The notes under the pieces: model-generated
The model's database searches: none
The model's input: only the letters and a program-made list of their open reading frames with translations
Told to the model about the DNA's origin: nothing
Assembly (NCBI GenBank): GCA_030706145.1
Contig: JAUZPB010000018.1
Span: 1 to 55,311, forward strand
DNA from: Bacteroidota bacterium
GTDB lineage: Bacteria; Bacteroidota; Ignavibacteria; Ignavibacteriales; SURF-24
Length of the DNA: 55,311 nucleotides
Direction of reading: 5' to 3'
Part shown: positions 1 to 55,311 of the stretch, piece by piece
Layout of the letters: every line of letters begins with the position of its first letter
Numbering within the stretch: position 1 is the stretch's first letter
Program-made: the position numbers and the translations under genes

Positions 1-18
1 AGATACTTATGAGGGAAT

Positions 19-234
19 ATGAAAGATAAACCAGTAAAGGAAATTGCGTGTGATTATTACTATAGAGAACTTGATCTAGTAAGAAAACGGATCCAGGAAT
101 TAACAGGTAATCATTTCAGCGGAGTGCCAGAGATCTCCAGGACTTTAGAATTGGGCGCTCTTTGTAAAAGGGAAGCTTATTATTTACTTCAACTTGTGGC
201 TCTTAAAGGAATATTAGGCCCTGGTTTTAATTAA
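19..234 (+). CDS. Small hypothetical protein (71 aa)
   Basis: I do not recognise this gene. It encodes a 71-residue soluble protein, probably helical, with a charged first half (DLVRKRIQELTG) and a more hydrophobic end (YYLLQLVALKGILG). It has two isolated cysteines (residues 10 and 49) that do not form a metal-binding motif. The start is the ATG after a GAGGGA ribosome-binding site; an ATG at position 10 leads into an early stop and is excluded. It lies about 310 bp upstream of the chemotaxis operon on the same strand, but the gap and an apparent promoter before the next gene argue against co-transcription. The reading frame is clean and codon use resembles its neighbours, so a real small gene is likely. 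Confidence 0.55.
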   Translation: MKDKPVKEIACDYYYRELDLVRKRIQELTGNHFSGVPEISRTLELGALCKREAYYLLQLVALKGILGPGFN

Positions 235-544
235 TGTAACACTGCCGTTTTTCCCCGCACTGATTCATCTCTGAGATGCTTTATTTGACATATGGGAAAA
301 TGCTTATTTGCCAAATCTTCTCATTTTGGCTAATATTCAGCATCTTTTAGGCGTTTTTGCGTCCATTTAGCTGCAAAATTCTTCCTTTTTCCCGGGCATT
401 AATATTGCTTTAAATATTTAAGGCTAAGAGCTAAAAATTAAATTGTTTATTCCGATAATAAGAAGAAATATAATTGTAAATGTATTCTTTGTGTATTAGG
501 AAGACATTTTCGTATAATTTCTCAATCCAAAAGGCAGCTATAAA
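235..544. other. Intergenic region upstream of the chemotaxis operon
   Basis: This gap of about 310 bp is AT-rich and shows no convincing ORF. It holds a short perfect inverted repeat, CATCTC/GAGATG around 266-278, followed by CTTTATTT. That is at best a weak terminator for the small upstream gene. Near its right end is a good -10 box, described separately. Confidence 0.5.
489..518 (+). promoter_or_regulatory. Candidate sigma70-type promoter for the chemotaxis operon
   Basis: A perfect TATAAT box lies at 513-518, with TTGTGT (four of six consensus bases) at 489-494 and an 18-bp spacer. The -10 box ends 26 bp before the first ATG of the HEAT-repeat gene, which suits a short leader. The -35 box is weak, so this is an inference from sequence only. 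Confidence 0.4.
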
Positions 545-1945
545 ATGAGTAGTTCGAATTCTATTTATGAAAATGAAATAAAACTCTTAAAATCGGAAGA
601 CCCATCTGAAAGAAGGGCAGCAGTCGAAGACTTTATGGGAAAGGAGCTGGATGAGTATACAGTAAATGTACTTTCGCTGATGCTTGCTGATCCTGATAAA
701 GGCGTTAGAGATTCTGCTTCGCTTACCCTTATTTTTAACGGCCATCATTTAATTCCAAAATATGTCGTTCCTCTAATATCTTCGCCTGAGATATCTTTAA
801 GGAATCTTGCTGGAGAAGTCCTCTTAAGAATTGGGGAGTTAAGTATTGATGAAATGGTTGCTTATCTAGAGAATGCAAATGACGATGACAAGAAATTTAT
901 TATCGATATTTTAGGACTAATTGGCAGTGAAAAACCAGTGCCCACTATCCTTAAGGTTCTTAAAGAAAATTCGAACGATAATGTTATCCTTTCTTGTATT
1001 GAGGCTCTTGGAAATATTCATTTTAAAGATGCCCTTCCTGAGCTTATAAGTTGCTATGAAAATAATGAGCTCTATAAGCCTACTATTATTGAAGCCCTTG
1101 GTAAGATGGATTCAAGTGAAGCTTTAGACTTCATTACATCTAAGTATTTTATTGAAGATGACCTTACAAAGTTCTCTATTATTGAAAGCTTTGGCTCTCT
1201 TGGTAATGAATCGACTTTTTATCTTCTTTTATCTGAGCTAAGTAAATTATCTGGCCCTATCGTTTGGCCTGTCATTGCCTCGCTTTGCCAACTGAAGGAA
1301 AAACTTGGACTTGATTTGCCTTTCGATGAGAGCATAAAGAACTCAATATTGTATACTTTGATGGAGGCTGAAACAAAATATAAAAGAGCTGCCGCTAGCC
1401 TTATAACTGTCTTTGATGACAAAGATATAATGGACGCATTGATTTACATTTATGGCGAAGATTACGAAATAGATGAGAATATTAAACCTGCCTTTTTTCA
1501 ATATTCTAATCTTATCTACCCGAAGCTTTCTTTAGTTATTAAGAAAAAACCACAAAACCTTAAGAATCTCTTATGGTTAATTAAAGATATAATTGATTTT
1601 GATTCTGAAAGTATTAACAGACTTTCTGAAATTGATAAAAGAAGTCTCTCTGATGCATTAACCTTATGCCTCGATAACCCGGACGAGGAAGTTAGGAAAT
1701 CATCTGTTGAACTTCTCTTTATGACAAATCTGGATTGTGCTCTTGTTTTTATTGACACAATGATTGAGGACGATAATATATGGAACAGGCTCAAAATTGT
1801 TGAGATTATTGAAAATATATTTAGCCCCAAAATTAATGAAGTACTTAAAAAGTTAGCTGATGATGCCGAAGAGATGGTAAGAGAAAGAGCTGTATGGACT
1901 TTGGCACAAAGGGGAATAACTAACTTAGAAAAAAAAGCGGAATAA
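545..1945 (+). CDS. HEAT-repeat protein, first gene of the chemotaxis operon
   Basis: This 466-residue protein is built almost wholly of alpha-helical HEAT-like repeats. The units of about 30 residues are visible as recurring patterns such as LLADPDKGVRDSASLTL near residues 46-62 and DDAEEMVRERAVWTLAQRG at the C-terminus. It has no signal peptide or membrane segment, so it should be cytoplasmic. HEAT solenoids bind other proteins and have no catalytic residues. The stop codon is one base from the ATG of cheR, so the two are probably translationally coupled and the protein is likely a scaffold or adaptor in chemotaxis signalling. The family call is firm; the role is inferred from position alone. 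It is not a standard member of known che operons. Confidence 0.85.
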   Translation: MSSSNSIYENEIKLLKSEDPSERRAAVEDFMGKELDEYTVNVLSLMLADPDKGVRDSASLTLIFNGHHLIPKYVVPLISSPEISLRNLAGEVLLRIGELSIDEMVAYLENANDDDKKFIIDILGLIGSEKPVPTILKVLKENSNDNVILSCIEALGNIHFKDALPELISCYENNELYKPTIIEALGKMDSSEALDFITSKYFIEDDLTKFSIIESFGSLGNESTFYLLLSELSKLSGPIVWPVIASLCQLKEKLGLDLPFDESIKNSILYTLMEAETKYKRAAASLITVFDDKDIMDALIYIYGEDYEIDENIKPAFFQYSNLIYPKLSLVIKKKPQNLKNLLWLIKDIIDFDSESINRLSEIDKRSLSDALTLCLDNPDEEVRKSSVELLFMTNLDCALVFIDTMIEDDNIWNRLKIVEIIENIFSPKINEVLKKLADDAEEMVRERAVWTLAQRGITNLEKKAE

Positions 1946-1946
1946 T

Positions 1947-2855
1947 ATGAGCAATTTACCTGACATGAATCTGCGAAGTTCCCAACCGATTGAGAATTTC
2001 GGTTTTTCAATGAAAAATCAAATTCCTTTATCGGATAAATCCTTTGAAAATTGGCGCAAATATATTTATGACGTCTGCGGTATATTTTTTCAGGATAATA
2101 AAAAATATCTTATGGAAAGCCGCCTTCAGAAAAGGATTAGTTTTTTAGGCCTTGACTCTTTTGACGCATATTTGGATTATGTGAAGTATCACCCCAATAA
2201 AGCAAATGAACAGCGCTATCTTTATGAAGCAATTACAATAAATGAAACTTTCTTCTTCAGGAACCAACCACAATTGGATGCACTTGTTTCTACAGTCATT
2301 CCTGAATTAAGCAAAAACCCAAATAAATTTAATAAAAATAAGATTAGAATCTGGAGTGCCGCTTCCTCTTCTGGCGAAGAGGCTTATTCTATTGCAATGA
2401 CCTTGACTGACCTTGTTAAACCTCGTTTCCCTAATCTGGAGTTCGAAATAGTTGGCACTGACATTAATCAGGCAATGATCGAAACTGCTAAGAAAGGCCA
2501 ATACAGGGATTATTCAATAAGGAATACTCCTCCATATTATCTGAAAAAATATTTTAAGGCTGCTGGTAATACCTATGAAGTCGATCAGAATATTAAAAAT
2601 ATGGTAAGCTTCAAGCTTCTGAACCTTTATGATGACTTGGCTATGAAGGCCATGCTGAACTTTGACATAATTTTTTGTGCGAATGTTCTGATTTATTTTG
2701 ACGTGAAATCAAAAATCAAGGTGGTCTCCCACCTTTATAATTCCCTTTATAAAGGCGGATATCTCTTTATAGGATATTCTGAAACTCTTCATGGAATATC
2801 AAAAGCTTTTAAATTGGTCAGTTATCCGAAAACAATAGGTTATAAAAAGGAGTAG
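1947..2855 (+). CDS. cheR: Chemotaxis protein methyltransferase CheR
   Basis: CheR transfers methyl groups from S-adenosylmethionine to glutamate side chains of chemoreceptors, setting adaptation together with CheB. The 302-residue protein has a helical N-terminal domain (about residues 30-90) followed by the methyltransferase fold. It carries the CheR signature SSGEEAYSIAM after the IWSAAS strand (about residues 131-150), and the SAM-pocket acidic strand VGTDIN. A near-N-terminal NETFFFRN segment is also typical of the family. There is no TPR extension. The ATG overlaps the end of the HEAT gene with a single intervening base, and cheY lies 10 bp downstream. No receptor gene is present in the window, so its substrates are encoded elsewhere. 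Confidence 0.95.
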   Translation: MSNLPDMNLRSSQPIENFGFSMKNQIPLSDKSFENWRKYIYDVCGIFFQDNKKYLMESRLQKRISFLGLDSFDAYLDYVKYHPNKANEQRYLYEAITINETFFFRNQPQLDALVSTVIPELSKNPNKFNKNKIRIWSAASSSGEEAYSIAMTLTDLVKPRFPNLEFEIVGTDINQAMIETAKKGQYRDYSIRNTPPYYLKKYFKAAGNTYEVDQNIKNMVSFKLLNLYDDLAMKAMLNFDIIFCANVLIYFDVKSKIKVVSHLYNSLYKGGYLFIGYSETLHGISKAFKLVSYPKTIGYKKE

Positions 2856-2865
2856 AATAAATAGA

Positions 2866-3231
2866 ATGAAAAAAGTTATTTTAATTGCGGATGATTCCCC
2901 TACTATAAGAAAATTTGTTTCATTCTCGCTCACTATGAACGGATTTGATGTAATTGCTGCAAGTGATGGGATGGAAGCTGTGGAAAAACTGCCTTCACAA
3001 AAAATCGATTTGGTTATTACGGATCTCAATATGCCTAATCTTGATGGATTTGAGTTGATAAAAGCTATAAGGAGCAATGAGGAATATAAAGATATCCCTA
3101 TTATTATTCTTTCCTCTTTATCAGGAAGCGAAGAGATCGAGAAAGGAATGAGCTATGGCGCTAGCTCTTACTTAATAAAACCTTTCGATCCAAAAAGAAT
3201 CCAGTATGAAGTTTCTAAATACTTAAATTGA
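2866..3231 (+). CDS. CheY-like single-domain response regulator (first copy)
   Basis: This 121-residue receiver domain has no output domain. It carries the full phosphorylation site: the acidic pair D9-D10, phospho-acceptor D53 in the strand ending VITD, the switch serine near S83-S84 and K105 in the LIKPF motif. It would be phosphorylated by CheA and either act on the flagellar motor or serve as a phosphate sink. It is 9 bp upstream of a second cheY-like gene, and the two differ clearly in sequence, which suggests different roles rather than recent duplication. It ends with a TGA codon, showing that TGA is used as a normal stop in this genome. Confidence 0.9.
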   Translation: MKKVILIADDSPTIRKFVSFSLTMNGFDVIAASDGMEAVEKLPSQKIDLVITDLNMPNLDGFELIKAIRSNEEYKDIPIIILSSLSGSEEIEKGMSYGASSYLIKPFDPKRIQYEVSKYLN

Positions 3232-3240
3232 GGTAAAAAA

Positions 3241-3621
3241 ATGTCCTTAAAATTTCTAGTGGTGGACGATTCAGTTACCATGCGCAGAATCGTCGCTAAT
3301 TCATTAAAAAACTTGGGCTATGATAATATAATTGAAGCTGTAGACGGAAAAGATGCATTAGCTAAACTAGCTGCTGATCCGGCTATTAATTTTGTAATTA
3401 CTGATTGGAATATGCCTGTCTTTACAGGACTTGAATTGACAAAAAGTTTACGCTCTGATGAAAAGTATGCCAAAATTCCGATACTTATGGTTACTACTCG
3501 CGGTGTAAAGGAAGATATTATTGAAGCTCTTCAGGCTAAAGTCTCTAATTACATTATTAAACCTTTTACTCCCCAGGTCCTTAAGGAGAAAATTGATCAA
3601 ATACTTGCTAATGTTCAATAG
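3241..3621 (+). CDS. cheY: Chemotaxis response regulator CheY (second copy)
   Basis: This second receiver-only protein has 126 residues. Acidic residues D9-D10, phospho-acceptor D55 (in VITDWNMP), switch threonine T85 or T86 in MVTTRG and K107 in the IIKPFT motif are all present. The DWNMP and MVTT(R/A) signatures are those of classical motor-binding CheY, so this copy is the better candidate for the FliM-binding CheY. It is followed 10 bp later by a cheZ-like phosphatase gene, which fits CheY-P as the substrate of that enzyme. The start follows a GAGGTAAAAA ribosome-binding region. Confidence 0.92.
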   Translation: MSLKFLVVDDSVTMRRIVANSLKNLGYDNIIEAVDGKDALAKLAADPAINFVITDWNMPVFTGLELTKSLRSDEKYAKIPILMVTTRGVKEDIIEALQAKVSNYIIKPFTPQVLKEKIDQILANVQ

Positions 3622-3631
3622 GTAAGAAAAA

Positions 3632-4390
3632 ATGAAAAACTTAAATATGTCTCAGCTCTTTGAAAAATTAAATGATGTTAAATCTCTGTTTATATATGGA
3701 CAAAAAATTATTCCTGTCCTTCAGAGCCTCGTCGATTTTATGCAGGAGACAGTTCCGCTGCTAGAAAATATTAATCACTCTATTGCTGATAGTACATCAA
3801 AAATACCAAGAGCAACAGATCAGATAAATAATGTAACTAATGCAACTGAACTCGCTACTACTGAAATTCTTGACCTTGTTGATGTTATTTCTAATAACCT
3901 CAGTACAATAGATAACTCATTAAAGGATATTACTGAAAAGGAAAAGATAAAATCTTCAGTAATTGAAAAATTAAAAGCGCTTCTCCCTGATAATGCTGAA
4001 GCTATGCAATTATTTCAAGAATATAAGGATAACGACGTTACTATTAGTCAAATTGAAAAACTTTCCGAAGTTTTTCCAAAAATTCAAAACGATACATATA
4101 ACATTACATTATCCCTTCAGGTACAGGATATTACATCACAGCAACTTGCTGCCGTTAATCATTTGATCGAATCTGTCCAAACTAAACTGGCTTCCCTTAT
4201 ACATGATATTGATGATACCAACCTTAAAGAGGTACAGTCCTCTGAGAACTATTCAACCCCGGAAGGTGCTACTTTCGATCCAAATGCTAGCTATGATAAA
4301 TCTGGCGACAGACAGGATATGATTGATGAAATCATTCAAAGCGAAAATCAAAAAGCTTCTCAGGACGAGATAGATAAATTGTTCTCATAA
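3632..4390 (+). CDS. cheZ: CheZ-type CheY-phosphate phosphatase
   Basis: CheZ speeds dephosphorylation of CheY-P. The 252-residue protein is mainly long helices, as expected of the CheZ four-helix bundle dimer. It has the family core motif QDITSQQ at residues 165-171; D166 and Q170 align with D143 and the catalytic Q147 of the E. coli enzyme (QDLTGQ). The C-terminus ends in ASQDEIDKLFS, close to the C-terminal CheY-binding peptide of E. coli CheZ and also like the CheY-binding start of FliM. A flexible acidic linker (about residues 205-240) joins bundle and tail. The gene sits between cheY and cheA. The call rests on motif and context, because overall similarity to proteobacterial CheZ appears low. 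Confidence 0.85.
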   Translation: MKNLNMSQLFEKLNDVKSLFIYGQKIIPVLQSLVDFMQETVPLLENINHSIADSTSKIPRATDQINNVTNATELATTEILDLVDVISNNLSTIDNSLKDITEKEKIKSSVIEKLKALLPDNAEAMQLFQEYKDNDVTISQIEKLSEVFPKIQNDTYNITLSLQVQDITSQQLAAVNHLIESVQTKLASLIHDIDDTNLKEVQSSENYSTPEGATFDPNASYDKSGDRQDMIDEIIQSENQKASQDEIDKLFS

Positions 4391-4429
4391 TTTTTTCAAC
4401 CTTTTACAACAATCGAAAAATTTGGCATT

Positions 4430-6256
4430 ATGGAATCAGAATTAAATACAATGCTCAACGATCCGGAAATGAAAGAGATCTTCGAGAGCTTTATCATTGA
4501 AACAAAGGAAATTCTGGAAAGACTAGATCTGGAATTAGTTGAGATAGAAAAAAGACCGGATGATGTTGAATTACTTAATTCAATATTCAGATCATTTCAC
4601 ACTGTAAAAGGCACTTCTGGATTCCTCGGACTAGAGAGATTGACCAAGGTAACCCACAAATGCGAGGATATTCTTAATAAGCTCAGAAAAGGTGAGGCTA
4701 AGCTTAACGACAATGTGATGGATGGCATTCTAAATGCTTATGATAAAATGAAAAGCCTCGTTGTCTCGATTGAAATGGATAAAAATGAAAACGTTGATAT
4801 TGATGATACACTTAGCATATTGCAAAATGTTTCTTTAGAACTTGAAACTGGCAAGAAAGTAGAAAAAGAAACTGCCAGTAAAACTGAGCAAGTGCCCTCT
4901 GAAGCCAAACAAGCAGCACCTATTCCCGTAGCAGATGAATCAGAAGAAGAAGTGCAGGAACCGGTTCCTACTATCACTTCAAGCACACCTGCTGATTCTG
5001 CTCCTGCTGTAGCAAAAGAGGAGAAAGATAACAGCAGAACTTCAACCTTGACAAAACAGGTAGATAATACAATCCGCGTTGATGTTGAACGCCTGGATGA
5101 TCTGCTAAATATCGTTTCGGAATTGGTACTTGGCAGAAATAGACTTGCCCAGGTTAATGCTGAAGTATCCCTGGAATATGAGGGGACAAAGCTTTCTCGC
5201 GATTTGGCCGAAGCTTCAAAACAGATCGATCTTATGACCACCGAACTTCAGCTGGCCGTAATGAAGACCAGAATGGTTAAGATTGGAAAGGTTTTTAACC
5301 GCTTCCCAAGACTTGTAAGAGATCTCAGCAAAGAAATGAAAAAGGAGATTCAGCTTGTTATTAATGGTGAAGAAACCGAGCTGGATAAAACTCTTATTGA
5401 AGAAATTAATGATCCACTAGTTCATTTGATTCGAAATGCAGTCGATCATGGAATTGAGACTCCTGAGATCAGAGTTCAAAAGGGGAAAGATCCTAAGGGA
5501 ACCGTTACTCTTTCGGCAGAACATGAAGGTAATAACATTATTATCTCAATTGAAGATGATGGAAAAGGAATTGATCCGGATATACTTAAAGAAAAAGCAG
5601 TAAAGAAAGGCCTCCTGACTAGAGAAAAAGCTAATGACCTCTCTAGGCAAGAAGCATTGAACCTTATTTTCCTTCCGGGCTTCTCTACTACTGAAGTTGT
5701 TACAAACGTCTCTGGTAGAGGCGTTGGAATGGATGTGGTTAAAACCAATGTTACCAAGCTTAGAGGACTAATTAATATTGAAACTGCTGTAGATCACGGA
5801 ACAAAATTTATTATTAAGTTGCCTCTGACTTTGGCAATTATACAGGGCCTGCTTGTTAAGGTGAACTCAGAGACCGTTGTCATTCCATTAAACTCTGTCG
5901 TTGAGGTTGTAAGAGTATCGGTTGATGAAATTAAGTCAATTAACCAGAATGAAGTTATTCGTATACGCGATAGTGTACTTCCTCTTATTAGGATTGATAG
6001 ACTGCTTTATACTGATGAGCTTCAGATGAATACAAACAAATGGCAGTATGTCGTTATTGTTGGACTTGCTGAAAAGAGATTCGGTGTAAGAGTTGATGAA
6101 CTTGTTGGCCAGAAAGAAGTTGTCATTAAATCTCTTGGTAATTACTTGGGTAATATTGATGGAATTGCAGGCTCGACTATTATGGGTGATGGTAAGGTTG
6201 TTATGATCGTTGACGTAGGTGAACTAATAAATAATTTAACGGAAGAAAATTGCTAA
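4430..6256 (+). CDS. cheA: Chemotaxis histidine kinase CheA
   Basis: CheA is the receptor-controlled kinase that phosphorylates CheY and CheB. Domain order in this 608-residue protein is: HPt domain (about 10-115) with the phosphorylated H57 in FRSFHTVKG; an acidic, proline-rich linker (about 145-205); dimerisation helices (about 212-270); and the ATP-binding domain with N-box N336/H340, G1 box D376-D377-G378-K-G and G2 box GRGVGMD at 429-435. A CheW-like SH3 regulatory domain fills about 460-605. The linker is short and low-complexity, so a folded CheY-docking P2 domain appears absent or degenerate. The 3' end overlaps the cheB start by 7 bases. CheW must come from elsewhere. Confidence 0.96.
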   Translation: MESELNTMLNDPEMKEIFESFIIETKEILERLDLELVEIEKRPDDVELLNSIFRSFHTVKGTSGFLGLERLTKVTHKCEDILNKLRKGEAKLNDNVMDGILNAYDKMKSLVVSIEMDKNENVDIDDTLSILQNVSLELETGKKVEKETASKTEQVPSEAKQAAPIPVADESEEEVQEPVPTITSSTPADSAPAVAKEEKDNSRTSTLTKQVDNTIRVDVERLDDLLNIVSELVLGRNRLAQVNAEVSLEYEGTKLSRDLAEASKQIDLMTTELQLAVMKTRMVKIGKVFNRFPRLVRDLSKEMKKEIQLVINGEETELDKTLIEEINDPLVHLIRNAVDHGIETPEIRVQKGKDPKGTVTLSAEHEGNNIIISIEDDGKGIDPDILKEKAVKKGLLTREKANDLSRQEALNLIFLPGFSTTEVVTNVSGRGVGMDVVKTNVTKLRGLINIETAVDHGTKFIIKLPLTLAIIQGLLVKVNSETVVIPLNSVVEVVRVSVDEIKSINQNEVIRIRDSVLPLIRIDRLLYTDELQMNTNKWQYVVIVGLAEKRFGVRVDELVGQKEVVIKSLGNYLGNIDGIAGSTIMGDGKVVMIVDVGELINNLTEENC

Positions 6257-7338
6257 ATAAAATAAAAGCAGTTGTAGTTGATGATTCTGCTTTTATGCGG
6301 AAATCTCTCTCTATCATGCTCGAATCTGATGGTGATATTGAGGTAATTGCTACTGCACGTGATGGCCTGGAAGGTCTTAATGTTGTTAAATCTCTGAAAC
6401 CAGATATTGTTACTCTGGATATTGAGATGCCACGAATGGATGGTCTTACTGCCTTACAAAAGATTATGACTGAGTGCCCTACTTCTGTAATAATGGTTAG
6501 TTCTATTACTACAGAAGGTGCAGAGGCTACTCTGAAAGCCTTGGAATTGGGTGCTGTTGATTTTATCCCTAAAGAACTTTCATATGTAAGCGTAAATATT
6601 GTAAAGATCAAAGAAGAGCTTATTAGAAAAGTAAAAGAGATAGTTAGACATAAAGCTGTACAAATGCGACTTAGAAGAATCCAGGGTACTTCCTCTGGTG
6701 ATTCAAGAACATCTTTCTCTTCTTCATCTGGCCGTTCAACAGCTTTACAGGCTCTTCCTAGAATCGGATATAAAGCCGTCAGCCTTGGTATTTCTACTGG
6801 CGGACCGATGTCTTTGCAGAAGGTTATACCTGGATTAGCTAAAAACTTAAACTGCCCGGTTTTTATTGTGCAGCATATGCCTCCTAAATTTACTAAGTCA
6901 TTGGCCGATAGGCTAAATAGCATGAGTCAATTGGAGGTTAAAGAAGCTGAACATAATGAAAGTATTCGCAATGGAGTCGTTTATATTGCCCCAGGTGGTT
7001 TTCATATGACAGTTAGGCATGCTTCTACAGGCGGGAATGTTATTGAAATTTCCGAGAAACCTGAGGATACTCTTCATAGACCCTCTGTCGATGTAATGAT
7101 AAGTTCTGTTGTAAAGGTTTATGGAAAACAAACCCTGGGCGTCATTATGACTGGTATGGGAAAGGACGGATTTGAAGCTATTAAAGAATTAAAAGCTCTT
7201 GGTGGATATGCTATTGCTCAGGATGAACAGTCCTGTGTCGTCTATGGAATGCCAAAGGCTGTCGTAGATGGTGGTTGTGCCGATGTAATTGTGCCTCTTG
7301 AAAAAATGTCCGAAATAATAAATAAGGCCATCATTTAA
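6250..7338 (+). CDS. cheB: Chemotaxis protein-glutamate methylesterase CheB
   Basis: CheB removes receptor methyl groups and deamidates receptor glutamines when phosphorylated by CheA. The 362-residue protein has an N-terminal receiver (D11-D12, phospho-acceptor D57 in TLDIEMP) and a C-terminal esterase domain with catalytic triad S182 (GISTGG), H209 (VQHMPP) and D306 (GMGKDG). A serine-rich linker (about 140-165) joins them. Translation starts at TTG, because no in-frame ATG precedes the conserved VVVDDS strand. GGAAG at 6241-6245 is well spaced for it, and the start overlaps the cheA stop region by 7 bases, indicating coupled translation. It closes the recognised chemotaxis genes in this operon. 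Confidence 0.95.
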   Translation: MLNKIKAVVVDDSAFMRKSLSIMLESDGDIEVIATARDGLEGLNVVKSLKPDIVTLDIEMPRMDGLTALQKIMTECPTSVIMVSSITTEGAEATLKALELGAVDFIPKELSYVSVNIVKIKEELIRKVKEIVRHKAVQMRLRRIQGTSSGDSRTSFSSSSGRSTALQALPRIGYKAVSLGISTGGPMSLQKVIPGLAKNLNCPVFIVQHMPPKFTKSLADRLNSMSQLEVKEAEHNESIRNGVVYIAPGGFHMTVRHASTGGNVIEISEKPEDTLHRPSVDVMISSVVKVYGKQTLGVIMTGMGKDGFEAIKELKALGGYAIAQDEQSCVVYGMPKAVVDGGCADVIVPLEKMSEIINKAII

Positions 7339-7384
7339 TTTCATTGTTCTTTGAAATAGAAGAACTTAAGGATTTGTATTAGTT

Positions 7385-7630
7385 ATGAAAGATGAATTTG
7401 AAGATTATGTATTCAGGGAGTTAGATAATCCTAACCCCCATAGTAAAAAAAACCTTATTAAAGCAAATCAGGCCGAACTAGTTGGTGCTGTCAAAGTTAG
7501 TGTTGAAGAAGATAGCCATGATGGTGTTAAGATTATACTTAAAAAAGATAAAAATGATACAATTAAAGAGATTAAGTTTGTTTGTTCTTGTGGACAGACC
7601 AAATCTATTATCTTAGACTATTCGGAATAA
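7385..7630 (+). CDS. Small hypothetical protein with CSCG motif, downstream of cheB
   Basis: This 81-residue protein is unrecognised. It is charged and hydrophilic with a predicted beta-rich second half: alternating segments VKVSVEE, GVKIILKK and IKEIKFVCSCGQTKSIILDY. Two cysteines in a C-S-C-G context sit near the C-terminus, too few for a complete zinc site in a monomer but enough for a metal site in a dimer. It starts 46 bp after cheB on the same strand, and nothing that looks like a terminator lies between, so it may be part of the chemotaxis operon. A role in chemotaxis or motility is only an inference from position. Confidence 0.6.
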   Translation: MKDEFEDYVFRELDNPNPHSKKNLIKANQAELVGAVKVSVEEDSHDGVKIILKKDKNDTIKEIKFVCSCGQTKSIILDYSE

Positions 7631-8012
7631 ATACTATTCTATTATCCATTTTCCCGGGAAGAGGTTGGAAAAACCGCATTCCTGTGGGAAATTTTACTTT
7701 TTGGGGGAAAGGTAGAATTTCTTGCGTATTCATATTGGACCTTTGGTGTTTTTGTGTTGGTGACGAAATAGAGACAGTTTTTAGATTTCCACTGAAATCC
7801 TTTTGGGCCCTGTGTAGTCTATACATTTTCCTCTCTCGGTAACCGCTATCAAAAATTATTCTCAAAATTATTAAGAAACGTGAGTTATTATTCAAAGGTC
7901 AGTAATTTCTTTTGAAATTATTAATTTTTAAGCTTATTTTTATCAATAAATTAATATCGATAATTATTTGTCGTATTTGAATAATGGTTTATAAAGTTAT
8001 AGGAGGAACTTA
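7631..8012. other. Intergenic region between the chemotaxis and sdh operons
   Basis: I see no convincing gene in these 380 bp. Possible ORFs on both strands lack ribosome-binding sites, have unusual composition and overlap one another. The left half contains several short G and C runs (TTCCCGGGAA near 7652, TTGGGGGAAA near 7703) that could form a weak structure. The right end is very AT-rich and carries the probable sdh promoter. Confidence 0.5.
7968..7995 (+). promoter_or_regulatory. Candidate promoter of the sdhCAB operon
   Basis: TTGTCG at 7968-7973 and TATAAA at 7990-7995 are separated by 16 bp. They lie just ahead of the strong AGGAGG ribosome-binding site at 8001-8006. The -10 box is five of six consensus and the -35 box four of six. 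The predicted leader would be only about 10-20 nt. Assignment is from sequence alone. Confidence 0.35.
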
Positions 8013-8678
8013 ATGGGTTGGGTAACGCGTGCCATTAGCTCATCTCTCGGGAAAAAGTACATAATGGCCCTGTCAGGGCTTTTCCTGGTAATTTATCTTG
8101 TTATACATTTATTTGGTAACACATTCCTTTATGCAGGAAAAGATGCCTTTAATCTTTATGTTGAAACACTTACTGAATCGAGTCTTAAACCAGTTATAAG
8201 AGTCATAGAAGTTGTTCTTTTATTAGGCTTTTTAATTCATATCTACGATGGTATTAGACTTACTATCGGAAACTGGAGTGCTCGCCCTAACAGGTATGCT
8301 GTTAAACCTGCTAATCCGCAGAGTACAGCAGCTTCAAGAACAATGTGGCTTACTGCCAGTATTGTTTTCTTCTTTTTAGTAGTTCATCTTCAGCAGTTCT
8401 GGTATACTTATCATTATGGCAGAATTCCTGGAGTCACAATGTATGATATCGTAGTAGGAACTTTTAGGGATCCCTTATATTCCCTAATTTATCTGATTTC
8501 AGTTTTACTCTTGGGATTTCATCTTTATCATGGCTTCCAAAGCTCTTTTCAAAGCCTTGGACTAAACCATCCTAAGTACAGATCCCTGATTGTAATCTTT
8601 GGCAGAATCTATGCAGTTGTAATAGCAGTGGGATTTGCTTCATTTCCTATCTACTTTTATCTAATGGGAGGTAAATAA
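8013..8678 (+). CDS. sdhC: Succinate dehydrogenase/fumarate reductase cytochrome b subunit
   Basis: This is the membrane anchor of complex II. It holds two b-type hemes and passes electrons between the iron-sulfur subunit and quinone. The 221-residue length and five hydrophobic helices match the b558 family with one fused subunit, so no SdhD is expected. Candidate heme ligands are the histidines in YLVIHLFGN (about residue 27), FLIHIYDG (about 71), VVHLQQFW (about 124) and GFHLYHGF (about 171). The N-terminus ([15 protein letters not shown]) is typical of the family. The ATG is set by a perfect AGGAGG six bases upstream. Its stop overlaps the sdhA ATG by one base. Confidence 0.95.
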
Positions 8679-10591
8679 TGATAACATTAGAATCTAAAGC
8701 CCCTGCTGGAAAACTGCAGGATAAATGGACAACTCATAAATTCAATATGAAGCTTGTTAATCCGGCCAACAAAAGAAAATATGATGTAATTGTTGTTGGT
8801 ACTGGTCTTGCAGGTGCTTCGGCTTCTGCAACATTGGCTGAATTAGGATATAACGTAAAAACATTTTGCTATCAGGATAGCCCGCGCCGTGCACATTCTA
8901 TTGCTGCTCAGGGTGGTATTAATGCCGCTAAAAACTATCAGAATGATGGCGATAGTATTTTCCGTTTGTTTTACGATACTATTAAAGGCGGTGACTACCG
9001 CGCTAGAGAAGCCAATGTTTACAGATTGGCCGAGGTCGCAAACAATATTATCGATCAGTGCGTCGCTCAAGGCGTCCCTTTTGCAAGAGAATATGGCGGA
9101 TTGCTAGATAACCGCTCTTTTGGTGGTGCTCAGGTCTCGAGAACCTTTTATGCCCGCGGACAAACAGGACAGCAGCTTTTACTTGGTGCTTATAGCGCAC
9201 TTAACAGGCAGATTGGCCTTGGTAAAGTAAAAATGTTCCCTAGACGCGAAATGCTTGACCTTGTTGTTGTTGATGGACAAGCTAGAGGTATCGTCGTAAG
9301 AAATCTTATTACTGGTGAAATAGAAAAATATTCCGCTCACGCAGTTGTTCTGGCAACAGGTGGCTATGGAAATGTTTATTTCTTGTCGACAAATGCCATG
9401 AATTCAAATGCAACTGCTGTTTGGCGCGCTCATAAAAAGGGTGCATTATTTGCTAACCCTTGCTTTACACAGATCCACCCAACTTGTATTCCTGTTCATG
9501 GAGAGTATCAGTCAAAACTGACTCTTATGAGCGAGAGCTTAAGAAACGATGGACGTGTTTGGGTTCCAAAGAAAGCAGGCGATAAACGTCCGGCTAATCA
9601 GATCCCTGAGGCCGAAAGAGATTATTTCTTGGAGAGAAAATATCCATCTTTTGGTAACCTCGTACCTCGCGACGTTGCTTCAAGAAATGCAAAAGAACAA
9701 TGCGATGCTGGCAAAGGCGTCGGTGATACAGGTTTGGCTGTTTATCTTGATTTTGCAGATGCAATCAAACGCCTTGGTAGAAAGGCTATTGATGAAAAGT
9801 ATGGAAACTTATTCCAAATGTATCAGATGATCACTAATGAGGATCCCTATGAAGTACCAATGAGAATTTACCCTGCAATCCATTATACAATGGGCGGCCT
9901 TTGGGTAGATTACAATTTGATGAGCTCAATTCCTGGACTTTTTGTACTTGGTGAAGCTAACTTCTCAGATCATGGTGCTAACCGCCTTGGTGCTAGTGCT
10001 CTTATGCAAGGTTTGGCTGATGGCTATTTTGTCATCCCTTATACTTTAGGAAACTATTTAGCTAGTAATAAATTTAGCCAGGTTAGTAGTGATCATGCTG
10101 CTTTTAGCGACGTTGAAAACGGCATTAGAGGTTTCGTTGAAAGACTTCTTTCTGTAAAAGGAAATAAGACTGTCGATGAAATTCATAGAGAACTTGGTAA
10201 AGTGATGTGGAGCCATGTTGGTATGGCTAGAAATGCCGAGGGTCTAAAAACTGCAATTACTCAGATAGGCAAGCTCCGCGAAGAATTCTGGAGCAACGTT
10301 AATGTTACTGGTTCTGCTGGAGACTTAAATCAGACTCTAGAGAGAGCCGGCAGAGTCGCTGATTATCTTGAACTCGGTGAACTTATGGCTCGTGATGCCT
10401 TGCACAGGAATGAGTCTTGTGGCGGACATTTCAGAGAAGAATATCAGACCGAGGAGAATGAAGCAAAACGTGATGATGAAAATTTCAGCTACGTTGCTGC
10501 CTGGGAATTCAATCGCGTAGGTGATTGGACATTACATAAGGAAAACCTTGTTTTTGAGAATGTAAAACCATCGCAAAGGAGCTATAAATAA
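8678..10591 (+). CDS. sdhA: Succinate dehydrogenase/fumarate reductase flavoprotein subunit
   Basis: The catalytic subunit of complex II interconverts succinate and fumarate using covalently bound FAD. The 637-residue protein has the dinucleotide-binding strand [11 protein letters not shown] (about 40-50) and the FAD-attachment motif [11 protein letters not shown], with H73 as the attached histidine. It also has substrate-site segments [10 protein letters not shown] and [10 protein letters not shown], and the C-terminal helical domain with [13 protein letters not shown]. The N-terminus carries about 30 extra residues before the Rossmann strand, common in B-type enzymes. It starts within the sdhC stop (ATAATG overlap) and ends one base before the sdhB start, so all three subunits are translated together. 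Direction (oxidation or fumarate respiration) cannot be told from the sequence. Confidence 0.97.
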
Positions 10592-10592
10592 T

Positions 10593-11360
10593 ATGAGTGG
10601 TAATTTGAATTTAACTTTGAAGATCTGGCGGCAAGCAAATAGAACTAGCATTGGAAAATTTGAGACTTACAAGGTCTCTAATATTTCCACAGATGCTTCA
10701 TTTCTGGAAATGCTGGATATTCTTAATGAAGAGCTCCAGAGGAAAAATCAAGAACCGGTTGCATTTGATCATGATTGTCGTGAGGGAATCTGCGGTGCTT
10801 GCGGCTTGGTCATTAATGGTAGACCTCATGGCCCAATTAAGGGAACTACTACTTGCCAGCTGCATATGAGACATTTCAAAGATGGAGATACAATTGTTAT
10901 TGAACCTTGGAGAGCAAAAGCATTCCCGGTTATAAAAGACCTTATTGTCGATAGGAGCGCTTTTGAAAAAATTCAGCAAGCAGGTGGATTTGTTTCTATT
11001 AATACTGGTGGCGTCCCAGATGCTAATGCAATACCTATCTCTAAAGAAATTGCTAACATAGCTATGGATGCTGCTGCTTGTATTGGTTGCGGAGCCTGTG
11101 TGGCTGCTTGCAAAAATGCATCGGCTATGTTGTTCGTATCAGCTAAGGTTTCTCACCTTGCTCATCTTCCTCAGGGAAAAGTTGAAAGATTCGAAAGAGT
11201 TGAAGCTATGGTCAAGGTAATGGATGAATTAGGTTTCGGAAGCTGTACTAATACTTACGCATGCGAGGCTGAATGTCCAAAGGAAATATCCGTTCGACAC
11301 ATCGCTAAGATGAATAGGGAGTATTTTGCTGCAAAATTAAAAGCAAGAAATAAAGACTAA
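10593..11360 (+). CDS. sdhB: Succinate dehydrogenase/fumarate reductase iron-sulfur subunit
   Basis: SdhB carries electrons between the flavin and the heme/quinone site through three clusters. The 255-residue protein has the plant-type 2Fe-2S motif [10 protein letters not shown] plus a distal cysteine in TTTCQLH. The 4Fe-4S site is [11 protein letters not shown] (about residues 162-172) and the third cluster site is [12 protein letters not shown] near residue 215. The order and spacing fit the long B-type subunit rather than the shorter E. coli form. It is the last gene of sdhCAB and is followed within 30 bp by a strong intrinsic terminator. Confidence 0.96.
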
Positions 11361-11385
11361 TTTCTACTTGTTTTTTTTGCTATTT

Positions 11386-11441
11386 CCGGTAGAATGTGCT
11401 TCTATAGGTTCTCTTATAGAAGCCTCTGCCGGTTTTTTTTT
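11386..11441 (+). terminator. Intrinsic terminator of sdhCAB
   Basis: A long imperfect stem pairs CCGGTAGA and GCTTCTATA on the left arm with TATAGAAGC and CTGCCGG on the right arm, around a short GGTTCTCT loop. It is followed at once by a run of nine T. It lies 25 bp after the sdhB stop. This is a textbook Rho-independent terminator. Confidence 0.9.
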
Positions 11442-12195
11442 GATGTCATATTTGTTTTGCTTAATATTATATGAATTTGATGAGTATTGCTGATAAGGAA
11501 ATGAAAACTGTAGCTTTTTTATATAAGCTTCTATATTTAAGATGGGTTTCTCAATCGAAGAAATCTTTGTTTAATAAGTCGTACTATAAGGTCTAATTTC
11601 CTTTTTTTTTAGAAATACCTTCTTCCGAACTTTCACTTGGTCTATTAAGGAAAAAACCCTCGGAATCTTCGTAACCTTTAGGCGCAGTAATTGACTCAAT
11701 GAATATCCACATTCCAGATATTCCAATAAATATTAAAATATAGATCATTTGCTAGACTAATTGATTTTATAAGTTGCCTAAGATTGCAACAAATCAAATG
11801 CCATAGGTGATTTCTTTCGAATTTAACTCAATTTAATGCATTTCCCATGTTTTTTTGAGGTAAAGGTTAAAATAATTTTAATTTCTTGTTAATTTTTGTT
11901 ACTATCTAATCGGGCCAAAAATAGCTGATTTGCTCTATAATAGTTGCTCCATAAAGAGAGCAGGCCAATGTGATGACTTTAACCTGTAACTTTAAATATA
12001 AATGTAAAATAGTACTCTTTGATCTTACTGTAGTTATCATTGTGAAAAATAATATTAAGTTTTGTAAAAATTAGTCCGGTTTTACTTATATTTCTTTTTT
12101 ATTATAGTGAAATATTTTGATAAAGACTGCTTCAAAGTTAAGCGAAGATGTTATATTAAAATTGTTATTACGAATTATCTCCTAGTGCATTTTTA
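11442..12195. other. Gene-poor AT-rich stretch after sdhCAB
   Basis: This stretch of about 750 bp holds no large ORF on either strand. The only candidate gene is a 51-codon minus-strand ORF for a small membrane protein (11593-11748), listed separately. From about 11820 to 12180 the sequence is strongly AT-rich with many T runs. I found no tRNA-like or riboswitch-like fold by eye. Confidence 0.5.
11593..11748 (-). CDS. Possible small single-span membrane protein (51 aa)
   Basis: Reading the minus strand from the ATG at 11748 gives a 51-residue ORF. It starts with a hydrophobic stretch (MIYILIFIGISGMWIFIES, residues 1-19) that could be one membrane helix. A polar, acidic then basic tail of about 30 residues follows, ending in SKKKGN. 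That clean hydrophobic-then-polar layout is hard to get by chance in this AT-rich region. Against it, there is no clear ribosome-binding site (TCTAGCAA precedes the ATG) and I recognise no family. It stands alone between the sdh terminator and the next gene. Confidence 0.35.
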   Translation of the reverse strand: MIYILIFIGISGMWIFIESITAPKGYEDSEGFFLNRPSESSEEGISKKKGN

Positions 12196-14262
12196 ATGAA
12201 GGTAAATGTGATGTTTGAGAAGGAAACCAAATTTATTTATGATTTTAGTATGAACCAGATAAAACAACTTGGTTCATATATTACTTTTGAAGAGCTTGCT
12301 GGCTCAAATCTTCATCCGGCAATAATTAGATATGTTTCTGCTGAAATTGAATATCTTATTTATGAGGACAGGCAAAGGCTCCTTAACGGATCGAATTTTG
12401 ACTATTCTGGTGAAGAAGTTAGTAACTATTTTGTTCTTATTACAAAGCATATAAAAGGAACAAGAAAGTTTTCTCTGGACTACATTGGCAATATTATTCT
12501 TCATGCAATTTCTTTTTCCTTAAATTATCTGGCTCAACCGAATTGGTCGCTGATAAAATTGATTTTTGCTAAGAATTCTGTTCTTAAATCTTCTGAAGTC
12601 CTGCAAATATTAAAATATGTCTATTTCTATAACTATATTCCAAATCTTGTTGAAAAGTATATTGTTAAAAAGAACCTTCTTTCTGTTTCAAAATCCGAAT
12701 TGGAATCGGTCCTTCTAAAAGCAGACAAAGAAATATTTGCTGGCTCAACTTCTTCAAAACTCCTAGACAATATTTTGCTGACAATTGGTGAATTTGCAAA
12801 TATTGGTAGCTTTAGCAAGACGAAAGTCCCAATTTTAATATTTGATCTGTTCTTAAAGGAAAAGAAATTAGATGAATACTGGGAAAAACTGGACCATGCC
12901 TTTGCTGGTGAAGTAAAACAGGTTTATGAAATCCCGGAAATCCAAAAAATACTTTACTCACCATTAAATCTGCAGGTGGAATCTAAGAAAAATAGCTATA
13001 TGGACAAGCTACTAAACCAGGAAAACCCACTTAGCATATTTGGAAAAGAAACAAAAAAAACTAATAAGGATGAGGATTTACTCCAAAATGAAGATCAGGA
13101 GATCCCTGTTTTAGATGGAAGTTTTAACCCAAGTGCAACCGAAGAAGTAGATAAAAATATTGTTGAAAAAGAAGATGCAGAAACCGGAAATGAGGGCCTT
13201 CAAAATAAAGAACTCCAAATAAATGCTAATGCCCCTTCTTTAACCGGGGAAGAGGTGCAGGCAGAAAAGAAAAATATTGACGAAGATTTGCTAACCCATG
13301 ATAAGGCTTTTCAAGATGAGCAGGGAAAAGATAAACCCGGGATTACCGAAACCTCAGAACATAATCTTCCTTTAGAACATAATCTTCCTTTAGAACATAA
13401 TCTTCCTTTAGATGAAGAAGCATCCGAAAGTGAAGAAGAAATAGAGTTAGATCTTAATTCAGAAGAGGATTTTGTTTTTCTCGAAGAGGAATCTATAATC
13501 AGTCCTGATACTGAAGAAAAATCAGATGGCGATATAGCCGAAAATCCAAATGATTTTGTGGATAATCCTGGCTTACAAGAATCTCTTGATTTTGAACTGA
13601 ATTCTGATTTGGATTTTGATATTAACGATGAGAAAAGAAAAATCGATGATCAATCTATTTATGATGAAATTGCTGAGTCTTTAGCCGATAGTAATGAAAT
13701 AAATGACAATACAGGCAATGAAATGCTGGAGGATAATTCCGGCAGAAACTTAAACGACGATAGTTTCAATGATATTGAAGAAACTTCAGGCATACCTTCA
13801 CTTGAAGAAAAAAACATTGAGGATGAACTAGAGCAGCTCTTTAGCCAAGAAGAAGACTCCTTAGAAGATGAAACGCTTCCAGAAGTCAGCCTGAACGATA
13901 TTCCGGAACCAGTACTTTCAAATTTGTCCGAACAGATTCCTTCTATTCCGTTGGAAGAGGATCTAAGTATTAGTAATTTGCAAGGAACTGATCTAGATGA
14001 TGCAGATATAGAAAGTCTCGAACATAGAGGAGACATTTCTGACTATTTTACACAGCGTGAAATGCAAAAGGTGATTAGTACTGTTTTTAATGACAATATT
14101 AAAAACCTTACACAGACATTTGACGTACTATCAAGGTGTAAAAATATTGGAGAAGCCGAGAAGGTTCTGAATTCAGTTCTTATTTCTAATCGGGTCTCTC
14201 CAAATACAAAAGGTATAAAAATAATAAAAAAGAAATTACTGAAATATTTTAACCAGGTATAA
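12196..14262 (+). CDS. Large acidic protein of unknown function upstream of obg
   Basis: I do not recognise this 688-residue protein. Three regions are visible: a helical N-terminal part (about 1-260) with hydrophobic helices but no clear membrane span or signal peptide; a long, very acidic, low-complexity middle (about 270-610) rich in Glu, Asp, Asn and Ser and likely disordered; and a short helical C-terminal domain (about 615-688, ISDYFTQREMQKVI onward) that is basic at the end. Six-residue units EHNLPL are repeated three times in the middle, encoded by a perfect 18-bp repeat. The annotated ATG has no ribosome-binding site; the in-frame ATG at 12211 has GAAGG eight bases upstream and is probably the real start. 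obg follows by 4 bp, so the two are co-transcribed. Confidence 0.75.
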   Translation: MKVNVMFEKETKFIYDFSMNQIKQLGSYITFEELAGSNLHPAIIRYVSAEIEYLIYEDRQRLLNGSNFDYSGEEVSNYFVLITKHIKGTRKFSLDYIGNIILHAISFSLNYLAQPNWSLIKLIFAKNSVLKSSEVLQILKYVYFYNYIPNLVEKYIVKKNLLSVSKSELESVLLKADKEIFAGSTSSKLLDNILLTIGEFANIGSFSKTKVPILIFDLFLKEKKLDEYWEKLDHAFAGEVKQVYEIPEIQKILYSPLNLQVESKKNSYMDKLLNQENPLSIFGKETKKTNKDEDLLQNEDQEIPVLDGSFNPSATEEVDKNIVEKEDAETGNEGLQNKELQINANAPSLTGEEVQAEKKNIDEDLLTHDKAFQDEQGKDKPGITETSEHNLPLEHNLPLEHNLPLDEEASESEEEIELDLNSEEDFVFLEEESIISPDTEEKSDGDIAENPNDFVDNPGLQESLDFELNSDLDFDINDEKRKIDDQSIYDEIAESLADSNEINDNTGNEMLEDNSGRNLNDDSFNDIEETSGIPSLEEKNIEDELEQLFSQEEDSLEDETLPEVSLNDIPEPVLSNLSEQIPSIPLEEDLSISNLQGTDLDDADIESLEHRGDISDYFTQREMQKVISTVFNDNIKNLTQTFDVLSRCKNIGEAEKVLNSVLISNRVSPNTKGIKIIKKKLLKYFNQV
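13357..13410 (+). repeat. Perfect 18-bp tandem repeat, three copies, inside the acidic protein gene
   Basis: The unit GAACATAATCTTCCTTTA occurs three times in a row without a mismatch, encoding EHNLPL three times. The unit length is a multiple of three, so gain or loss of a copy would change protein length without shifting the frame. The absence of mismatches suggests recent expansion. Confidence 0.95.
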
Positions 14263-14266
14263 AAAC

Positions 14267-15259
14267 ATGTTTATTGATTATGCGGAAATTGAAGTAAAAG
14301 CTGGTCATGGCGGTAGTGGTCAGGTAGCTTTCAGAAGAGAAAAATATGTCCCCAAAGGAGGTCCCGCCGGAGGTGATGGTGGCAAAGGTGGTGATATTAT
14401 CATACAGGCTCATCATAATCTTCACACATTGCTTGACTTCAGATATAAAAGAAAATACAAAGCTGAAGATGGAGAAAAGGGAGGTAGCTCTCTTAAGGAT
14501 GGGAAAAACGGGAAAAATATTATTATTAAAGTTCCGGTCGGTACTGTAATTAAGGATGCTCAAAGCAATAGGATTATTACGGATCTGGATGCCGATAGCA
14601 AGTCCTTCGTGCTGGCTAAAGGCGGAATTGGGGGAAGAGGTAATAGCAAATTTGCTACTCCAACAAATCAAACTCCGCGATATGCAGAGCCTGGAAGACC
14701 TGGTGAGGAACTGTCAGTCATTTTGGAATTAAAACTAATTGCTGATGTGGGCTTGGTTGGATATCCTAATGCTGGTAAATCAACACTCATTTCTGTTATC
14801 TCTGCTGCCAAACCAAAGATTGCTGATTATCCATTTACTACCCTTGAACCAAATTTAGGTATAGTTCAGTATAAGGATTACCAAAGTTTTGTCGTAGCAG
14901 ATATCCCCGGAATTATTGAAGGTGCACACACTGGTAAAGGACTAGGCTTGCAGTTCTTGCGGCACATTGAGAGAACCGGTATTCTTCTATTTTTAATTGA
15001 TATTACTTCTGAAGATTATCAGAAAGACTACGACACACTTGTTAATGAACTTGCTAGCTATAGCGAGGTCCTGGCTAACAAAAAAAGAGTCGTAGCTCTA
15101 TCTAAGGCAGATCTGATTACAGATGATGATATTGAGAGTATAAAAAATACTAAACTTAAAAATTATGATAACTCCTTATTTGTCTTCTCCTCAGCATCAA
15201 AAGAAGGATTAAACCCGCTGCTTGATTATCTGTGGCTGCAGCTAAATTATGAAAAATAG
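14267..15259 (+). CDS. obg: Obg-family GTPase
   Basis: Obg is an essential GTPase that binds the large ribosomal subunit and links ribosome assembly with stress responses. The 330-residue protein begins with the glycine-rich Obg fold (about 1-158, for example GGPAGGDGGKGGDI). The G domain follows, with P-loop GYPNAGKST at residues 165-173, G3 DIPGIIEGA and G4 SKAD at 279-282. The G4 position has serine where N or T is usual, a common Obg variant. It lacks the C-terminal OCT domain present in some homologues, so it is the short form. It starts 4 bp after the acidic protein gene. Confidence 0.95.
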   Translation: MFIDYAEIEVKAGHGGSGQVAFRREKYVPKGGPAGGDGGKGGDIIIQAHHNLHTLLDFRYKRKYKAEDGEKGGSSLKDGKNGKNIIIKVPVGTVIKDAQSNRIITDLDADSKSFVLAKGGIGGRGNSKFATPTNQTPRYAEPGRPGEELSVILELKLIADVGLVGYPNAGKSTLISVISAAKPKIADYPFTTLEPNLGIVQYKDYQSFVVADIPGIIEGAHTGKGLGLQFLRHIERTGILLFLIDITSEDYQKDYDTLVNELASYSEVLANKKRVVALSKADLITDDDIESIKNTKLKNYDNSLFVFSSASKEGLNPLLDYLWLQLNYEK

Positions 15260-15338
15260 GTCTGCAATAATTTAACTGGATTTTGAGATTTTGGATGATT
15301 AAATTAACAAAAATATTGTTTGTTTTTTAGAAAATAAC

Positions 15339-15367
15339 TTGATATTTCGCTCAGGTGTTTCTATATT
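15339..15367 (+). promoter_or_regulatory. Near-consensus sigma70-type promoter for tRNA-Met and secG
   Basis: TTGATA at 15339-15344 and TATATT at 15362-15367 are separated by exactly 17 bp, each five of six consensus. The -10 box ends 23 bp before the first base of the mature tRNA, as expected for a stable-RNA promoter with a short 5' leader. No promoter is evident between the tRNA and secG, so it may drive both. Confidence 0.65.
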
Positions 15368-15390
15368 AGTAGCCTGAAATTTTTATTGTT

Positions 15391-15464
15391 GGCGGGGTAG
15401 CTCAGTAGGTTAGAGCAATGGAATCATAATCCATGTGTCGGGGGTTCGAATCCCTCCCCCGCTA
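15391..15464 (+). tRNA. tRNA-Met (anticodon CAT), elongator type
   Basis: The sequence folds as a full cloverleaf. The acceptor stem is GGCGGGG with CCCCGCT (one G-U pair at the end), the D arm contains TAGCTCAGTAGGTTAGAGC, and the anticodon stem ATGGA/TCCAT encloses loop ATCATAA with anticodon CAT. The T arm GGGGG/CCCTC encloses TTCGAAT, and the discriminator base is A. The anticodon stem lacks the three G-C pairs of initiator tRNA and position 1-72 is paired, so it is not tRNA-fMet. Elongator Met fits best; a lysidine-modified tRNA-Ile(CAT) is less likely. CCA is not encoded. Confidence 0.93.
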
Positions 15465-15486
15465 CAAAATTTGTCGGAGATATAAG

Positions 15487-15822
15487 ATGTATACATTATT
15501 AGTTTCTCTTGCCGTAATAGTAGGCGTTGTCTTAATAATTGCGGTTCTATTACAATCAAGTAAAGGCGGTGGCTTGGCTGGTGGTATTGTTGGCGGAGCT
15601 GGCAGTATCGGAACAATGTTCGGCGCAAGAAGAACTGCGGACTTTTTAAGCAAGGCAACTTGGTGGTTAGCTGGCTCTTTAGTCGTTATTATACTCTTGA
15701 TTAACCTATTCTTCCTTCCTGGTGAGATTGGTGCAGGATCAAGAGATAGTATAATTCAGAAGGGAAGACAAAGTGTTCCAACTAGTCCTTCTGTACCAGG
15801 TCAGCAGCAAAGAAGCAAATAA
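15487..15822 (+). CDS. secG: Preprotein translocase subunit SecG
   Basis: SecG is the small subunit of the SecYEG channel that moves proteins across the inner membrane. The 111-residue protein has two membrane helices (about 3-22 and 56-75). The glycine-rich link between them (SKGGGLAGG, GAGSIGTMFG, ARRTADFLSKAT) carries the signature of the family. A polar tail rich in Gln, Ser and Pro follows. I take the start at 15487, preceded by GGAG with a 7-bp gap; an upstream in-frame ATG would lie within the tRNA gene and is rejected. Its ATG is 22 bp after the tRNA 3' end, so both probably share one transcript that is cut by tRNA processing enzymes. Confidence 0.93.
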   Translation: MYTLLVSLAVIVGVVLIIAVLLQSSKGGGLAGGIVGGAGSIGTMFGARRTADFLSKATWWLAGSLVVIILLINLFFLPGEIGAGSRDSIIQKGRQSVPTSPSVPGQQQRSK

Positions 15823-15845
15823 TTTTAATATGGTTTTTATTACTG

Positions 15846-15877
15846 AAAAGTCCCATTTTTAATGGGACTTTTTTTGT
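15846..15877 (+). terminator. Intrinsic terminator after secG
   Basis: A perfect stem AAAAGTCCCAT/ATGGGACTTTT with a five-base loop is followed by further T residues. It lies 23 bp after the secG stop. Its strength and position make it the end of the tRNA-secG transcript. Confidence 0.9.
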
Positions 15878-15968
15878 TTTAAATCTTTGTGCCTATGTAC
15901 AATGATTAAGTAAACTCTGGAATTATATCTCGCCCACAGAAAAAAAACTAACTAGCTGACTTTATTAG

Positions 15969-16016
15969 GCAAAGATAGTTAAGGCATATATGCAAAGATG
16001 ATTAAGGTGTGTATAT
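15969..16016. repeat. Imperfect tandem repeat of about 24 bp
   Basis: Two adjacent copies of a unit starting GCAAAGAT, continuing with (A/T/G-varied) GTTAAGG or ATTAAGG and ending in TATAT, lie back to back. They occupy the gap between the convergent secG and dacB genes. Function is unknown; the location between two transcription ends argues against an operator. Confidence 0.5.
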
Positions 16017-16021
16017 AAAAC

Positions 16022-16076
16022 AAGCCATTAGTTCGATCTTCCAATTTACTTGTCCAAGATAGAACTAATGGCTTTT
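16022..16076. terminator. Long hairpin between convergent secG and the PBP4 gene
   Basis: AAGCCATTAGTTC and GAACTAATGGCTT form a perfect 13-bp stem, extended with one bulge by GATCTT/AAGATA, around a loop of about 15 bases. It lies 28 bp past the stop of the minus-strand PBP4-type gene. A T-rich stretch follows on both sides (CTTGTTTTA on the minus strand, CTTTTATGTTTT on the plus strand), so it likely terminates the minus-strand gene. Confidence 0.7.
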
Positions 16077-16103
16077 ATGTTTTAATAATTGTATTGGTAA
16101 TAC

Positions 16104-17555
16104 TTATTGATTTTTCTCTTCAGGGAAACCTTGCTGAGCAATTGAGTTATCCTGTGCTAAAGAGGTAATTATCTGATCTTCCAGGAACCTGTATCTGTAT
16201 GGAGAACCTTTTTCATATTCGAAGATGATACTAACAATTAAATCCTGTTTGCCTTTTAAAGTCAGATAACCAGAAAGGGCAATTACTCCGTTTAGTGTAC
16301 CTGTCTTTCCATGAAAGTTACTTTCTGCTGCTGTACCAATCATCCTGTTTCTAAGTGTGCCATCGGTTCCCGCAATTGATAAAGAATTGTAATAATCTGT
16401 AAAGACTAATGGATTATAATACATCTTTTCTAAAAGGTTGACTATTCCGCCAACTGTGACCCTGTTTGAGTGCGAAAGCCCCGATCCATCGTTTATTGAC
16501 GTCCCTTCTGAGTAAATCGAATTTCTTTTTAGAAAATCTGAAATTGCTTGTGTAGCATAGAATGAGTTCCCTTGATTGTGACTGAAGGCTGCGCCTACTG
16601 TCTTAAAAAGGCATTCGGCTAAGAAATTATCACTGTGCTTATTAATTATTTTGGAAAGATCCCGCAAAGTGATTGCGCGTGAAACAATCTCGTGCAAATT
16701 TTCGGGCATTTCTCCTTTTGATGGCCTCTGCGAAACAGATATGCCTTGCCTATTGAGTTTGTCCTGGAGAAGAAAGGCTGCAAAAAGGGGAGGATTTTTA
16801 ATCTCTGCTGAATAATATAGCATCCTTGACCTTCTCTTTAGGCTACCATTTATCACAAACTCATAACCTGTTGAAGAATAGTTTTGTAAGATCGTAATTC
16901 CAGATCGGCCCCTTGCTGTTCTTGCATTTACCCTTACTTTTATAAGTGAGCAATAGGGGGTAAAGTTAAAATTAATTAAACCACCGACTCTGGAGGAGGC
17001 TTCGAGGTTGAACTGAATTCGGTTTCTATTTATGACTATTGCTGATACAGGTGGAAGTGCATCATTTGTTTCCTCTTCAATCCAGTCTCTTCTGTGATAC
17101 ATATCATCAAAATAGGAGTCATCCCCAATTACTTTACCCGTTATTTTGTGGATACCCATTGAAACTAGTTGGCTGACCATAGCATCCATATCCCGGTCAG
17201 TAAAAAGCGAATGCCCAAAACCCTTTATATAAAGATTACCATTTATCACTCCATCACTTAGATTATCATCATCTGTAAAGATCTTTGTCGATAACTGATA
17301 ATCTCCTCCTAAAAGTGAAAAAGCTGCTCCTGTAGTAAATAGCTTGGTATTTGATGCGGGCTTAATAGGTTCATAAATATTTCTTTTGTAAAGAGTGTCT
17401 TTTGTAATTGGATTATATACCATCACTCCATATTTCGTATTGTAAGGAATTGTTCGAAGAATCTCATCAATCCGGCTTTGAATATTCCCATTATTTTTAC
17501 CTGAAAGTAAGCTTGATGAAAATGCGATAATTAAAATCAGTACTAATCTGCTCAT
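16104..17555 (-). CDS. dacB: D-alanyl-D-alanine carboxypeptidase/endopeptidase (PBP4, S13 family)
   Basis: This low-molecular-mass penicillin-binding protein trims or cuts peptidoglycan cross-links in the periplasm. The 483-residue protein has an N-terminal signal peptide (about 1-18, VLILIIAFSSSLLSG). The three active-site motifs are SxxK at S68-N-T-K71, SxN as SDN in the middle (KHSDNFLAE) and KTG near residue 420 (HGKTGTLNG). The insertion between SxxK and SxN (about 100-290) is characteristic of the S13 family and separates it from PBP5-type enzymes. It stands alone, with a long hairpin after its stop and a 547-bp gap upstream. Confidence 0.93.
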   Translation of the reverse strand: MSRLVLILIIAFSSSLLSGKNNGNIQSRIDEILRTIPYNTKYGVMVYNPITKDTLYKRNIYEPIKPASNTKLFTTGAAFSLLGGDYQLSTKIFTDDDNLSDGVINGNLYIKGFGHSLFTDRDMDAMVSQLVSMGIHKITGKVIGDDSYFDDMYHRRDWIEEETNDALPPVSAIVINRNRIQFNLEASSRVGGLINFNFTPYCSLIKVRVNARTARGRSGITILQNYSSTGYEFVINGSLKRRSRMLYYSAEIKNPPLFAAFLLQDKLNRQGISVSQRPSKGEMPENLHEIVSRAITLRDLSKIINKHSDNFLAECLFKTVGAAFSHNQGNSFYATQAISDFLKRNSIYSEGTSINDGSGLSHSNRVTVGGIVNLLEKMYYNPLVFTDYYNSLSIAGTDGTLRNRMIGTAAESNFHGKTGTLNGVIALSGYLTLKGKQDLIVSIIFEYEKGSPYRYRFLEDQIITSLAQDNSIAQQGFPEEKNQ

Positions 17556-18102
17556 GGTATAACTATAGAATTTAATTTTTTTGCTGTTGAAAAATATACT
17601 AAAGGTTCGATCTGCTGAAGTCTTTAGACTTTTATAACTAAATAAATTAACTCAGTTAAAAATCTTATGTTTGGCGGAGGGAAGACATTTAGGGCTAATC
17701 TCTACAAATTCTTTATCCCAAATAGTTCTCTTTCTTGAAAAACGATCCCTCTATAATAGCTTAAATCGAAGAATAGCTTTTATAGTATTTAAGAATACCT
17801 TCAATTGAAAATATTCTTATTAATAAATGTAATAACTATTCTAAAAAGTAACAACATAATGCCACTTTTAATACCGTTTATATAGGGAAAATATTTTTGG
17901 AAGTAGCAGTTCCCTCTGCATTAATAGAATTATCGTTTTTTTTTAGTTTTAAATTAGGGCAGTTTTTTATCTCCTTTAGCCTTTCCCACCAAAAACGTAG
18001 AACTTGAAATTTCAGACAAAGCTGATTGTCATTCTAAAAAAATATTTAGTAAGTTATCGAATCTAATCTTATTTTAGTAGTTCATAACAAAAAAGAGGAA
18101 TA
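17556..18102. other. AT-rich divergent intergenic region
   Basis: This 547-bp gap separates the divergently transcribed PBP4 gene and the LOG-family gene, so it must hold promoters for both. It contains many short A and T runs, including nine T around 17936-17944. I see no ORF with a ribosome-binding site, no RNA fold and no clear promoter pair that I would assign with confidence. Confidence 0.5.
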
Positions 18103-18951
18103 ATGGACGATCATAAACTAACAGTCAAAGCTTATAAAAATCAGGATTTCTTAAACTCTCCTGATGGCAGGTCCATAAGAATACTGGCTGAGTTTTTGGA
18201 ACCCAAGGCCCGGTTTGATAAGAATAATATAATTGATACAATTGTTCTGTTCGGTTCTGCCAGGCTTCTCTCTAAGTCGGATGCACAAAAACTCTATGAG
18301 CAAGTAAAACTACTCGATCCGAAAGAAGTACCAAATTATGCGCATAAGCTAAGACATGCGCAAGTGATGCTGGAAATGTCCCGGTATTATGAGGATGCAG
18401 TCGAACTTTCTCGATTGCTTACTGAATGGTCACTTAACCTTCCTACTGAAAAGAATAGGTTTATTGTCTGCAGCGGAGGAGGACCAGGAATCATGGAAGC
18501 TGCAAATAAAGGAGCAAATTTGGCTGGAGGGCTTTCTGTTGGACTTAATATTAGCATTCCCTTTGAACAGTTTATCAATACTTATGTCACTCCTGAGCTA
18601 AAATTCGAATTCCATTATTTCTTTATGCGAAAGTTCTGGTTTGTTTATCTTGCAAAATCTCTAATTGTCTTCCCTGGTGGTTTCGGAACAATGGATGAGT
18701 TTTTTGAAGTATTGACTTTGCTGCAGACTGGAAAAATTAAAAAACAGATGAAAGTAATTGTCTATGACGAAAAGTATTGGAAAAAGGTAATTAACTTCGA
18801 TGCACTAATTGAATTTGGTACTATTAATCCAGAGGATATGGAGCTATTTAGCTTTTGTAATACCCCTATGCAGGCTTTTAATGAGATTACTGAACATTTC
18901 GAAAAGAATTATCTGAACAAAATTAATAGCAAAAAATCGATAACATTATAA
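18103..18951 (+). CDS. LOG-family protein (TIGR00730-type nucleotide-binding fold)
   Basis: LOG-family enzymes cleave nucleoside 5'-monophosphates to free base and ribose 5-phosphate. Bacterial members are often annotated as lysine decarboxylase in error. The 282-residue protein has the Rossmann-type start IVLFGSAR (about 47-54), the conserved GGGPGIMEAA at 125-134 and the family signature PGGFGTMDE at 191-199, whose glutamate is catalytic. An extra helical segment (about 55-115) between the first strand and the core places it in the longer subfamily. ATG follows a GAGGAATA ribosome-binding region. The precise substrate cannot be told. Confidence 0.88.
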   Translation: MDDHKLTVKAYKNQDFLNSPDGRSIRILAEFLEPKARFDKNNIIDTIVLFGSARLLSKSDAQKLYEQVKLLDPKEVPNYAHKLRHAQVMLEMSRYYEDAVELSRLLTEWSLNLPTEKNRFIVCSGGGPGIMEAANKGANLAGGLSVGLNISIPFEQFINTYVTPELKFEFHYFFMRKFWFVYLAKSLIVFPGGFGTMDEFFEVLTLLQTGKIKKQMKVIVYDEKYWKKVINFDALIEFGTINPEDMELFSFCNTPMQAFNEITEHFEKNYLNKINSKKSITL

Positions 18952-18969
18952 AGTATTCTAAGTTAACAA

Positions 18970-19000
18970 ACAAAAACCCCTTTTAATGAGGGGTTTTGAA
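18970..19000. terminator. Bidirectional terminator between LOG-family gene and rpsU
   Basis: AAAACCCC/GGGGTTTT form an 8-bp stem around a loop of about nine bases (TTTTAATGA). On the plus strand it ends GGGGTTTTG; on the minus strand it ends GGGGTTTTTGTTTG. It lies between the stops of two convergent genes and can serve both. Confidence 0.88.
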
Positions 19001-19001
19001 T

Positions 19002-19196
19002 TTAATCATTATTCATATTCTCGCGGCTAGCCCGTCTCTGAGCCTTAATCCGTTCCATTCTCTTTTCAATAGAAGGTTTTACAAAGAAAGTTCTTTTCTT
19101 GAATTCCTTCAATACACCGGAACGTTCATATTTCTTCTTAAATCTCTTAAGAGCTTTGTCGATCGACTCATTATCCTGTAGAATGATGCCTACCAA
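19002..19196 (-). CDS. rpsU: 30S ribosomal protein S21
   Basis: S21 is a small basic subunit of the 30S ribosome that helps with mRNA pairing during initiation. The 64-residue protein has the family start [20 protein letters not shown] and the basic region [18 protein letters not shown]. Translation starts at TTG (19194-19196), since no ATG is available before the conserved VGI. AAGGTG lies about 6 bp upstream as a ribosome-binding site. It is 34 bp downstream of the zinc-ribbon gene on the same strand and ends next to a bidirectional terminator. Confidence 0.95.
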
Positions 19197-19230
19197 TTAA
19201 TTCACCTTCCTTATTCTGGTATTTTAATAG

Positions 19231-19608
19231 TTATAGAATAGATTCTATTAATTTCTTATGACCAAGTTTTTGAAATTCGACCTTAATAGTATTCTGTCCG
19301 TTTGATGAAACTTCTTTTGCAACTACTTTCCCATAATCATCCCAGGTCGAATGATAAATGGAATCCCCAACTGAAAAAGATTTCTTGGGTGAATACTCTT
19401 GGCAATTTTCTGTTTCAATATTTTCAACTGAAATCTTCTCAGGCTTTGCACTAACAGTTGGATCAATTATGACCATCTGTTTACATTTTTTGCATTTTGC
19501 CCATTTCTTGTTTTGCAAATCAAATACTTTTGCGTCACCGGCAAGTTCCATTTTTGTCACAGAATTACAAACATTACAGAAAGCTTCAACATTTTTAACT
19601 CTAGCCAT
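19231..19608 (-). CDS. Zinc-ribbon protein with C-terminal SH3/tudor-like domain
   Basis: This 125-residue protein joins two modules. Residues 1-50 hold CNVC (residues 11-14) and CKKC (about 39-42), a four-cysteine zinc ribbon. After a linker, residues 75-125 (FSVGDSIYHSTWDDYGKVV onward) look like the small barrel found at the C-terminus of UvrD/PcrA helicases and in CarD-type transcription factors, which bind RNA polymerase or nucleic acid. I know no named family with this pair. It lies directly upstream of rpsU, so a role in transcription or translation is possible. That is inference only. Confidence 0.7.
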   Translation of the reverse strand: MARVKNVEAFCNVCNSVTKMELAGDAKVFDLQNKKWAKCKKCKQMVIIDPTVSAKPEKISVENIETENCQEYSPKKSFSVGDSIYHSTWDDYGKVVAKEVSSNGQNTIKVEFQKLGHKKLIESIL

Positions 19609-19781
19609 AATTACCCTTACGTTTCTTTAATTGACCTTCAAAATTAAAGAAAAACTTTTAAAGAACCAAACTGTAAGAAGATATAAAAAAGTGCATGAAT
19701 TTATGACCAAAATTATATTTTGCTGGATTATCTGTATGTTTTAATTAAAATAGGGGAGTTTTATCTTATTTTCAAGCGATT

Positions 19782-20639
19782 TTACCAACTTCCTTCTTCT
19801 GCCAGGAATTTGCTTTCTACTGTGTTGATGTTCCCGTTTGAGACTACTACACAAATTTTCCCCTTGTGTTTCCAGATTAAGGCTGATTGCTCTCCGTCTG
19901 AAACTTTGTAATATTTACCTGTATCTACAATTTTGCTTATATCACTTGAAAGTGAGACAATTTTGCTCTTTAGACAGTGTTCATCAGCTTGGTATAGATA
20001 GACTAATTTCCCATCTTTGCATCTATATAGATTATGCGGCAATTTTTCTCCCTTTTGGTCAGAAACAACAGCACCTAAGAGTTCCCAATCCTTAAACTCT
20101 GGAACAATTGGATCAAATTTTACTCCCTTTTGCTTGAAAAATTGTTTTACTGCTTCAGGACTATTCGAAGAAAGTTGTAAAGGTAATTTTCCCTCTGAGA
20201 TCTTTTGAAAATTCTTTCGGGCTTCTGCTAGCATGTTGTAGAGTGGATTCTGGCTCGTTGAAGTGTAATTCCTCGAAGAATTATTCGTAATTAAAACTAC
20301 AACTGACAAAACTACTGCAAGGACTGCTATTACAAGAACTATTGCATATTTGGGAGTCAGTAGTAGCTTTTTATACCATCTTCTGTGGCTTTTTTGTCTA
20401 TTCGGAGAAGCAACTTCATCTTTTATTTGCTCAACGATTCTATTTCTAAGGTATATTGGAGCTTGTAGCTGTGGAACACGACTTTTTACTAAATTCTTTA
20501 AGTTACTTTGTATATAAAATTCAATTCCGGAATTAGTATCGTTCTTAATGATATCTTTTAACCTATTTATATCATCCTGATCTTTTAACTCGTTATCCAC
20601 CAAAGCTGTTATTTGCTCAGATAATTCATTTGCTTCCAC
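19782..20639 (-). CDS. Anti-sigma factor, single-span membrane protein
   Basis: This 285-residue protein has a cytoplasmic N-terminal part (about 1-90), one membrane helix (about 97-115, YAIVLVIAVLAVVLSVVVL) and a periplasmic C-terminal domain. That is the usual layout of an anti-sigma factor for the ECF sigma encoded directly upstream. The N-terminal region starts with the ZAS-like pattern LSEQITALVDNEL but lacks the HxxxCxxC zinc ligands, so it would be a zinc-free variant. It follows the sigma gene by 50 bp on the same strand. The signal sensed by the periplasmic domain is unknown. Confidence 0.82.
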   Translation of the reverse strand: MEANELSEQITALVDNELKDQDDINRLKDIIKNDTNSGIEFYIQSNLKNLVKSRVPQLQAPIYLRNRIVEQIKDEVASPNRQKSHRRWYKKLLLTPKYAIVLVIAVLAVVLSVVVLITNNSSRNYTSTSQNPLYNMLAEARKNFQKISEGKLPLQLSSNSPEAVKQFFKQKGVKFDPIVPEFKDWELLGAVVSDQKGEKLPHNLYRCKDGKLVYLYQADEHCLKSKIVSLSSDISKIVDTGKYYKVSDGEQSALIWKHKGKICVVVSNGNINTVESKFLAEEGSW

Positions 20640-20689
20640 GAAAGACTCTTACAATTGTTCACTAATAAAACTTGAAATCAAAGAGATGA

Positions 20690-21283
20690 TCAGTCGTTCT
20701 TTACATAACCTTTTTCCTGCGCATACTTATTAAGTCTGACATAGAGCATTTTCCTTGCTCTGTGCAGCCTTGACCTTACAGTTCCAATTGGGCAGTCTAC
20801 AAAATCCGCAATCTCTTCGTATGTAAACCCCTCAATATCACTTAATATTATTACTGTCCTGAAATCCTCGGGTAGTGAAGAAATTGCAGCCGAGATATCA
20901 TCGTCTAAAAGATTATTGAACACGTCTTCTACTAAATGATTAGACTTAACATCGGAGGATTTGATGTTTTCATAGAAGTTCTCTATATCGTCATAATCAA
21001 CTTTATTAGGTTCCTTGCTCTGCTTCCTGTAATCGTTGATGTAAGAATTTTTTAATATTCTAAACAGCCAGGCCTTACAATTAGTTCCTTTCTCAAACTT
21101 GTCAAAAAATCGAAAAGCTTTTAAGAAAGTCTCCTGTACAAGGTCATCGGCATCATCTGGATTACCAGTCATCCTTAGAGCAAAGTTGTAGAGTGCATTC
21201 ATATGTGGTAATGCCTCACGCTCAAAATCTATGTATTTCTGCCTGTCTTCTGCAGCAATATTTATGTTATTAATAGCTGACAT
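20690..21283 (-). CDS. ECF sigma factor, RpoE-like
   Basis: This 197-residue alternative sigma factor has region 2 at about 25-95 (GNPDDADDLVQETFLKAFRFFDKF; -10 recognition and core binding) and region 4 at about 130-190. Region 4 contains the helix-turn-helix YEEIADFVDCPIGTVRSRLHRARK, which contacts the -35 element. No extra domains are seen. It is paired with the membrane anti-sigma gene downstream, so it should be released by an envelope signal. The ATG is preceded by a 80-bp AT-rich region shared with the end of the M14 peptidase gene, which is transcribed in the same direction. Confidence 0.93.
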   Translation of the reverse strand: MSAINNINIAAEDRQKYIDFEREALPHMNALYNFALRMTGNPDDADDLVQETFLKAFRFFDKFEKGTNCKAWLFRILKNSYINDYRKQSKEPNKVDYDDIENFYENIKSSDVKSNHLVEDVFNNLLDDDISAAISSLPEDFRTVIILSDIEGFTYEEIADFVDCPIGTVRSRLHRARKMLYVRLNKYAQEKGYVKND

Positions 21284-21365
21284 ATTAGTTTCATTTTCTA
21301 TAAAGCTGTTATCACTATTCCTCCTTTATAATACGCAATTATACATGATTTAGCAATTGAAATAA

Positions 21366-22835
21366 TTACTGCACTATACAGCTATTATACACATTGTTTG
21401 TCGATGTTTTTAAATTGTATAGAAAACCATTTATTACCGCAAAATTTATTTCCTTACCTTTCCTTAGGAGAAAAAATGCGGGAGATTTAACAGCTATATT
21501 ATCGATTTTTGCACTTATCTCTGAGGATTTAATCAAGATTGGATACTTTGAAAAACCATCTTTTGGCAAATCTTTTTTTACATTTATAGTTGTAATCCCT
21601 TCATTTAATAAGTCTTCAAAATTTAAGTCTTTAAGGTCTGAATATGATTCAATGACTTCCGTATACTCCTTACCACATAAAGCTTCAAGGCTATCAAAAC
21701 AATATTCCTCACTTCCATAATAACCCGATAGATCCCCCATATCTTCAATAATTCCTCGAAATACTATTCCTTGATCTTCTGTCAAAATTTCATATCTGTT
21801 TATTCCAATATCAACTTTACTAAATTTGTCCCTTTGCTTAAGTATAACATTTCGGATAAGCAGGTCGAAAATATTTTCCTTATTTTCTGGTATACAATAG
21901 TAATCTTTGACCTTATTCTTTGTATATGACTCTTCAGCAATGCTTAATAATGAAGTAAGTAGTAGTGTAAAGTTGAGCTTTCTTAAAAATTGCTTCTGAT
22001 GATCATTTTGCCAACCACCCGACTCAATAAGTATTGTACTTGTACCCCAGCTTTGAATGTTATCACCAAAAGCCCGCGGCTCAAAATCATCTGAGTATTT
22101 AGAAATATGTCCTGGTATAAATTCCGAAAGCGCATTTTTAAGATCAACTATTAGTTTCATTGCCTTTTCTCTTACAGGTGGGACTTCATTTCCATAATTC
22201 AACCTTGGAGCTAGAAATGAAATCGAAGCGATCTTAAAGCTATTACCTACCGAGTACCTTGGGCTTTGGTCATGTAGATTAAAACCAAATTCCGGACTTA
22301 ATTTATCCCTTATTTCTTTTAATATTCTTGATTCAGGACACTGTAGTCTTGAAGCATCTCTATTTATATCTATACCAAGTGCATTTCTTCTTTGAAATTT
22401 CTCAGCCCCATCTGGATTCAGCATGGGAAGGAAGTTCAGTCTTAGATTTTTTAGAATTATCTCTTTTACATCCGAAAAATCATCATCTTTTGAAAAAAAG
22501 TTAAATATATCGAATAGTGCCATAGTGGCAGTTGATTCATCACCATGCATCTGTGACCATAAAAGTACATCCCTGCTGCCTTTCCCAAGAGAAACCAGAT
22601 AAATACTTCTTCTTTCAACAGATTCCCCAAGCTTTTTTACAGAAAATTTACGGTTTCTTTTTAGCTCGCTTATCAAAGGTTCAATACTGCTGTGCTTAAA
22701 GTTCTTCCTGTCAATTGTCGATTCTTTATACATATCGTAGCAGTCAAATATTCTATGAGAGAATTCTAGTGGGGAAAAATACTGACGCATAATTGTTCCT
22801 GAAAAAGCATTATACATACTCATAAAAAATACCAC
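21366..22835 (-). CDS. M14-family zinc carboxypeptidase-like protein
   Basis: This is a metallopeptidase of the M14 fold. Zinc ligands are visible as H97 and E100 in QMHGDES and H188 in FNLHDQ. The general base is E271 in ILIESGG, and a substrate-binding segment NPDGAEKFQRRNALGIDINRD lies at 140-160. No signal peptide is visible, so it may act in the cytoplasm or be exported by an unrecognised route. After the catalytic domain (about 45-300) there is a C-terminal region of about 180 residues I do not recognise. The longest frame begins at GTG (22835), but ATG codons at 22823 or later are equally possible because no ribosome-binding site stands out. Substrate could be a peptide or cell-wall amide. 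Confidence 0.85.
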   Translation of the reverse strand: MVFFMSMYNAFSGTIMRQYFSPLEFSHRIFDCYDMYKESTIDRKNFKHSSIEPLISELKRNRKFSVKKLGESVERRSIYLVSLGKGSRDVLLWSQMHGDESTATMALFDIFNFFSKDDDFSDVKEIILKNLRLNFLPMLNPDGAEKFQRRNALGIDINRDASRLQCPESRILKEIRDKLSPEFGFNLHDQSPRYSVGNSFKIASISFLAPRLNYGNEVPPVREKAMKLIVDLKNALSEFIPGHISKYSDDFEPRAFGDNIQSWGTSTILIESGGWQNDHQKQFLRKLNFTLLLTSLLSIAEESYTKNKVKDYYCIPENKENIFDLLIRNVILKQRDKFSKVDIGINRYEILTEDQGIVFRGIIEDMGDLSGYYGSEEYCFDSLEALCGKEYTEVIESYSDLKDLNFEDLLNEGITTINVKKDLPKDGFSKYPILIKSSEISAKIDNIAVKSPAFFLLRKGKEINFAVINGFLYNLKTSTNNVYNSCIVQ

Positions 22836-22972
22836 TCTTTTGATTTTAATACTACATCCTTTAGGGGATATCTATTTCCTTGAACAAAAAAGTACATTAA
22901 GGAGAAATATGTTTTCTTTCTTATTCGTTTCTGTAATTGATAAACTAGCCTTTAATAGCTATTTTTATATAT

Positions 22973-24112
22973 ATGAATCCTAAAAAATATAATAATATAA
23001 AACTAACTATAACAATTACTAAAGCTATCATATCTTTTTTCCTGATATTCCTCTTTGTTAGCTTAGGTTATAGTCAAATGCTCGAGCAATACTTATCACG
23101 TTTTACATCGAATAGTTATTTTGTTTTTATCCTTTTCGTGATATTTTCTGGCCTTATAAGTGGAATTCTATTTCTGCCTGTAAATTATTATTCTGAATTT
23201 TATCTTGAGCACAAGTATAAACTTTCAAATCAAACCCTCGGAGCATGGATCTGGGAAGGGCTAAAAGAACTCCTCGTCTCTGCTATTGTCGGTATCCCTC
23301 TTCTTTTTATATTTTATTTTGTCCTTAACCGGTTCGGTGCTCTTTGGTGGCTCCCTTTTGCTACTATTCTTTTTGTCTTTTCAGTCGTTTTGGCAAGGAT
23401 TGTTCCTATTGTGATTCTTCCACTGTTTTATAAAGTAACTCCTCTTGAAGATGAAAAACTAAAAAACAGGCTGGAACTGCTGGCAAAAGAAGCTGGACTT
23501 AAACTAAAGGATATCTATAAGTTCAACATGAGTAAGAACACAAAAAAAGCAAATGCTGCTTTTACCGGCTTGGGAAGTACTAAACGAATTCTTCTAGGGG
23601 ATACTCTTCTGGATAACTTCTCTTCTGATGAAATTGAAACTGTTATTGCTCATGAGCTTGGACACTATAAGTATAAACATATTATAAAAAACATTTTATT
23701 AGGTACAATTTCGAGCTTCCTTTCATTGTTCCTGATTGCTTTTTTGTATGATGTATCTATTGGATGGTTTGGCTTTAAATCAATTACCGATGTTGCAGCT
23801 CTTCCATTACTTTCGCTTTGGGCAATGATAATTGGACTCATTCAAACTCCTATTTCGAGCTCAATATCCAGGAAATATGAATACCAGGCCGATGAGTATT
23901 CTGTGCGCACAACTCTTAAACCTTCTGCCTTTAAGAGAACACTTGAAAAATTAAATGAACAAAATCTTGGCGATAAAGACCCACATCCTTTGGTTGAATG
24001 GTTTTTCTATAGCCATCCATCAATTAAAAAGCGAGTCGCTCAAATTGACAGTCTTGGCGTTAATGACAGTTCTGATGATGGTTTTCAGGCTATTCGGACA
24101 GAAAATATTTAA
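22973..24112 (+). CDS. M48-family membrane metalloprotease, Ste24/CAAX-protease-like
   Basis: This 379-residue inner-membrane protease has the zinc motif HELGH at residues 227-231 and the third ligand E308 in QADEYS. At least five hydrophobic segments are seen: near residues 15-30, 50-70, 95-115, 125-150 and 245-265. The arrangement with several helices before HELGH matches Ste24-type enzymes (CAAX prenyl protease 1 family) rather than HtpX. Bacterial members take part in quality control of membrane proteins. It starts with ATG in an AT-rich region, opposite the divergent M14 gene, and is followed by a terminator. Confidence 0.9.
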   Translation: MNPKKYNNIKLTITITKAIISFFLIFLFVSLGYSQMLEQYLSRFTSNSYFVFILFVIFSGLISGILFLPVNYYSEFYLEHKYKLSNQTLGAWIWEGLKELLVSAIVGIPLLFIFYFVLNRFGALWWLPFATILFVFSVVLARIVPIVILPLFYKVTPLEDEKLKNRLELLAKEAGLKLKDIYKFNMSKNTKKANAAFTGLGSTKRILLGDTLLDNFSSDEIETVIAHELGHYKYKHIIKNILLGTISSFLSLFLIAFLYDVSIGWFGFKSITDVAALPLLSLWAMIIGLIQTPISSSISRKYEYQADEYSVRTTLKPSAFKRTLEKLNEQNLGDKDPHPLVEWFFYSHPSIKKRVAQIDSLGVNDSSDDGFQAIRTENI

Positions 24113-24188
24113 ATTATGGGACATAAAATTTAGAATTGCGTGCGATTTGAATTGTTGATAGTTACTTGTTTTTATTATTTTGCAATCC

Positions 24189-24214
24189 AGCAGATTTTTT
24201 TATCTGCTTTTTTA
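24189..24214 (+). terminator. Intrinsic terminator after the M48 protease gene
   Basis: AGCAGAT and ATCTGCT form a 7-bp perfect stem around a T-rich loop, followed by TTTTTT. It lies about 77 bp after the M48 stop and just ahead of gatC. Confidence 0.8.
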
Positions 24215-24232
24215 GAACTTTTGAGGATAAAA

Positions 24233-24526
24233 ATGCCTGTTTCAAAAAAAGACGTAGAGCATATTGCGGAACTTGCCAAACTGAGCTTTGAAGAAAGTGA
24301 AATCGAAAGCTTTACAGGTGATCTTAATGAGATTCTCTCTTATGTGGAAAAACTAAATGAGCTTAATACGGATAATGTTGAACCATTATCTTATCCAATT
24401 CCAGGACAAAATGTTTTCAGGGATGATATTTCCACACCTTCTGCTTCAACTCAAGAAGCCCTAAAGAATGCTCCAGATAAGGACGAAAGTTTCTTTAAGG
24501 TGCCAAAAGTAATTAATATGGACTAA
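24233..24526 (+). CDS. gatC: Asp-tRNA(Asn)/Glu-tRNA(Gln) amidotransferase subunit C
   Basis: GatC is the small stabilising subunit of GatCAB, which converts misacylated Glu-tRNA(Gln) or Asp-tRNA(Asn) to the correct form. The 97-residue protein has the family start VSKKDVEHIAELAKLSF and the segment NTDNVEPLSYP, ending in ESFFKVPKVI. I use the ATG at 24233, after TTGAGGAT; a longer in-frame ORF from 24140 would run through the upstream terminator and is rejected. gatA and gatB are not in the window, so the operon is split in this genome. kdsB begins 20 bp downstream. Confidence 0.93.
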   Translation: MPVSKKDVEHIAELAKLSFEESEIESFTGDLNEILSYVEKLNELNTDNVEPLSYPIPGQNVFRDDISTPSASTQEALKNAPDKDESFFKVPKVINMD

Positions 24527-24546
24527 TATTTCCTATGGAGTTGTAA

Positions 24547-25338
24547 ATGAATGTTGGTATTATTCCTGCCCGTTTTGCTTCGACTAGACTGATGGGAAAA
24601 CCTTTAGCTGATATTGGCGGCAAACCAATGATTCAGCATACATATGAGAGTTGCCTTAAATCTAGACTTCTGCATGAAGTGATTATTGCAACTGACGATG
24701 AAAAAATTGCTAAGGTCTGCAGGGAATTTGGTGCAAGGGTAGTAGAGACCCCAAAAGATATTGCAACCGGATCGGATCGTATAGCTTATGTGGCTAGTAA
24801 TATGCCCCTGGCAGACATAATTGTCAATATTCAGGGTGATGAACCCTTTATTCAAGGGAGAATGATTGATGAGGCAATTGAACCTTTGTTTTTTGACCAA
24901 AATGTAAATGTCTCGACTTTGGCAAAAAAGGTCACAACTATCGAAGACCTTAATTCACCCTCAATTCCTAAGGTTGTCTTTGATTATCATAATTTTGCCC
25001 TGTATTTTTCAAGATCCCCTATTCCCTTTGTCAGGGATGCTAGAACTGACCAGGAAAGAATAACTAAATATGACATTTATAAGCATGTCGGCCTTTATGT
25101 TTACTGACGCGATGCTCTTTTGAGGTTTACAAGTCTTCCTCCGACTGACCTTGAACTAATAGAAAAACTTGAACAGCTTCGAATGCTTGAAAACGGATTT
25201 AAAATTAAGATTGTCGTAACTGAATGTGAAAGCCTCTCAGTCGATACTCCCGAGGACTTAGAGCGTGCCCGAGCCTATTATGAAAAGCTTCAAAAAGAAA
25301 ATAATGCTGAATTTGACTCTAATTTTGACGAGTATTAA
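24547..25338 (+). pseudogene. kdsB: CMP-Kdo synthetase KdsB interrupted by one in-frame TGA
   Basis: KdsB activates Kdo by making CMP-Kdo from CTP, the last cytoplasmic step before Kdo goes onto lipid A. The first 186 codons give the family N-terminus (IIPARFASTRLMGKPL, QGDEPF, YFSRSPIPF) up to KHVGLYVY. A TGA at 25105-25107 then interrupts it, and the same frame goes on with [25 protein letters not shown] through to a normal end at 25338. Together the two parts make a full-length enzyme of about 263 codons. The stop replaces a residue that is usually Arg or Lys, as from CGA or AGA. Since TGA ends several other genes here it is a true stop, so either the gene is recently broken, the stop is read through (context TGA-C is leaky), or the base is a sequencing error. 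Confidence 0.85.
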
Positions 25339-25394
25339 AAAGAATTATTGATTTTGAAAATCCCAATCATTTCTGAATATAAAAATAGTAGAAA

Positions 25395-26354
25395 ATGAAA
25401 GTACCTGGCAAAATCCATTTAGCAAACACACCAACTCCGTTGCAATGGCTATCCTTTAATGGATGTAAGTTTCCTATTAAGCGGGATGATTATACAGGCT
25501 TTGAATTATCTGGCAACAAGGTTCGAAAACTTGAATATCTCCTTGCTAGAGCAGTTAAAGAAAAATCGACTTACGTCTATACCTGCGGCGGCGATCAATC
25601 CAACCATTCCAGAGCAACTTTAATTGCTGCAAAAACTCTTGGACTAAAAGTAAAACTTTTCTTGTGGGGAAAAGATACTCCATCTGCAAAAGGCAACCTC
25701 TTTATTGATAAATTTCTTGGCTGTCAGATCCGATTCCTAAATAGAAATGAATTTGCAGATGTAGATAATATAATGAGTGAAGAAAAACTCGCACTCGAAA
25801 AGACGGGGGAAAAGGTCTATGTGGTTCCAGAGGGTGGTTCTTCAACTTTGGGAATTTGGGGATACATTAGTTTTTTTGAGGAATTAAATAGACAAGTAGA
25901 TCTAAAGAAAATTAAGGGAATTTTGACTGCCTGTGGCTCTGGTGGAACATCAGCTGGCTTACTGATAGGCGCTGCCTTAAATGGACTAAAACTGAAGATC
26001 TTTGCAGTTAATGTACTCTACGATAAGGAAACTATCAGGAAGCGAATTCTTCATCTGGCTTACAGTTGTATTGAGCAGTTCAAAATCCCGTGCAATATTG
26101 ACGAAAATAGTCTCGAAATCCTCGATGGATATTCTCAGGAAGGCTATAAGAGTATTAAACCTGATAAGATTTCTCTTATTAAATCTTTTGCTAGTCAATC
26201 TGGTATTATTCTAGACCCGGCCTATACAGCTAAGGCCTTTTATGCCTATAATGAGAATTTCTTAAAAGATAAAAAGATGTCGAATGTTTTGTTCATCCAT
26301 ACTGGTGGCTTTTTCGGAATATTCAACAAAACTAAGGAATATCTATCTGTCTGA
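25395..26354 (+). CDS. PLP-dependent D-cysteine desulfhydrase / ACC deaminase family enzyme
   Basis: This 319-residue enzyme belongs to the fold-type II PLP family with D-cysteine desulfhydrase and 1-aminocyclopropane-1-carboxylate deaminase. The PLP lysine is probably K42 in SGNKVRKLE. The phosphate and substrate loops GGDQSNHSRAT (about 67-77) and a glycine-rich ACGSGGTSAG (about 178-187) are present. A typical reaction is release of H2S, pyruvate and ammonia from D-cysteine. The exact substrate cannot be decided from sequence, since the two activities differ by few residues. It lies between kdsB and a HIT gene, apparently as a separate gene. Confidence 0.85.
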   Translation: MKVPGKIHLANTPTPLQWLSFNGCKFPIKRDDYTGFELSGNKVRKLEYLLARAVKEKSTYVYTCGGDQSNHSRATLIAAKTLGLKVKLFLWGKDTPSAKGNLFIDKFLGCQIRFLNRNEFADVDNIMSEEKLALEKTGEKVYVVPEGGSSTLGIWGYISFFEELNRQVDLKKIKGILTACGSGGTSAGLLIGAALNGLKLKIFAVNVLYDKETIRKRILHLAYSCIEQFKIPCNIDENSLEILDGYSQEGYKSIKPDKISLIKSFASQSGIILDPAYTAKAFYAYNENFLKDKKMSNVLFIHTGGFFGIFNKTKEYLSV

Positions 26355-26406
26355 TTATGCTAGTTGTATGAAAATTTGCTAACTTTGAAGACAAAAATGG
26401 ATTGGT

Positions 26407-26820
26407 ATGGATTGTATTTTTTGTAATATTATTGAACGAAAAGCCAAAGCTGAGATAATTTTTGAAAACGAGAAAATAATTTCTTTTCTCGATATTAACC
26501 CAATTCATTTGGGCCATATTTTAGTGGTCCCTAAAATGCATTGCATCGATTTCCTTTCTATTCCAGAGGAGTATTTGAATCCTTTAATTCAAGTGACAAA
26601 AATTGTTACAGATGCAATGGTAAAAAGCCTTAAACCTGATGGATATAATCTTTTTTCAAATAATGGAAATGCTGCTGGACAGTCAATATATCATTTCCAT
26701 ATGCATATTACCCCTAGGTATTTTAATGATGAAATAAAATTTAAGCTTAACCTCAAGCAGTACAGGGAAGCTGAAATGAAAGATTTTGCAGAAAAGATCA
26801 GGCGGGAAGTAAGAAGCTAA
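26407..26820 (+). CDS. HIT-family nucleotide hydrolase
   Basis: This 137-residue histidine-triad protein carries the motif HFHMHITPR, with H96, H98 and H100; the last is the usual nucleophile. The N-terminus has the two-cysteine start CIFCNII common in the HINT branch. Such enzymes hydrolyse AMP-linked or similar phosphoramidates. The gene follows the PLP enzyme by 52 bp on the same strand; no functional link is evident. Confidence 0.92.
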   Translation: MDCIFCNIIERKAKAEIIFENEKIISFLDINPIHLGHILVVPKMHCIDFLSIPEEYLNPLIQVTKIVTDAMVKSLKPDGYNLFSNNGNAAGQSIYHFHMHITPRYFNDEIKFKLNLKQYREAEMKDFAEKIRREVRS

Positions 26821-26969
26821 GGATTACTTTTCAGGAAAAACATTCTGGCTTCACCGAAAAGTTTACATTTGCCCAATAGGGCACAGTCTGAAAGAAAAAT
26901 TATTATTGCCGAAAATTACAATATTCTATAAAGCGATTTTACTTCGCTAAAAATTCAAGGAGAATTCTT

Positions 26970-27377
26970 ATGGATAAAAAGATCAGAGTCCTTGTCGCCA
27001 AAGCTGGTCTGGATGGTCATGACAGGGGAGCAAAGGTAATTGCTGCTGCCCTTAGAGATGCCGGTATGGAAGTTATCTATACTGGACTTAGACAAACTCC
27101 AGAAATGATTGTTGAAGCTGCCATTCAGGAAGATGTAGATGTTATTGGCATTAGCATTCTCTCAGGTGCACATATGACTATCTTTCCCAAGATACTAAAC
27201 TTAATGAAAGAAAGAAGCTTAAATGATGTCTTGCTTACTGGTGGAGGTATTATTCCTGAGGAAGATTTAAAAGAACTAAAAAAACTTGGTGTAGGTGAAC
27301 TTTTTACCCCTGGAACACCAACACAAAATGTAGCTAGCTTTATAAATGCATGGTGCGAAAATCACCCCAGGGATTAG
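26970..27377 (+). CDS. Stand-alone cobalamin-binding domain of methylmalonyl-CoA mutase type
   Basis: This 135-residue protein is a B12-binding Rossmann domain, equal to the C-terminal part of methylmalonyl-CoA mutase. The DxHxxG motif is present as DGHDRG at 15-20, with H17 as axial cobalt ligand. SILSGAH and LTGGGI form the other cofactor loops. The catalytic TIM-barrel subunit is not nearby, so it must be a separate chain encoded elsewhere, a split-subunit form seen in archaea and some bacteria. The start has a strong AAGGAG ribosome-binding site. The partner could be methylmalonyl-CoA or another acyl-CoA mutase. Confidence 0.9.
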
Positions 27378-27737
27378 AAAATTTGCTCAAATTGATATGG
27401 TCCTTTGCTTTGTAGTGTAAATCTTACATTGTTTTTATGTGTTTGGGGACGCTTTTCTCTATTTTTTATTGCGTCCCTATTCTTCCAAAGTTTTGACCTC
27501 CTTCCGGTCTTGTACTACTTTTCTTATGAACCAAGATTGCATAAATATTGTTTTATTACATATAATGCGATATACTGTCTTTCTGTAACAAGTCCTCTTA
27601 CTAAGCAAATTTATTAATTCATAACCTTTTATGAATTGTTATTTAATTATTCTATCACTTTCCTTATTTTTGTAAATGAATTTTTATATTTTTATGACAT
27701 TGAACTAAGTGAATTATTGGAGCAAATTTAAGAACTA
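27378..27737. other. Intergenic region with a GGGACGC/GCGTCCC inverted repeat
   Basis: No convincing gene is seen in these 360 bp; the possible 70-codon ORF here starts with TTG, lacks a ribosome-binding site and is full of Phe, Leu and Tyr, as expected from T-rich DNA. A perfect 7-bp inverted repeat (27446-27452 and 27471-27477) with an 18-base loop might form a hairpin after the mutase gene, but no T run follows it. The rest is AT-rich. Confidence 0.45.
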
Positions 27738-28847
27738 ATGACTCAAGAGAAGAAAAAAAACAGAATAATATTTATTGATCTTATGCGAGCCCTTGCTGTG
27801 CTGATGATGGTTCAGGGACATACAGTTGATACTTTTTTAGCCGATAGCTACAGAACATTTGATTCACCTTTATTTACACTCTGGTGGTCTATAAGAGGCC
27901 TGACTGCCCCTATCTTTCTTTTTACTGCCGGTACAGTTTTTACTTACCTTCTAAGATTAAATCAAGTACCATTTAAGGAAAACCCTAGAGTAAAAAAAGG
28001 TGTAAAAAGGTTCTTCCTTTTGATCTTTATTGCCTATTTTATGCGCTATCCGACTCCCTATGTCGTTTATTTCAAAGAGGTTACCGACTATCAGTGGAAA
28101 AATTTCTTTGCCGTTGATGTCTTGCATCTAATCGCATTTGGAATTTTGTTCGTAGTTGGATTGGCTTATTTTGGTGAAAAATTTAAGATACGTGACCAAA
28201 TACTATTTCCATTAGCTGCCTTAATAAGTTTTGTCTTATATACTCCCTTTTCTAAGATAAATTGGGTCTCTTTCCTTCCTATGCCTGTCGCTGGATATTT
28301 TTATCAGGGAACTGGCTCTCTTTTCCCTCTTGTACCTTGGACGGGCTTTGTCTTTTCAGGAGCTTTCCTGGGTAGCTATTTAGCTCATAATCCGGATACC
28401 TTTAAATCTAAGACCTTTAGCATAAGATTGCTTTATGCTGGACTGTTCTTCTTAGCCTTTTCTGGTATAGGTGATGCTTTGGAAATCGCTTTTTATGGAG
28501 GAAGCAATTTCTGGACTACAAGCCCAAACCTGGTATTCTTTAGATTAGGTATAGTGATCTTACTAAATAGTATGGTTTCTTACATAGCACTAAAATTTCA
28601 AAATATTCCAAAATTGCTTATGCAGATCGGTAGAAATTCTCTTCCAATTTATGTGGTACATATAATTATTCTTTATGGAAGTGCATGGACATTAGGTCTG
28701 TGGAGTGTCTTTGCAAAGAGCTTTAACGTTTGGAGTACTATTGGCGCTGCTATTGCTATGATAACTTTGATGATAAGCATGGTACATGGCTTTCAGCTTG
28801 TAAAGGTCGTAATTAAGAAAAAAGAATATATTTCAACTACTTCCTGA
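27738..28847 (+). CDS. Membrane acyltransferase, HGSNAT/DUF1624-like
   Basis: This 369-residue membrane protein has about ten hydrophobic segments. It opens with IFIDLMRALAVLMMVQGH (about 11-28), the signature of heparan-alpha-glucosaminide N-acetyltransferase-like proteins and related acyltransferases; the histidine is the likely active-site residue. The next segment RGLTAPIFLFTAG (about 54-66) is also typical. Such proteins transfer acyl groups to cell-surface sugars. ruvB follows by 16 bp, so the two may be co-transcribed although functionally unrelated. The acceptor is unknown. Confidence 0.8.
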   Translation: MTQEKKKNRIIFIDLMRALAVLMMVQGHTVDTFLADSYRTFDSPLFTLWWSIRGLTAPIFLFTAGTVFTYLLRLNQVPFKENPRVKKGVKRFFLLIFIAYFMRYPTPYVVYFKEVTDYQWKNFFAVDVLHLIAFGILFVVGLAYFGEKFKIRDQILFPLAALISFVLYTPFSKINWVSFLPMPVAGYFYQGTGSLFPLVPWTGFVFSGAFLGSYLAHNPDTFKSKTFSIRLLYAGLFFLAFSGIGDALEIAFYGGSNFWTTSPNLVFFRLGIVILLNSMVSYIALKFQNIPKLLMQIGRNSLPIYVVHIIILYGSAWTLGLWSVFAKSFNVWSTIGAAIAMITLMISMVHGFQLVKVVIKKKEYISTTS

Positions 28848-28863
28848 AAGAAAAGAGTTATAA

Positions 28864-29898
28864 ATGAGAAAATCAGCTAATACTACTCCCAGTAATGTCA
28901 ACGATGAAGAAAAACAGATCGAGCATGCACTTCGTCCGGTAAGTTTTGATGATTTTATTGGACAGAAGAAAATTACAGATAATCTTAAAGTCTTTATTGC
29001 TGCTGCATTGAAGAGAGGTGAAGGCCTGGACCACGTTCTGCTTACTGGTCCTCCGGGACTTGGTAAAACCACTCTGGCCCATATTATAGCTCATGAAATG
29101 GGTTCTAAGATTAAGATTACTTCGGGCCCCGTGCTTGAAAAACCTGGCGATCTTGCTGGTTTGTTGACTAATCTTGAAGAAAAGTCCGTTTTGTTTATTG
29201 ATGAGATCCATAGATTAAGTCCAGTTGTTGAAGAGTATCTTTACTCGGCTATGGAGGATTTTAAGCTGGATATAATGATTGATAGTGGCCCAAATGCACG
29301 CTCAGTTCAGATAAAACTGCCTAAATATACTCTCGTGGGTGCTACTACTCGAGCTGGACTTCTGACGGCTCCTTTAAGAGATAGATTTGGTATTAAATTC
29401 CGCCTGGATTATTATGATTCCGAGCTTTTAAGCAGAATCATTAAAAGATCAGCCAATTTACTTAACCTACCCATTGAAGAAGATGCCTGCTATGAATTAG
29501 CAAAACGCTCTAGAGGGACTCCAAGGATCGCTAACCGCCTTCTTAGAAGGACTAGAGATTTTGCTGATTTTGAAGATAAAACGATTGTTGATCTTCCTGT
29601 CGTAAAAAAAGCACTGGATGCACTTGATGTGGATGAATTTGGTCTCGATGAGATGGATAAAGATATTATTCTTGCAATCATCGAGAAGTTTAAAGGTGGA
29701 CCTGTCGGTCTTAGTACACTCGCTGTGGCTGTAAATGAAGATCCTGGTACAATTGAAGAGGTCTATGAACCATTTCTTATTCAGCAGGGCTTTATTCAGA
29801 GAACACCTAGAGGAAGAGAAGCTACTGATCTTGCCTATATTAGGTTTGGATTAAAAAGGACTAAAAAAGAAGGTTCAACAGATCTTTTTGAACAGTAA
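28864..29898 (+). CDS. ruvB: Holliday junction branch-migration helicase RuvB
   Basis: RuvB is the hexameric AAA+ motor that drives branch migration of Holliday junctions with RuvA. The 344-residue protein has Walker [10 protein letters not shown] at 62-70, Walker B LFIDEIH at 110-116, the sensor-1 strand LVGATTRAG and sensor-2 [15 protein letters not shown]-terminal winged helix (about 270-335) includes [10 protein letters not shown]. The short N-terminal extension before [11 protein letters not shown] is normal. RuvA and RuvC are not in the window. It is followed 36 bp later by kdsA. Confidence 0.97.
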
Positions 29899-29934
29899 TA
29901 CTAACAATTTGGATAATACACTATAAGAGAGCTA

Positions 29935-30756
29935 ATGACTAATTTAGTTAAAATAAAAAATGTCGAAATAGGTGCTAATAAACCGTTTGTTTTGATAGCT
30001 GGTCCATGCGTTATTGAAAATGAGAAGATAACCTTGGATACTGCTGAGTCTATTAAAAAAATTACCTCTGAGCTAAATATCCCTTTTATCTTTAAATCTA
30101 GTTATAAGAAGGCTAACAGGACGAGCCTTGGCTCTTTTACAGGCTTAGAAGAAGATCAGGCCCTTGGAATATTAAAGAAGGTAAAGGATTCACTTGAACT
30201 TCCCATCTTAACAGACATACATACCGAATCCGAAGCTGAAAGGGCCTCTTTGGTTGCTGATGTATTGCAGATCCCTGCTTTTTTATGCCGGCAGACTGAC
30301 TTACTGATAGCAGCAGGAAAGACAGGTAAAGCTGTTAATATAAAAAAAGGACAATTCCTGGCGCCTGAGGATATGAAACATGCCGTTGAAAAAGTAGCTT
30401 CAACTAACAATAATAATATTCTACTTACTGAACGGGGTACTACCTTTGGTTACCATGACCTTATTGTCGATATGAGATCTTTAATAATTATGCGCGAGAT
30501 TGGTTTTCCGGTTGTTATGGATGCCACTCACTCTGTTCAGCTTCCATCTAAAGGTGGTGTCTCAGGTGGCCAGCCAAAATTTATTCCTCCTTTAGCCCGC
30601 GCAGCCGTTGCTCTTGGGATAGATGCTCTCTTTATGGAAGTTCATCCTGATCCTTTACATGCTCTTAGCGATGCGGCAAGCCAGTTCCCTCTTGATAAGC
30701 TTAGGGAATTGTTAACTGGACTTAAAAAAATTGATTCGATTGTTAAGAATTTATAA
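29935..30756 (+). CDS. kdsA: 3-deoxy-8-phosphooctulonate synthase (Kdo-8-P synthase)
   Basis: KdsA joins phosphoenolpyruvate and arabinose 5-phosphate to give Kdo 8-phosphate, the first committed step to Kdo. The 273-residue TIM-barrel protein has the PEP-site segments FKSSYKKANRTS and TDIHTE, and DATHSVQLP plus MEVHPDP near the C-terminus. In the first strand it has AGPC, with C25 where E. coli KdsA has Asn; together with the conserved His, Glu and Asp this marks the metal-dependent class known from Aquifex. The next gene begins right after its stop, so kdsA and the kdsC-like gene are coupled. Confidence 0.96.
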   Translation: MTNLVKIKNVEIGANKPFVLIAGPCVIENEKITLDTAESIKKITSELNIPFIFKSSYKKANRTSLGSFTGLEEDQALGILKKVKDSLELPILTDIHTESEAERASLVADVLQIPAFLCRQTDLLIAAGKTGKAVNIKKGQFLAPEDMKHAVEKVASTNNNNILLTERGTTFGYHDLIVDMRSLIIMREIGFPVVMDATHSVQLPSKGGVSGGQPKFIPPLARAAVALGIDALFMEVHPDPLHALSDAASQFPLDKLRELLTGLKKIDSIVKNL

Positions 30757-31245
30757 GTGTATAGTAGTAAACTAAAAAAAATAAAATATTTGCTATTTGA
30801 CTTGCATGGCGTCATTCTGCAAAATGATTCATCTGTTGAGAACATAGAGAGCTTTGAAAGAATTCTGGCAGTCCTAAAGACTGATATTCAATTGGCCTCC
30901 AGACTTAATGTTCCTCTTGGAGTAATTTCTGCCAGTGAAGATGACAGTTTACTAAAACAATTGTATGCAACAGGCATTAACGAAATATATTCACATTCCA
31001 TCGATAAGGTCTCGCAAGCTGAAATTCTTATAAAAAAGTATGATCTCAGCTATGAAGAAATTGCTTTTATAGGTGATGATATTCTGGATTTGCCTCTTCT
31101 GACGAAAGTTGGCTTTAGCGCAACTACAAGCAATGCTCGCAGGGAAGTCAAAAGAGCAGTCCATTATATATGTAAAATTAAAGGAACGAATTCAGTGATC
31201 AGCGATATTCTGACGATGATTGAAAAGGCAAAGAATAGCTACTAG
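30757..31245 (+). CDS. KdsC-like HAD phosphatase with altered catalytic motif
   Basis: By position and length (162 aa) this is the Kdo-8-P phosphatase expected next to kdsA. Its HAD fold is visible: motif I at FDLHGVIL with D15, motif III lysine near residue 87 (IDKVSQAE), and motif IV GDDILDLPLL (about 107-116). Motif I is odd: KdsC proteins read DxDGV, with the second Asp as general acid/base, but here residue 17 is His. The usual VRDG-type loop is also changed. The start is GTG with no gap after kdsA, so translation depends on kdsA. It may be an active variant or have a non-catalytic role. The family call is good; the activity is open. Confidence 0.8.
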   Translation: MYSSKLKKIKYLLFDLHGVILQNDSSVENIESFERILAVLKTDIQLASRLNVPLGVISASEDDSLLKQLYATGINEIYSHSIDKVSQAEILIKKYDLSYEEIAFIGDDILDLPLLTKVGFSATTSNARREVKRAVHYICKIKGTNSVISDILTMIEKAKNSY

Positions 31246-31438
31246 TAACTGACATAATACTGTTGATCTGTGAAAAACAAAATAATTTTTCCCCCAAATA
31301 TGGGGTATTAAATTTTAATAAATCCTGGAAAAACTTTGAGCTTGAAAATTCAGCATTTATTAATCATTCTAAAACTGAAAAGGTTAAAACTGTTAAAAAC
31401 TTAAAGCCTTTTCAATATTTTCTTAAAACGAGGTTGTG

Positions 31439-32416
31439 GTGTCTATAGAAACAATTATACAAAAAGCCAAGGAAGTTGTTTGTAAAGAAGCAGAAGCTGT
31501 GGCTGGCTTAATCGATAGAATTGACGAAGAATTTGTAAAAGCTGTACAGATAATGTCTGCCTGTAAAGGTAGAGTAATTCTGACAGGAATGGGAAAATCT
31601 GGCCTGATTGCAAGAAAAATTGTCGCAACAATGAATTCAACTGGTACCCCGGCTATATACCTTCACCCTACTGATGCTCTTCATGGTGACCTTGGTATGG
31701 TTAGAAGTGAGGATGTCGTTGTCCTTATTTCTAAAAGTGGAAATACAGAAGAAATTGTAAACCTTATTCCGCTTCTTAAAAGACTAAATGTCATACTAAT
31801 TGCCATGGTGGGTAATAAAAAGTCAAAGGTTGGAAAAGAATGCGATATAGTTCTGAATATTGCTGTTAAAGAAGAAGCTTGCCCTTATGATCTTGCTCCT
31901 ACTGCCTCTAGCACTGCTACGCTTGTTATGGGCGATGCACTTTCAATTGCTTTACTCGAACTTAAAGGCTTTACACGCGAGGACTTTGCACTGCTTCATC
32001 CAGGAGGTAGCCTGGGTAAGAGACTTTCACTTAAGATCTCAGAGTTAATGGTTACAGGCGAAGATATACCAATGGTTAATGAGTTTACTTCTATGAAAGA
32101 TACTATACTCGAAATTACATCTAAAAGACTAGGTATGACAAGTGTTGTTGATGAATGCGGAAACTTATTGGGTATTATTACCGATGGTGACCTAAGAAGA
32201 CTCCTTGAAAAAACAACTGATATTTATTCTCTTACTGCAGGAAAGGTTATGCACTCGAATCCTAAGACAATAAAAGCCGATTATCTTGCATCCTTTGCTC
32301 TACAGTATATGGAAAACTATAAGATAACTTCTTTAATTGTTGTTGATAAGCCGAACAGGCCAGTTGGAGTTGTTCATCTCCATGATCTTGTCAAACTTGG
32401 TCTTGAGTCAAGATAA
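31439..32416 (+). CDS. kdsD: Arabinose-5-phosphate isomerase (KdsD/KpsF type)
   Basis: KdsD converts ribulose 5-phosphate to arabinose 5-phosphate, the sugar donor for KdsA. The protein of about 325 residues has an N-terminal SIS domain (about 20-180) with GMGKSGLIARK, STGTPAIYLHP, DALHGDLG and SKSGNTEE. Two CBS domains (about 205-320) with ITDGDLRR close the protein. Two GTG codons in a row, at 31436 and 31439, could start it; I prefer 31439 because ACGAGG lies at a better distance. A 190-bp gap separates it from the kdsC-like gene. With kdsA and kdsB it covers the Kdo pathway. Confidence 0.95.
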   Translation: MSIETIIQKAKEVVCKEAEAVAGLIDRIDEEFVKAVQIMSACKGRVILTGMGKSGLIARKIVATMNSTGTPAIYLHPTDALHGDLGMVRSEDVVVLISKSGNTEEIVNLIPLLKRLNVILIAMVGNKKSKVGKECDIVLNIAVKEEACPYDLAPTASSTATLVMGDALSIALLELKGFTREDFALLHPGGSLGKRLSLKISELMVTGEDIPMVNEFTSMKDTILEITSKRLGMTSVVDECGNLLGIITDGDLRRLLEKTTDIYSLTAGKVMHSNPKTIKADYLASFALQYMENYKITSLIVVDKPNRPVGVVHLHDLVKLGLESR

Positions 32417-32470
32417 AACTTATCTTGTTCCTTTTTTGCTATATTATTTTATGGGAAACATTGCTAATAA

Positions 32471-33100
32471 ATGATCTTGAGAAAGAGAAGCTTAGAAAGC
32501 TTAAATATAAGTAAAATAGTTGACCTCAGGGACTTATGCTGCCTTAAAGCATTTGTTGTATTGCTGGTTAGCTTAATTATGCTATCGCTTTATAACGGGT
32601 GCTCTGAAGAGAAAATAAAGCCTCCGGTTGTTCAACTAAACGAAACACAGTTGCCTTCTCAGGAAAGCAGAAATGATAAGATACTATTTACCGAAGGAGG
32701 TAAATTAAGAGCTATACTTTATGCTAAACACCTTAGGGTCTTTGATGAAAAGAGGGAAACTTTGTTAGATACAATTAGAATAGAATTTTTTAATGACAAT
32801 GCTCAGAGAACATCAGTTCTTACAGCAAGAAAGGGCAGGGTTGATGGAGTGACTAACAATATGTATGCTATTGATAGTGTTGTCGCTGCAAATGATTCTG
32901 GCACTGTCCTAAGGACTCAGGAGCTGATGTGGAGAAATAATGATAGGAAAATTGTTTCTGAAAAATTTGTTAGGATAACTTCACCAACTGAAAGCATTCA
33001 GGGTTATGGTGTTGTCGCAGATCAAAACCTCCGTAATTATGTGATTTATAAACCAACCTTTGTAACTACTTCCGAAAATTTCGCGGATACTACCAAATGA
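32471..33100 (+). CDS. lptC: LptC-like LPS export protein, probable lipoprotein
   Basis: LptC is the membrane-anchored link that carries lipopolysaccharide from the LptBFG exporter to LptA. The 209-residue protein has a basic N-terminus, a hydrophobic stretch (about 26-40) and then YNGC, with C44 as a possible lipidated cysteine, so it may be a lipoprotein rather than a helix-anchored form. The body (about 70-200) is an LptC/OstA-type beta-jellyroll, with features such as VLTARKGRVDG and IQGYGVVADQN. It overlaps the next gene by 4 bp (ATGA), and its place between kdsD and ostA fits the call. Overall identity to E. coli LptC is low. Confidence 0.8.
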   Translation: MILRKRSLESLNISKIVDLRDLCCLKAFVVLLVSLIMLSLYNGCSEEKIKPPVVQLNETQLPSQESRNDKILFTEGGKLRAILYAKHLRVFDEKRETLLDTIRIEFFNDNAQRTSVLTARKGRVDGVTNNMYAIDSVVAANDSGTVLRTQELMWRNNDRKIVSEKFVRITSPTESIQGYGVVADQNLRNYVIYKPTFVTTSENFADTTK

Positions 33101-34491
33101 GAAGATTTCTGTTACTTTGTATATTCTTATTACTTGGATCTTTTTTTTCTATCAATGCTCAAAATGGCGGACAACCTGTTACGGTTATGGGCGACAGTAT
33201 GGCTGGAAGTGTTGTAAATGGCGAAAGTGTAAGGGAAGTTATTGGACATGTTGTTCTTAAACAGGGCAACGTTGTCATTACATGCAACAGGGCAGTGCAG
33301 TATCTGGGCCGTAATAATGCAATTCTTGATGGCAATGTTCTCGTCAGACAGGATACTTTAACAATAAGAGCACAAAAAGGTTATTATTATGGAAATCAGA
33401 GAATTGCTGAATGTAATACTGGAGTACAACTAAATGATGGAAAAGTAATTTTAAGTGCTGTTAATGGCAATTATTACTTTAAAGAACAAAGGGCCTATTT
33501 TTCTGATAATGTGATGCTCTACGATACAGTCTCGACTTTAACGTGTAAAAAACTGAACTATTATAAAAATGAAAATCGGGCAGTTGCTGTTGGTAATGTA
33601 AAAATAACAGATTCTCTAAATACAATTGTTGCCGATAGCATGATACATCTTAGAGGACCTAAGATAACTTTTGCTGAGCATAATGTAAAAATTACTAATA
33701 CTGCAAACAATATTACGGTCTTTGGTGACCACCTTGAAAACTATTCGCAAAAAAAGTATACTCTCATAAATGAAAATCCTTTGCTTATTCAGATTGATAC
33801 GACTCAGCAGGGGAAAACCGATACACTTGTGATCTCTTCTAAAATAATGGAATCCTTTAGCGATAGTTCGGGAAAATTCATCGCTACTGACTCGGTGAGA
33901 ATTGTTCAGGGAGGCTTTGCTTCATCGAATAATTATTCAATTTACTACAGGCAAATTGGTAAGATTATTACATACAAGAAAAGCGGAGAAAAGGTCCCTC
34001 CTGTCATGTGGTATGAAAACTCTCAGCTTTCTGGTGACTCGGTTAATATCTTTTTAGTCGATAACAGGCTTTCAAAAATACATGTCTTGTTTAATGGTTT
34101 TATTCTTTCTCAGAATAAGACCTTTGCTCAAAGGTTTGACCAGATCTCTGGCGATAGTCTTACAATCTATTTTGATTCAACCGGAATCAATCATACAGAT
34201 GTATTCGGAAATGTACTTAGTATTTACTATACTTACGAAGAGGATTCTCCTAATGGTCTGATCAAGGCTAGTGCACAACGCGCTAAATTTCTTTTTAAGA
34301 ATAAAGCAGTTAGTGACGTAAAACTTTATTCAGATGAGAAACATTCTTCATCAGTTATTAGCGAGTATTATCCTGAAAATCTTGTTAATAAAAATGAACT
34401 TTCTTTTACAATTCCAGCCTTTATAATTTTTAAGGGAAGGCCTGAAAAGAATGACTTGCTGAATAAAAATAAGATCTTTTCGGGGTTGTAA
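33097..34491 (+). CDS. OstA/LptA-like periplasmic LPS transport protein
   Basis: This 464-residue exported protein has a signal peptide (about 1-21, LLLCIFLLLGSFFSINAQ). A repeating beta-strand pattern typical of OstA domains follows (NVVITCNRAVQYL, NVLVRQDTLTIRAQKGYYY, NAIL.GNVLV, LTCKKLNYYKN). LptA bridges the periplasm with such a beta-jellyroll filament. At 464 residues it is more than twice the length of E. coli LptA, so it likely contains two or more OstA units, as in Bacteroidetes relatives. It is coupled to lptC by a 4-bp overlap and followed by lptB. It is not LptD, as there is no long barrel region. Confidence 0.82.
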   Translation: MRRFLLLCIFLLLGSFFSINAQNGGQPVTVMGDSMAGSVVNGESVREVIGHVVLKQGNVVITCNRAVQYLGRNNAILDGNVLVRQDTLTIRAQKGYYYGNQRIAECNTGVQLNDGKVILSAVNGNYYFKEQRAYFSDNVMLYDTVSTLTCKKLNYYKNENRAVAVGNVKITDSLNTIVADSMIHLRGPKITFAEHNVKITNTANNITVFGDHLENYSQKKYTLINENPLLIQIDTTQQGKTDTLVISSKIMESFSDSSGKFIATDSVRIVQGGFASSNNYSIYYRQIGKIITYKKSGEKVPPVMWYENSQLSGDSVNIFLVDNRLSKIHVLFNGFILSQNKTFAQRFDQISGDSLTIYFDSTGINHTDVFGNVLSIYYTYEEDSPNGLIKASAQRAKFLFKNKAVSDVKLYSDEKHSSSVISEYYPENLVNKNELSFTIPAFIIFKGRPEKNDLLNKNKIFSGL

Positions 34492-34547
34492 GAATAGTTT
34501 TTTTTTGTTCGTAATAATTCCTAGTTTTATGAAATAACAAAAGTTTA

Positions 34548-35291
34548 ATGATGTCTGAACTATTAACACTAAGAAGCGAAAATCTGGTAAAGATATATAA
34601 AAAAAGAACCGTTGTACAAAAGGTATCAGTACAGGTAACTCAAGGAGAAATTGTTGGACTGCTGGGCCCAAATGGAGCTGGAAAAACTACTACCTTTTAT
34701 ATGATAGTTGGAATGATCAAGCCCGACGGAGGAAAGGTCTTCCTAAATTCATTGGATATTACAAAAATGCCAATGTATAAGAGGGCTAGAATGGGTGTCG
34801 GATATCTTCCACAGGAAGCCTCGGTCTTTCGCAGGCTTAGTGTTGAGGATAATCTTCTTGCTGTATTGCAGACAATGAAAATGACAGCAAATGAAAGAAA
34901 ACAAAGGTGCAATCAGCTCTTAGAGGATCTTAATATTACTCATATTAGAAAAAGCCTTGGCTTTCAGCTAAGTGGCGGTGAGAGGCGAAGAATTGAAATT
35001 GCACGCGCTCTTGCTACAAATCCTAAATTTATTCTTCTCGACGAACCATTTGCTGGCGTAGATCCGATTGCTGTTGAAGATATTATGAATATTGTGGCTA
35101 ATTTAAAAAACAGAGGAATTGGAATTTTAATAACTGATCACAATGTCCATGAAACATTAAGTATCGTTGATAAGGCTTATATACTAATAAGTGGAAATAT
35201 CTTTAAGGCCGGTTCTGCTGAAGACCTCGCAGAAGATTCTGAGGTCAGAAAGCTTTATCTTGGCGAAAAATTCAAACTAGACAGGTACTGA
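34548..35291 (+). CDS. lptB: LPS export ABC transporter ATPase LptB
   Basis: LptB is the ATPase that powers extraction of lipopolysaccharide from the inner membrane with LptF and LptG. The 247-residue protein has Walker A GPNGAGKT at 40-47, the Q-loop YLPQEASVF with the LptB-typical insertion [10 protein letters not shown], signature LSGGERRR at 141-148, Walker B ILLDEP at 162-167 and H-loop DHNVHETL. The position after lptC and ostA supports LptB over other ABC ATPases. A second ATG three bases on (34551) is an equal start candidate. The permease genes lptF and lptG are not in the window. Confidence 0.94.
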
Positions 35292-35356
35292 TAAAGCTTT
35301 TTAACATCAGTTTCAAAAATTTTAGGCAAAATTGCTTTTTGAATATCTGATCAAAG

Positions 35357-36952
35357 CTATTTCTTAAATTCTTTGATTATTTTTTCAATCTCAGACTTCG
35401 ATATTCCTTGCCCATATATTTCTCCAGAGGCCATAGCTTTAGTTTCTAAAGTACTATGCTGCTCTTGTTGTGGTTTATTTGGCTTAAGTGAGAAATTCAG
35501 GGCCGGATTACCTGCCCGGGCAAGAAGCCTTTCTTCAATTTGCTGCATGAAACTAACCGATGAACTGAGCGAATTGATCGAGTTAAGCGAATTACCCTGA
35601 TTTATTTGAAGTGTCTCAAAAGCTAGTGTCTTTACATTAATTAAATGTTTTGCCGTTACATTTTCCGATACAATTGAACCACCCCAGGTACCTGGCCCTA
35701 ATGTAAGTGAGGGTGAAAGAGCCGTCGTGTAACCTACAGCACCAAGTGAGTTTATTGTGTTTACTAGGATTCTGAAGGCAGGCTTTTCAAGAGCAAATTT
35801 CATTATTATATCAGTATCATTTGAATGTATGACCATCGAGTGCCCAACCCCGCCGAAGTTTAATATTTCAATACATCTATGACAACCTTCAAGCCACCCG
35901 TCTACTGTATAAAATGCTAGTATGGGTGAGAGCTTTTCCATCGATAAAGGCTCTTCTTTACCCACTTTGTCAATTTCAGCAATAAGTACACGAGTTGAAT
36001 CGGGGACAGAAAATCCTGCATATTTTGCAATCCAGTGTGCTGATTTGCCAACAATTTCAGGATTTAACTTTCCATCGTTTGCAATTGCTGCCGATAGTTT
36101 TTTCTTCTCCTCGGGACAAACAAAATATCCACCCTGCGATTTTGCCTCTTCAATTACTTTTTCTCTTAACGGGCGATCTACAATTATTGCTTGTTCAGAT
36201 GAACATAATGTTCCATTGTCAAATGTGGTCCCGTAAATTATATCTGCTATTGCTTTCTTATAATTTGCAGACCTTTCAATAAATGCCGGTACATTACCAG
36301 AGCCGACTCCATAGGCTGGTTTTCCTGCACTATATGCAGCCTTTACCATCGGAGTACTACCTGTAGCTAAAATAACAGCAATATTCTTGTCCTTCATTAA
36401 GCACTCTGTTCCCTCAAGCGTTGGATTCTTCATGCACTGAATTAGACCTTTGGGGGCACCTGCTTTTTCTGCTGCTTCTGACATTATTCTTAAGGCTTCT
36501 GCCGAGGATTTTGTGGTTCGCGGATGGGGACTGCAGACGATTGCATTACGGCATTTGAGTGAAATTAGGGACTTAAACATGGCAGTGGAAGTAGGATTTG
36601 TCGACGGGATAAGTGCAGCTACTACTCCCATGGGCTCTGCAATCTTTAAGATTTTCCCGTTGTGCTCACTTGCAATTACACCAACGGTTTTTAGATCCTT
36701 TATTGAATCGTAGACATTTTTTGTGCTAAATTCATTCTTTGTCTTTTTGTCCTGTAATTTGCCAAAACCGCTTTCTTCACAAGCTAATTTTGCTAGCCGC
36801 TCGGCTTCTTTGTAACCGGCTTCGGCCATGGCTTTTATTATTTTGTCTACTTGCTCCTGGTTATAATGCTTGTACTCGAGTTGTGCTTCCTTTGCAATTT
36901 TTGTCAACTCTCTTACTTCTTGAACAGATTGAAGATCTTTGTCCAGATTCAT
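35357..36952 (-). CDS. CoA-acylating aldehyde dehydrogenase, possible microcompartment type
   Basis: This 531-residue enzyme oxidises an aldehyde to acyl-CoA with NAD. It is of the AdhE N-domain / PduP / EutE class, shown by the catalytic C250 in NGTLCSSEQ, the NAD-binding run ATGSTPMVKAAYSAGKP and GGVGHSMVIHS. There is no alcohol dehydrogenase domain. After the catalytic part (about 1-465) comes a low-complexity linker and a short amphipathic C-terminal helix ISKSEIEKIIKEFKK. Linker plus helix is the usual form of encapsulation peptides that send enzymes into bacterial microcompartments. No shell protein gene is nearby, so the substrate (propionaldehyde, lactaldehyde-derived or acetaldehyde) is open. 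Two 14-bp repeats lie upstream. Confidence 0.9.
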   Translation of the reverse strand: MNLDKDLQSVQEVRELTKIAKEAQLEYKHYNQEQVDKIIKAMAEAGYKEAERLAKLACEESGFGKLQDKKTKNEFSTKNVYDSIKDLKTVGVIASEHNGKILKIAEPMGVVAALIPSTNPTSTAMFKSLISLKCRNAIVCSPHPRTTKSSAEALRIMSEAAEKAGAPKGLIQCMKNPTLEGTECLMKDKNIAVILATGSTPMVKAAYSAGKPAYGVGSGNVPAFIERSANYKKAIADIIYGTTFDNGTLCSSEQAIIVDRPLREKVIEEAKSQGGYFVCPEEKKKLSAAIANDGKLNPEIVGKSAHWIAKYAGFSVPDSTRVLIAEIDKVGKEEPLSMEKLSPILAFYTVDGWLEGCHRCIEILNFGGVGHSMVIHSNDTDIIMKFALEKPAFRILVNTINSLGAVGYTTALSPSLTLGPGTWGGSIVSENVTAKHLINVKTLAFETLQINQGNSLNSINSLSSSVSFMQQIEERLLARAGNPALNFSLKPNKPQQEQHSTLETKAMASGEIYGQGISKSEIEKIIKEFKK

Positions 36953-37084
36953 TTTATACCCACCGCTTTCGTGAAAAATTCTAAGGGTTATTTTTCTCTG
37001 TCCAAAATAAAAAATATTCCCCTTTATTCAAATCAAAAAGTAATGAGAGAATTAAGCCAAAATTTACATCTTGCTATGAGCAGC

Positions 37085-37116
37085 GGATCATTCATGAATA
37101 AAGGATCATTCATGAA
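37085..37116. promoter_or_regulatory. Two direct 14-bp repeats, candidate operator upstream of the aldehyde dehydrogenase
   Basis: GGATCATTCATGAA occurs exactly twice, at 37085-37098 and 37103-37116, with an 18-bp period. Each copy contains the palindrome TTCATGAA. The pair lies 130-165 bp before the minus-strand aldehyde dehydrogenase start, in a region with no gene. A dimeric regulator binding both copies would fit this layout. The spacing is not a whole number of helical turns, which is a point against tight cooperative binding. Confidence 0.5.
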
Positions 37117-37188
37117 CACTGGATTCTCTTAGAGCCTTTTACTTCCATTCCAGTTCATTAAAATAAAACTCTTAGCATTATAACATTA

Positions 37189-37446
37189 TTAAAGATAGCT
37201 GAAAGATTCATTATCATATGAATCTGTATCACAATAAATTTTCTTATTTCTATCGGTATCTGGAGAAAGAGCTTGATCCTGTAATATATATACTTCTTCT
37301 TTGGGAATTAAATATGTACCGTTTACTTTCTGAACATTGGGAATTTTGTTTAACCAGATATAAAGGTCAATCTGGCCTACACTTTTACCAAGCATAGCCG
37401 CAGTTTCTTCAACACTAAAGTATTTCTTTTCCTTTTTAAAAAACAT
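37189..37446 (-). CDS. Small excisionase/MerR-type helix-turn-helix protein
   Basis: This protein of about 85 residues has a winged-helix DNA-binding domain of the excisionase (Xis)/MerR class: KYFSVEETAAMLGKSVGQIDLYIWLNKIPNVQKVNGTY with the wing YLIPKEEVY (about 9-55). A polar tail of about 30 residues follows. I place the start at the second Met (37446), preceded by AGAGGTGAAA, a strong ribosome-binding site; the longer frame from 37464 puts that site inside the coding region. No phage or integrase gene is nearby, so a host regulator is as likely as an excisionase. It lies upstream of the aldehyde dehydrogenase on the same strand. Confidence 0.7.
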   Translation of the reverse strand: MFFKKEKKYFSVEETAAMLGKSVGQIDLYIWLNKIPNVQKVNGTYLIPKEEVYILQDQALSPDTDRNKKIYCDTDSYDNESFSYL

Positions 37447-37794
37447 TTTCACCTCTTGAATCATAATTCTTTAATAGACTAAAAGCAGAGGAAGAATAAT
37501 GAAAATACTGCAATGAAAATTCATCAAAAAAGATGCCGTAAGAAAAGATCTTAAAAATGAGTTTTTTGCTTCGAATTTCTTCAATTAATGTAAATATTAC
37601 CAGAAGAAAGGTAAATACAGTGAATAATTAGGTAAATAGTGGTTAATAGTAGCCATGTGCAGCGCTGTAGACATATATGCCATTCTTAGAGCCTTAGCTG
37701 CGCATAAAACCATGATTTCTAAAGGCGAAATGATAATTTGCAAAAAAACATAGTATGATCTAAATTATGTAGCAAATTTTGTGGTATTTGAGGA
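37447..37794. other. Divergent intergenic region with imperfect 21-bp tandem repeat
   Basis: This region of about 350 bp separates the divergently transcribed HTH gene and ECF sigma gene. It contains two adjacent copies (37609-37629 and 37630-37650) of AGGTAAATA followed by related sequence (CAGTGAATAATT and GTGGTTAATAGT). The 21-bp period is two helical turns, as expected of a tandem binding site. TATGAT at 37754-37759 could be a -10 box for the sigma gene, without a clear -35 box. Confidence 0.45.
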
Positions 37795-38403
37795 ATGTCA
37801 GAAAACAGATCAATAATCGATGAAAAGGAATTATTAAAGGCCATTAAAAATTCTGATAATAATGCTTTTAAAGAACTTTCTGAGATTTATTATAAACAAC
37901 TATATGGATTTATCTGGAGAAGAATAGGAGATAGTGAAACTGTAAAAGACATACTTCAGGATCTTTTTCTGAATGTCTGGAAACTGCGTCATAACCTTGA
38001 TGAAGAAAGGCCTATTAAACCATATTTGTTTGCTGCCGCTAATAACCTTATTATCAATTATTCCAAAAAGAAAACATTTCTTAGAAACAATAAAGTAGAC
38101 TTGCCACAGGATGGGTTTTTAAGTAATTCCTCATCTTCTCTGGAATGGGAGTATTATATAAATGATGCTCTGTTGGAAATTCCGGAGAACCTTAAAGTCG
38201 TTTTTATGATGAATAAGTTTGAGGGATTTAAGTATGCAGAAATAGCAGAAATTTTGCGAATCTCCGAAAAGACTGTTGAAAGTAGAATGAGCAAAATTTT
38301 GAAATTTTTAAGAAAGAAGTATATCCATGCTCTAAAGCTGCTTTTATTAATTTTTCAGTTCATGATAGTGTTTTTTGCTCCTTTATTTGTATTAAAGAAA
38401 TAA
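37795..38403 (+). CDS. ECF sigma factor with hydrophobic C-terminal tail
   Basis: This 202-residue FecI-like sigma factor of the Bacteroidetes kind has region 2 at about 20-92 (YYKQLYGFIWRRIGD, ILQDLFLNVWKLR) and region 4 at about 120-175, with helix-turn-helix YAEIAEILRISEKTVESRMSKILK. Unusually, the last 22 residues (about 179-200, LLLLIFQFMIVFFAPLFVL) are strongly hydrophobic and could form a membrane helix, ending in two lysines. It is followed by a FecR-type gene and an STN TonB receptor, the usual surface-signalling order. It should direct transcription of the receptor and perhaps the secreted proteins downstream. Confidence 0.92.
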   Translation: MSENRSIIDEKELLKAIKNSDNNAFKELSEIYYKQLYGFIWRRIGDSETVKDILQDLFLNVWKLRHNLDEERPIKPYLFAAANNLIINYSKKKTFLRNNKVDLPQDGFLSNSSSSLEWEYYINDALLEIPENLKVVFMMNKFEGFKYAEIAEILRISEKTVESRMSKILKFLRKKYIHALKLLLLIFQFMIVFFAPLFVLKK

Positions 38404-38413
38404 AGTTAAAAAA

Positions 38414-39442
38414 ATGAATAAAAAAGAATTAAATATTTTACTGATTCGGAAATTATCCGGCGAGATCTCAGCAAAAGAGTTGAATAAACTTGAGATGTGG
38501 ATAAATGATTCGGAAGAAAACCGTCAGTATATGATGAAGTTGGAAAAGGCATGGTCTTCTATAAAAGCACCGCAACCAAAAGATATGCCCGATTTTGAAG
38601 AGTTCTGGCAAGATTTTAGCCATAGGCTAAAAGAAGATGAAGTTAAGCCTGCAAAATCTGAGTATGAAACGTTGATTAGAAAAAAGAGGCCTTTTTCACA
38701 ATTTCAGCTAAAAGTATTTAGAAAACCTGCCTTTAGTTATGCATTTGCAGTCCTGCTTTTGATATCAATCGGGATATTTGTGCTTTTGAATTCATTAAAT
38801 CAGAATCATACTATCTTCTATTCGACTAAGTACTCTGAACACAAAAGCCTTATACTGCCTGATGGATCTACTGCTTTTCTAAATGCTGGTAGCCAGCTTA
38901 GTGTTATGGATTTTAAGGACAAAAGAATAGTATATCTAAAAGGACAAGCTTTATTTAATGTTTTAAAAAATAAAGGCGAGTTTTTGGTCCTGACCGACAA
39001 TGCTGATATTAAGGTTACCGGGACAAAGTTTGATGTAAAAGCACGCGAGGGGAAAACACGCGTTGTTGTTGAAGAAGGTACAGTTTTGCTTAATGCTAAG
39101 TCGATCGGTAATTCTTCTTCTGTTGCAATTCATGCAGATCAGATGAGTGAATGTTATAAGAATATGAATCCAACTTCACCCGCCTTTGTTAACGCAAAAT
39201 ATATCAATGGCTGGGTCAATAACTCATTGATCTTTGAAAAAAATACCTTAAAGGAAATTACAAATGAGCTGCAAAGACAATATAATATAAATATAAAAAT
39301 TGAAAACAGTTCTTTGCAAAACAGACCCATTACAGGCCAGTTCACTAATAATCAGCCAATAGAAGATGTCCTTAATGCAATTACTTTATCATTAAATGCT
39401 AAGTACAAAAAGGAAAATAATACTTTTATTATTTATCAATAA
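38414..39442 (+). CDS. FecR-type anti-sigma factor / sigma regulator
   Basis: This 342-residue membrane protein relays a signal from the outer-membrane receptor to the ECF sigma factor. It has a cytoplasmic N-terminal domain (about 1-95, starting LLIRKLSGEISAKELNKLEMW). One membrane helix follows (about 110-128, YAFAVLLLISIGIFVLLNS), then the periplasmic FecR domain (about 135-240, with LILPDGSTAFLNAGSQLS and VTGTKFDV). A C-terminal STN-like DUF4974 domain (about 265-340, FEKNTLKEITNELQRQYNI) contacts the receptor. It lies 10 bp after the sigma gene. Confidence 0.94.
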   Translation: MNKKELNILLIRKLSGEISAKELNKLEMWINDSEENRQYMMKLEKAWSSIKAPQPKDMPDFEEFWQDFSHRLKEDEVKPAKSEYETLIRKKRPFSQFQLKVFRKPAFSYAFAVLLLISIGIFVLLNSLNQNHTIFYSTKYSEHKSLILPDGSTAFLNAGSQLSVMDFKDKRIVYLKGQALFNVLKNKGEFLVLTDNADIKVTGTKFDVKAREGKTRVVVEEGTVLLNAKSIGNSSSVAIHADQMSECYKNMNPTSPAFVNAKYINGWVNNSLIFEKNTLKEITNELQRQYNINIKIENSSLQNRPITGQFTNNQPIEDVLNAITLSLNAKYKKENNTFIIYQ

Positions 39443-39553
39443 AATATCATTTCTGTAGAAGAAATATGTTTAGCTTCTTTTGCACAATAGTTTGAGAGTT
39501 AAAAGGGGATCTTACAGGAATTTCTAGGGAGTATTATTTTTAGTGGGGGTATA

Positions 39554-42160
39554 TTGAGAAAAATAAAATACTTGTGCCTGTTTTTTGTACTTCTTGTTTC
39601 ACTGAATTATCCGCAACAAACCTCTGAAAGTTTTAAGATTACTCTTAGCGCTGTAAATGAACCTTTGGAGCGTTTCCTGAAGGATATTTATCGCAAGACA
39701 AATGTTACCTTTGTTTATAGTGACGATGTAATCCAAAATTTGAAAGTATCCTGCAAATTTAATGGCATCTCATTAAATAATGCGCTTGAGGAAATATTAA
39801 CTCCACTAAATCTGGATTTCAAATATTCAAACGAAAAACAAATAGTAATTTATAGATCTTCAGAAAAAAAATATTACAACCTTGAAGGGCTTGTTGTTGA
39901 TCAGAATACGGGCGAACCACTACCTTATGTTGTCCTTTCAGCAAATGCTTCTTTAATCAATTCTGTTACAAATTCTGAAGGCCGTTTTTTTCTTCAAAAA
40001 CTTCCATCTCCCAATATTGAACTTTCGCTTAAGAGAATTGGATATCAAAATAAAACTATTACCATAAACACATTACTTTATAAAACTCATAAAGTAATTA
40101 TTACACTTACTGAATCTGTAATTAATTATAACCCTATTTTAGTTGAATCTGAAGCATATGATATATTTCACATTTCCAATGATGCAAGCAGACTTTCTTT
40201 TTCTTCTCAAAATTATTCACTACTTCCAGTAATTGGTGACAGGGATATATCACGTGCTCTTCAGCTAATGCCGGGTATAAACACTAGTAATTTTGGCTCA
40301 TCGGGCCTTAATATACGATCTGGCATTCCCACGCAAAATCTCCTTCTTCTAGATGGGATTGTCTTATACCATATGAACCATTCTTTTGGGTTCTTCAGCT
40401 CTTTTAATCCCGATATTGTAAAAGATGTAAATGTGTATAAAGGCGGATTCCCAGCTAAATATGGAGGCAGAGTAGCAGGTATCATTGAATACAGTTCAAA
40501 GAGTGGAGATGTAAACAATACTCATATAACATTAGGAGCTAACCAACTAAGCTTTAAGGGTACGGCGGAAATCCCTTTATTTGGTAAAGGATCAGTCCTC
40601 TTATCAGCAAGACGTTCTTTTTCAGACTATATACTTGGAAGTCTGTATGATCGTATCTTTAATTCCTTCCAGCAAAATATTGCGCTCTATGAGCCGGAAA
40701 GGCAGCAAAGGAACTCCGAAGATGAAAAACACAATAACTACTTTTATGATCTGTTTGGTAAAGTTACTTTTATTCCAACTGACAATAATATAGTCTCTAT
40801 AAGTTGTTTTACAGGAAAGGATAGATCCGAGACAAATGGAACTTCTAGAGATGCTTCCATTGGCTTTGGCGAAAACTCTCAGGTAAAGAACGATGGCATT
40901 AGTTTTAGATGGTTTAGGCAATGGGACCCTAGAGCATTTAGTGTCTTTTTGTTCTCAAGCTCTAACTATTCAACAAACAATAATAAATTATGGCAGAATA
41001 AAGTACCTGCTGATACTTTTTTTATTAACAGACTTTCCACTGCAAATTTATTAAATGATAACTCTTTTCGTCTTGATAACGTCTGGGATGTAGATCCCTC
41101 TCATAGAATTGAAACAGGTATTTCATATACAAAGGTCTCAACTTCCTTTAATTTCGAAATGGAATATGTTCCGGCCTATGACGTCCATCTGAGAAATAAA
41201 TTTCAAAACGACAAGAAAGGATTGACTTCTTTCTATCTGCAGGATATCTGGAAAATTTCTTCAAAACTTATTCCAACAGTTGGTGTTAGATTTGACAAAT
41301 ACGAACCATCTGCTAATGTTGATTTTGAACCTCGATTGTCTGTTAATTATCTTTTATCTGAAAGAATTACTCTTAAAGGGGCATTGGGAAAATATTATCA
41401 ATATATCATGCAGTTAGATGACTTCTCGAATATTTTACAGGGGCGAATTTCCTGGATAGCTGCAAATGGAAGCGATGTAAAACCATCTTCTGCTGAACAT
41501 TACATATTAGGCGCTAAATATGAACTAAATGACTTTTTACTCGATGTCGAACTCTATTACAAAAAACTCTATAATGTTTTGGAATCTCTTCAAGAGTGGT
41601 CGTTATCTGAGAGAAATTATCAGTCCTTGGCAATTCAAAACGATGCAAACGCAAAGGGGATAGATATTATTTTAAGAAAAAAAGTTGGAGCTTTTTCAGG
41701 TTGGATTAGCTACAGCTACTCAAAGGCTAAAAGTAAATACTATGTGGATAACCATGAAAAACAATGCCCGTCTTCAACAGATTGCCCACACAAACTTGAT
41801 CTGGCTGCAAGCTTAAATCTGGGAGACTTTATTCTTTCAGCAACCTGGAGATATTTTTCAGGAAAACCATACTCAGTTCCAGCAGTTGGTATTATGGAAG
41901 GAACTGATATGAAATACCTTTATAAACCTGAGGAATTCAATAATTACCGTTTCCCAGGTTCACACCAAATGGATATTAGCCTTTCATATATTTATTCAGA
42001 TTCTTTTATCAAAGCTAATGGTGGTATATCTGTATTCAATGTTTATGACCGAAAAAATATTTGGTATAGATTTATTAATCTGAAAAACAATAATCTGCTT
42101 ATTACCGATGTATTTATGTTGGGTGTAACTCCAACTCTATTTATAGAAGTGCAATTCTAA
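39554..42160 (+). CDS. TonB-dependent outer-membrane receptor with signalling (STN) domain
   Basis: This 868-residue receptor would import a substrate and also signal to the FecR-type protein next to it. Domain order: signal peptide (about 1-22), STN domain (about 28-105, LSAVNEPLERFLKDIYRKTN), carboxypeptidase-like regulatory domain (about 115-195, VVDQNTGEPLPYVV), plug (about 220-325, DISRALQLMPGI, NIRSGIPTQNLLLLDG) and beta-barrel to the C-terminus, ending LFIEVQF with the usual aromatic end. Translation starts at TTG (39554), preceded by GGGGGT; there is no ATG before the signal peptide. The substrate is unknown, but the two secreted proteins downstream suggest a peptide or polymer. Confidence 0.92.
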   Translation: MRKIKYLCLFFVLLVSLNYPQQTSESFKITLSAVNEPLERFLKDIYRKTNVTFVYSDDVIQNLKVSCKFNGISLNNALEEILTPLNLDFKYSNEKQIVIYRSSEKKYYNLEGLVVDQNTGEPLPYVVLSANASLINSVTNSEGRFFLQKLPSPNIELSLKRIGYQNKTITINTLLYKTHKVIITLTESVINYNPILVESEAYDIFHISNDASRLSFSSQNYSLLPVIGDRDISRALQLMPGINTSNFGSSGLNIRSGIPTQNLLLLDGIVLYHMNHSFGFFSSFNPDIVKDVNVYKGGFPAKYGGRVAGIIEYSSKSGDVNNTHITLGANQLSFKGTAEIPLFGKGSVLLSARRSFSDYILGSLYDRIFNSFQQNIALYEPERQQRNSEDEKHNNYFYDLFGKVTFIPTDNNIVSISCFTGKDRSETNGTSRDASIGFGENSQVKNDGISFRWFRQWDPRAFSVFLFSSSNYSTNNNKLWQNKVPADTFFINRLSTANLLNDNSFRLDNVWDVDPSHRIETGISYTKVSTSFNFEMEYVPAYDVHLRNKFQNDKKGLTSFYLQDIWKISSKLIPTVGVRFDKYEPSANVDFEPRLSVNYLLSERITLKGALGKYYQYIMQLDDFSNILQGRISWIAANGSDVKPSSAEHYILGAKYELNDFLLDVELYYKKLYNVLESLQEWSLSERNYQSLAIQNDANAKGIDIILRKKVGAFSGWISYSYSKAKSKYYVDNHEKQCPSSTDCPHKLDLAASLNLGDFILSATWRYFSGKPYSVPAVGIMEGTDMKYLYKPEEFNNYRFPGSHQMDISLSYIYSDSFIKANGGISVFNVYDRKNIWYRFINLKNNNLLITDVFMLGVTPTLFIEVQF

Positions 42161-42366
42161 AGATATTATAACATTGATCCCTATCTTAAGCTAGTCATAT
42201 GACAGCACAATCTGTCTCTTAAGGAATTTTAACTTATGAGAAGTTTGTGCGTAATTATTCTCCAGACTGAAATACTTAAAAATTTTTCTTTTGACCCATA
42301 GGGTATTTCCTCTCATGAATGTATTAGGATTATGAATTCAGAATAATTTATTAGAGAGGAGAATTT

Positions 42367-44673
42367 ATGAACTTATCATTCAATAAGGCTCTTATTGTTT
42401 TTGCCTTATTCTCAAGCTTAGCATATTCACAGCCATCTGGCTGGAAATTTCAACACCCTTATCCAGATGGGGAATATAACACGGCAATCAAAGCAACTAA
42501 TAATAATGTTTTTGTCTGTGGATTATTTGGGAAAATTATTAAATCAACAAATGGTGGCTTGAACTGGAATAAACCAGACTGGCAGACTATTAGAAATTTT
42601 TTCGCAGTCGATTTTATTGATGATAATAATGGCATTGTCGCAGGCGGAAATGGAGATATTTTTAAGACTACAAACGGCGGTGAAAACTGGCTAAGGGTTT
42701 ATCCTTCCGATGCCTTCTTAGTAGAAGATATAAAATTTATCAGCTCAAAAGAAATTGTTGCAGTTGGAAGAAGTCAAAAACTTATTAGATCTGATGATGA
42801 GGGAAATACATGGAAAACCTCTCAATTCCCAGAAAGATGTTGGGTCAAATCTCTAAGTTTCAATAAAAATAGAGTAGGTCTTGCTTGTGGCGCCAAAGAT
42901 ACCTCAGGTGTAATCTTTAGAACAACTGACGGAGGAATTACATGGAAAACTGCTTTTTCTCCACACCAGGAAATGGGTGCTATTTGCTTTGTTAATGAAA
43001 ATATAGCTTTTGCTGTTGGAAGACAGACAATTTGCAAGACAACTGATGCTGGCTTGACTTGGTCTGAGTCAAGGAACAAATCCATATCCGATATGATAGC
43101 TTTCTCCTCTATAAGCTTTGCAACTGAAACTGTTGGGATAATTACTGGAACTTATGGAGTGATTCTTAGGACAACTGATGCAGGTGATAACTGGCTACAG
43201 TTGCCAAGGCAAAACTCAGTCCCATATACCTTCGACTGGAATGATCCGGACCTAAATGAGGTTGCATTTTGCAGTAACTCAACAGGTTATATTGTTGGCG
43301 CCTATGGAACAATTCTAAAAACTACCGATGCAGGCCGCAATTGGATAAAACTTTCCAATGGTAAAACTTCTTTTCTTTCAGATATTAAGTTTATTGATGC
43401 CTCAAATGGTGTAGCTGTAGGTGGCAGTTCTGTGGTCGTGACTACAAATGGGGGAAAGGAGTGGATTGAGAAAAATCCATCTCTTTATAAAAGATTTACT
43501 ACAGTTAAAATGCTATCGCCCAAACATATTAGTGTTTTAGGAACATCCTATGAAAATCAGGGATATATTGCCAATAACTTCAGCAAAAAAATATCTTCAA
43601 AATTCTCACTTGCTAAAATTCCATTTTCCACTTTGGATAATTTTCAAAACGATACAACTCTTACAATGGTAACCTTCGATGGGGGAAATACATGGAAGTA
43701 TAGCAGTTTTGGCAATGATATGTTTATATCAGCTATGGATTTTGGCGATGATAAAAATGGAATAATTCTAGGTTTCGAAAATACAGGATCCATTTTCCCT
43801 CCAAATGAATCAATAGGAATTAAGGCAAGCGTCTTTAAGACTACAGATGGTGGATTATCATGGCTACCATTTTCTGAAATAACGGCTAAAGAAACTTTCC
43901 ATCCATTTAAAGTGAAATTTTTCTCAAGCTTAAAAGTTCTAGCTTTAGGTGAATTTGGATTGGTTTATGAATCAACTGACGGAGGAAAAAATTGGCATTA
44001 TCTTTCTGAACTTCCACTTAAGAGCACAGTAACTTCCATGTATTTTTTAGATGAACTTAATGGCTTTGTTTCAACTCTTAGTGGAATATATAAAACAAGT
44101 GATGGTGGAAAGACTTGGTCATTTATTTATGATTGCAGTAGTACTGGCATAAGAATCCATTCTGTAAATTTTCCCGATATTAATAATGGCTATGCAGTCG
44201 GTGAAGGTTCTACTGGCCCTAATTACTGTGTGATCTTAAGGACGACCGATGGAGGTCAAAACTGGTCCTTTGAATATCCGCCAACTGTAAGTACTCTTTA
44301 TTCTGTCTTTTCTATAAGTCCTAATGTTGCATATGCTGCAGGTTATGGCGGGGCAATACTAACTAACCTAAATAATCAAACATCTGTTAATAACGGCCCA
44401 AATACTGTAAATCGATTCACTCTTTTGCAGAATTATCCAAACCCATTTAATCCTTCAACTATAATAAACTATGAAATATCAAAAACCGCTTTGGTAAAAT
44501 TGACAGTGTATAATTCAATTGGAGAAAAGATCTCTGAATTAGTAAATGAAGAAAAAACTCCGGGAAGATATTCTGTAAGATTTGATGGAAGAGGTTTGTC
44601 TAGCGGTTTATACTTTTATTCACTTGTTTCAGACGGTCATGTTCAAACTAATAAGATGATCTTGCTAAAATAG
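42367..44673 (+). CDS. Secreted BNR/Ycf48-type beta-propeller protein with type IX secretion tag
   Basis: This 768-residue protein has a signal peptide (about 1-21). A chain of about eleven BNR-like repeats follows, recognised by recurring KTTNGGENW, RTTDGGITW, RTTDAGDNW, KTTDGGLSW and STDGGKNW, as in Ycf48/HCF136-type propellers. At the C-terminus (about 685-768) is a type A sorting domain with QNYPNPFNPST, ending NKMILLK, which sends it through the type IX system to the cell surface. A GAGAGGAG ribosome-binding site precedes the ATG. It could bind or process a surface polymer; no enzyme motif is seen. It lies 206 bp after the receptor gene. Confidence 0.88.
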   Translation: MNLSFNKALIVFALFSSLAYSQPSGWKFQHPYPDGEYNTAIKATNNNVFVCGLFGKIIKSTNGGLNWNKPDWQTIRNFFAVDFIDDNNGIVAGGNGDIFKTTNGGENWLRVYPSDAFLVEDIKFISSKEIVAVGRSQKLIRSDDEGNTWKTSQFPERCWVKSLSFNKNRVGLACGAKDTSGVIFRTTDGGITWKTAFSPHQEMGAICFVNENIAFAVGRQTICKTTDAGLTWSESRNKSISDMIAFSSISFATETVGIITGTYGVILRTTDAGDNWLQLPRQNSVPYTFDWNDPDLNEVAFCSNSTGYIVGAYGTILKTTDAGRNWIKLSNGKTSFLSDIKFIDASNGVAVGGSSVVVTTNGGKEWIEKNPSLYKRFTTVKMLSPKHISVLGTSYENQGYIANNFSKKISSKFSLAKIPFSTLDNFQNDTTLTMVTFDGGNTWKYSSFGNDMFISAMDFGDDKNGIILGFENTGSIFPPNESIGIKASVFKTTDGGLSWLPFSEITAKETFHPFKVKFFSSLKVLALGEFGLVYESTDGGKNWHYLSELPLKSTVTSMYFLDELNGFVSTLSGIYKTSDGGKTWSFIYDCSSTGIRIHSVNFPDINNGYAVGEGSTGPNYCVILRTTDGGQNWSFEYPPTVSTLYSVFSISPNVAYAAGYGGAILTNLNNQTSVNNGPNTVNRFTLLQNYPNPFNPSTIINYEISKTALVKLTVYNSIGEKISELVNEEKTPGRYSVRFDGRGLSSGLYFYSLVSDGHVQTNKMILLK

Positions 44674-47377
44674 TTTCAAATTAGGAGCGTATATGAATTA
44701 TTATGAAATATTGAAATAAACTGTGGAGTAATTAAATGCTTAATAACATATATAGAAAAATAATCCTGTTGCTTACAATATGCACAGCAGGCTTTGCGCA
44801 GAGTAGTAACTCAGTAAATATTACTAAGAAAGATGGACTAATGTATTTGTCAAATACTGTTGTCGTAAAGCTTAAAGATAATAATCTTTCTAAAGTATCG
44901 GGTATTGCCTCCATTCCCAATGCGATTAGGCAAAACATGAAAAACTGTGCAATTTCATCTGTAAGGAATTTTTTTAATGCTAAGTCTGTGACCCGTGCAT
45001 CTTTGTCTAATGTTCTTGAAATAAAGTATACATCTGCAGATGATCCATTAAGTATTGCACAGAACCTTGAAAAATCTGGAGCTGTTTTGTGGGCTGAGCC
45101 GCACTATGTTTATAAAACATCTTACTTACCTAATGATCCATCGCTAATAGATCAATGGAGCCTAAAGAAAATAATGGCCGAAGAAGCATGGGATATCTCT
45201 CAAGGTGATACATCTATTGTAATTGGTATTGTTGATACTGGCGTAGATTGGGACCATCCGGACCTTGCTGCTAATATATGGACTAATTATAAGGAGATTC
45301 CTGGAAATGGTATTGATGATGATCATAATGGTTATGTTGATGATGTTAGAGGCTGGGATTTTGGCGGGACCACTGGTATTGCAGATAATGATCCTGTTGA
45401 GGATCGACCTGATCATGGAAGTCATGTAGCAGGTATTGCTTCTGCTGTTACAAATAATTCAACTGGTGTGGCCTCAATTGGCTATAAATGTAAGATAATG
45501 CCTGTAAAAACAAGTGTGGATAATACAAGGGATGTTAATGACCGGGCATATATTGTTTATGGCTTTGAGGGAATAGTCTATGCTGTAGATAATGGAGCGA
45601 AAATAATTAATTGCAGCTGGGGAGGCAGCCAATATTCAAAAGCAGGTAAGGAAGCAATTGACTATGCCTTCTCAAAGGGAGTTTTAGTTGTCGCATCTGC
45701 TGGAAATAGCTCAAGTAATGCACCAAATTACCCGGCTTGTTATCCAGGTGTCTTGTCTGTAGCCTCAACTTCAAAAGACGACAGGTTATCTTCATTTTCA
45801 AGTTTTGGATCCCACGTTTGTCTCTCAGCTCCAGGTGAAGGTATCTATTCTACTTGGCTCAATGATACATATGCTACTTTTAGCGGAACATCAATGGCTT
45901 CACCTCTGGTTGCAGGCTTGGCCGGACTGGTTAAAGCGAAATTCCCAGACTATAATTATATGCAGATTGCTGAGCAGATAAGAGTAAATTCTGATAAGAT
46001 CGATCAGCTGAACCCTGGATTCGAGAACCTTATTGGCTATGGCAGAATTAATGCTTATAAGGCTGTATCTAATAAAAAGTCTTTAGCCGTTCGTCTTAAG
46101 TATCTGAAGGTCTCTGATGATACCCCTGGAGGTAATTCAGATGGAGTTTTTGAACGAGGTGAAACAATATCAATTGGAGCAAAATTTCTTAACGTCCTTA
46201 ACTCTTTTGAATCAATGAAAATTTCTTTGGAAACTCGAGATACAAATGTTGTAATTCAAAATGGAAGCTTTATTGCCTCTTCGGTTGCAAAGCTGGATTC
46301 ATTTGATAATTTTAATAATAAATTTACTATAAAGATAAAACCTAACACACCTGAAAATGCTACTATTACCTTTTTATTAAAATATTCTTCTGGTGACTAT
46401 AATGATTATCAGTGGGATAGTATTGTAGTAAATCAAACCTATCAAACTCAATCTTCAGGAAAGATTGCCCTTACTATTACAAGTGCTGGTAAACTCGGGT
46501 TTAATGATTTTTGGCAAAACACTCAGGGTGTAGGCTTTCATTATAAAAATGGGGATAATCTACTCTATGAAGGAGCTTTAATGTTTGGGAATTCGGCCGG
46601 CAGAATTTCAGACGTTGCACGAGGCATTTCGGAAGAGGACTCAGCTTTTAAAATGATAAAGCCATTTATAATCAGTAATAATTCGCAGAAGGCTGATTTT
46701 GAAGGTCTGACTGTCTTTAATGACGATGGGGCCGGTGATAAGAAATATGGTCTTGAAACATCCCTTTCAAGTTATTCATGGGTGAGTGAACCTTATAATG
46801 ACTTTATTATTCTTCACTATAGAATGCATAATAAAAGTAATGTAGATATCAGTAATTTTTATGCTGGACTTTACCTTGATTGGATGGTTTCAACAGAAGC
46901 ACCAAACTCTGATGTTGCAGCTTTTGATGATGAAGAGAAACTGGGATATGTTTTTAAGATTGGTGGAAATCCCGCTACACATGTTGGATGTGCATTGATT
47001 TCAGATGATGCTTGTAATTATTACGCCATTAATAATAGTGGCGGTGATGGTGGAGTTGGTGTGTATGCTGGTAGTGGTGGTTTTACAAATCAGGAAAAAT
47101 GGCTGACCTTAACTAATGGTACAAGAAAAAAACGGGCGGAAAATACAGATGTTTCTTTTGTGATTTCTTCTGGACCTCATAATATTATTGCAAATGATAC
47201 ATTAGAAGTTGCCTTTGCAATAGCTGCTTCAGATGATATACAAAGTCTCAAAAAAGTAATAAAACTTGCCCGCTCTAAATATAATACAATTATCAACCGT
47301 ACTACGTCAATTTTGGATTCTGATAATAGGCCAGAGCAGTACTCTCTGGAACAGAATTATCCAAACCCATTTAATCC
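44428..47377 (+). repeat. Two copies of a 26-bp identical DNA stretch encoding the sorting-tag core
   Basis: The 26 bases encoding QNYPNPFNP are identical at the DNA level at 44428-44453 and at 47352-47377, while flanking codons differ. Identical codon choice over nine residues suggests either recent tag exchange by recombination or strong codon preference in this motif. The span given covers both copies and is not itself repeated. Confidence 0.85.
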
Positions 47378-47597
47378 ATCAACTACTATTAACTATAGCC
47401 TTGCAAAATCATCACAGGTTGAATTAAAGATTTATGATATGCTGGGACGCGAGGTTAAAACTCTTGTAAATAAAATACAAAATGCTGGGCACTATAAAGT
47501 TCATTTCGATGCTTCCCAGCTTAAAAGTGGAGTCTATATTTATTTACTTCAGACTCCGGAGTTCAGAGAATCTAAGAAACTTATGATCTTAAGGTAG
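44736..47597 (+). CDS. Secreted subtilisin-like serine protease (S8) with type IX secretion tag
   Basis: This 953-residue protease has a signal peptide (about 1-21) and an inhibitor-like propeptide (about 38-125). The S8 catalytic domain (about 140-450) carries D167 (IVDTGVDWDHPD), H227 (DHGSHVAGI) and S386 (FSGTSMASP). A long region (about 455-865) follows with no family I recognise, containing NDDGAGDKKYG and glycine-rich GGDGGVGVYAGSGG. It ends in a type A sorting domain (about 870-953) with QNYPNPFNPST and KKLMILR. It should cleave proteins outside the cell. The gene lies 62 bp after the propeller protein, so they may be co-transcribed, and 46 bp before a convergent response regulator. 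Confidence 0.94.
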   Translation: MLNNIYRKIILLLTICTAGFAQSSNSVNITKKDGLMYLSNTVVVKLKDNNLSKVSGIASIPNAIRQNMKNCAISSVRNFFNAKSVTRASLSNVLEIKYTSADDPLSIAQNLEKSGAVLWAEPHYVYKTSYLPNDPSLIDQWSLKKIMAEEAWDISQGDTSIVIGIVDTGVDWDHPDLAANIWTNYKEIPGNGIDDDHNGYVDDVRGWDFGGTTGIADNDPVEDRPDHGSHVAGIASAVTNNSTGVASIGYKCKIMPVKTSVDNTRDVNDRAYIVYGFEGIVYAVDNGAKIINCSWGGSQYSKAGKEAIDYAFSKGVLVVASAGNSSSNAPNYPACYPGVLSVASTSKDDRLSSFSSFGSHVCLSAPGEGIYSTWLNDTYATFSGTSMASPLVAGLAGLVKAKFPDYNYMQIAEQIRVNSDKIDQLNPGFENLIGYGRINAYKAVSNKKSLAVRLKYLKVSDDTPGGNSDGVFERGETISIGAKFLNVLNSFESMKISLETRDTNVVIQNGSFIASSVAKLDSFDNFNNKFTIKIKPNTPENATITFLLKYSSGDYNDYQWDSIVVNQTYQTQSSGKIALTITSAGKLGFNDFWQNTQGVGFHYKNGDNLLYEGALMFGNSAGRISDVARGISEEDSAFKMIKPFIISNNSQKADFEGLTVFNDDGAGDKKYGLETSLSSYSWVSEPYNDFIILHYRMHNKSNVDISNFYAGLYLDWMVSTEAPNSDVAAFDDEEKLGYVFKIGGNPATHVGCALISDDACNYYAINNSGGDGGVGVYAGSGGFTNQEKWLTLTNGTRKKRAENTDVSFVISSGPHNIIANDTLEVAFAIAASDDIQSLKKVIKLARSKYNTIINRTTSILDSDNRPEQYSLEQNYPNPFNPSTTINYSLAKSSQVELKIYDMLGREVKTLVNKIQNAGHYKVHFDASQLKSGVYIYLLQTPEFRESKKLMILR

Positions 47598-47600
47598 AAA

Positions 47601-47642
47601 TTTTTTTTTTTTTGGAGGGCAGTAAGACTGCCCCCTAAAAAA
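47601..47642. terminator. Hairpin between convergent protease and response-regulator genes
   Basis: GGGCAGT/ACTGCCC forms a 7-bp stem with loop AAG. The stem is preceded by 13 T and followed by six A, so U-A pairing can extend it. On both strands the T run comes before the stem and not after, so it is not a standard intrinsic terminator, though it lies where both genes should end. Confidence 0.5.
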
Positions 47643-47643
47643 T

Positions 47644-48396
47644 CTAATTGAAGATCTCTTTTAATTTTGCATATCCATTTTTACTTACCGGAAGACTCGA
47701 GCCATCATTTAATATAACATGGTATGACTCTTTTTCAAAAAGTTCAATTTGCTTGATCTGACTAAGCTTTACAATATATGACCTATGTATGCGAATAAAA
47801 TCTTCTGGATTTAAGTGATCCTCAAAGTATTTCATTGTCTTTTGTTTTAAGAATTTCCCTTCGCTTGTATGCATCATTACGTAATCATCCTGTGCTTCAA
47901 GCCATCTAAGGTTTTCAACAGGAATAATCGATATTTTCGATCCGGTTTTTACTACAATCCTTTCTAGAAATTCTTCTTTCTTGTCAATTTGGCCTATTAA
48001 CTTTTCAACATTTTCTTTTGAACTTTTTTTATCTTTTAAAAGAAATAAAGCTTTCTCGAGAGCTTCATTGAACCTTTCTAAAGAAAATGGCTTTAACAGG
48101 TAATCTGTTGCATTTACTTCAAAAGCCTTCAAAGCAAACTGATCGTAGGCTGTAGTAAAAATAACTACGGGCATTTCCTCAATTAATTCCAGCATTTCAA
48201 AACCGGTTATCTTGGGCATTTGAATATCCAGAAATACTATATCAGGCTTTTTCTCGTTTATGGCTTTTAAGCCCTCAAAACCATTTGAACATTCAGATAT
48301 TAGTTCAACTTTATCATTTGTAGATAAATATTTCTTTATGATCTCTCTTGCAAGAGATTCATCATCGATTATTATTGCTTTAACTTTTTCCATCAT
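47644..48396 (-). CDS. LytTR-family response regulator
   Basis: This 250-residue regulator has a receiver domain (about 1-125) with D11-D12 and phospho-acceptor D57 (FLDIQMP), and the K of LLKPF near residue 105. A LytTR DNA-binding domain follows (about 145-250) with WLEAQDDYVMMHT and the signature FIRIHRSYIVKLSQI. LytTR domains bind direct repeats in promoters. Its start overlaps the histidine-kinase gene by 17 bp, marking a two-component pair with it. Likely targets are envelope genes, in view of the LiaF-like protein at the head of the operon. Confidence 0.94.
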   Translation of the reverse strand: MMEKVKAIIIDDESLAREIIKKYLSTNDKVELISECSNGFEGLKAINEKKPDIVFLDIQMPKITGFEMLELIEEMPVVIFTTAYDQFALKAFEVNATDYLLKPFSLERFNEALEKALFLLKDKKSSKENVEKLIGQIDKKEEFLERIVVKTGSKISIIPVENLRWLEAQDDYVMMHTSEGKFLKQKTMKYFEDHLNPEDFIRIHRSYIVKLSQIKQIELFEKESYHVILNDGSSLPVSKNGYAKLKEIFN

Positions 48397-49492
48397 TTAT
48401 CCGGCTTAAATTGGTATTGTCGATCGGAATAAAAATACTTACTGAAAATAATCCTTTACTTTCAGACCCATTATTGCCATTTGTTGCTGTGTTATTTACA
48501 ACAAGAAGATTATCCTGATTATAAATAAGTCTTAACCTTTCTTTTATGTTATTTAATCCTATTCTTTGACCTCGCCTAGAAATGCTTTCCGTATCAAAAT
48601 CATTTTCCACTCTTATATTCAAGTATTGGTCTTTTATGCTGCACTTTAAGCTTATTATTATTTTGTCCAGAGCCTCATATACCCCATGCTTTATAGCATT
48701 TTCAAATAGTGGCTGAAGGATCATGTTAGGGACCTGAAGCTTTTTACATTCTTCAGGAATGCTCTCTATATATTCAAACTTATTTTCAAATCTAATTTTT
48801 TCTATATCTAGGTAAAGCCTGCAGTTCTCAAGCTCTTCGCCTAAGTAATTAAACTGCTTTTCATTATTTGCTAGTGTTGCTCTTAAATACCCTGAAAGTT
48901 TTATTGTCATCTCACGTGCTTTATCAGGGTTTATCATTGTTAGTGAACTAATTGAGTTTAAACTGTTAAATATAAAATGAGGATTGATCTGATACTTTAA
49001 TGTCCTTAATTCAGCTTCCTTTATCAAAGCCCTTAATTCAGATTCTTTTACGAGCTTGCTCTGGAAGTTGCTGTAATATATGTATATATAATAGAGCGAA
49101 ACAATTACTATATATAGAAAAATACCCGAAAGCAGTCTCCATATCAAAGAGCCATCAACAAACATTTTATATTCAACACTAACCCCCCAAAGAAGAACCA
49201 GGATAAAGTATGTAAGACTAACCCATATAAGTGAAGCGGCAATTGCAGCACAAAAATGTTGTAATAGTATCTTTACAAGAGAATTTTCGTCCAAAGACAT
49301 GAATTTTGCAGGAAACCAAAATCCTAGTCCTAACCAAAGAAAAATAAACCAGCTTATTATTGAATCTAATAAAACGTATCTGGCCTCAAGCCTAAAGGTT
49401 CCTGTAAAAAAAGCATAGTCAATTATTATAAATACTACCCAGATAGCTAGATAAACTATAAAACTGGGGAGTTTAGTTAAAGGGTTATTCAT
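48380..49492 (-). CDS. LytS/YpdA-type sensor histidine kinase
   Basis: This 370-residue kinase has four membrane helices in its first 140 residues, a coiled stretch (about 145-165) and the His_kinase domain with phospho-acceptor H172 in QINPHFIFNSLNS. A degenerate HATPase domain (about 265-360, NMILQPLFENAIKHGVYE) follows. No separate sensor domain is seen, so the signal must be in the membrane or come from a partner. It partners the LytTR regulator (17-bp overlap) and lies 14 bp after the LiaF-like gene, so the three form one minus-strand operon. Confidence 0.93.
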   Translation of the reverse strand: MNNPLTKLPSFIVYLAIWVVFIIIDYAFFTGTFRLEARYVLLDSIISWFIFLWLGLGFWFPAKFMSLDENSLVKILLQHFCAAIAASLIWVSLTYFILVLLWGVSVEYKMFVDGSLIWRLLSGIFLYIVIVSLYYIYIYYSNFQSKLVKESELRALIKEAELRTLKYQINPHFIFNSLNSISSLTMINPDKAREMTIKLSGYLRATLANNEKQFNYLGEELENCRLYLDIEKIRFENKFEYIESIPEECKKLQVPNMILQPLFENAIKHGVYEALDKIIISLKCSIKDQYLNIRVENDFDTESISRRGQRIGLNNIKERLRLIYNQDNLLVVNNTATNGNNGSESKGLFSVSIFIPIDNTNLSRINDGKS

Positions 49493-49506
49493 TGTTTCTA
49501 CTAATA

Positions 49507-50247
49507 TTATGCATTTTTTATTTCACCGCCACCAAAAATGGCAGAGCCTTTTATTACAAGCGTTCTGTCTTGATCTACTACCTGATTAGGGTCTCTTCGC
49601 CTTTTGTCAGAAAAACCACCAAATATTGGTGTTATATCGAGAATTACTTTCCAGTCCCTTGGAACATAAATTTCAGTTCCGCCAAAAATTGTTAGTACAT
49701 CTAGTATATTATTGCCCTCAGCCAGGCCGCTATCTCCAAGATCGATCTCAGAACCACCGAATATCGCAGTTATTTTTCCGCCACGGAAATTTTTCGAAGT
49801 AATATATTTTTTGCTGCCGCTGAATATTGCAATATCATCAATATAATCTTCACCTGTTTCGTTATCGTTTTTATCAAACCGTTTTCTAATCTTTTCACTC
49901 AGATGAATCCTCGGATCTCTCCTGACATTAAAAAGTATATATAGTCCCAAAATAATAAGCAATGCAGGCCATAGTGTCCAGATATTAAAAAAGAAGTACT
50001 TTGATATGAGGAAGATTATTCCTATAAGCATAATTATTAAGCCTGCCCTGTCATTTGAATTAATGAAGACAATGGCTCCAATGACTACCAGGAACATAGG
50101 CCAGGAGAAAAGCATTCTTCCAATTGAAAAATCAATTATGCCTAGGTTGGATAACAGGAGCAAACAACCCAGGATTATAATAATAGTTCCTAGCACTAAC
50201 CTTTTCCCTGTTTTCCTTTTAACTTCTTCCATCTTTAGATCCCTCAT
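49507..50247 (-). CDS. LiaF-like membrane protein of cell-wall stress signalling
   Basis: This 246-residue protein has four hydrophobic segments (about 15-110) typical of DUF5668/LiaF. A C-terminal right-handed beta-type domain (about 140-246) has repeated units: AIFSGSKKYITS, AIFGGSEIDLGD, TIFGGTEIYVPRDW, PIFGGFSDKRR and AIFGGGEIK. LiaF proteins hold back a two-component kinase in Gram-positive bacteria; here it is in the same operon with a LytS-type kinase, so it probably modulates that kinase. The gene is first in the operon, with a 14-bp gap to the kinase gene. Confidence 0.85.
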   Translation of the reverse strand: MRDLKMEEVKRKTGKRLVLGTIIIILGCLLLLSNLGIIDFSIGRMLFSWPMFLVVIGAIVFINSNDRAGLIIMLIGIIFLISKYFFFNIWTLWPALLIILGLYILFNVRRDPRIHLSEKIRKRFDKNDNETGEDYIDDIAIFSGSKKYITSKNFRGGKITAIFGGSEIDLGDSGLAEGNNILDVLTIFGGTEIYVPRDWKVILDITPIFGGFSDKRRRDPNQVVDQDRTLVIKGSAIFGGGEIKNA

Positions 50248-50433
50248 TGAATTAAATATTATTTCTTATTACAAAAATATAAAGCTTTAAGCTAATTTTT
50301 AGAAAAAATCGGCGAAAAGCCTCATATTACCGGCAAAATTATTGATTAAATAAGTTTTTTCTGAAATCTAATATAAGGCGTGATCTAATGATTGGAAATA
50401 ATGATTTTTATTAAAATTGAATTCATTAATTTA

Positions 50434-50484
50434 TCTGGTAATTTACCAGAAGTACCTTAAAATGATTTCCATTTTAAGGTACTT
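50434..50484 (-). terminator. Two adjacent hairpins after the ABC/LolA-like operon
   Basis: TCTGGTA/TACCAGA (50434-50450, loop ATT) is followed at once by a perfect 14-bp stem AAGTACCTTAAAAT/ATTTTAAGGTACTT (50450-50484, loop GATTTCC). They lie just past the stop of the minus-strand LolA-like gene at 50512. The 14-bp hairpin has T-rich ends on both strands and fits a terminator; the smaller one adds a second structure. Confidence 0.75.
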
Positions 50485-50511
50485 TTAATTTAATTCTTAT
50501 GCTTTTGAGTA

Positions 50512-51228
50512 TTATTTCTTCTTCTTATTTTCATCTTTAAAAAAACTATCCGGGATGCCTTTATTTACTACATAATTTGAGTAACTAATGTTTACTGTCC
50601 CTTGTTCAGATGAATGGTTCTTAGAGTTTTGAGACTCTTTTACTCTTTCATCCGGATCATTTCTCATGCCTCTAGGCATATTGACCTTTGGAACATCAAA
50701 ACTAAATTTGATATGATTAGGTAACGGGAACGCGGGATTTTTGTCATAGTAGAACTCAGCCTGAAATGAACCACCTTTTTTATTCGTGGATTCTATCTTT
50801 GTTATTACATTATTTCCTGTATCGATCCATAGAGTATAAAGAGCGACATCACTGTTATCGTCACTTGGTATAACTTTTATAACTGATACAGGTATACTAT
50901 TAAATTTATCGTTTTTTACAAAGATGGCATTAAAACCACTCTTAAACATCTTCTCTGGTGAAAAATTAAAGACCTGTTTTGGCAGCATTGCAAAACCCTC
51001 TGCATTCATTTTTACTTTATCGGGTTGCTTAAAATAGATCTTTGCATTCATATCAGGAACTTTGAGAAAATTAACATCAACTTTAATATGTGCGTTAGCT
51101 TCATAGTCCTGAACTTTTTTAAACTTTTCTCTTACCCGGTTTATTATCTTATTAGGATCATTGTTTTGGGCAAATAATGAAGTTATACTGATGATAATAA
51201 TGAATAGTAATCTTGTCATGATTTTCAC
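50512..51228 (-). CDS. LolA-like periplasmic lipoprotein-sorting protein
   Basis: This 238-residue protein has a signal peptide (about 1-20, LLFIIIISITSLFAQ). It then has the outer-membrane lipoprotein-sorting fold: KFKKVQDYEANAHIKVD near the start, IYFKQPDKVKMNAEGF and the central strand LWIDTGNNVITKIES (about 137-151), with a Lys-rich polar C-terminus. LolA-type proteins carry lipids or lipoproteins across the periplasm. It is in one operon with an ABC-2 exporter (gap of zero bp to the permease gene), so it may accept what that exporter releases. That link is an inference. Confidence 0.82.
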   Translation of the reverse strand: MKIMTRLLFIIIISITSLFAQNNDPNKIINRVREKFKKVQDYEANAHIKVDVNFLKVPDMNAKIYFKQPDKVKMNAEGFAMLPKQVFNFSPEKMFKSGFNAIFVKNDKFNSIPVSVIKVIPSDDNSDVALYTLWIDTGNNVITKIESTNKKGGSFQAEFYYDKNPAFPLPNHIKFSFDVPKVNMPRGMRNDPDERVKESQNSKNHSSEQGTVNISYSNYVVNKGIPDSFFKDENKKKK

Positions 51229-52065
51229 CTAACTTAAAATGTCTTTTTTCTGAAATATTAATAAAGCTAGCCCATAGAAACCTACGATATGTGCTAGAAG
51301 TACCATTGAATCCTTTATTAGTTTTTGTTTATCAATGGGATCATTGAAGAAGGAATTCCAGCCACCAAAATAATTTGTGAAAAGGTATGGTTTCAACGAT
51401 TCAAAAAAATCAATGGGTATAACAGATACAATAAGAAATATAATAATTATTGCCATAGTCGTAACTATTGGTCCAATTGCATTCTGAACAAATGATGAGA
51501 ATAAAAATGCCAAAGATGTAACAACAGACATATTTAATATTGCAATCCCATAGGCACATATAAAGCGCCAAAAAATGTCATCAGAGGCAAATATGATTAT
51601 TTTGCTTCTTACTGTAATTAGTGGTCCACTTCCAAAAAGAAGTAGTCCCAAACCTAGGCTCATAATAGCTAACCAAAAAATAAGCAGCGCCGTATAGATG
51701 ATCCCGGCTATGAATTTGGAGGTGACAATCTGAAAGCGAGATACAGGTCTTGTAACAAGCATCCTGTATGTTCCTCCGGTTGCTTCTCCGGCTAGAAGGT
51801 CGCCACCTACTAAAACTATTAAAAATGGAATATGAACAAATAAACTCTGCAAAATGAAATTTGAGATAAAATAACCATTGAGCAAATTACCCGTGTACAC
51901 AAATTGATCGCCAAGGTTTCGAAGGGCAAATGAAGCTCCTTTTTCTCCGGCCATAAAAAATGCGTAATGAATTAGTGGTACTAATAACCCAATAGCAATA
52001 AACCCTATGTAGGTTCTCCATTTACTGAAAATTTTATATAGTTCAATAGATATAAGTTTTATCAT
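51229..52065 (-). CDS. ABC-2-type transporter permease
   Basis: This 278-residue inner-membrane protein has six hydrophobic segments. The first is near residues 18-35 (YIGFIAIGLLVPLIHYAFF) and the last near 255-270. The layout matches ABC-2 permeases, including a conserved segment GGTYRMLVTRPVSRFQIVTSKF (about 96-117) ahead of a helix. It is translated with the ATPase gene by a one-base overlap. The substrate is unknown; the LolA-like gene downstream suggests a lipid or lipoprotein. Confidence 0.9.
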   Translation of the reverse strand: MIKLISIELYKIFSKWRTYIGFIAIGLLVPLIHYAFFMAGEKGASFALRNLGDQFVYTGNLLNGYFISNFILQSLFVHIPFLIVLVGGDLLAGEATGGTYRMLVTRPVSRFQIVTSKFIAGIIYTALLIFWLAIMSLGLGLLLFGSGPLITVRSKIIIFASDDIFWRFICAYGIAILNMSVVTSLAFLFSSFVQNAIGPIVTTMAIIIIFLIVSVIPIDFFESLKPYLFTNYFGGWNSFFNDPIDKQKLIKDSMVLLAHIVGFYGLALLIFQKKDILS

Positions 52066-52997
52066 TATTCTTTCCCCTCAGTAATAGCAAGAAAATAATC
52101 CTCTAGAGAACGCATGGGAATAAGACCACTAACTAACACGTTGTTTTGAACAAGATACTTATTTAGTTCAGAGATCTCATCCTTTTTTAGACTGAAAAAC
52201 AGGTCCGAATTAACCATTCCTGTTAGCTTTTCCTTCCATGAAGAATTATTTATCAGATTGGCCGCCAGTTCTTTATTATCTACTTGCACCGTTACTTTTA
52301 ACTTGTCGGAATTTAGTAGTCCCGATACCGTTCCTTCGACTTTTGTTGTACCTTTGCTAATAATGATCATTCTGTTTGCAACAAGCTCCACTTCAGGAAG
52401 AATGTGTGATGAAAGAAATATTGTCTTCCCTCTGTCTTTACTAAGATGTATTATTAGGTCCCTAATTTCTTTCATCCCTTGTGGATCTAGACCCGTTGTA
52501 GGTTCATCAAGAATAATCAAATCCGGGTCATGCAGCAATGCCTGTGCTATTCCCAAACGCTGCTTCATTCCATGTGAGAATGTCTTGACTTTACTCTTAT
52601 ATCGCTTCTCTAAACCTACTAACTCAAGAATTTCCATTATTCTTTTATGCGAAACATCGGTCCCTGAGATCTTACCTAAGATCTCTAGGTTCTTATATGC
52701 TGGCAGATAAAGATAGAAATCTGGTTTTTCAACAATTGCTCCTATTTTTCTCAATATCTCTTTTCTATCTTTATCAAGCGGCTTTCCAAATATCCTAATT
52801 GAACCGCTTGTTGGCTTTATCAAGGATAATAACATTCTTATTGTCGTGCTTTTCCCGGCCCCATTTGGTCCAAGAAATCCAAAGACATCTCCTTTATAGA
52901 CATTAAGATCTAGGTTGTTTACAGCTAGTACATCCTTGAATTGTTTTGTTAGTCCCTGAACTTCAATTACTTTTTCAGGAGAATGTGAATCTTCCAA
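52065..52997 (-). CDS. ABC-2-type transporter ATP-binding protein
   Basis: This 310-residue ATPase pairs with the permease encoded after it. It has Walker A GPNGAGKS at 43-50, Q-loop region GAIVEKPDFYLYLPA, a signature variant FSHGMKQR at 140-147, Walker B LIILDEPTTGLDP at 160-172 and the H-loop SSHIL. An accessory C-terminal domain (about 220-310) is typical of drug- or polymer-exporting ABC-2 ATPases. It is the first gene of a three-gene minus-strand operon ending with the LolA-like gene. Confidence 0.93.
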   Translation of the reverse strand: MEDSHSPEKVIEVQGLTKQFKDVLAVNNLDLNVYKGDVFGFLGPNGAGKSTTIRMLLSLIKPTSGSIRIFGKPLDKDRKEILRKIGAIVEKPDFYLYLPAYKNLEILGKISGTDVSHKRIMEILELVGLEKRYKSKVKTFSHGMKQRLGIAQALLHDPDLIILDEPTTGLDPQGMKEIRDLIIHLSKDRGKTIFLSSHILPEVELVANRMIIISKGTTKVEGTVSGLLNSDKLKVTVQVDNKELAANLINNSSWKEKLTGMVNSDLFFSLKKDEISELNKYLVQNNVLVSGLIPMRSLEDYFLAITEGKE

Positions 52998-53278
52998 TTT
53001 ACTCCCAGTATTTGAGTTAAAAAATTATTTGGTAATCTAAACTATTGTTCTTAATAACCGGCTTATGTACTCTCTGAATGCTTTGGTAATCAGGCTTTTA
53101 TTGCTATCTTTACCTTCCTTTTTTTAGGTTTTTCTTCCTTAGCAAAAAGTTACACAGTAAAACATCATTCTTTTACCGGTTATTATCCTCAATTTACCGA
53201 TTTAGACTACTTAGTAACTAATAAGTTCATTATTTATTGACCTAAATTTATGAAGTTTTTAAAACAAATGGAGAGATA

Positions 53279-55311
53279 ATGCAAAGATTCTTTATGAGTA
53301 TCATTCTGATCATTGTATGTTGCAGCATTCAGATTATGGCTCAAAAAAATCCTTCTGGTACTGTCAGTGGTTTTGTTTACGATAATGCAAACGGCGAGGC
53401 CCTCATTGGCGCAAATGTCCATTTTGAGGATCTTGGAATTGGAACAACTACAAACTTGAGTGGCTATTTTGCAATTCCCAATGTCCCATTTGGAAATCAG
53501 ATTCTTAATATCAGTTATCTTGGTTATAAGTCACAACAAATAAAACTTAAAGTTTCAAAAGAAAACAATATACTAAAGATTAAGCTGGAACTTGATGCCC
53601 TTCAAACCAAAGAAATTGTTATTGCCGCTGACTCAGTTAGAACAATTGATAAGTTATTTTCAAAACCAGTATCAAAGATTGAACTAAGTTCAAAACAAAT
53701 CAATAATGTCCCCAGAGTTATTGAGGCTGATTTACTACGTTCACTGCAAACTTTGCCTGGTATACAATCTCTTTCTGACTTTTCAAGTGCTCTTTATATT
53801 AGAGGTGGTACACCTGACCAAAATCTTTATTTAATTGATGGCACTGATGTATATAATCCAGAACACGCCTTTGGCTTATTCTCAACTTTTAATACAAATG
53901 CAATTAAAAAAGTCGAACTTTCTAAAGGCGGTTTTAGTGCAGAATATGGTGGAAGACTTTCATCTATATTGAATGTTACTAATCTTGATGGAAATAGAAA
54001 CCACTTTCAGGGTGATGCTAGTATTAGCCTCTTAGCTGCTTCAACTACTCTTCAGATGCCTTTGGGCTCATTTGGCTCTATCTCTGGCTCGATTAGAAGA
54101 ACTTACCTTGATAAGACAGTAGCAGAGTTTGTGGACGAAATCCCTGACTATTATTTCTATGATGGAAATCTTAAGGCTTTCTTCGATATCAGCCCAAAGA
54201 ATAAACTAATTGCAAGTTTCTATGGCGGGCAAGATAAGCTTGACTATAAGTTTGATAAGAAAGCTGAAAATCCTATCGGCTTCCAGCTCGACTGGGGAAA
54301 TACTACGGGGAGTTTGAACTGGAAAACAATTTTTAATCCGGAACTCTTTGCCAATTTCTGGATTACTGCTAGCCATTTCAGATCTTATTTTAATTTCGAA
54401 GAAGCAAAGGTCAAAGAGGAAAATGTTATTAACGACCTGACATTCAAGGGGAGCTTGGAATACTATATGTCAAAGTATTTCAATCTTAAATTCGGTTTTG
54501 AACAAAAGAACATTGATGGCCTGTTAAAGGATGATTTTCAGGATGGAAAGGTGGATGTTAGTAAAAGAAGAACTCTTTATACTTCATATGTTACTGCTAA
54601 CTGGAAACCATCTGACCTCTGGGATATTGAAACTGGCCTTCGCGCAGATTACTTTCATTCAGATAAAGACTATAAAGATTTTGACCCTAGATTTTCAATT
54701 AAATACAGGCTTACTGAAACTACAGACCTGAAGTTTTCAACAGGCATTTTCCACCAGTATGTTCATAGGATGCCAAGAGGTGTACTGACAAGCATTTGGC
54801 TAACTTCAGATGAAAACTATAAGGGATCAAGTTCATGCCACTATATTCTTGGATTCCAAAAAGAGATCAGTCAGATATACGAGTTTGAATTAGAAGGGTA
54901 TTACAAAACATATAATGATATTTATTCTTATAATCAAAATTTCCTTGCAGATATTAAAGCTGGCAGATTTGATGAACAGAATAACCCGGTTTACAATAAT
55001 TCAAAAGGCCTGTTAGACCACGGCAATGGTAATTCTCTTGGGGTCGAACTCCTGATACGAAAAGATGATGGCGCAATAACTGGCTGGATAGGTTATTCTC
55101 TTTCGAGAACTGAATATAAAGTAGATGGAATAAATATGGATAGGTCTTTTGTCCCACGCCACGACAGATCTTCTACTATGAATCTGATGTCAAATATTGA
55201 TATTAATGCATTCTTTGACGAAATAAAAGATGAGAGCGCAACTAATGAACACTCATCTAAGTGGCTCCTGGGAGTAAATTTTGTCTTTGCTACTGGCCAG
55301 CCAATTACTAT
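53279..55311 (+). CDS. TonB-dependent receptor, 3' end outside the window
   Basis: This open frame runs from ATG at 53279 (GGAGAGAT ribosome-binding region) to the window end without a stop, giving 677 codons. It has a signal peptide (about 1-22) and a carboxypeptidase-like regulatory domain (about 27-115, GFVYDNANGEALIGANV). The plug (about 140-240) has EADLLRSLQTLPGI, ALYIRGGTPDQNLYLIDGT and KGGFSAEYGGRLSS; the start of the barrel follows. It has no STN domain, unlike the receptor at 39.6-42.2 kb, so it cannot signal through a FecR-type protein. It is transcribed away from the ABC operon. Substrate unknown. Confidence 0.92.
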   Translation, partial: MQRFFMSIILIIVCCSIQIMAQKNPSGTVSGFVYDNANGEALIGANVHFEDLGIGTTTNLSGYFAIPNVPFGNQILNISYLGYKSQQIKLKVSKENNILKIKLELDALQTKEIVIAADSVRTIDKLFSKPVSKIELSSKQINNVPRVIEADLLRSLQTLPGIQSLSDFSSALYIRGGTPDQNLYLIDGTDVYNPEHAFGLFSTFNTNAIKKVELSKGGFSAEYGGRLSSILNVTNLDGNRNHFQGDASISLLAASTTLQMPLGSFGSISGSIRRTYLDKTVAEFVDEIPDYYFYDGNLKAFFDISPKNKLIASFYGGQDKLDYKFDKKAENPIGFQLDWGNTTGSLNWKTIFNPELFANFWITASHFRSYFNFEEAKVKEENVINDLTFKGSLEYYMSKYFNLKFGFEQKNIDGLLKDDFQDGKVDVSKRRTLYTSYVTANWKPSDLWDIETGLRADYFHSDKDYKDFDPRFSIKYRLTETTDLKFSTGIFHQYVHRMPRGVLTSIWLTSDENYKGSSSCHYILGFQKEISQIYEFELEGYYKTYNDIYSYNQNFLADIKAGRFDEQNNPVYNNSKGLLDHGNGNSLGVELLIRKDDGAITGWIGYSLSRTEYKVDGINMDRSFVPRHDRSSTMNLMSNIDINAFFDEIKDESATNEHSSKWLLGVNFVFATGQPIT

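What the first reader, a model, noticed from the sequence alone, without database searches (positions are those of the whole stretch)
37795..47597. Candidate system: surface-signalling receptor linked with two type IX-secreted proteins
On one strand in order lie an ECF sigma factor, a FecR-type regulator, an STN TonB receptor, a secreted BNR propeller protein and a secreted subtilisin-like protease. Both secreted proteins carry the same sorting tag. The order suggests a sense-digest-import unit: the protease releases a product, the receptor imports and senses it, and the sigma factor raises expression. The propeller might bind the substrate. This is not a SusCD-type locus, as no SusD gene is present.
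Basis: inference. Interest (0 to 1): 0.55.

Follow-up and report, generated by a model that had tools for sequence, protein, structure and literature searches.

The report
Nutrient-sensing operon with two exported proteins
A bacterium's outer-membrane sensor-importer gene set sits directly before genes for an exported propeller protein and an exported protease; the sensor part is a known type, the full line-up was found in no relative examined, but a separate conserved operon in the same bacteria carries the same kinds of parts, which suggests exported proteins may feed such importers.

Summary
The five genes are real and correctly described. The first three form a FecI-FecR-FecA-type cell-surface signalling set whose receptor belongs to the TonB-receptor family normally paired with DUF4249; that partner is missing here. 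The five-gene order is not kept: 0 of 33 FecR loci in relatives carry the subtilase, and 20 of 20 orthologous subtilase loci carry no FecR. The subtilase is an extra copy of a conserved protease whose sister copy keeps an ancestral-looking neighbourhood. The shared sorting tag means little: the genome has 150 such tags. Yet the idea is not empty. Twelve relatives, and this genome on two other contigs, keep a different FecI-FecR-receptor operon that runs DUF4876, DUF6850, a type IX-tagged BNR propeller and, where visible, M28 and/or M16 peptidases; homologous DUF4876 loci are iron-starvation-induced in Bacteroides and Porphyromonas (PMC10434189). The window is best read as a lineage-specific, non-orthologous locus of similar composition. 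Co-regulation and substrate are untested.

The parts
37795..38403 (+). ECF (FecI-like) sigma factor, 202 aa, with a hydrophobic C-terminal tail
   Evidence: Pfam Sigma70_r2 1.9e-10, Sigma70_r4_2 1.3e-13; TIGR02985 118.8 bits, cut-off 126.4; tail hydropathy
38414..39442 (+). FecR-type anti-sigma/regulator with one hydrophobic segment near residues 104-126, then FecR + FecR_C domains
   Evidence: Pfam FecR 3.3e-15, FecR_C 1.5e-18; hydrophobic segment read
39554..42160 (+). TonB-dependent transducer: hydrophobic N-terminus, STN, CarbopepD_reg_2, Plug, barrel; family normally paired with DUF4249
   Evidence: Pfam; full-length homologues L162, L163, L189; TTG start is the ORF caller's choice
42367..44673 (+). 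Exported tandem beta-propeller of YCF48/BNR type with T9SS type-A C-terminal sorting domain (residues 690-765)
   Evidence: PSII_BNR 9.8e-42, Por_Secre_tail 3.3e-07; AlphaFold2 model pLDDT 79.9, pTM 0.64, PDB folds GH74, PorZ, YCF48
44736..47597 (+). Exported S8 subtilase with intact catalytic residues and T9SS type-A sorting domain; extra copy of a conserved protease
   Evidence: Peptidase_S8 2e-52, Por_Secre_tail 8.1e-13; catalytic residues; tree
42161..42366 (+). 206-base gap between receptor and BNR genes, where most relatives have DUF4249; no significant hairpin (z -0.98)
   Evidence: three-frame translation shows no long ORF
47598..47643 (.). GC-rich hairpin between the convergent subtilase and LytTR genes, flanked by a T-run 5' and an A-run 3' (not a canonical stem-then-T terminator)
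   Evidence: fold z -3.68 on 47575-47660

Best explanation
A FecI-FecR-FecA-type cell-surface signalling set has an STN transducer of the DUF4249-partner receptor family. A ligand binding the receptor outside is imported with TonB energy; the STN domain then acts on FecR, which frees the sigma factor to raise transcription of the receptor operon (known mechanism of this class, inferred here). In this lineage the usual partner DUF4249 is absent from the locus and two type IX-exported proteins lie immediately downstream: a tandem propeller and an extra copy of a conserved subtilase. The most likely role is nutrient or metal-carrier scavenging in which the propeller and protease act on extracellular proteins or complexes and the receptor takes up a small product, echoing the conserved FecIR-receptor-DUF4876-DUF6850-BNR-M28-M16 operon of the same order. 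Shown: gene content, domains, catalytic residues, absence of order conservation, existence of the parallel operon. Inferred: co-transcription, substrate, digestion-import coupling.
For: Triad domains. STN is rare: one match over cut-off in the genome. Homologous SIG-FecR-receptor triads in G365 and G212; FecR directly upstream of the receptor in ten of 79 genome-contig loci. DUF4249 follows the receptor directly in 57 of those 79 loci, and two other receptors of this genome keep it. All five genes are co-oriented with gaps of at most 206 bases. Parallel operon: 12 of 12 DUF4876-type FecIR loci in relatives carry a tagged BNR gene, M28 follows in 9 of 11 where visible and M16 in 9 of 9 where visible; this genome holds it on contigs C279 and C84. 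The nearest named homologous triad, L189 (Calditrichia), runs DUF4249 then a tagged LVIVD-repeat protein. A BNR-family gene directly after a chosen gene is expected about 0.3% of the time (14 ORFs counted, about 4,400 genes assumed).
Against: Order not conserved. The window BNR does not fall with the parallel operon's BNRs (100/100 clade), though the test does not reject joining them (p-AU 0.097), so the parallel is convergence at best. Of 21 other FecR loci in relatives none shows BNR downstream (L095 is cut by its contig end). Tagged genes cluster anyway. The 0.3% figure was computed after seeing the pattern. One subtilase orthologue (L116, G002) does sit beside a TonB receptor, but its match begins after the STN region and no FecR is there. 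No transcript data.
Confidence: 0.45

Rival explanations
1. Chance neighbours: an ordinary FecI-FecR-receptor operon that ends at 42160, followed by two unrelated type IX cargo genes with their own promoters.
For: No conservation of the order; the subtilase is a moved duplicate of a protease normally near gyrase and Cys/Met-PLP genes in its family; 150 tagged proteins, 40 of 150 in same-strand pairs within 4 kb; the largest gap (206 bases) lies between receptor and BNR.
Against: No hairpin stands out in the 206-base gap (z -0.98; the one scan hit near it, 42118-42135, lies inside the receptor gene, and the scan found 7 sites against 6.4 expected); a BNR gene in FecIR loci recurs in the order.
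Confidence: 0.4
2. Carbohydrate scavenging: the propeller is a GH74-like glycan-active protein and the receptor imports a glycan product; the protease is incidental.
For: Best PDB folds of the BNR model are GH74 xyloglucanases (TM about 0.53).
Against: Sequence search of PDB finds only YCF48/HCF136, no GH74, at E 0.001; 12-16% identity and a generic tandem-propeller fold; no glycosidase, SusD or sugar gene among the ten proteins scanned.
Confidence: 0.06
3. Surface maintenance or type IX support: the propeller (PorZ/YCF48-like fold) and protease process surface proteins, and the FecIR set merely marks an envelope-responsive neighbourhood (LytTR-kinase and LiaF-like genes follow).
For: PorZ among the fold matches; LytTR, histidine kinase and LiaF-like genes downstream.
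Against: Those genes are convergent, on the other strand; the fold match to PorZ is loose (rmsd 13.8).
Confidence: 0.09

Closest known systems
FecI-FecR-FecA cell-surface signalling (E. coli ferric citrate; review PMC9249621, passages read)
   Same: Sigma, FecR and STN-bearing TonB receptor adjacent and in this order
   Different: CarbopepD_reg_2 domain between STN and plug; no ABC importer genes adjacent; two type IX cargo genes downstream; ligand unknown
TonB receptor-DUF4249 pairs (BT2172-BT2173; PMC11003636, passages read)
   Same: Receptor family: nearest homologues are followed by DUF4249 in 57 of 79 loci. That BT2172 itself is of this family was not tested
   Different: DUF4249 absent here; STN, FecR and sigma present
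DUF4876/DUF4857 iron-starvation loci (PG1019-22, BT3625-33, BT1933-39; PMC10434189, passages read) and FecIR-linked DUF4876 operons of this order
   Same: FecIR control, STN receptor, and in this order a tagged BNR propeller and peptidases
   Different: Non-orthologous receptor, BNR and peptidase families; no DUF4876 or DUF6850 in the window locus
SusCD utilisation loci
   Same: Outer-membrane TonB receptor with an exported hydrolase nearby
   Different: No SusD

Membership tests
FecI-FecR-FecA-type cell-surface signalling | ECF sigma + FecR anti-sigma adjacent | tested here: met
   Pfam/NCBIfam, 10-base gap
FecI-FecR-FecA-type cell-surface signalling | TonB receptor with N-terminal STN domain next to them | tested here: met
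   STN 34.1 bits, cut-off 28.4; only match over cut-off in the genome
FecI-FecR-FecA-type cell-surface signalling | Ligand-dependent sigma activation of the receptor gene | not testable with these tools
   needs expression data
TonB receptor-DUF4249 pair | Receptor of the family | tested here: met
   27-35% identity to seven homologues; 57 of 79 loci with DUF4249 next
TonB receptor-DUF4249 pair | DUF4249 gene adjacent | tested here: not met
   BNR follows instead; the genome's four DUF4249 matches are on other contigs
SusCD locus | SusD lipoprotein gene next to receptor | tested here: not met
   no SusD-family hit among the ten proteins scanned
FecIR-DUF4876-DUF6850-BNR-peptidase operon of this order | DUF4876 and DUF6850 genes after the receptor | tested here: not met
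   absent in the window locus; present on contig C84 of the same genome
FecIR-DUF4876-DUF6850-BNR-peptidase operon of this order | BNR gene in that operon's BNR clade | tested here: inconclusive
   outside the 100/100 clade, but p-AU 0.097 for joining
Type IX secretion cargo | type-A C-terminal sorting domain, and a T9SS translocon in the genome | tested here: met
   PF18962 and TIGR04183 above cut-off in both proteins; SprA_N

The most novel reading that the evidence does not exclude
In Ignavibacteria-class bacteria, FecI-FecR-controlled TonB receptors have repeatedly been wired to type IX-exported beta-propellers and peptidases, making a surface 'capture, cut and import' module, possibly for iron or haem held in proteins. 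The window would be a second, independently assembled example next to a conserved one.
Probability: 0.25. Interest if true: 0.65.

Novelty: new variant of a known kind. Interest (0 to 1): 0.38.

Why it matters
FecIR signalling is known for siderophore and metal-chelate uptake. If exported propellers and proteases belong to such regulons, the receptors would be the inducible end of extracellular protein digestion without any SusD. The conserved sister operon (sigma, FecR, receptor, DUF4876, DUF6850, tagged BNR, M28, M16) also gives a concrete, genetically testable context to two families without known function.

Tried and rejected
Five-gene conservation was tested from three sides (FecR, receptor, subtilase) and rejected. 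The shared sorting tag as a link was rejected on base rate. Window BNR as the orthologue of the sister operon's BNR: not supported, not excluded. A leftover of DUF4249 in the 206-base gap: none seen. Promoter and terminator scans were uninformative: 45 promoter-like sites against 46.9 expected, 7 terminator-like against 6.4. Receptor against PDB by sequence: no match at 1e-5. Subtilase middle region (about 450-870): the fold search returned subtilisin-domain matches, nothing decisive for that region. GC content shows no sharp step at the locus. Paper searches: DUF4876/DUF6850/DUF4857 (3 papers), Ignavibacteria with T9SS/TonB, DUF4249, FecR with T9SS, YCF48/BNR with T9SS, Ignavibacterium/Por secretion/FecR, sigma C-terminal transmembrane, FecR-T9SS-peptidase-Ignavibacteri combination (none). 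Only listings and the passages named in the report were seen.

Full report
WHAT IS THERE. The five ORFs stand as described with domains confirmed by Pfam and NCBIfam: ECF sigma 37795-38403, FecR 38414-39442, STN/CarbopepD_reg_2/Plug/barrel receptor 39554-42160, BNR/YCF48-like propeller with type-A sorting domain 42367-44673, S8 subtilase with the same kind of domain 44736-47597. Gaps are 10, 111, 206 and 62 bases; catalytic D167, H227, N324, S386 are in place. The genes end against convergent LytTR, histidine kinase and LiaF-like genes. The genome is an unnamed 5.34-Mb assembly of 345 contigs. Its class is probably Ignavibacteria: a genome placed in the same class (G206) shares a 300-base stretch exactly with record PMZI01000040.1, titled Ignavibacteriae bacterium.

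BASE RATES. The genome has 150 PF18962 matches; 40 of 150 have another on the same strand within 4 kb, against about 16 expected if spread evenly. The two window tags share 36 of 83 residues, less than the subtilase's tag shares with several tags elsewhere (57-65%). So the common tag does not link the two genes. By contrast STN is rare (one match over cut-off), and PSII_BNR has 47 matches in what I count as 14 ORFs over cut-off.

IS THE ORDER KEPT? FecR search of 59 genomes: 25 have matches, 35 rows, 33 of them in relatives. I fetched all 33 neighbourhoods (about 6.5-20 kb, some cut by contig ends). None of them holds a subtilase of this family. Subtilase search: 48 of 59 genomes have a match at E 9.1e-145 or better; of these I inspected 20 relatives' loci. 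20 of 20 lack FecR and a BNR partner; one (L116) has a TonB receptor without the STN region next door. In several of the same family the neighbours are a gene of gyrase-A size and a Cys/Met PLP-enzyme-sized gene, identified by Pfam in L116; this genome's second copy (contig C167, L182) also sits beside a Cys/Met PLP enzyme. In a 22-row tree the window copy, the C167 copy and those of G003 and G004 form a 100/99 group. The window subtilase is therefore an extra copy that came to lie here, not part of an ancient unit.

THE RECEPTOR. In 391 genomes of the class, 113 have receptor matches at 1e-60 (two candidates scored per genome); among the listed rows only G365:C254 and G212:C153 reach into the first ten residues besides the window. 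Both are SIG-FecR-receptor triads; G212 then has DUF4249 (PF14054), G365 a convergent tagged gene; neither has BNR or subtilase. Pfam's STN model itself does not reach E 0.001 in these two, so their STN rests on alignment with the window receptor. This matches the published statement that the BT2172 subfamily of TonB transporters is almost always next to DUF4249 (PMC11003636, passages). The window lacks DUF4249 at this place; four matches lie elsewhere in the genome.

AN UNEXPECTED PARALLEL. Of the 33 FecR loci in relatives, 12 (G002, G003, G004, G011, G017, G018, G022, G025, G037, G044, G050, G051) are of one type: sigma, FecR, a receptor of about 995 aa, DUF4876 (PF16215), in some an ABC transporter/DUF4857 block, DUF6850 (PF21012), then a tagged BNR gene (12 of 12; nine seen directly, three after fetching the next stretch). 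Pfam was run on L106 and L102 members only (STN there is 26.2 bits, under the 28.4 cut-off); the rest rest on my profiles. L095 is cut by its contig end after the receptor. Beyond BNR lie an M28 peptidase (9 of 11 where the stretch is visible; G025 and G037 lack it) and an M16 peptidase (9 of 9 where visible), in some a tagged SBBP propeller. In G011 the contig ends after BNR. Sigma was not called in every one of these loci (not in L096 and L105). This genome has sigma-FecR-receptor on C279 and DUF4876-DUF6850-BNR-M28-M16 on C84, both at contig ends; the join is inferred. The other 21 relatives' FecR loci show no BNR downstream, and one (L291) a tagged gene. DUF4876/DUF4857/TonB loci are strongly induced by iron starvation in P. 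gingivalis (PG1019-22) and B. thetaiotaomicron (BT3625-33), and weakly at BT1933-39 (PMC10434189, passages). In a 21-row tree the operon's BNRs form a 100/100 group that includes C84 and excludes the window BNR; forcing the window in is not rejected (p-AU 0.097; long branches). So the window is not a degraded copy of that operon, but has a similar composition. The nearest named homologous triad (L189, Calditrichia) has DUF4249 followed by a protein with LVIVD repeats and a tail that my CTD profile hits.

STRUCTURE. The BNR model (pLDDT 79.9, pTM 0.64) resembles tandem propellers: GH74 enzymes, PorZ, YCF48. By sequence only YCF48/HCF136 match in the PDB. The subtilase model (pLDDT 78.2) matches thermitase and deseasin over the catalytic domain.

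HOW IT PROBABLY WORKS. From established knowledge of FecA/FpvA systems (review PMC9249621, passages): ligand binding and TonB energy move the STN domain, which acts on FecR, and the sigma factor then transcribes the receptor gene. I put the chance that at least one of the two exported genes is tied to this receptor at about even, because BNR genes recur in FecIR operons of the order; the case for the protease is weaker. The named mechanism (capture and cut outside, import of a small product, perhaps iron- or haem-related) is inference.

VERDICT. Observation confirmed; interpretation partly supported; a new variant of FecIR signalling loci. The more valuable by-product is the conserved sister operon, which I did not find described in the searches listed under Tried and rejected.

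Noticed in passing
37795-38403 (+), residues about 180-202: The sigma factor ends in a strongly hydrophobic tail (hydropathy 2.78 over 19 residues, the highest of the sigma ORFs listed); shorter hydrophobic tails occur in several other FecI-like sigmas next to FecR. A membrane-attached sigma factor is conceivable.
   Followed up: partly
L093:6430-7095 (-), L094:6323-6997 (-), L092: The FecRs most similar to the window's (G049, G038, G015) are followed by TonB_C proteins, in L093 one with an STN domain fused to TonB_C, instead of a receptor.
   Followed up: partly
L186 (contig C279) and L184 (contig C84): Two contig ends that carry the halves of the conserved FecIR-DUF4876-DUF6850-BNR-M28-M16 operon in the window's own genome.
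   Followed up: yes
L107:3-4440 (+): G017 has a second, divergent DUF4876-like/DUF6850-like/BNR set upstream of its FecIR operon.
   Followed up: no
35357-36952 (-) and 37189-37464 (-): Acetylating acetaldehyde dehydrogenase (TIGR02518 just over cut-off) with a small HTH_17-like gene upstream, divergent from the sigma gene.
   Followed up: no
47598-47643: GC-rich hairpin between convergent genes flanked by a T-run before and an A-run after the stem, the reverse of a canonical terminator; fold z -3.68.
   Followed up: partly
53363-54145 (+): Another TonB receptor of the same broad kind begins near the window's right end.
   Followed up: no
15391-15464 (+): A tRNA gene, the only Rfam match over gathering score in the window.
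   Followed up: no
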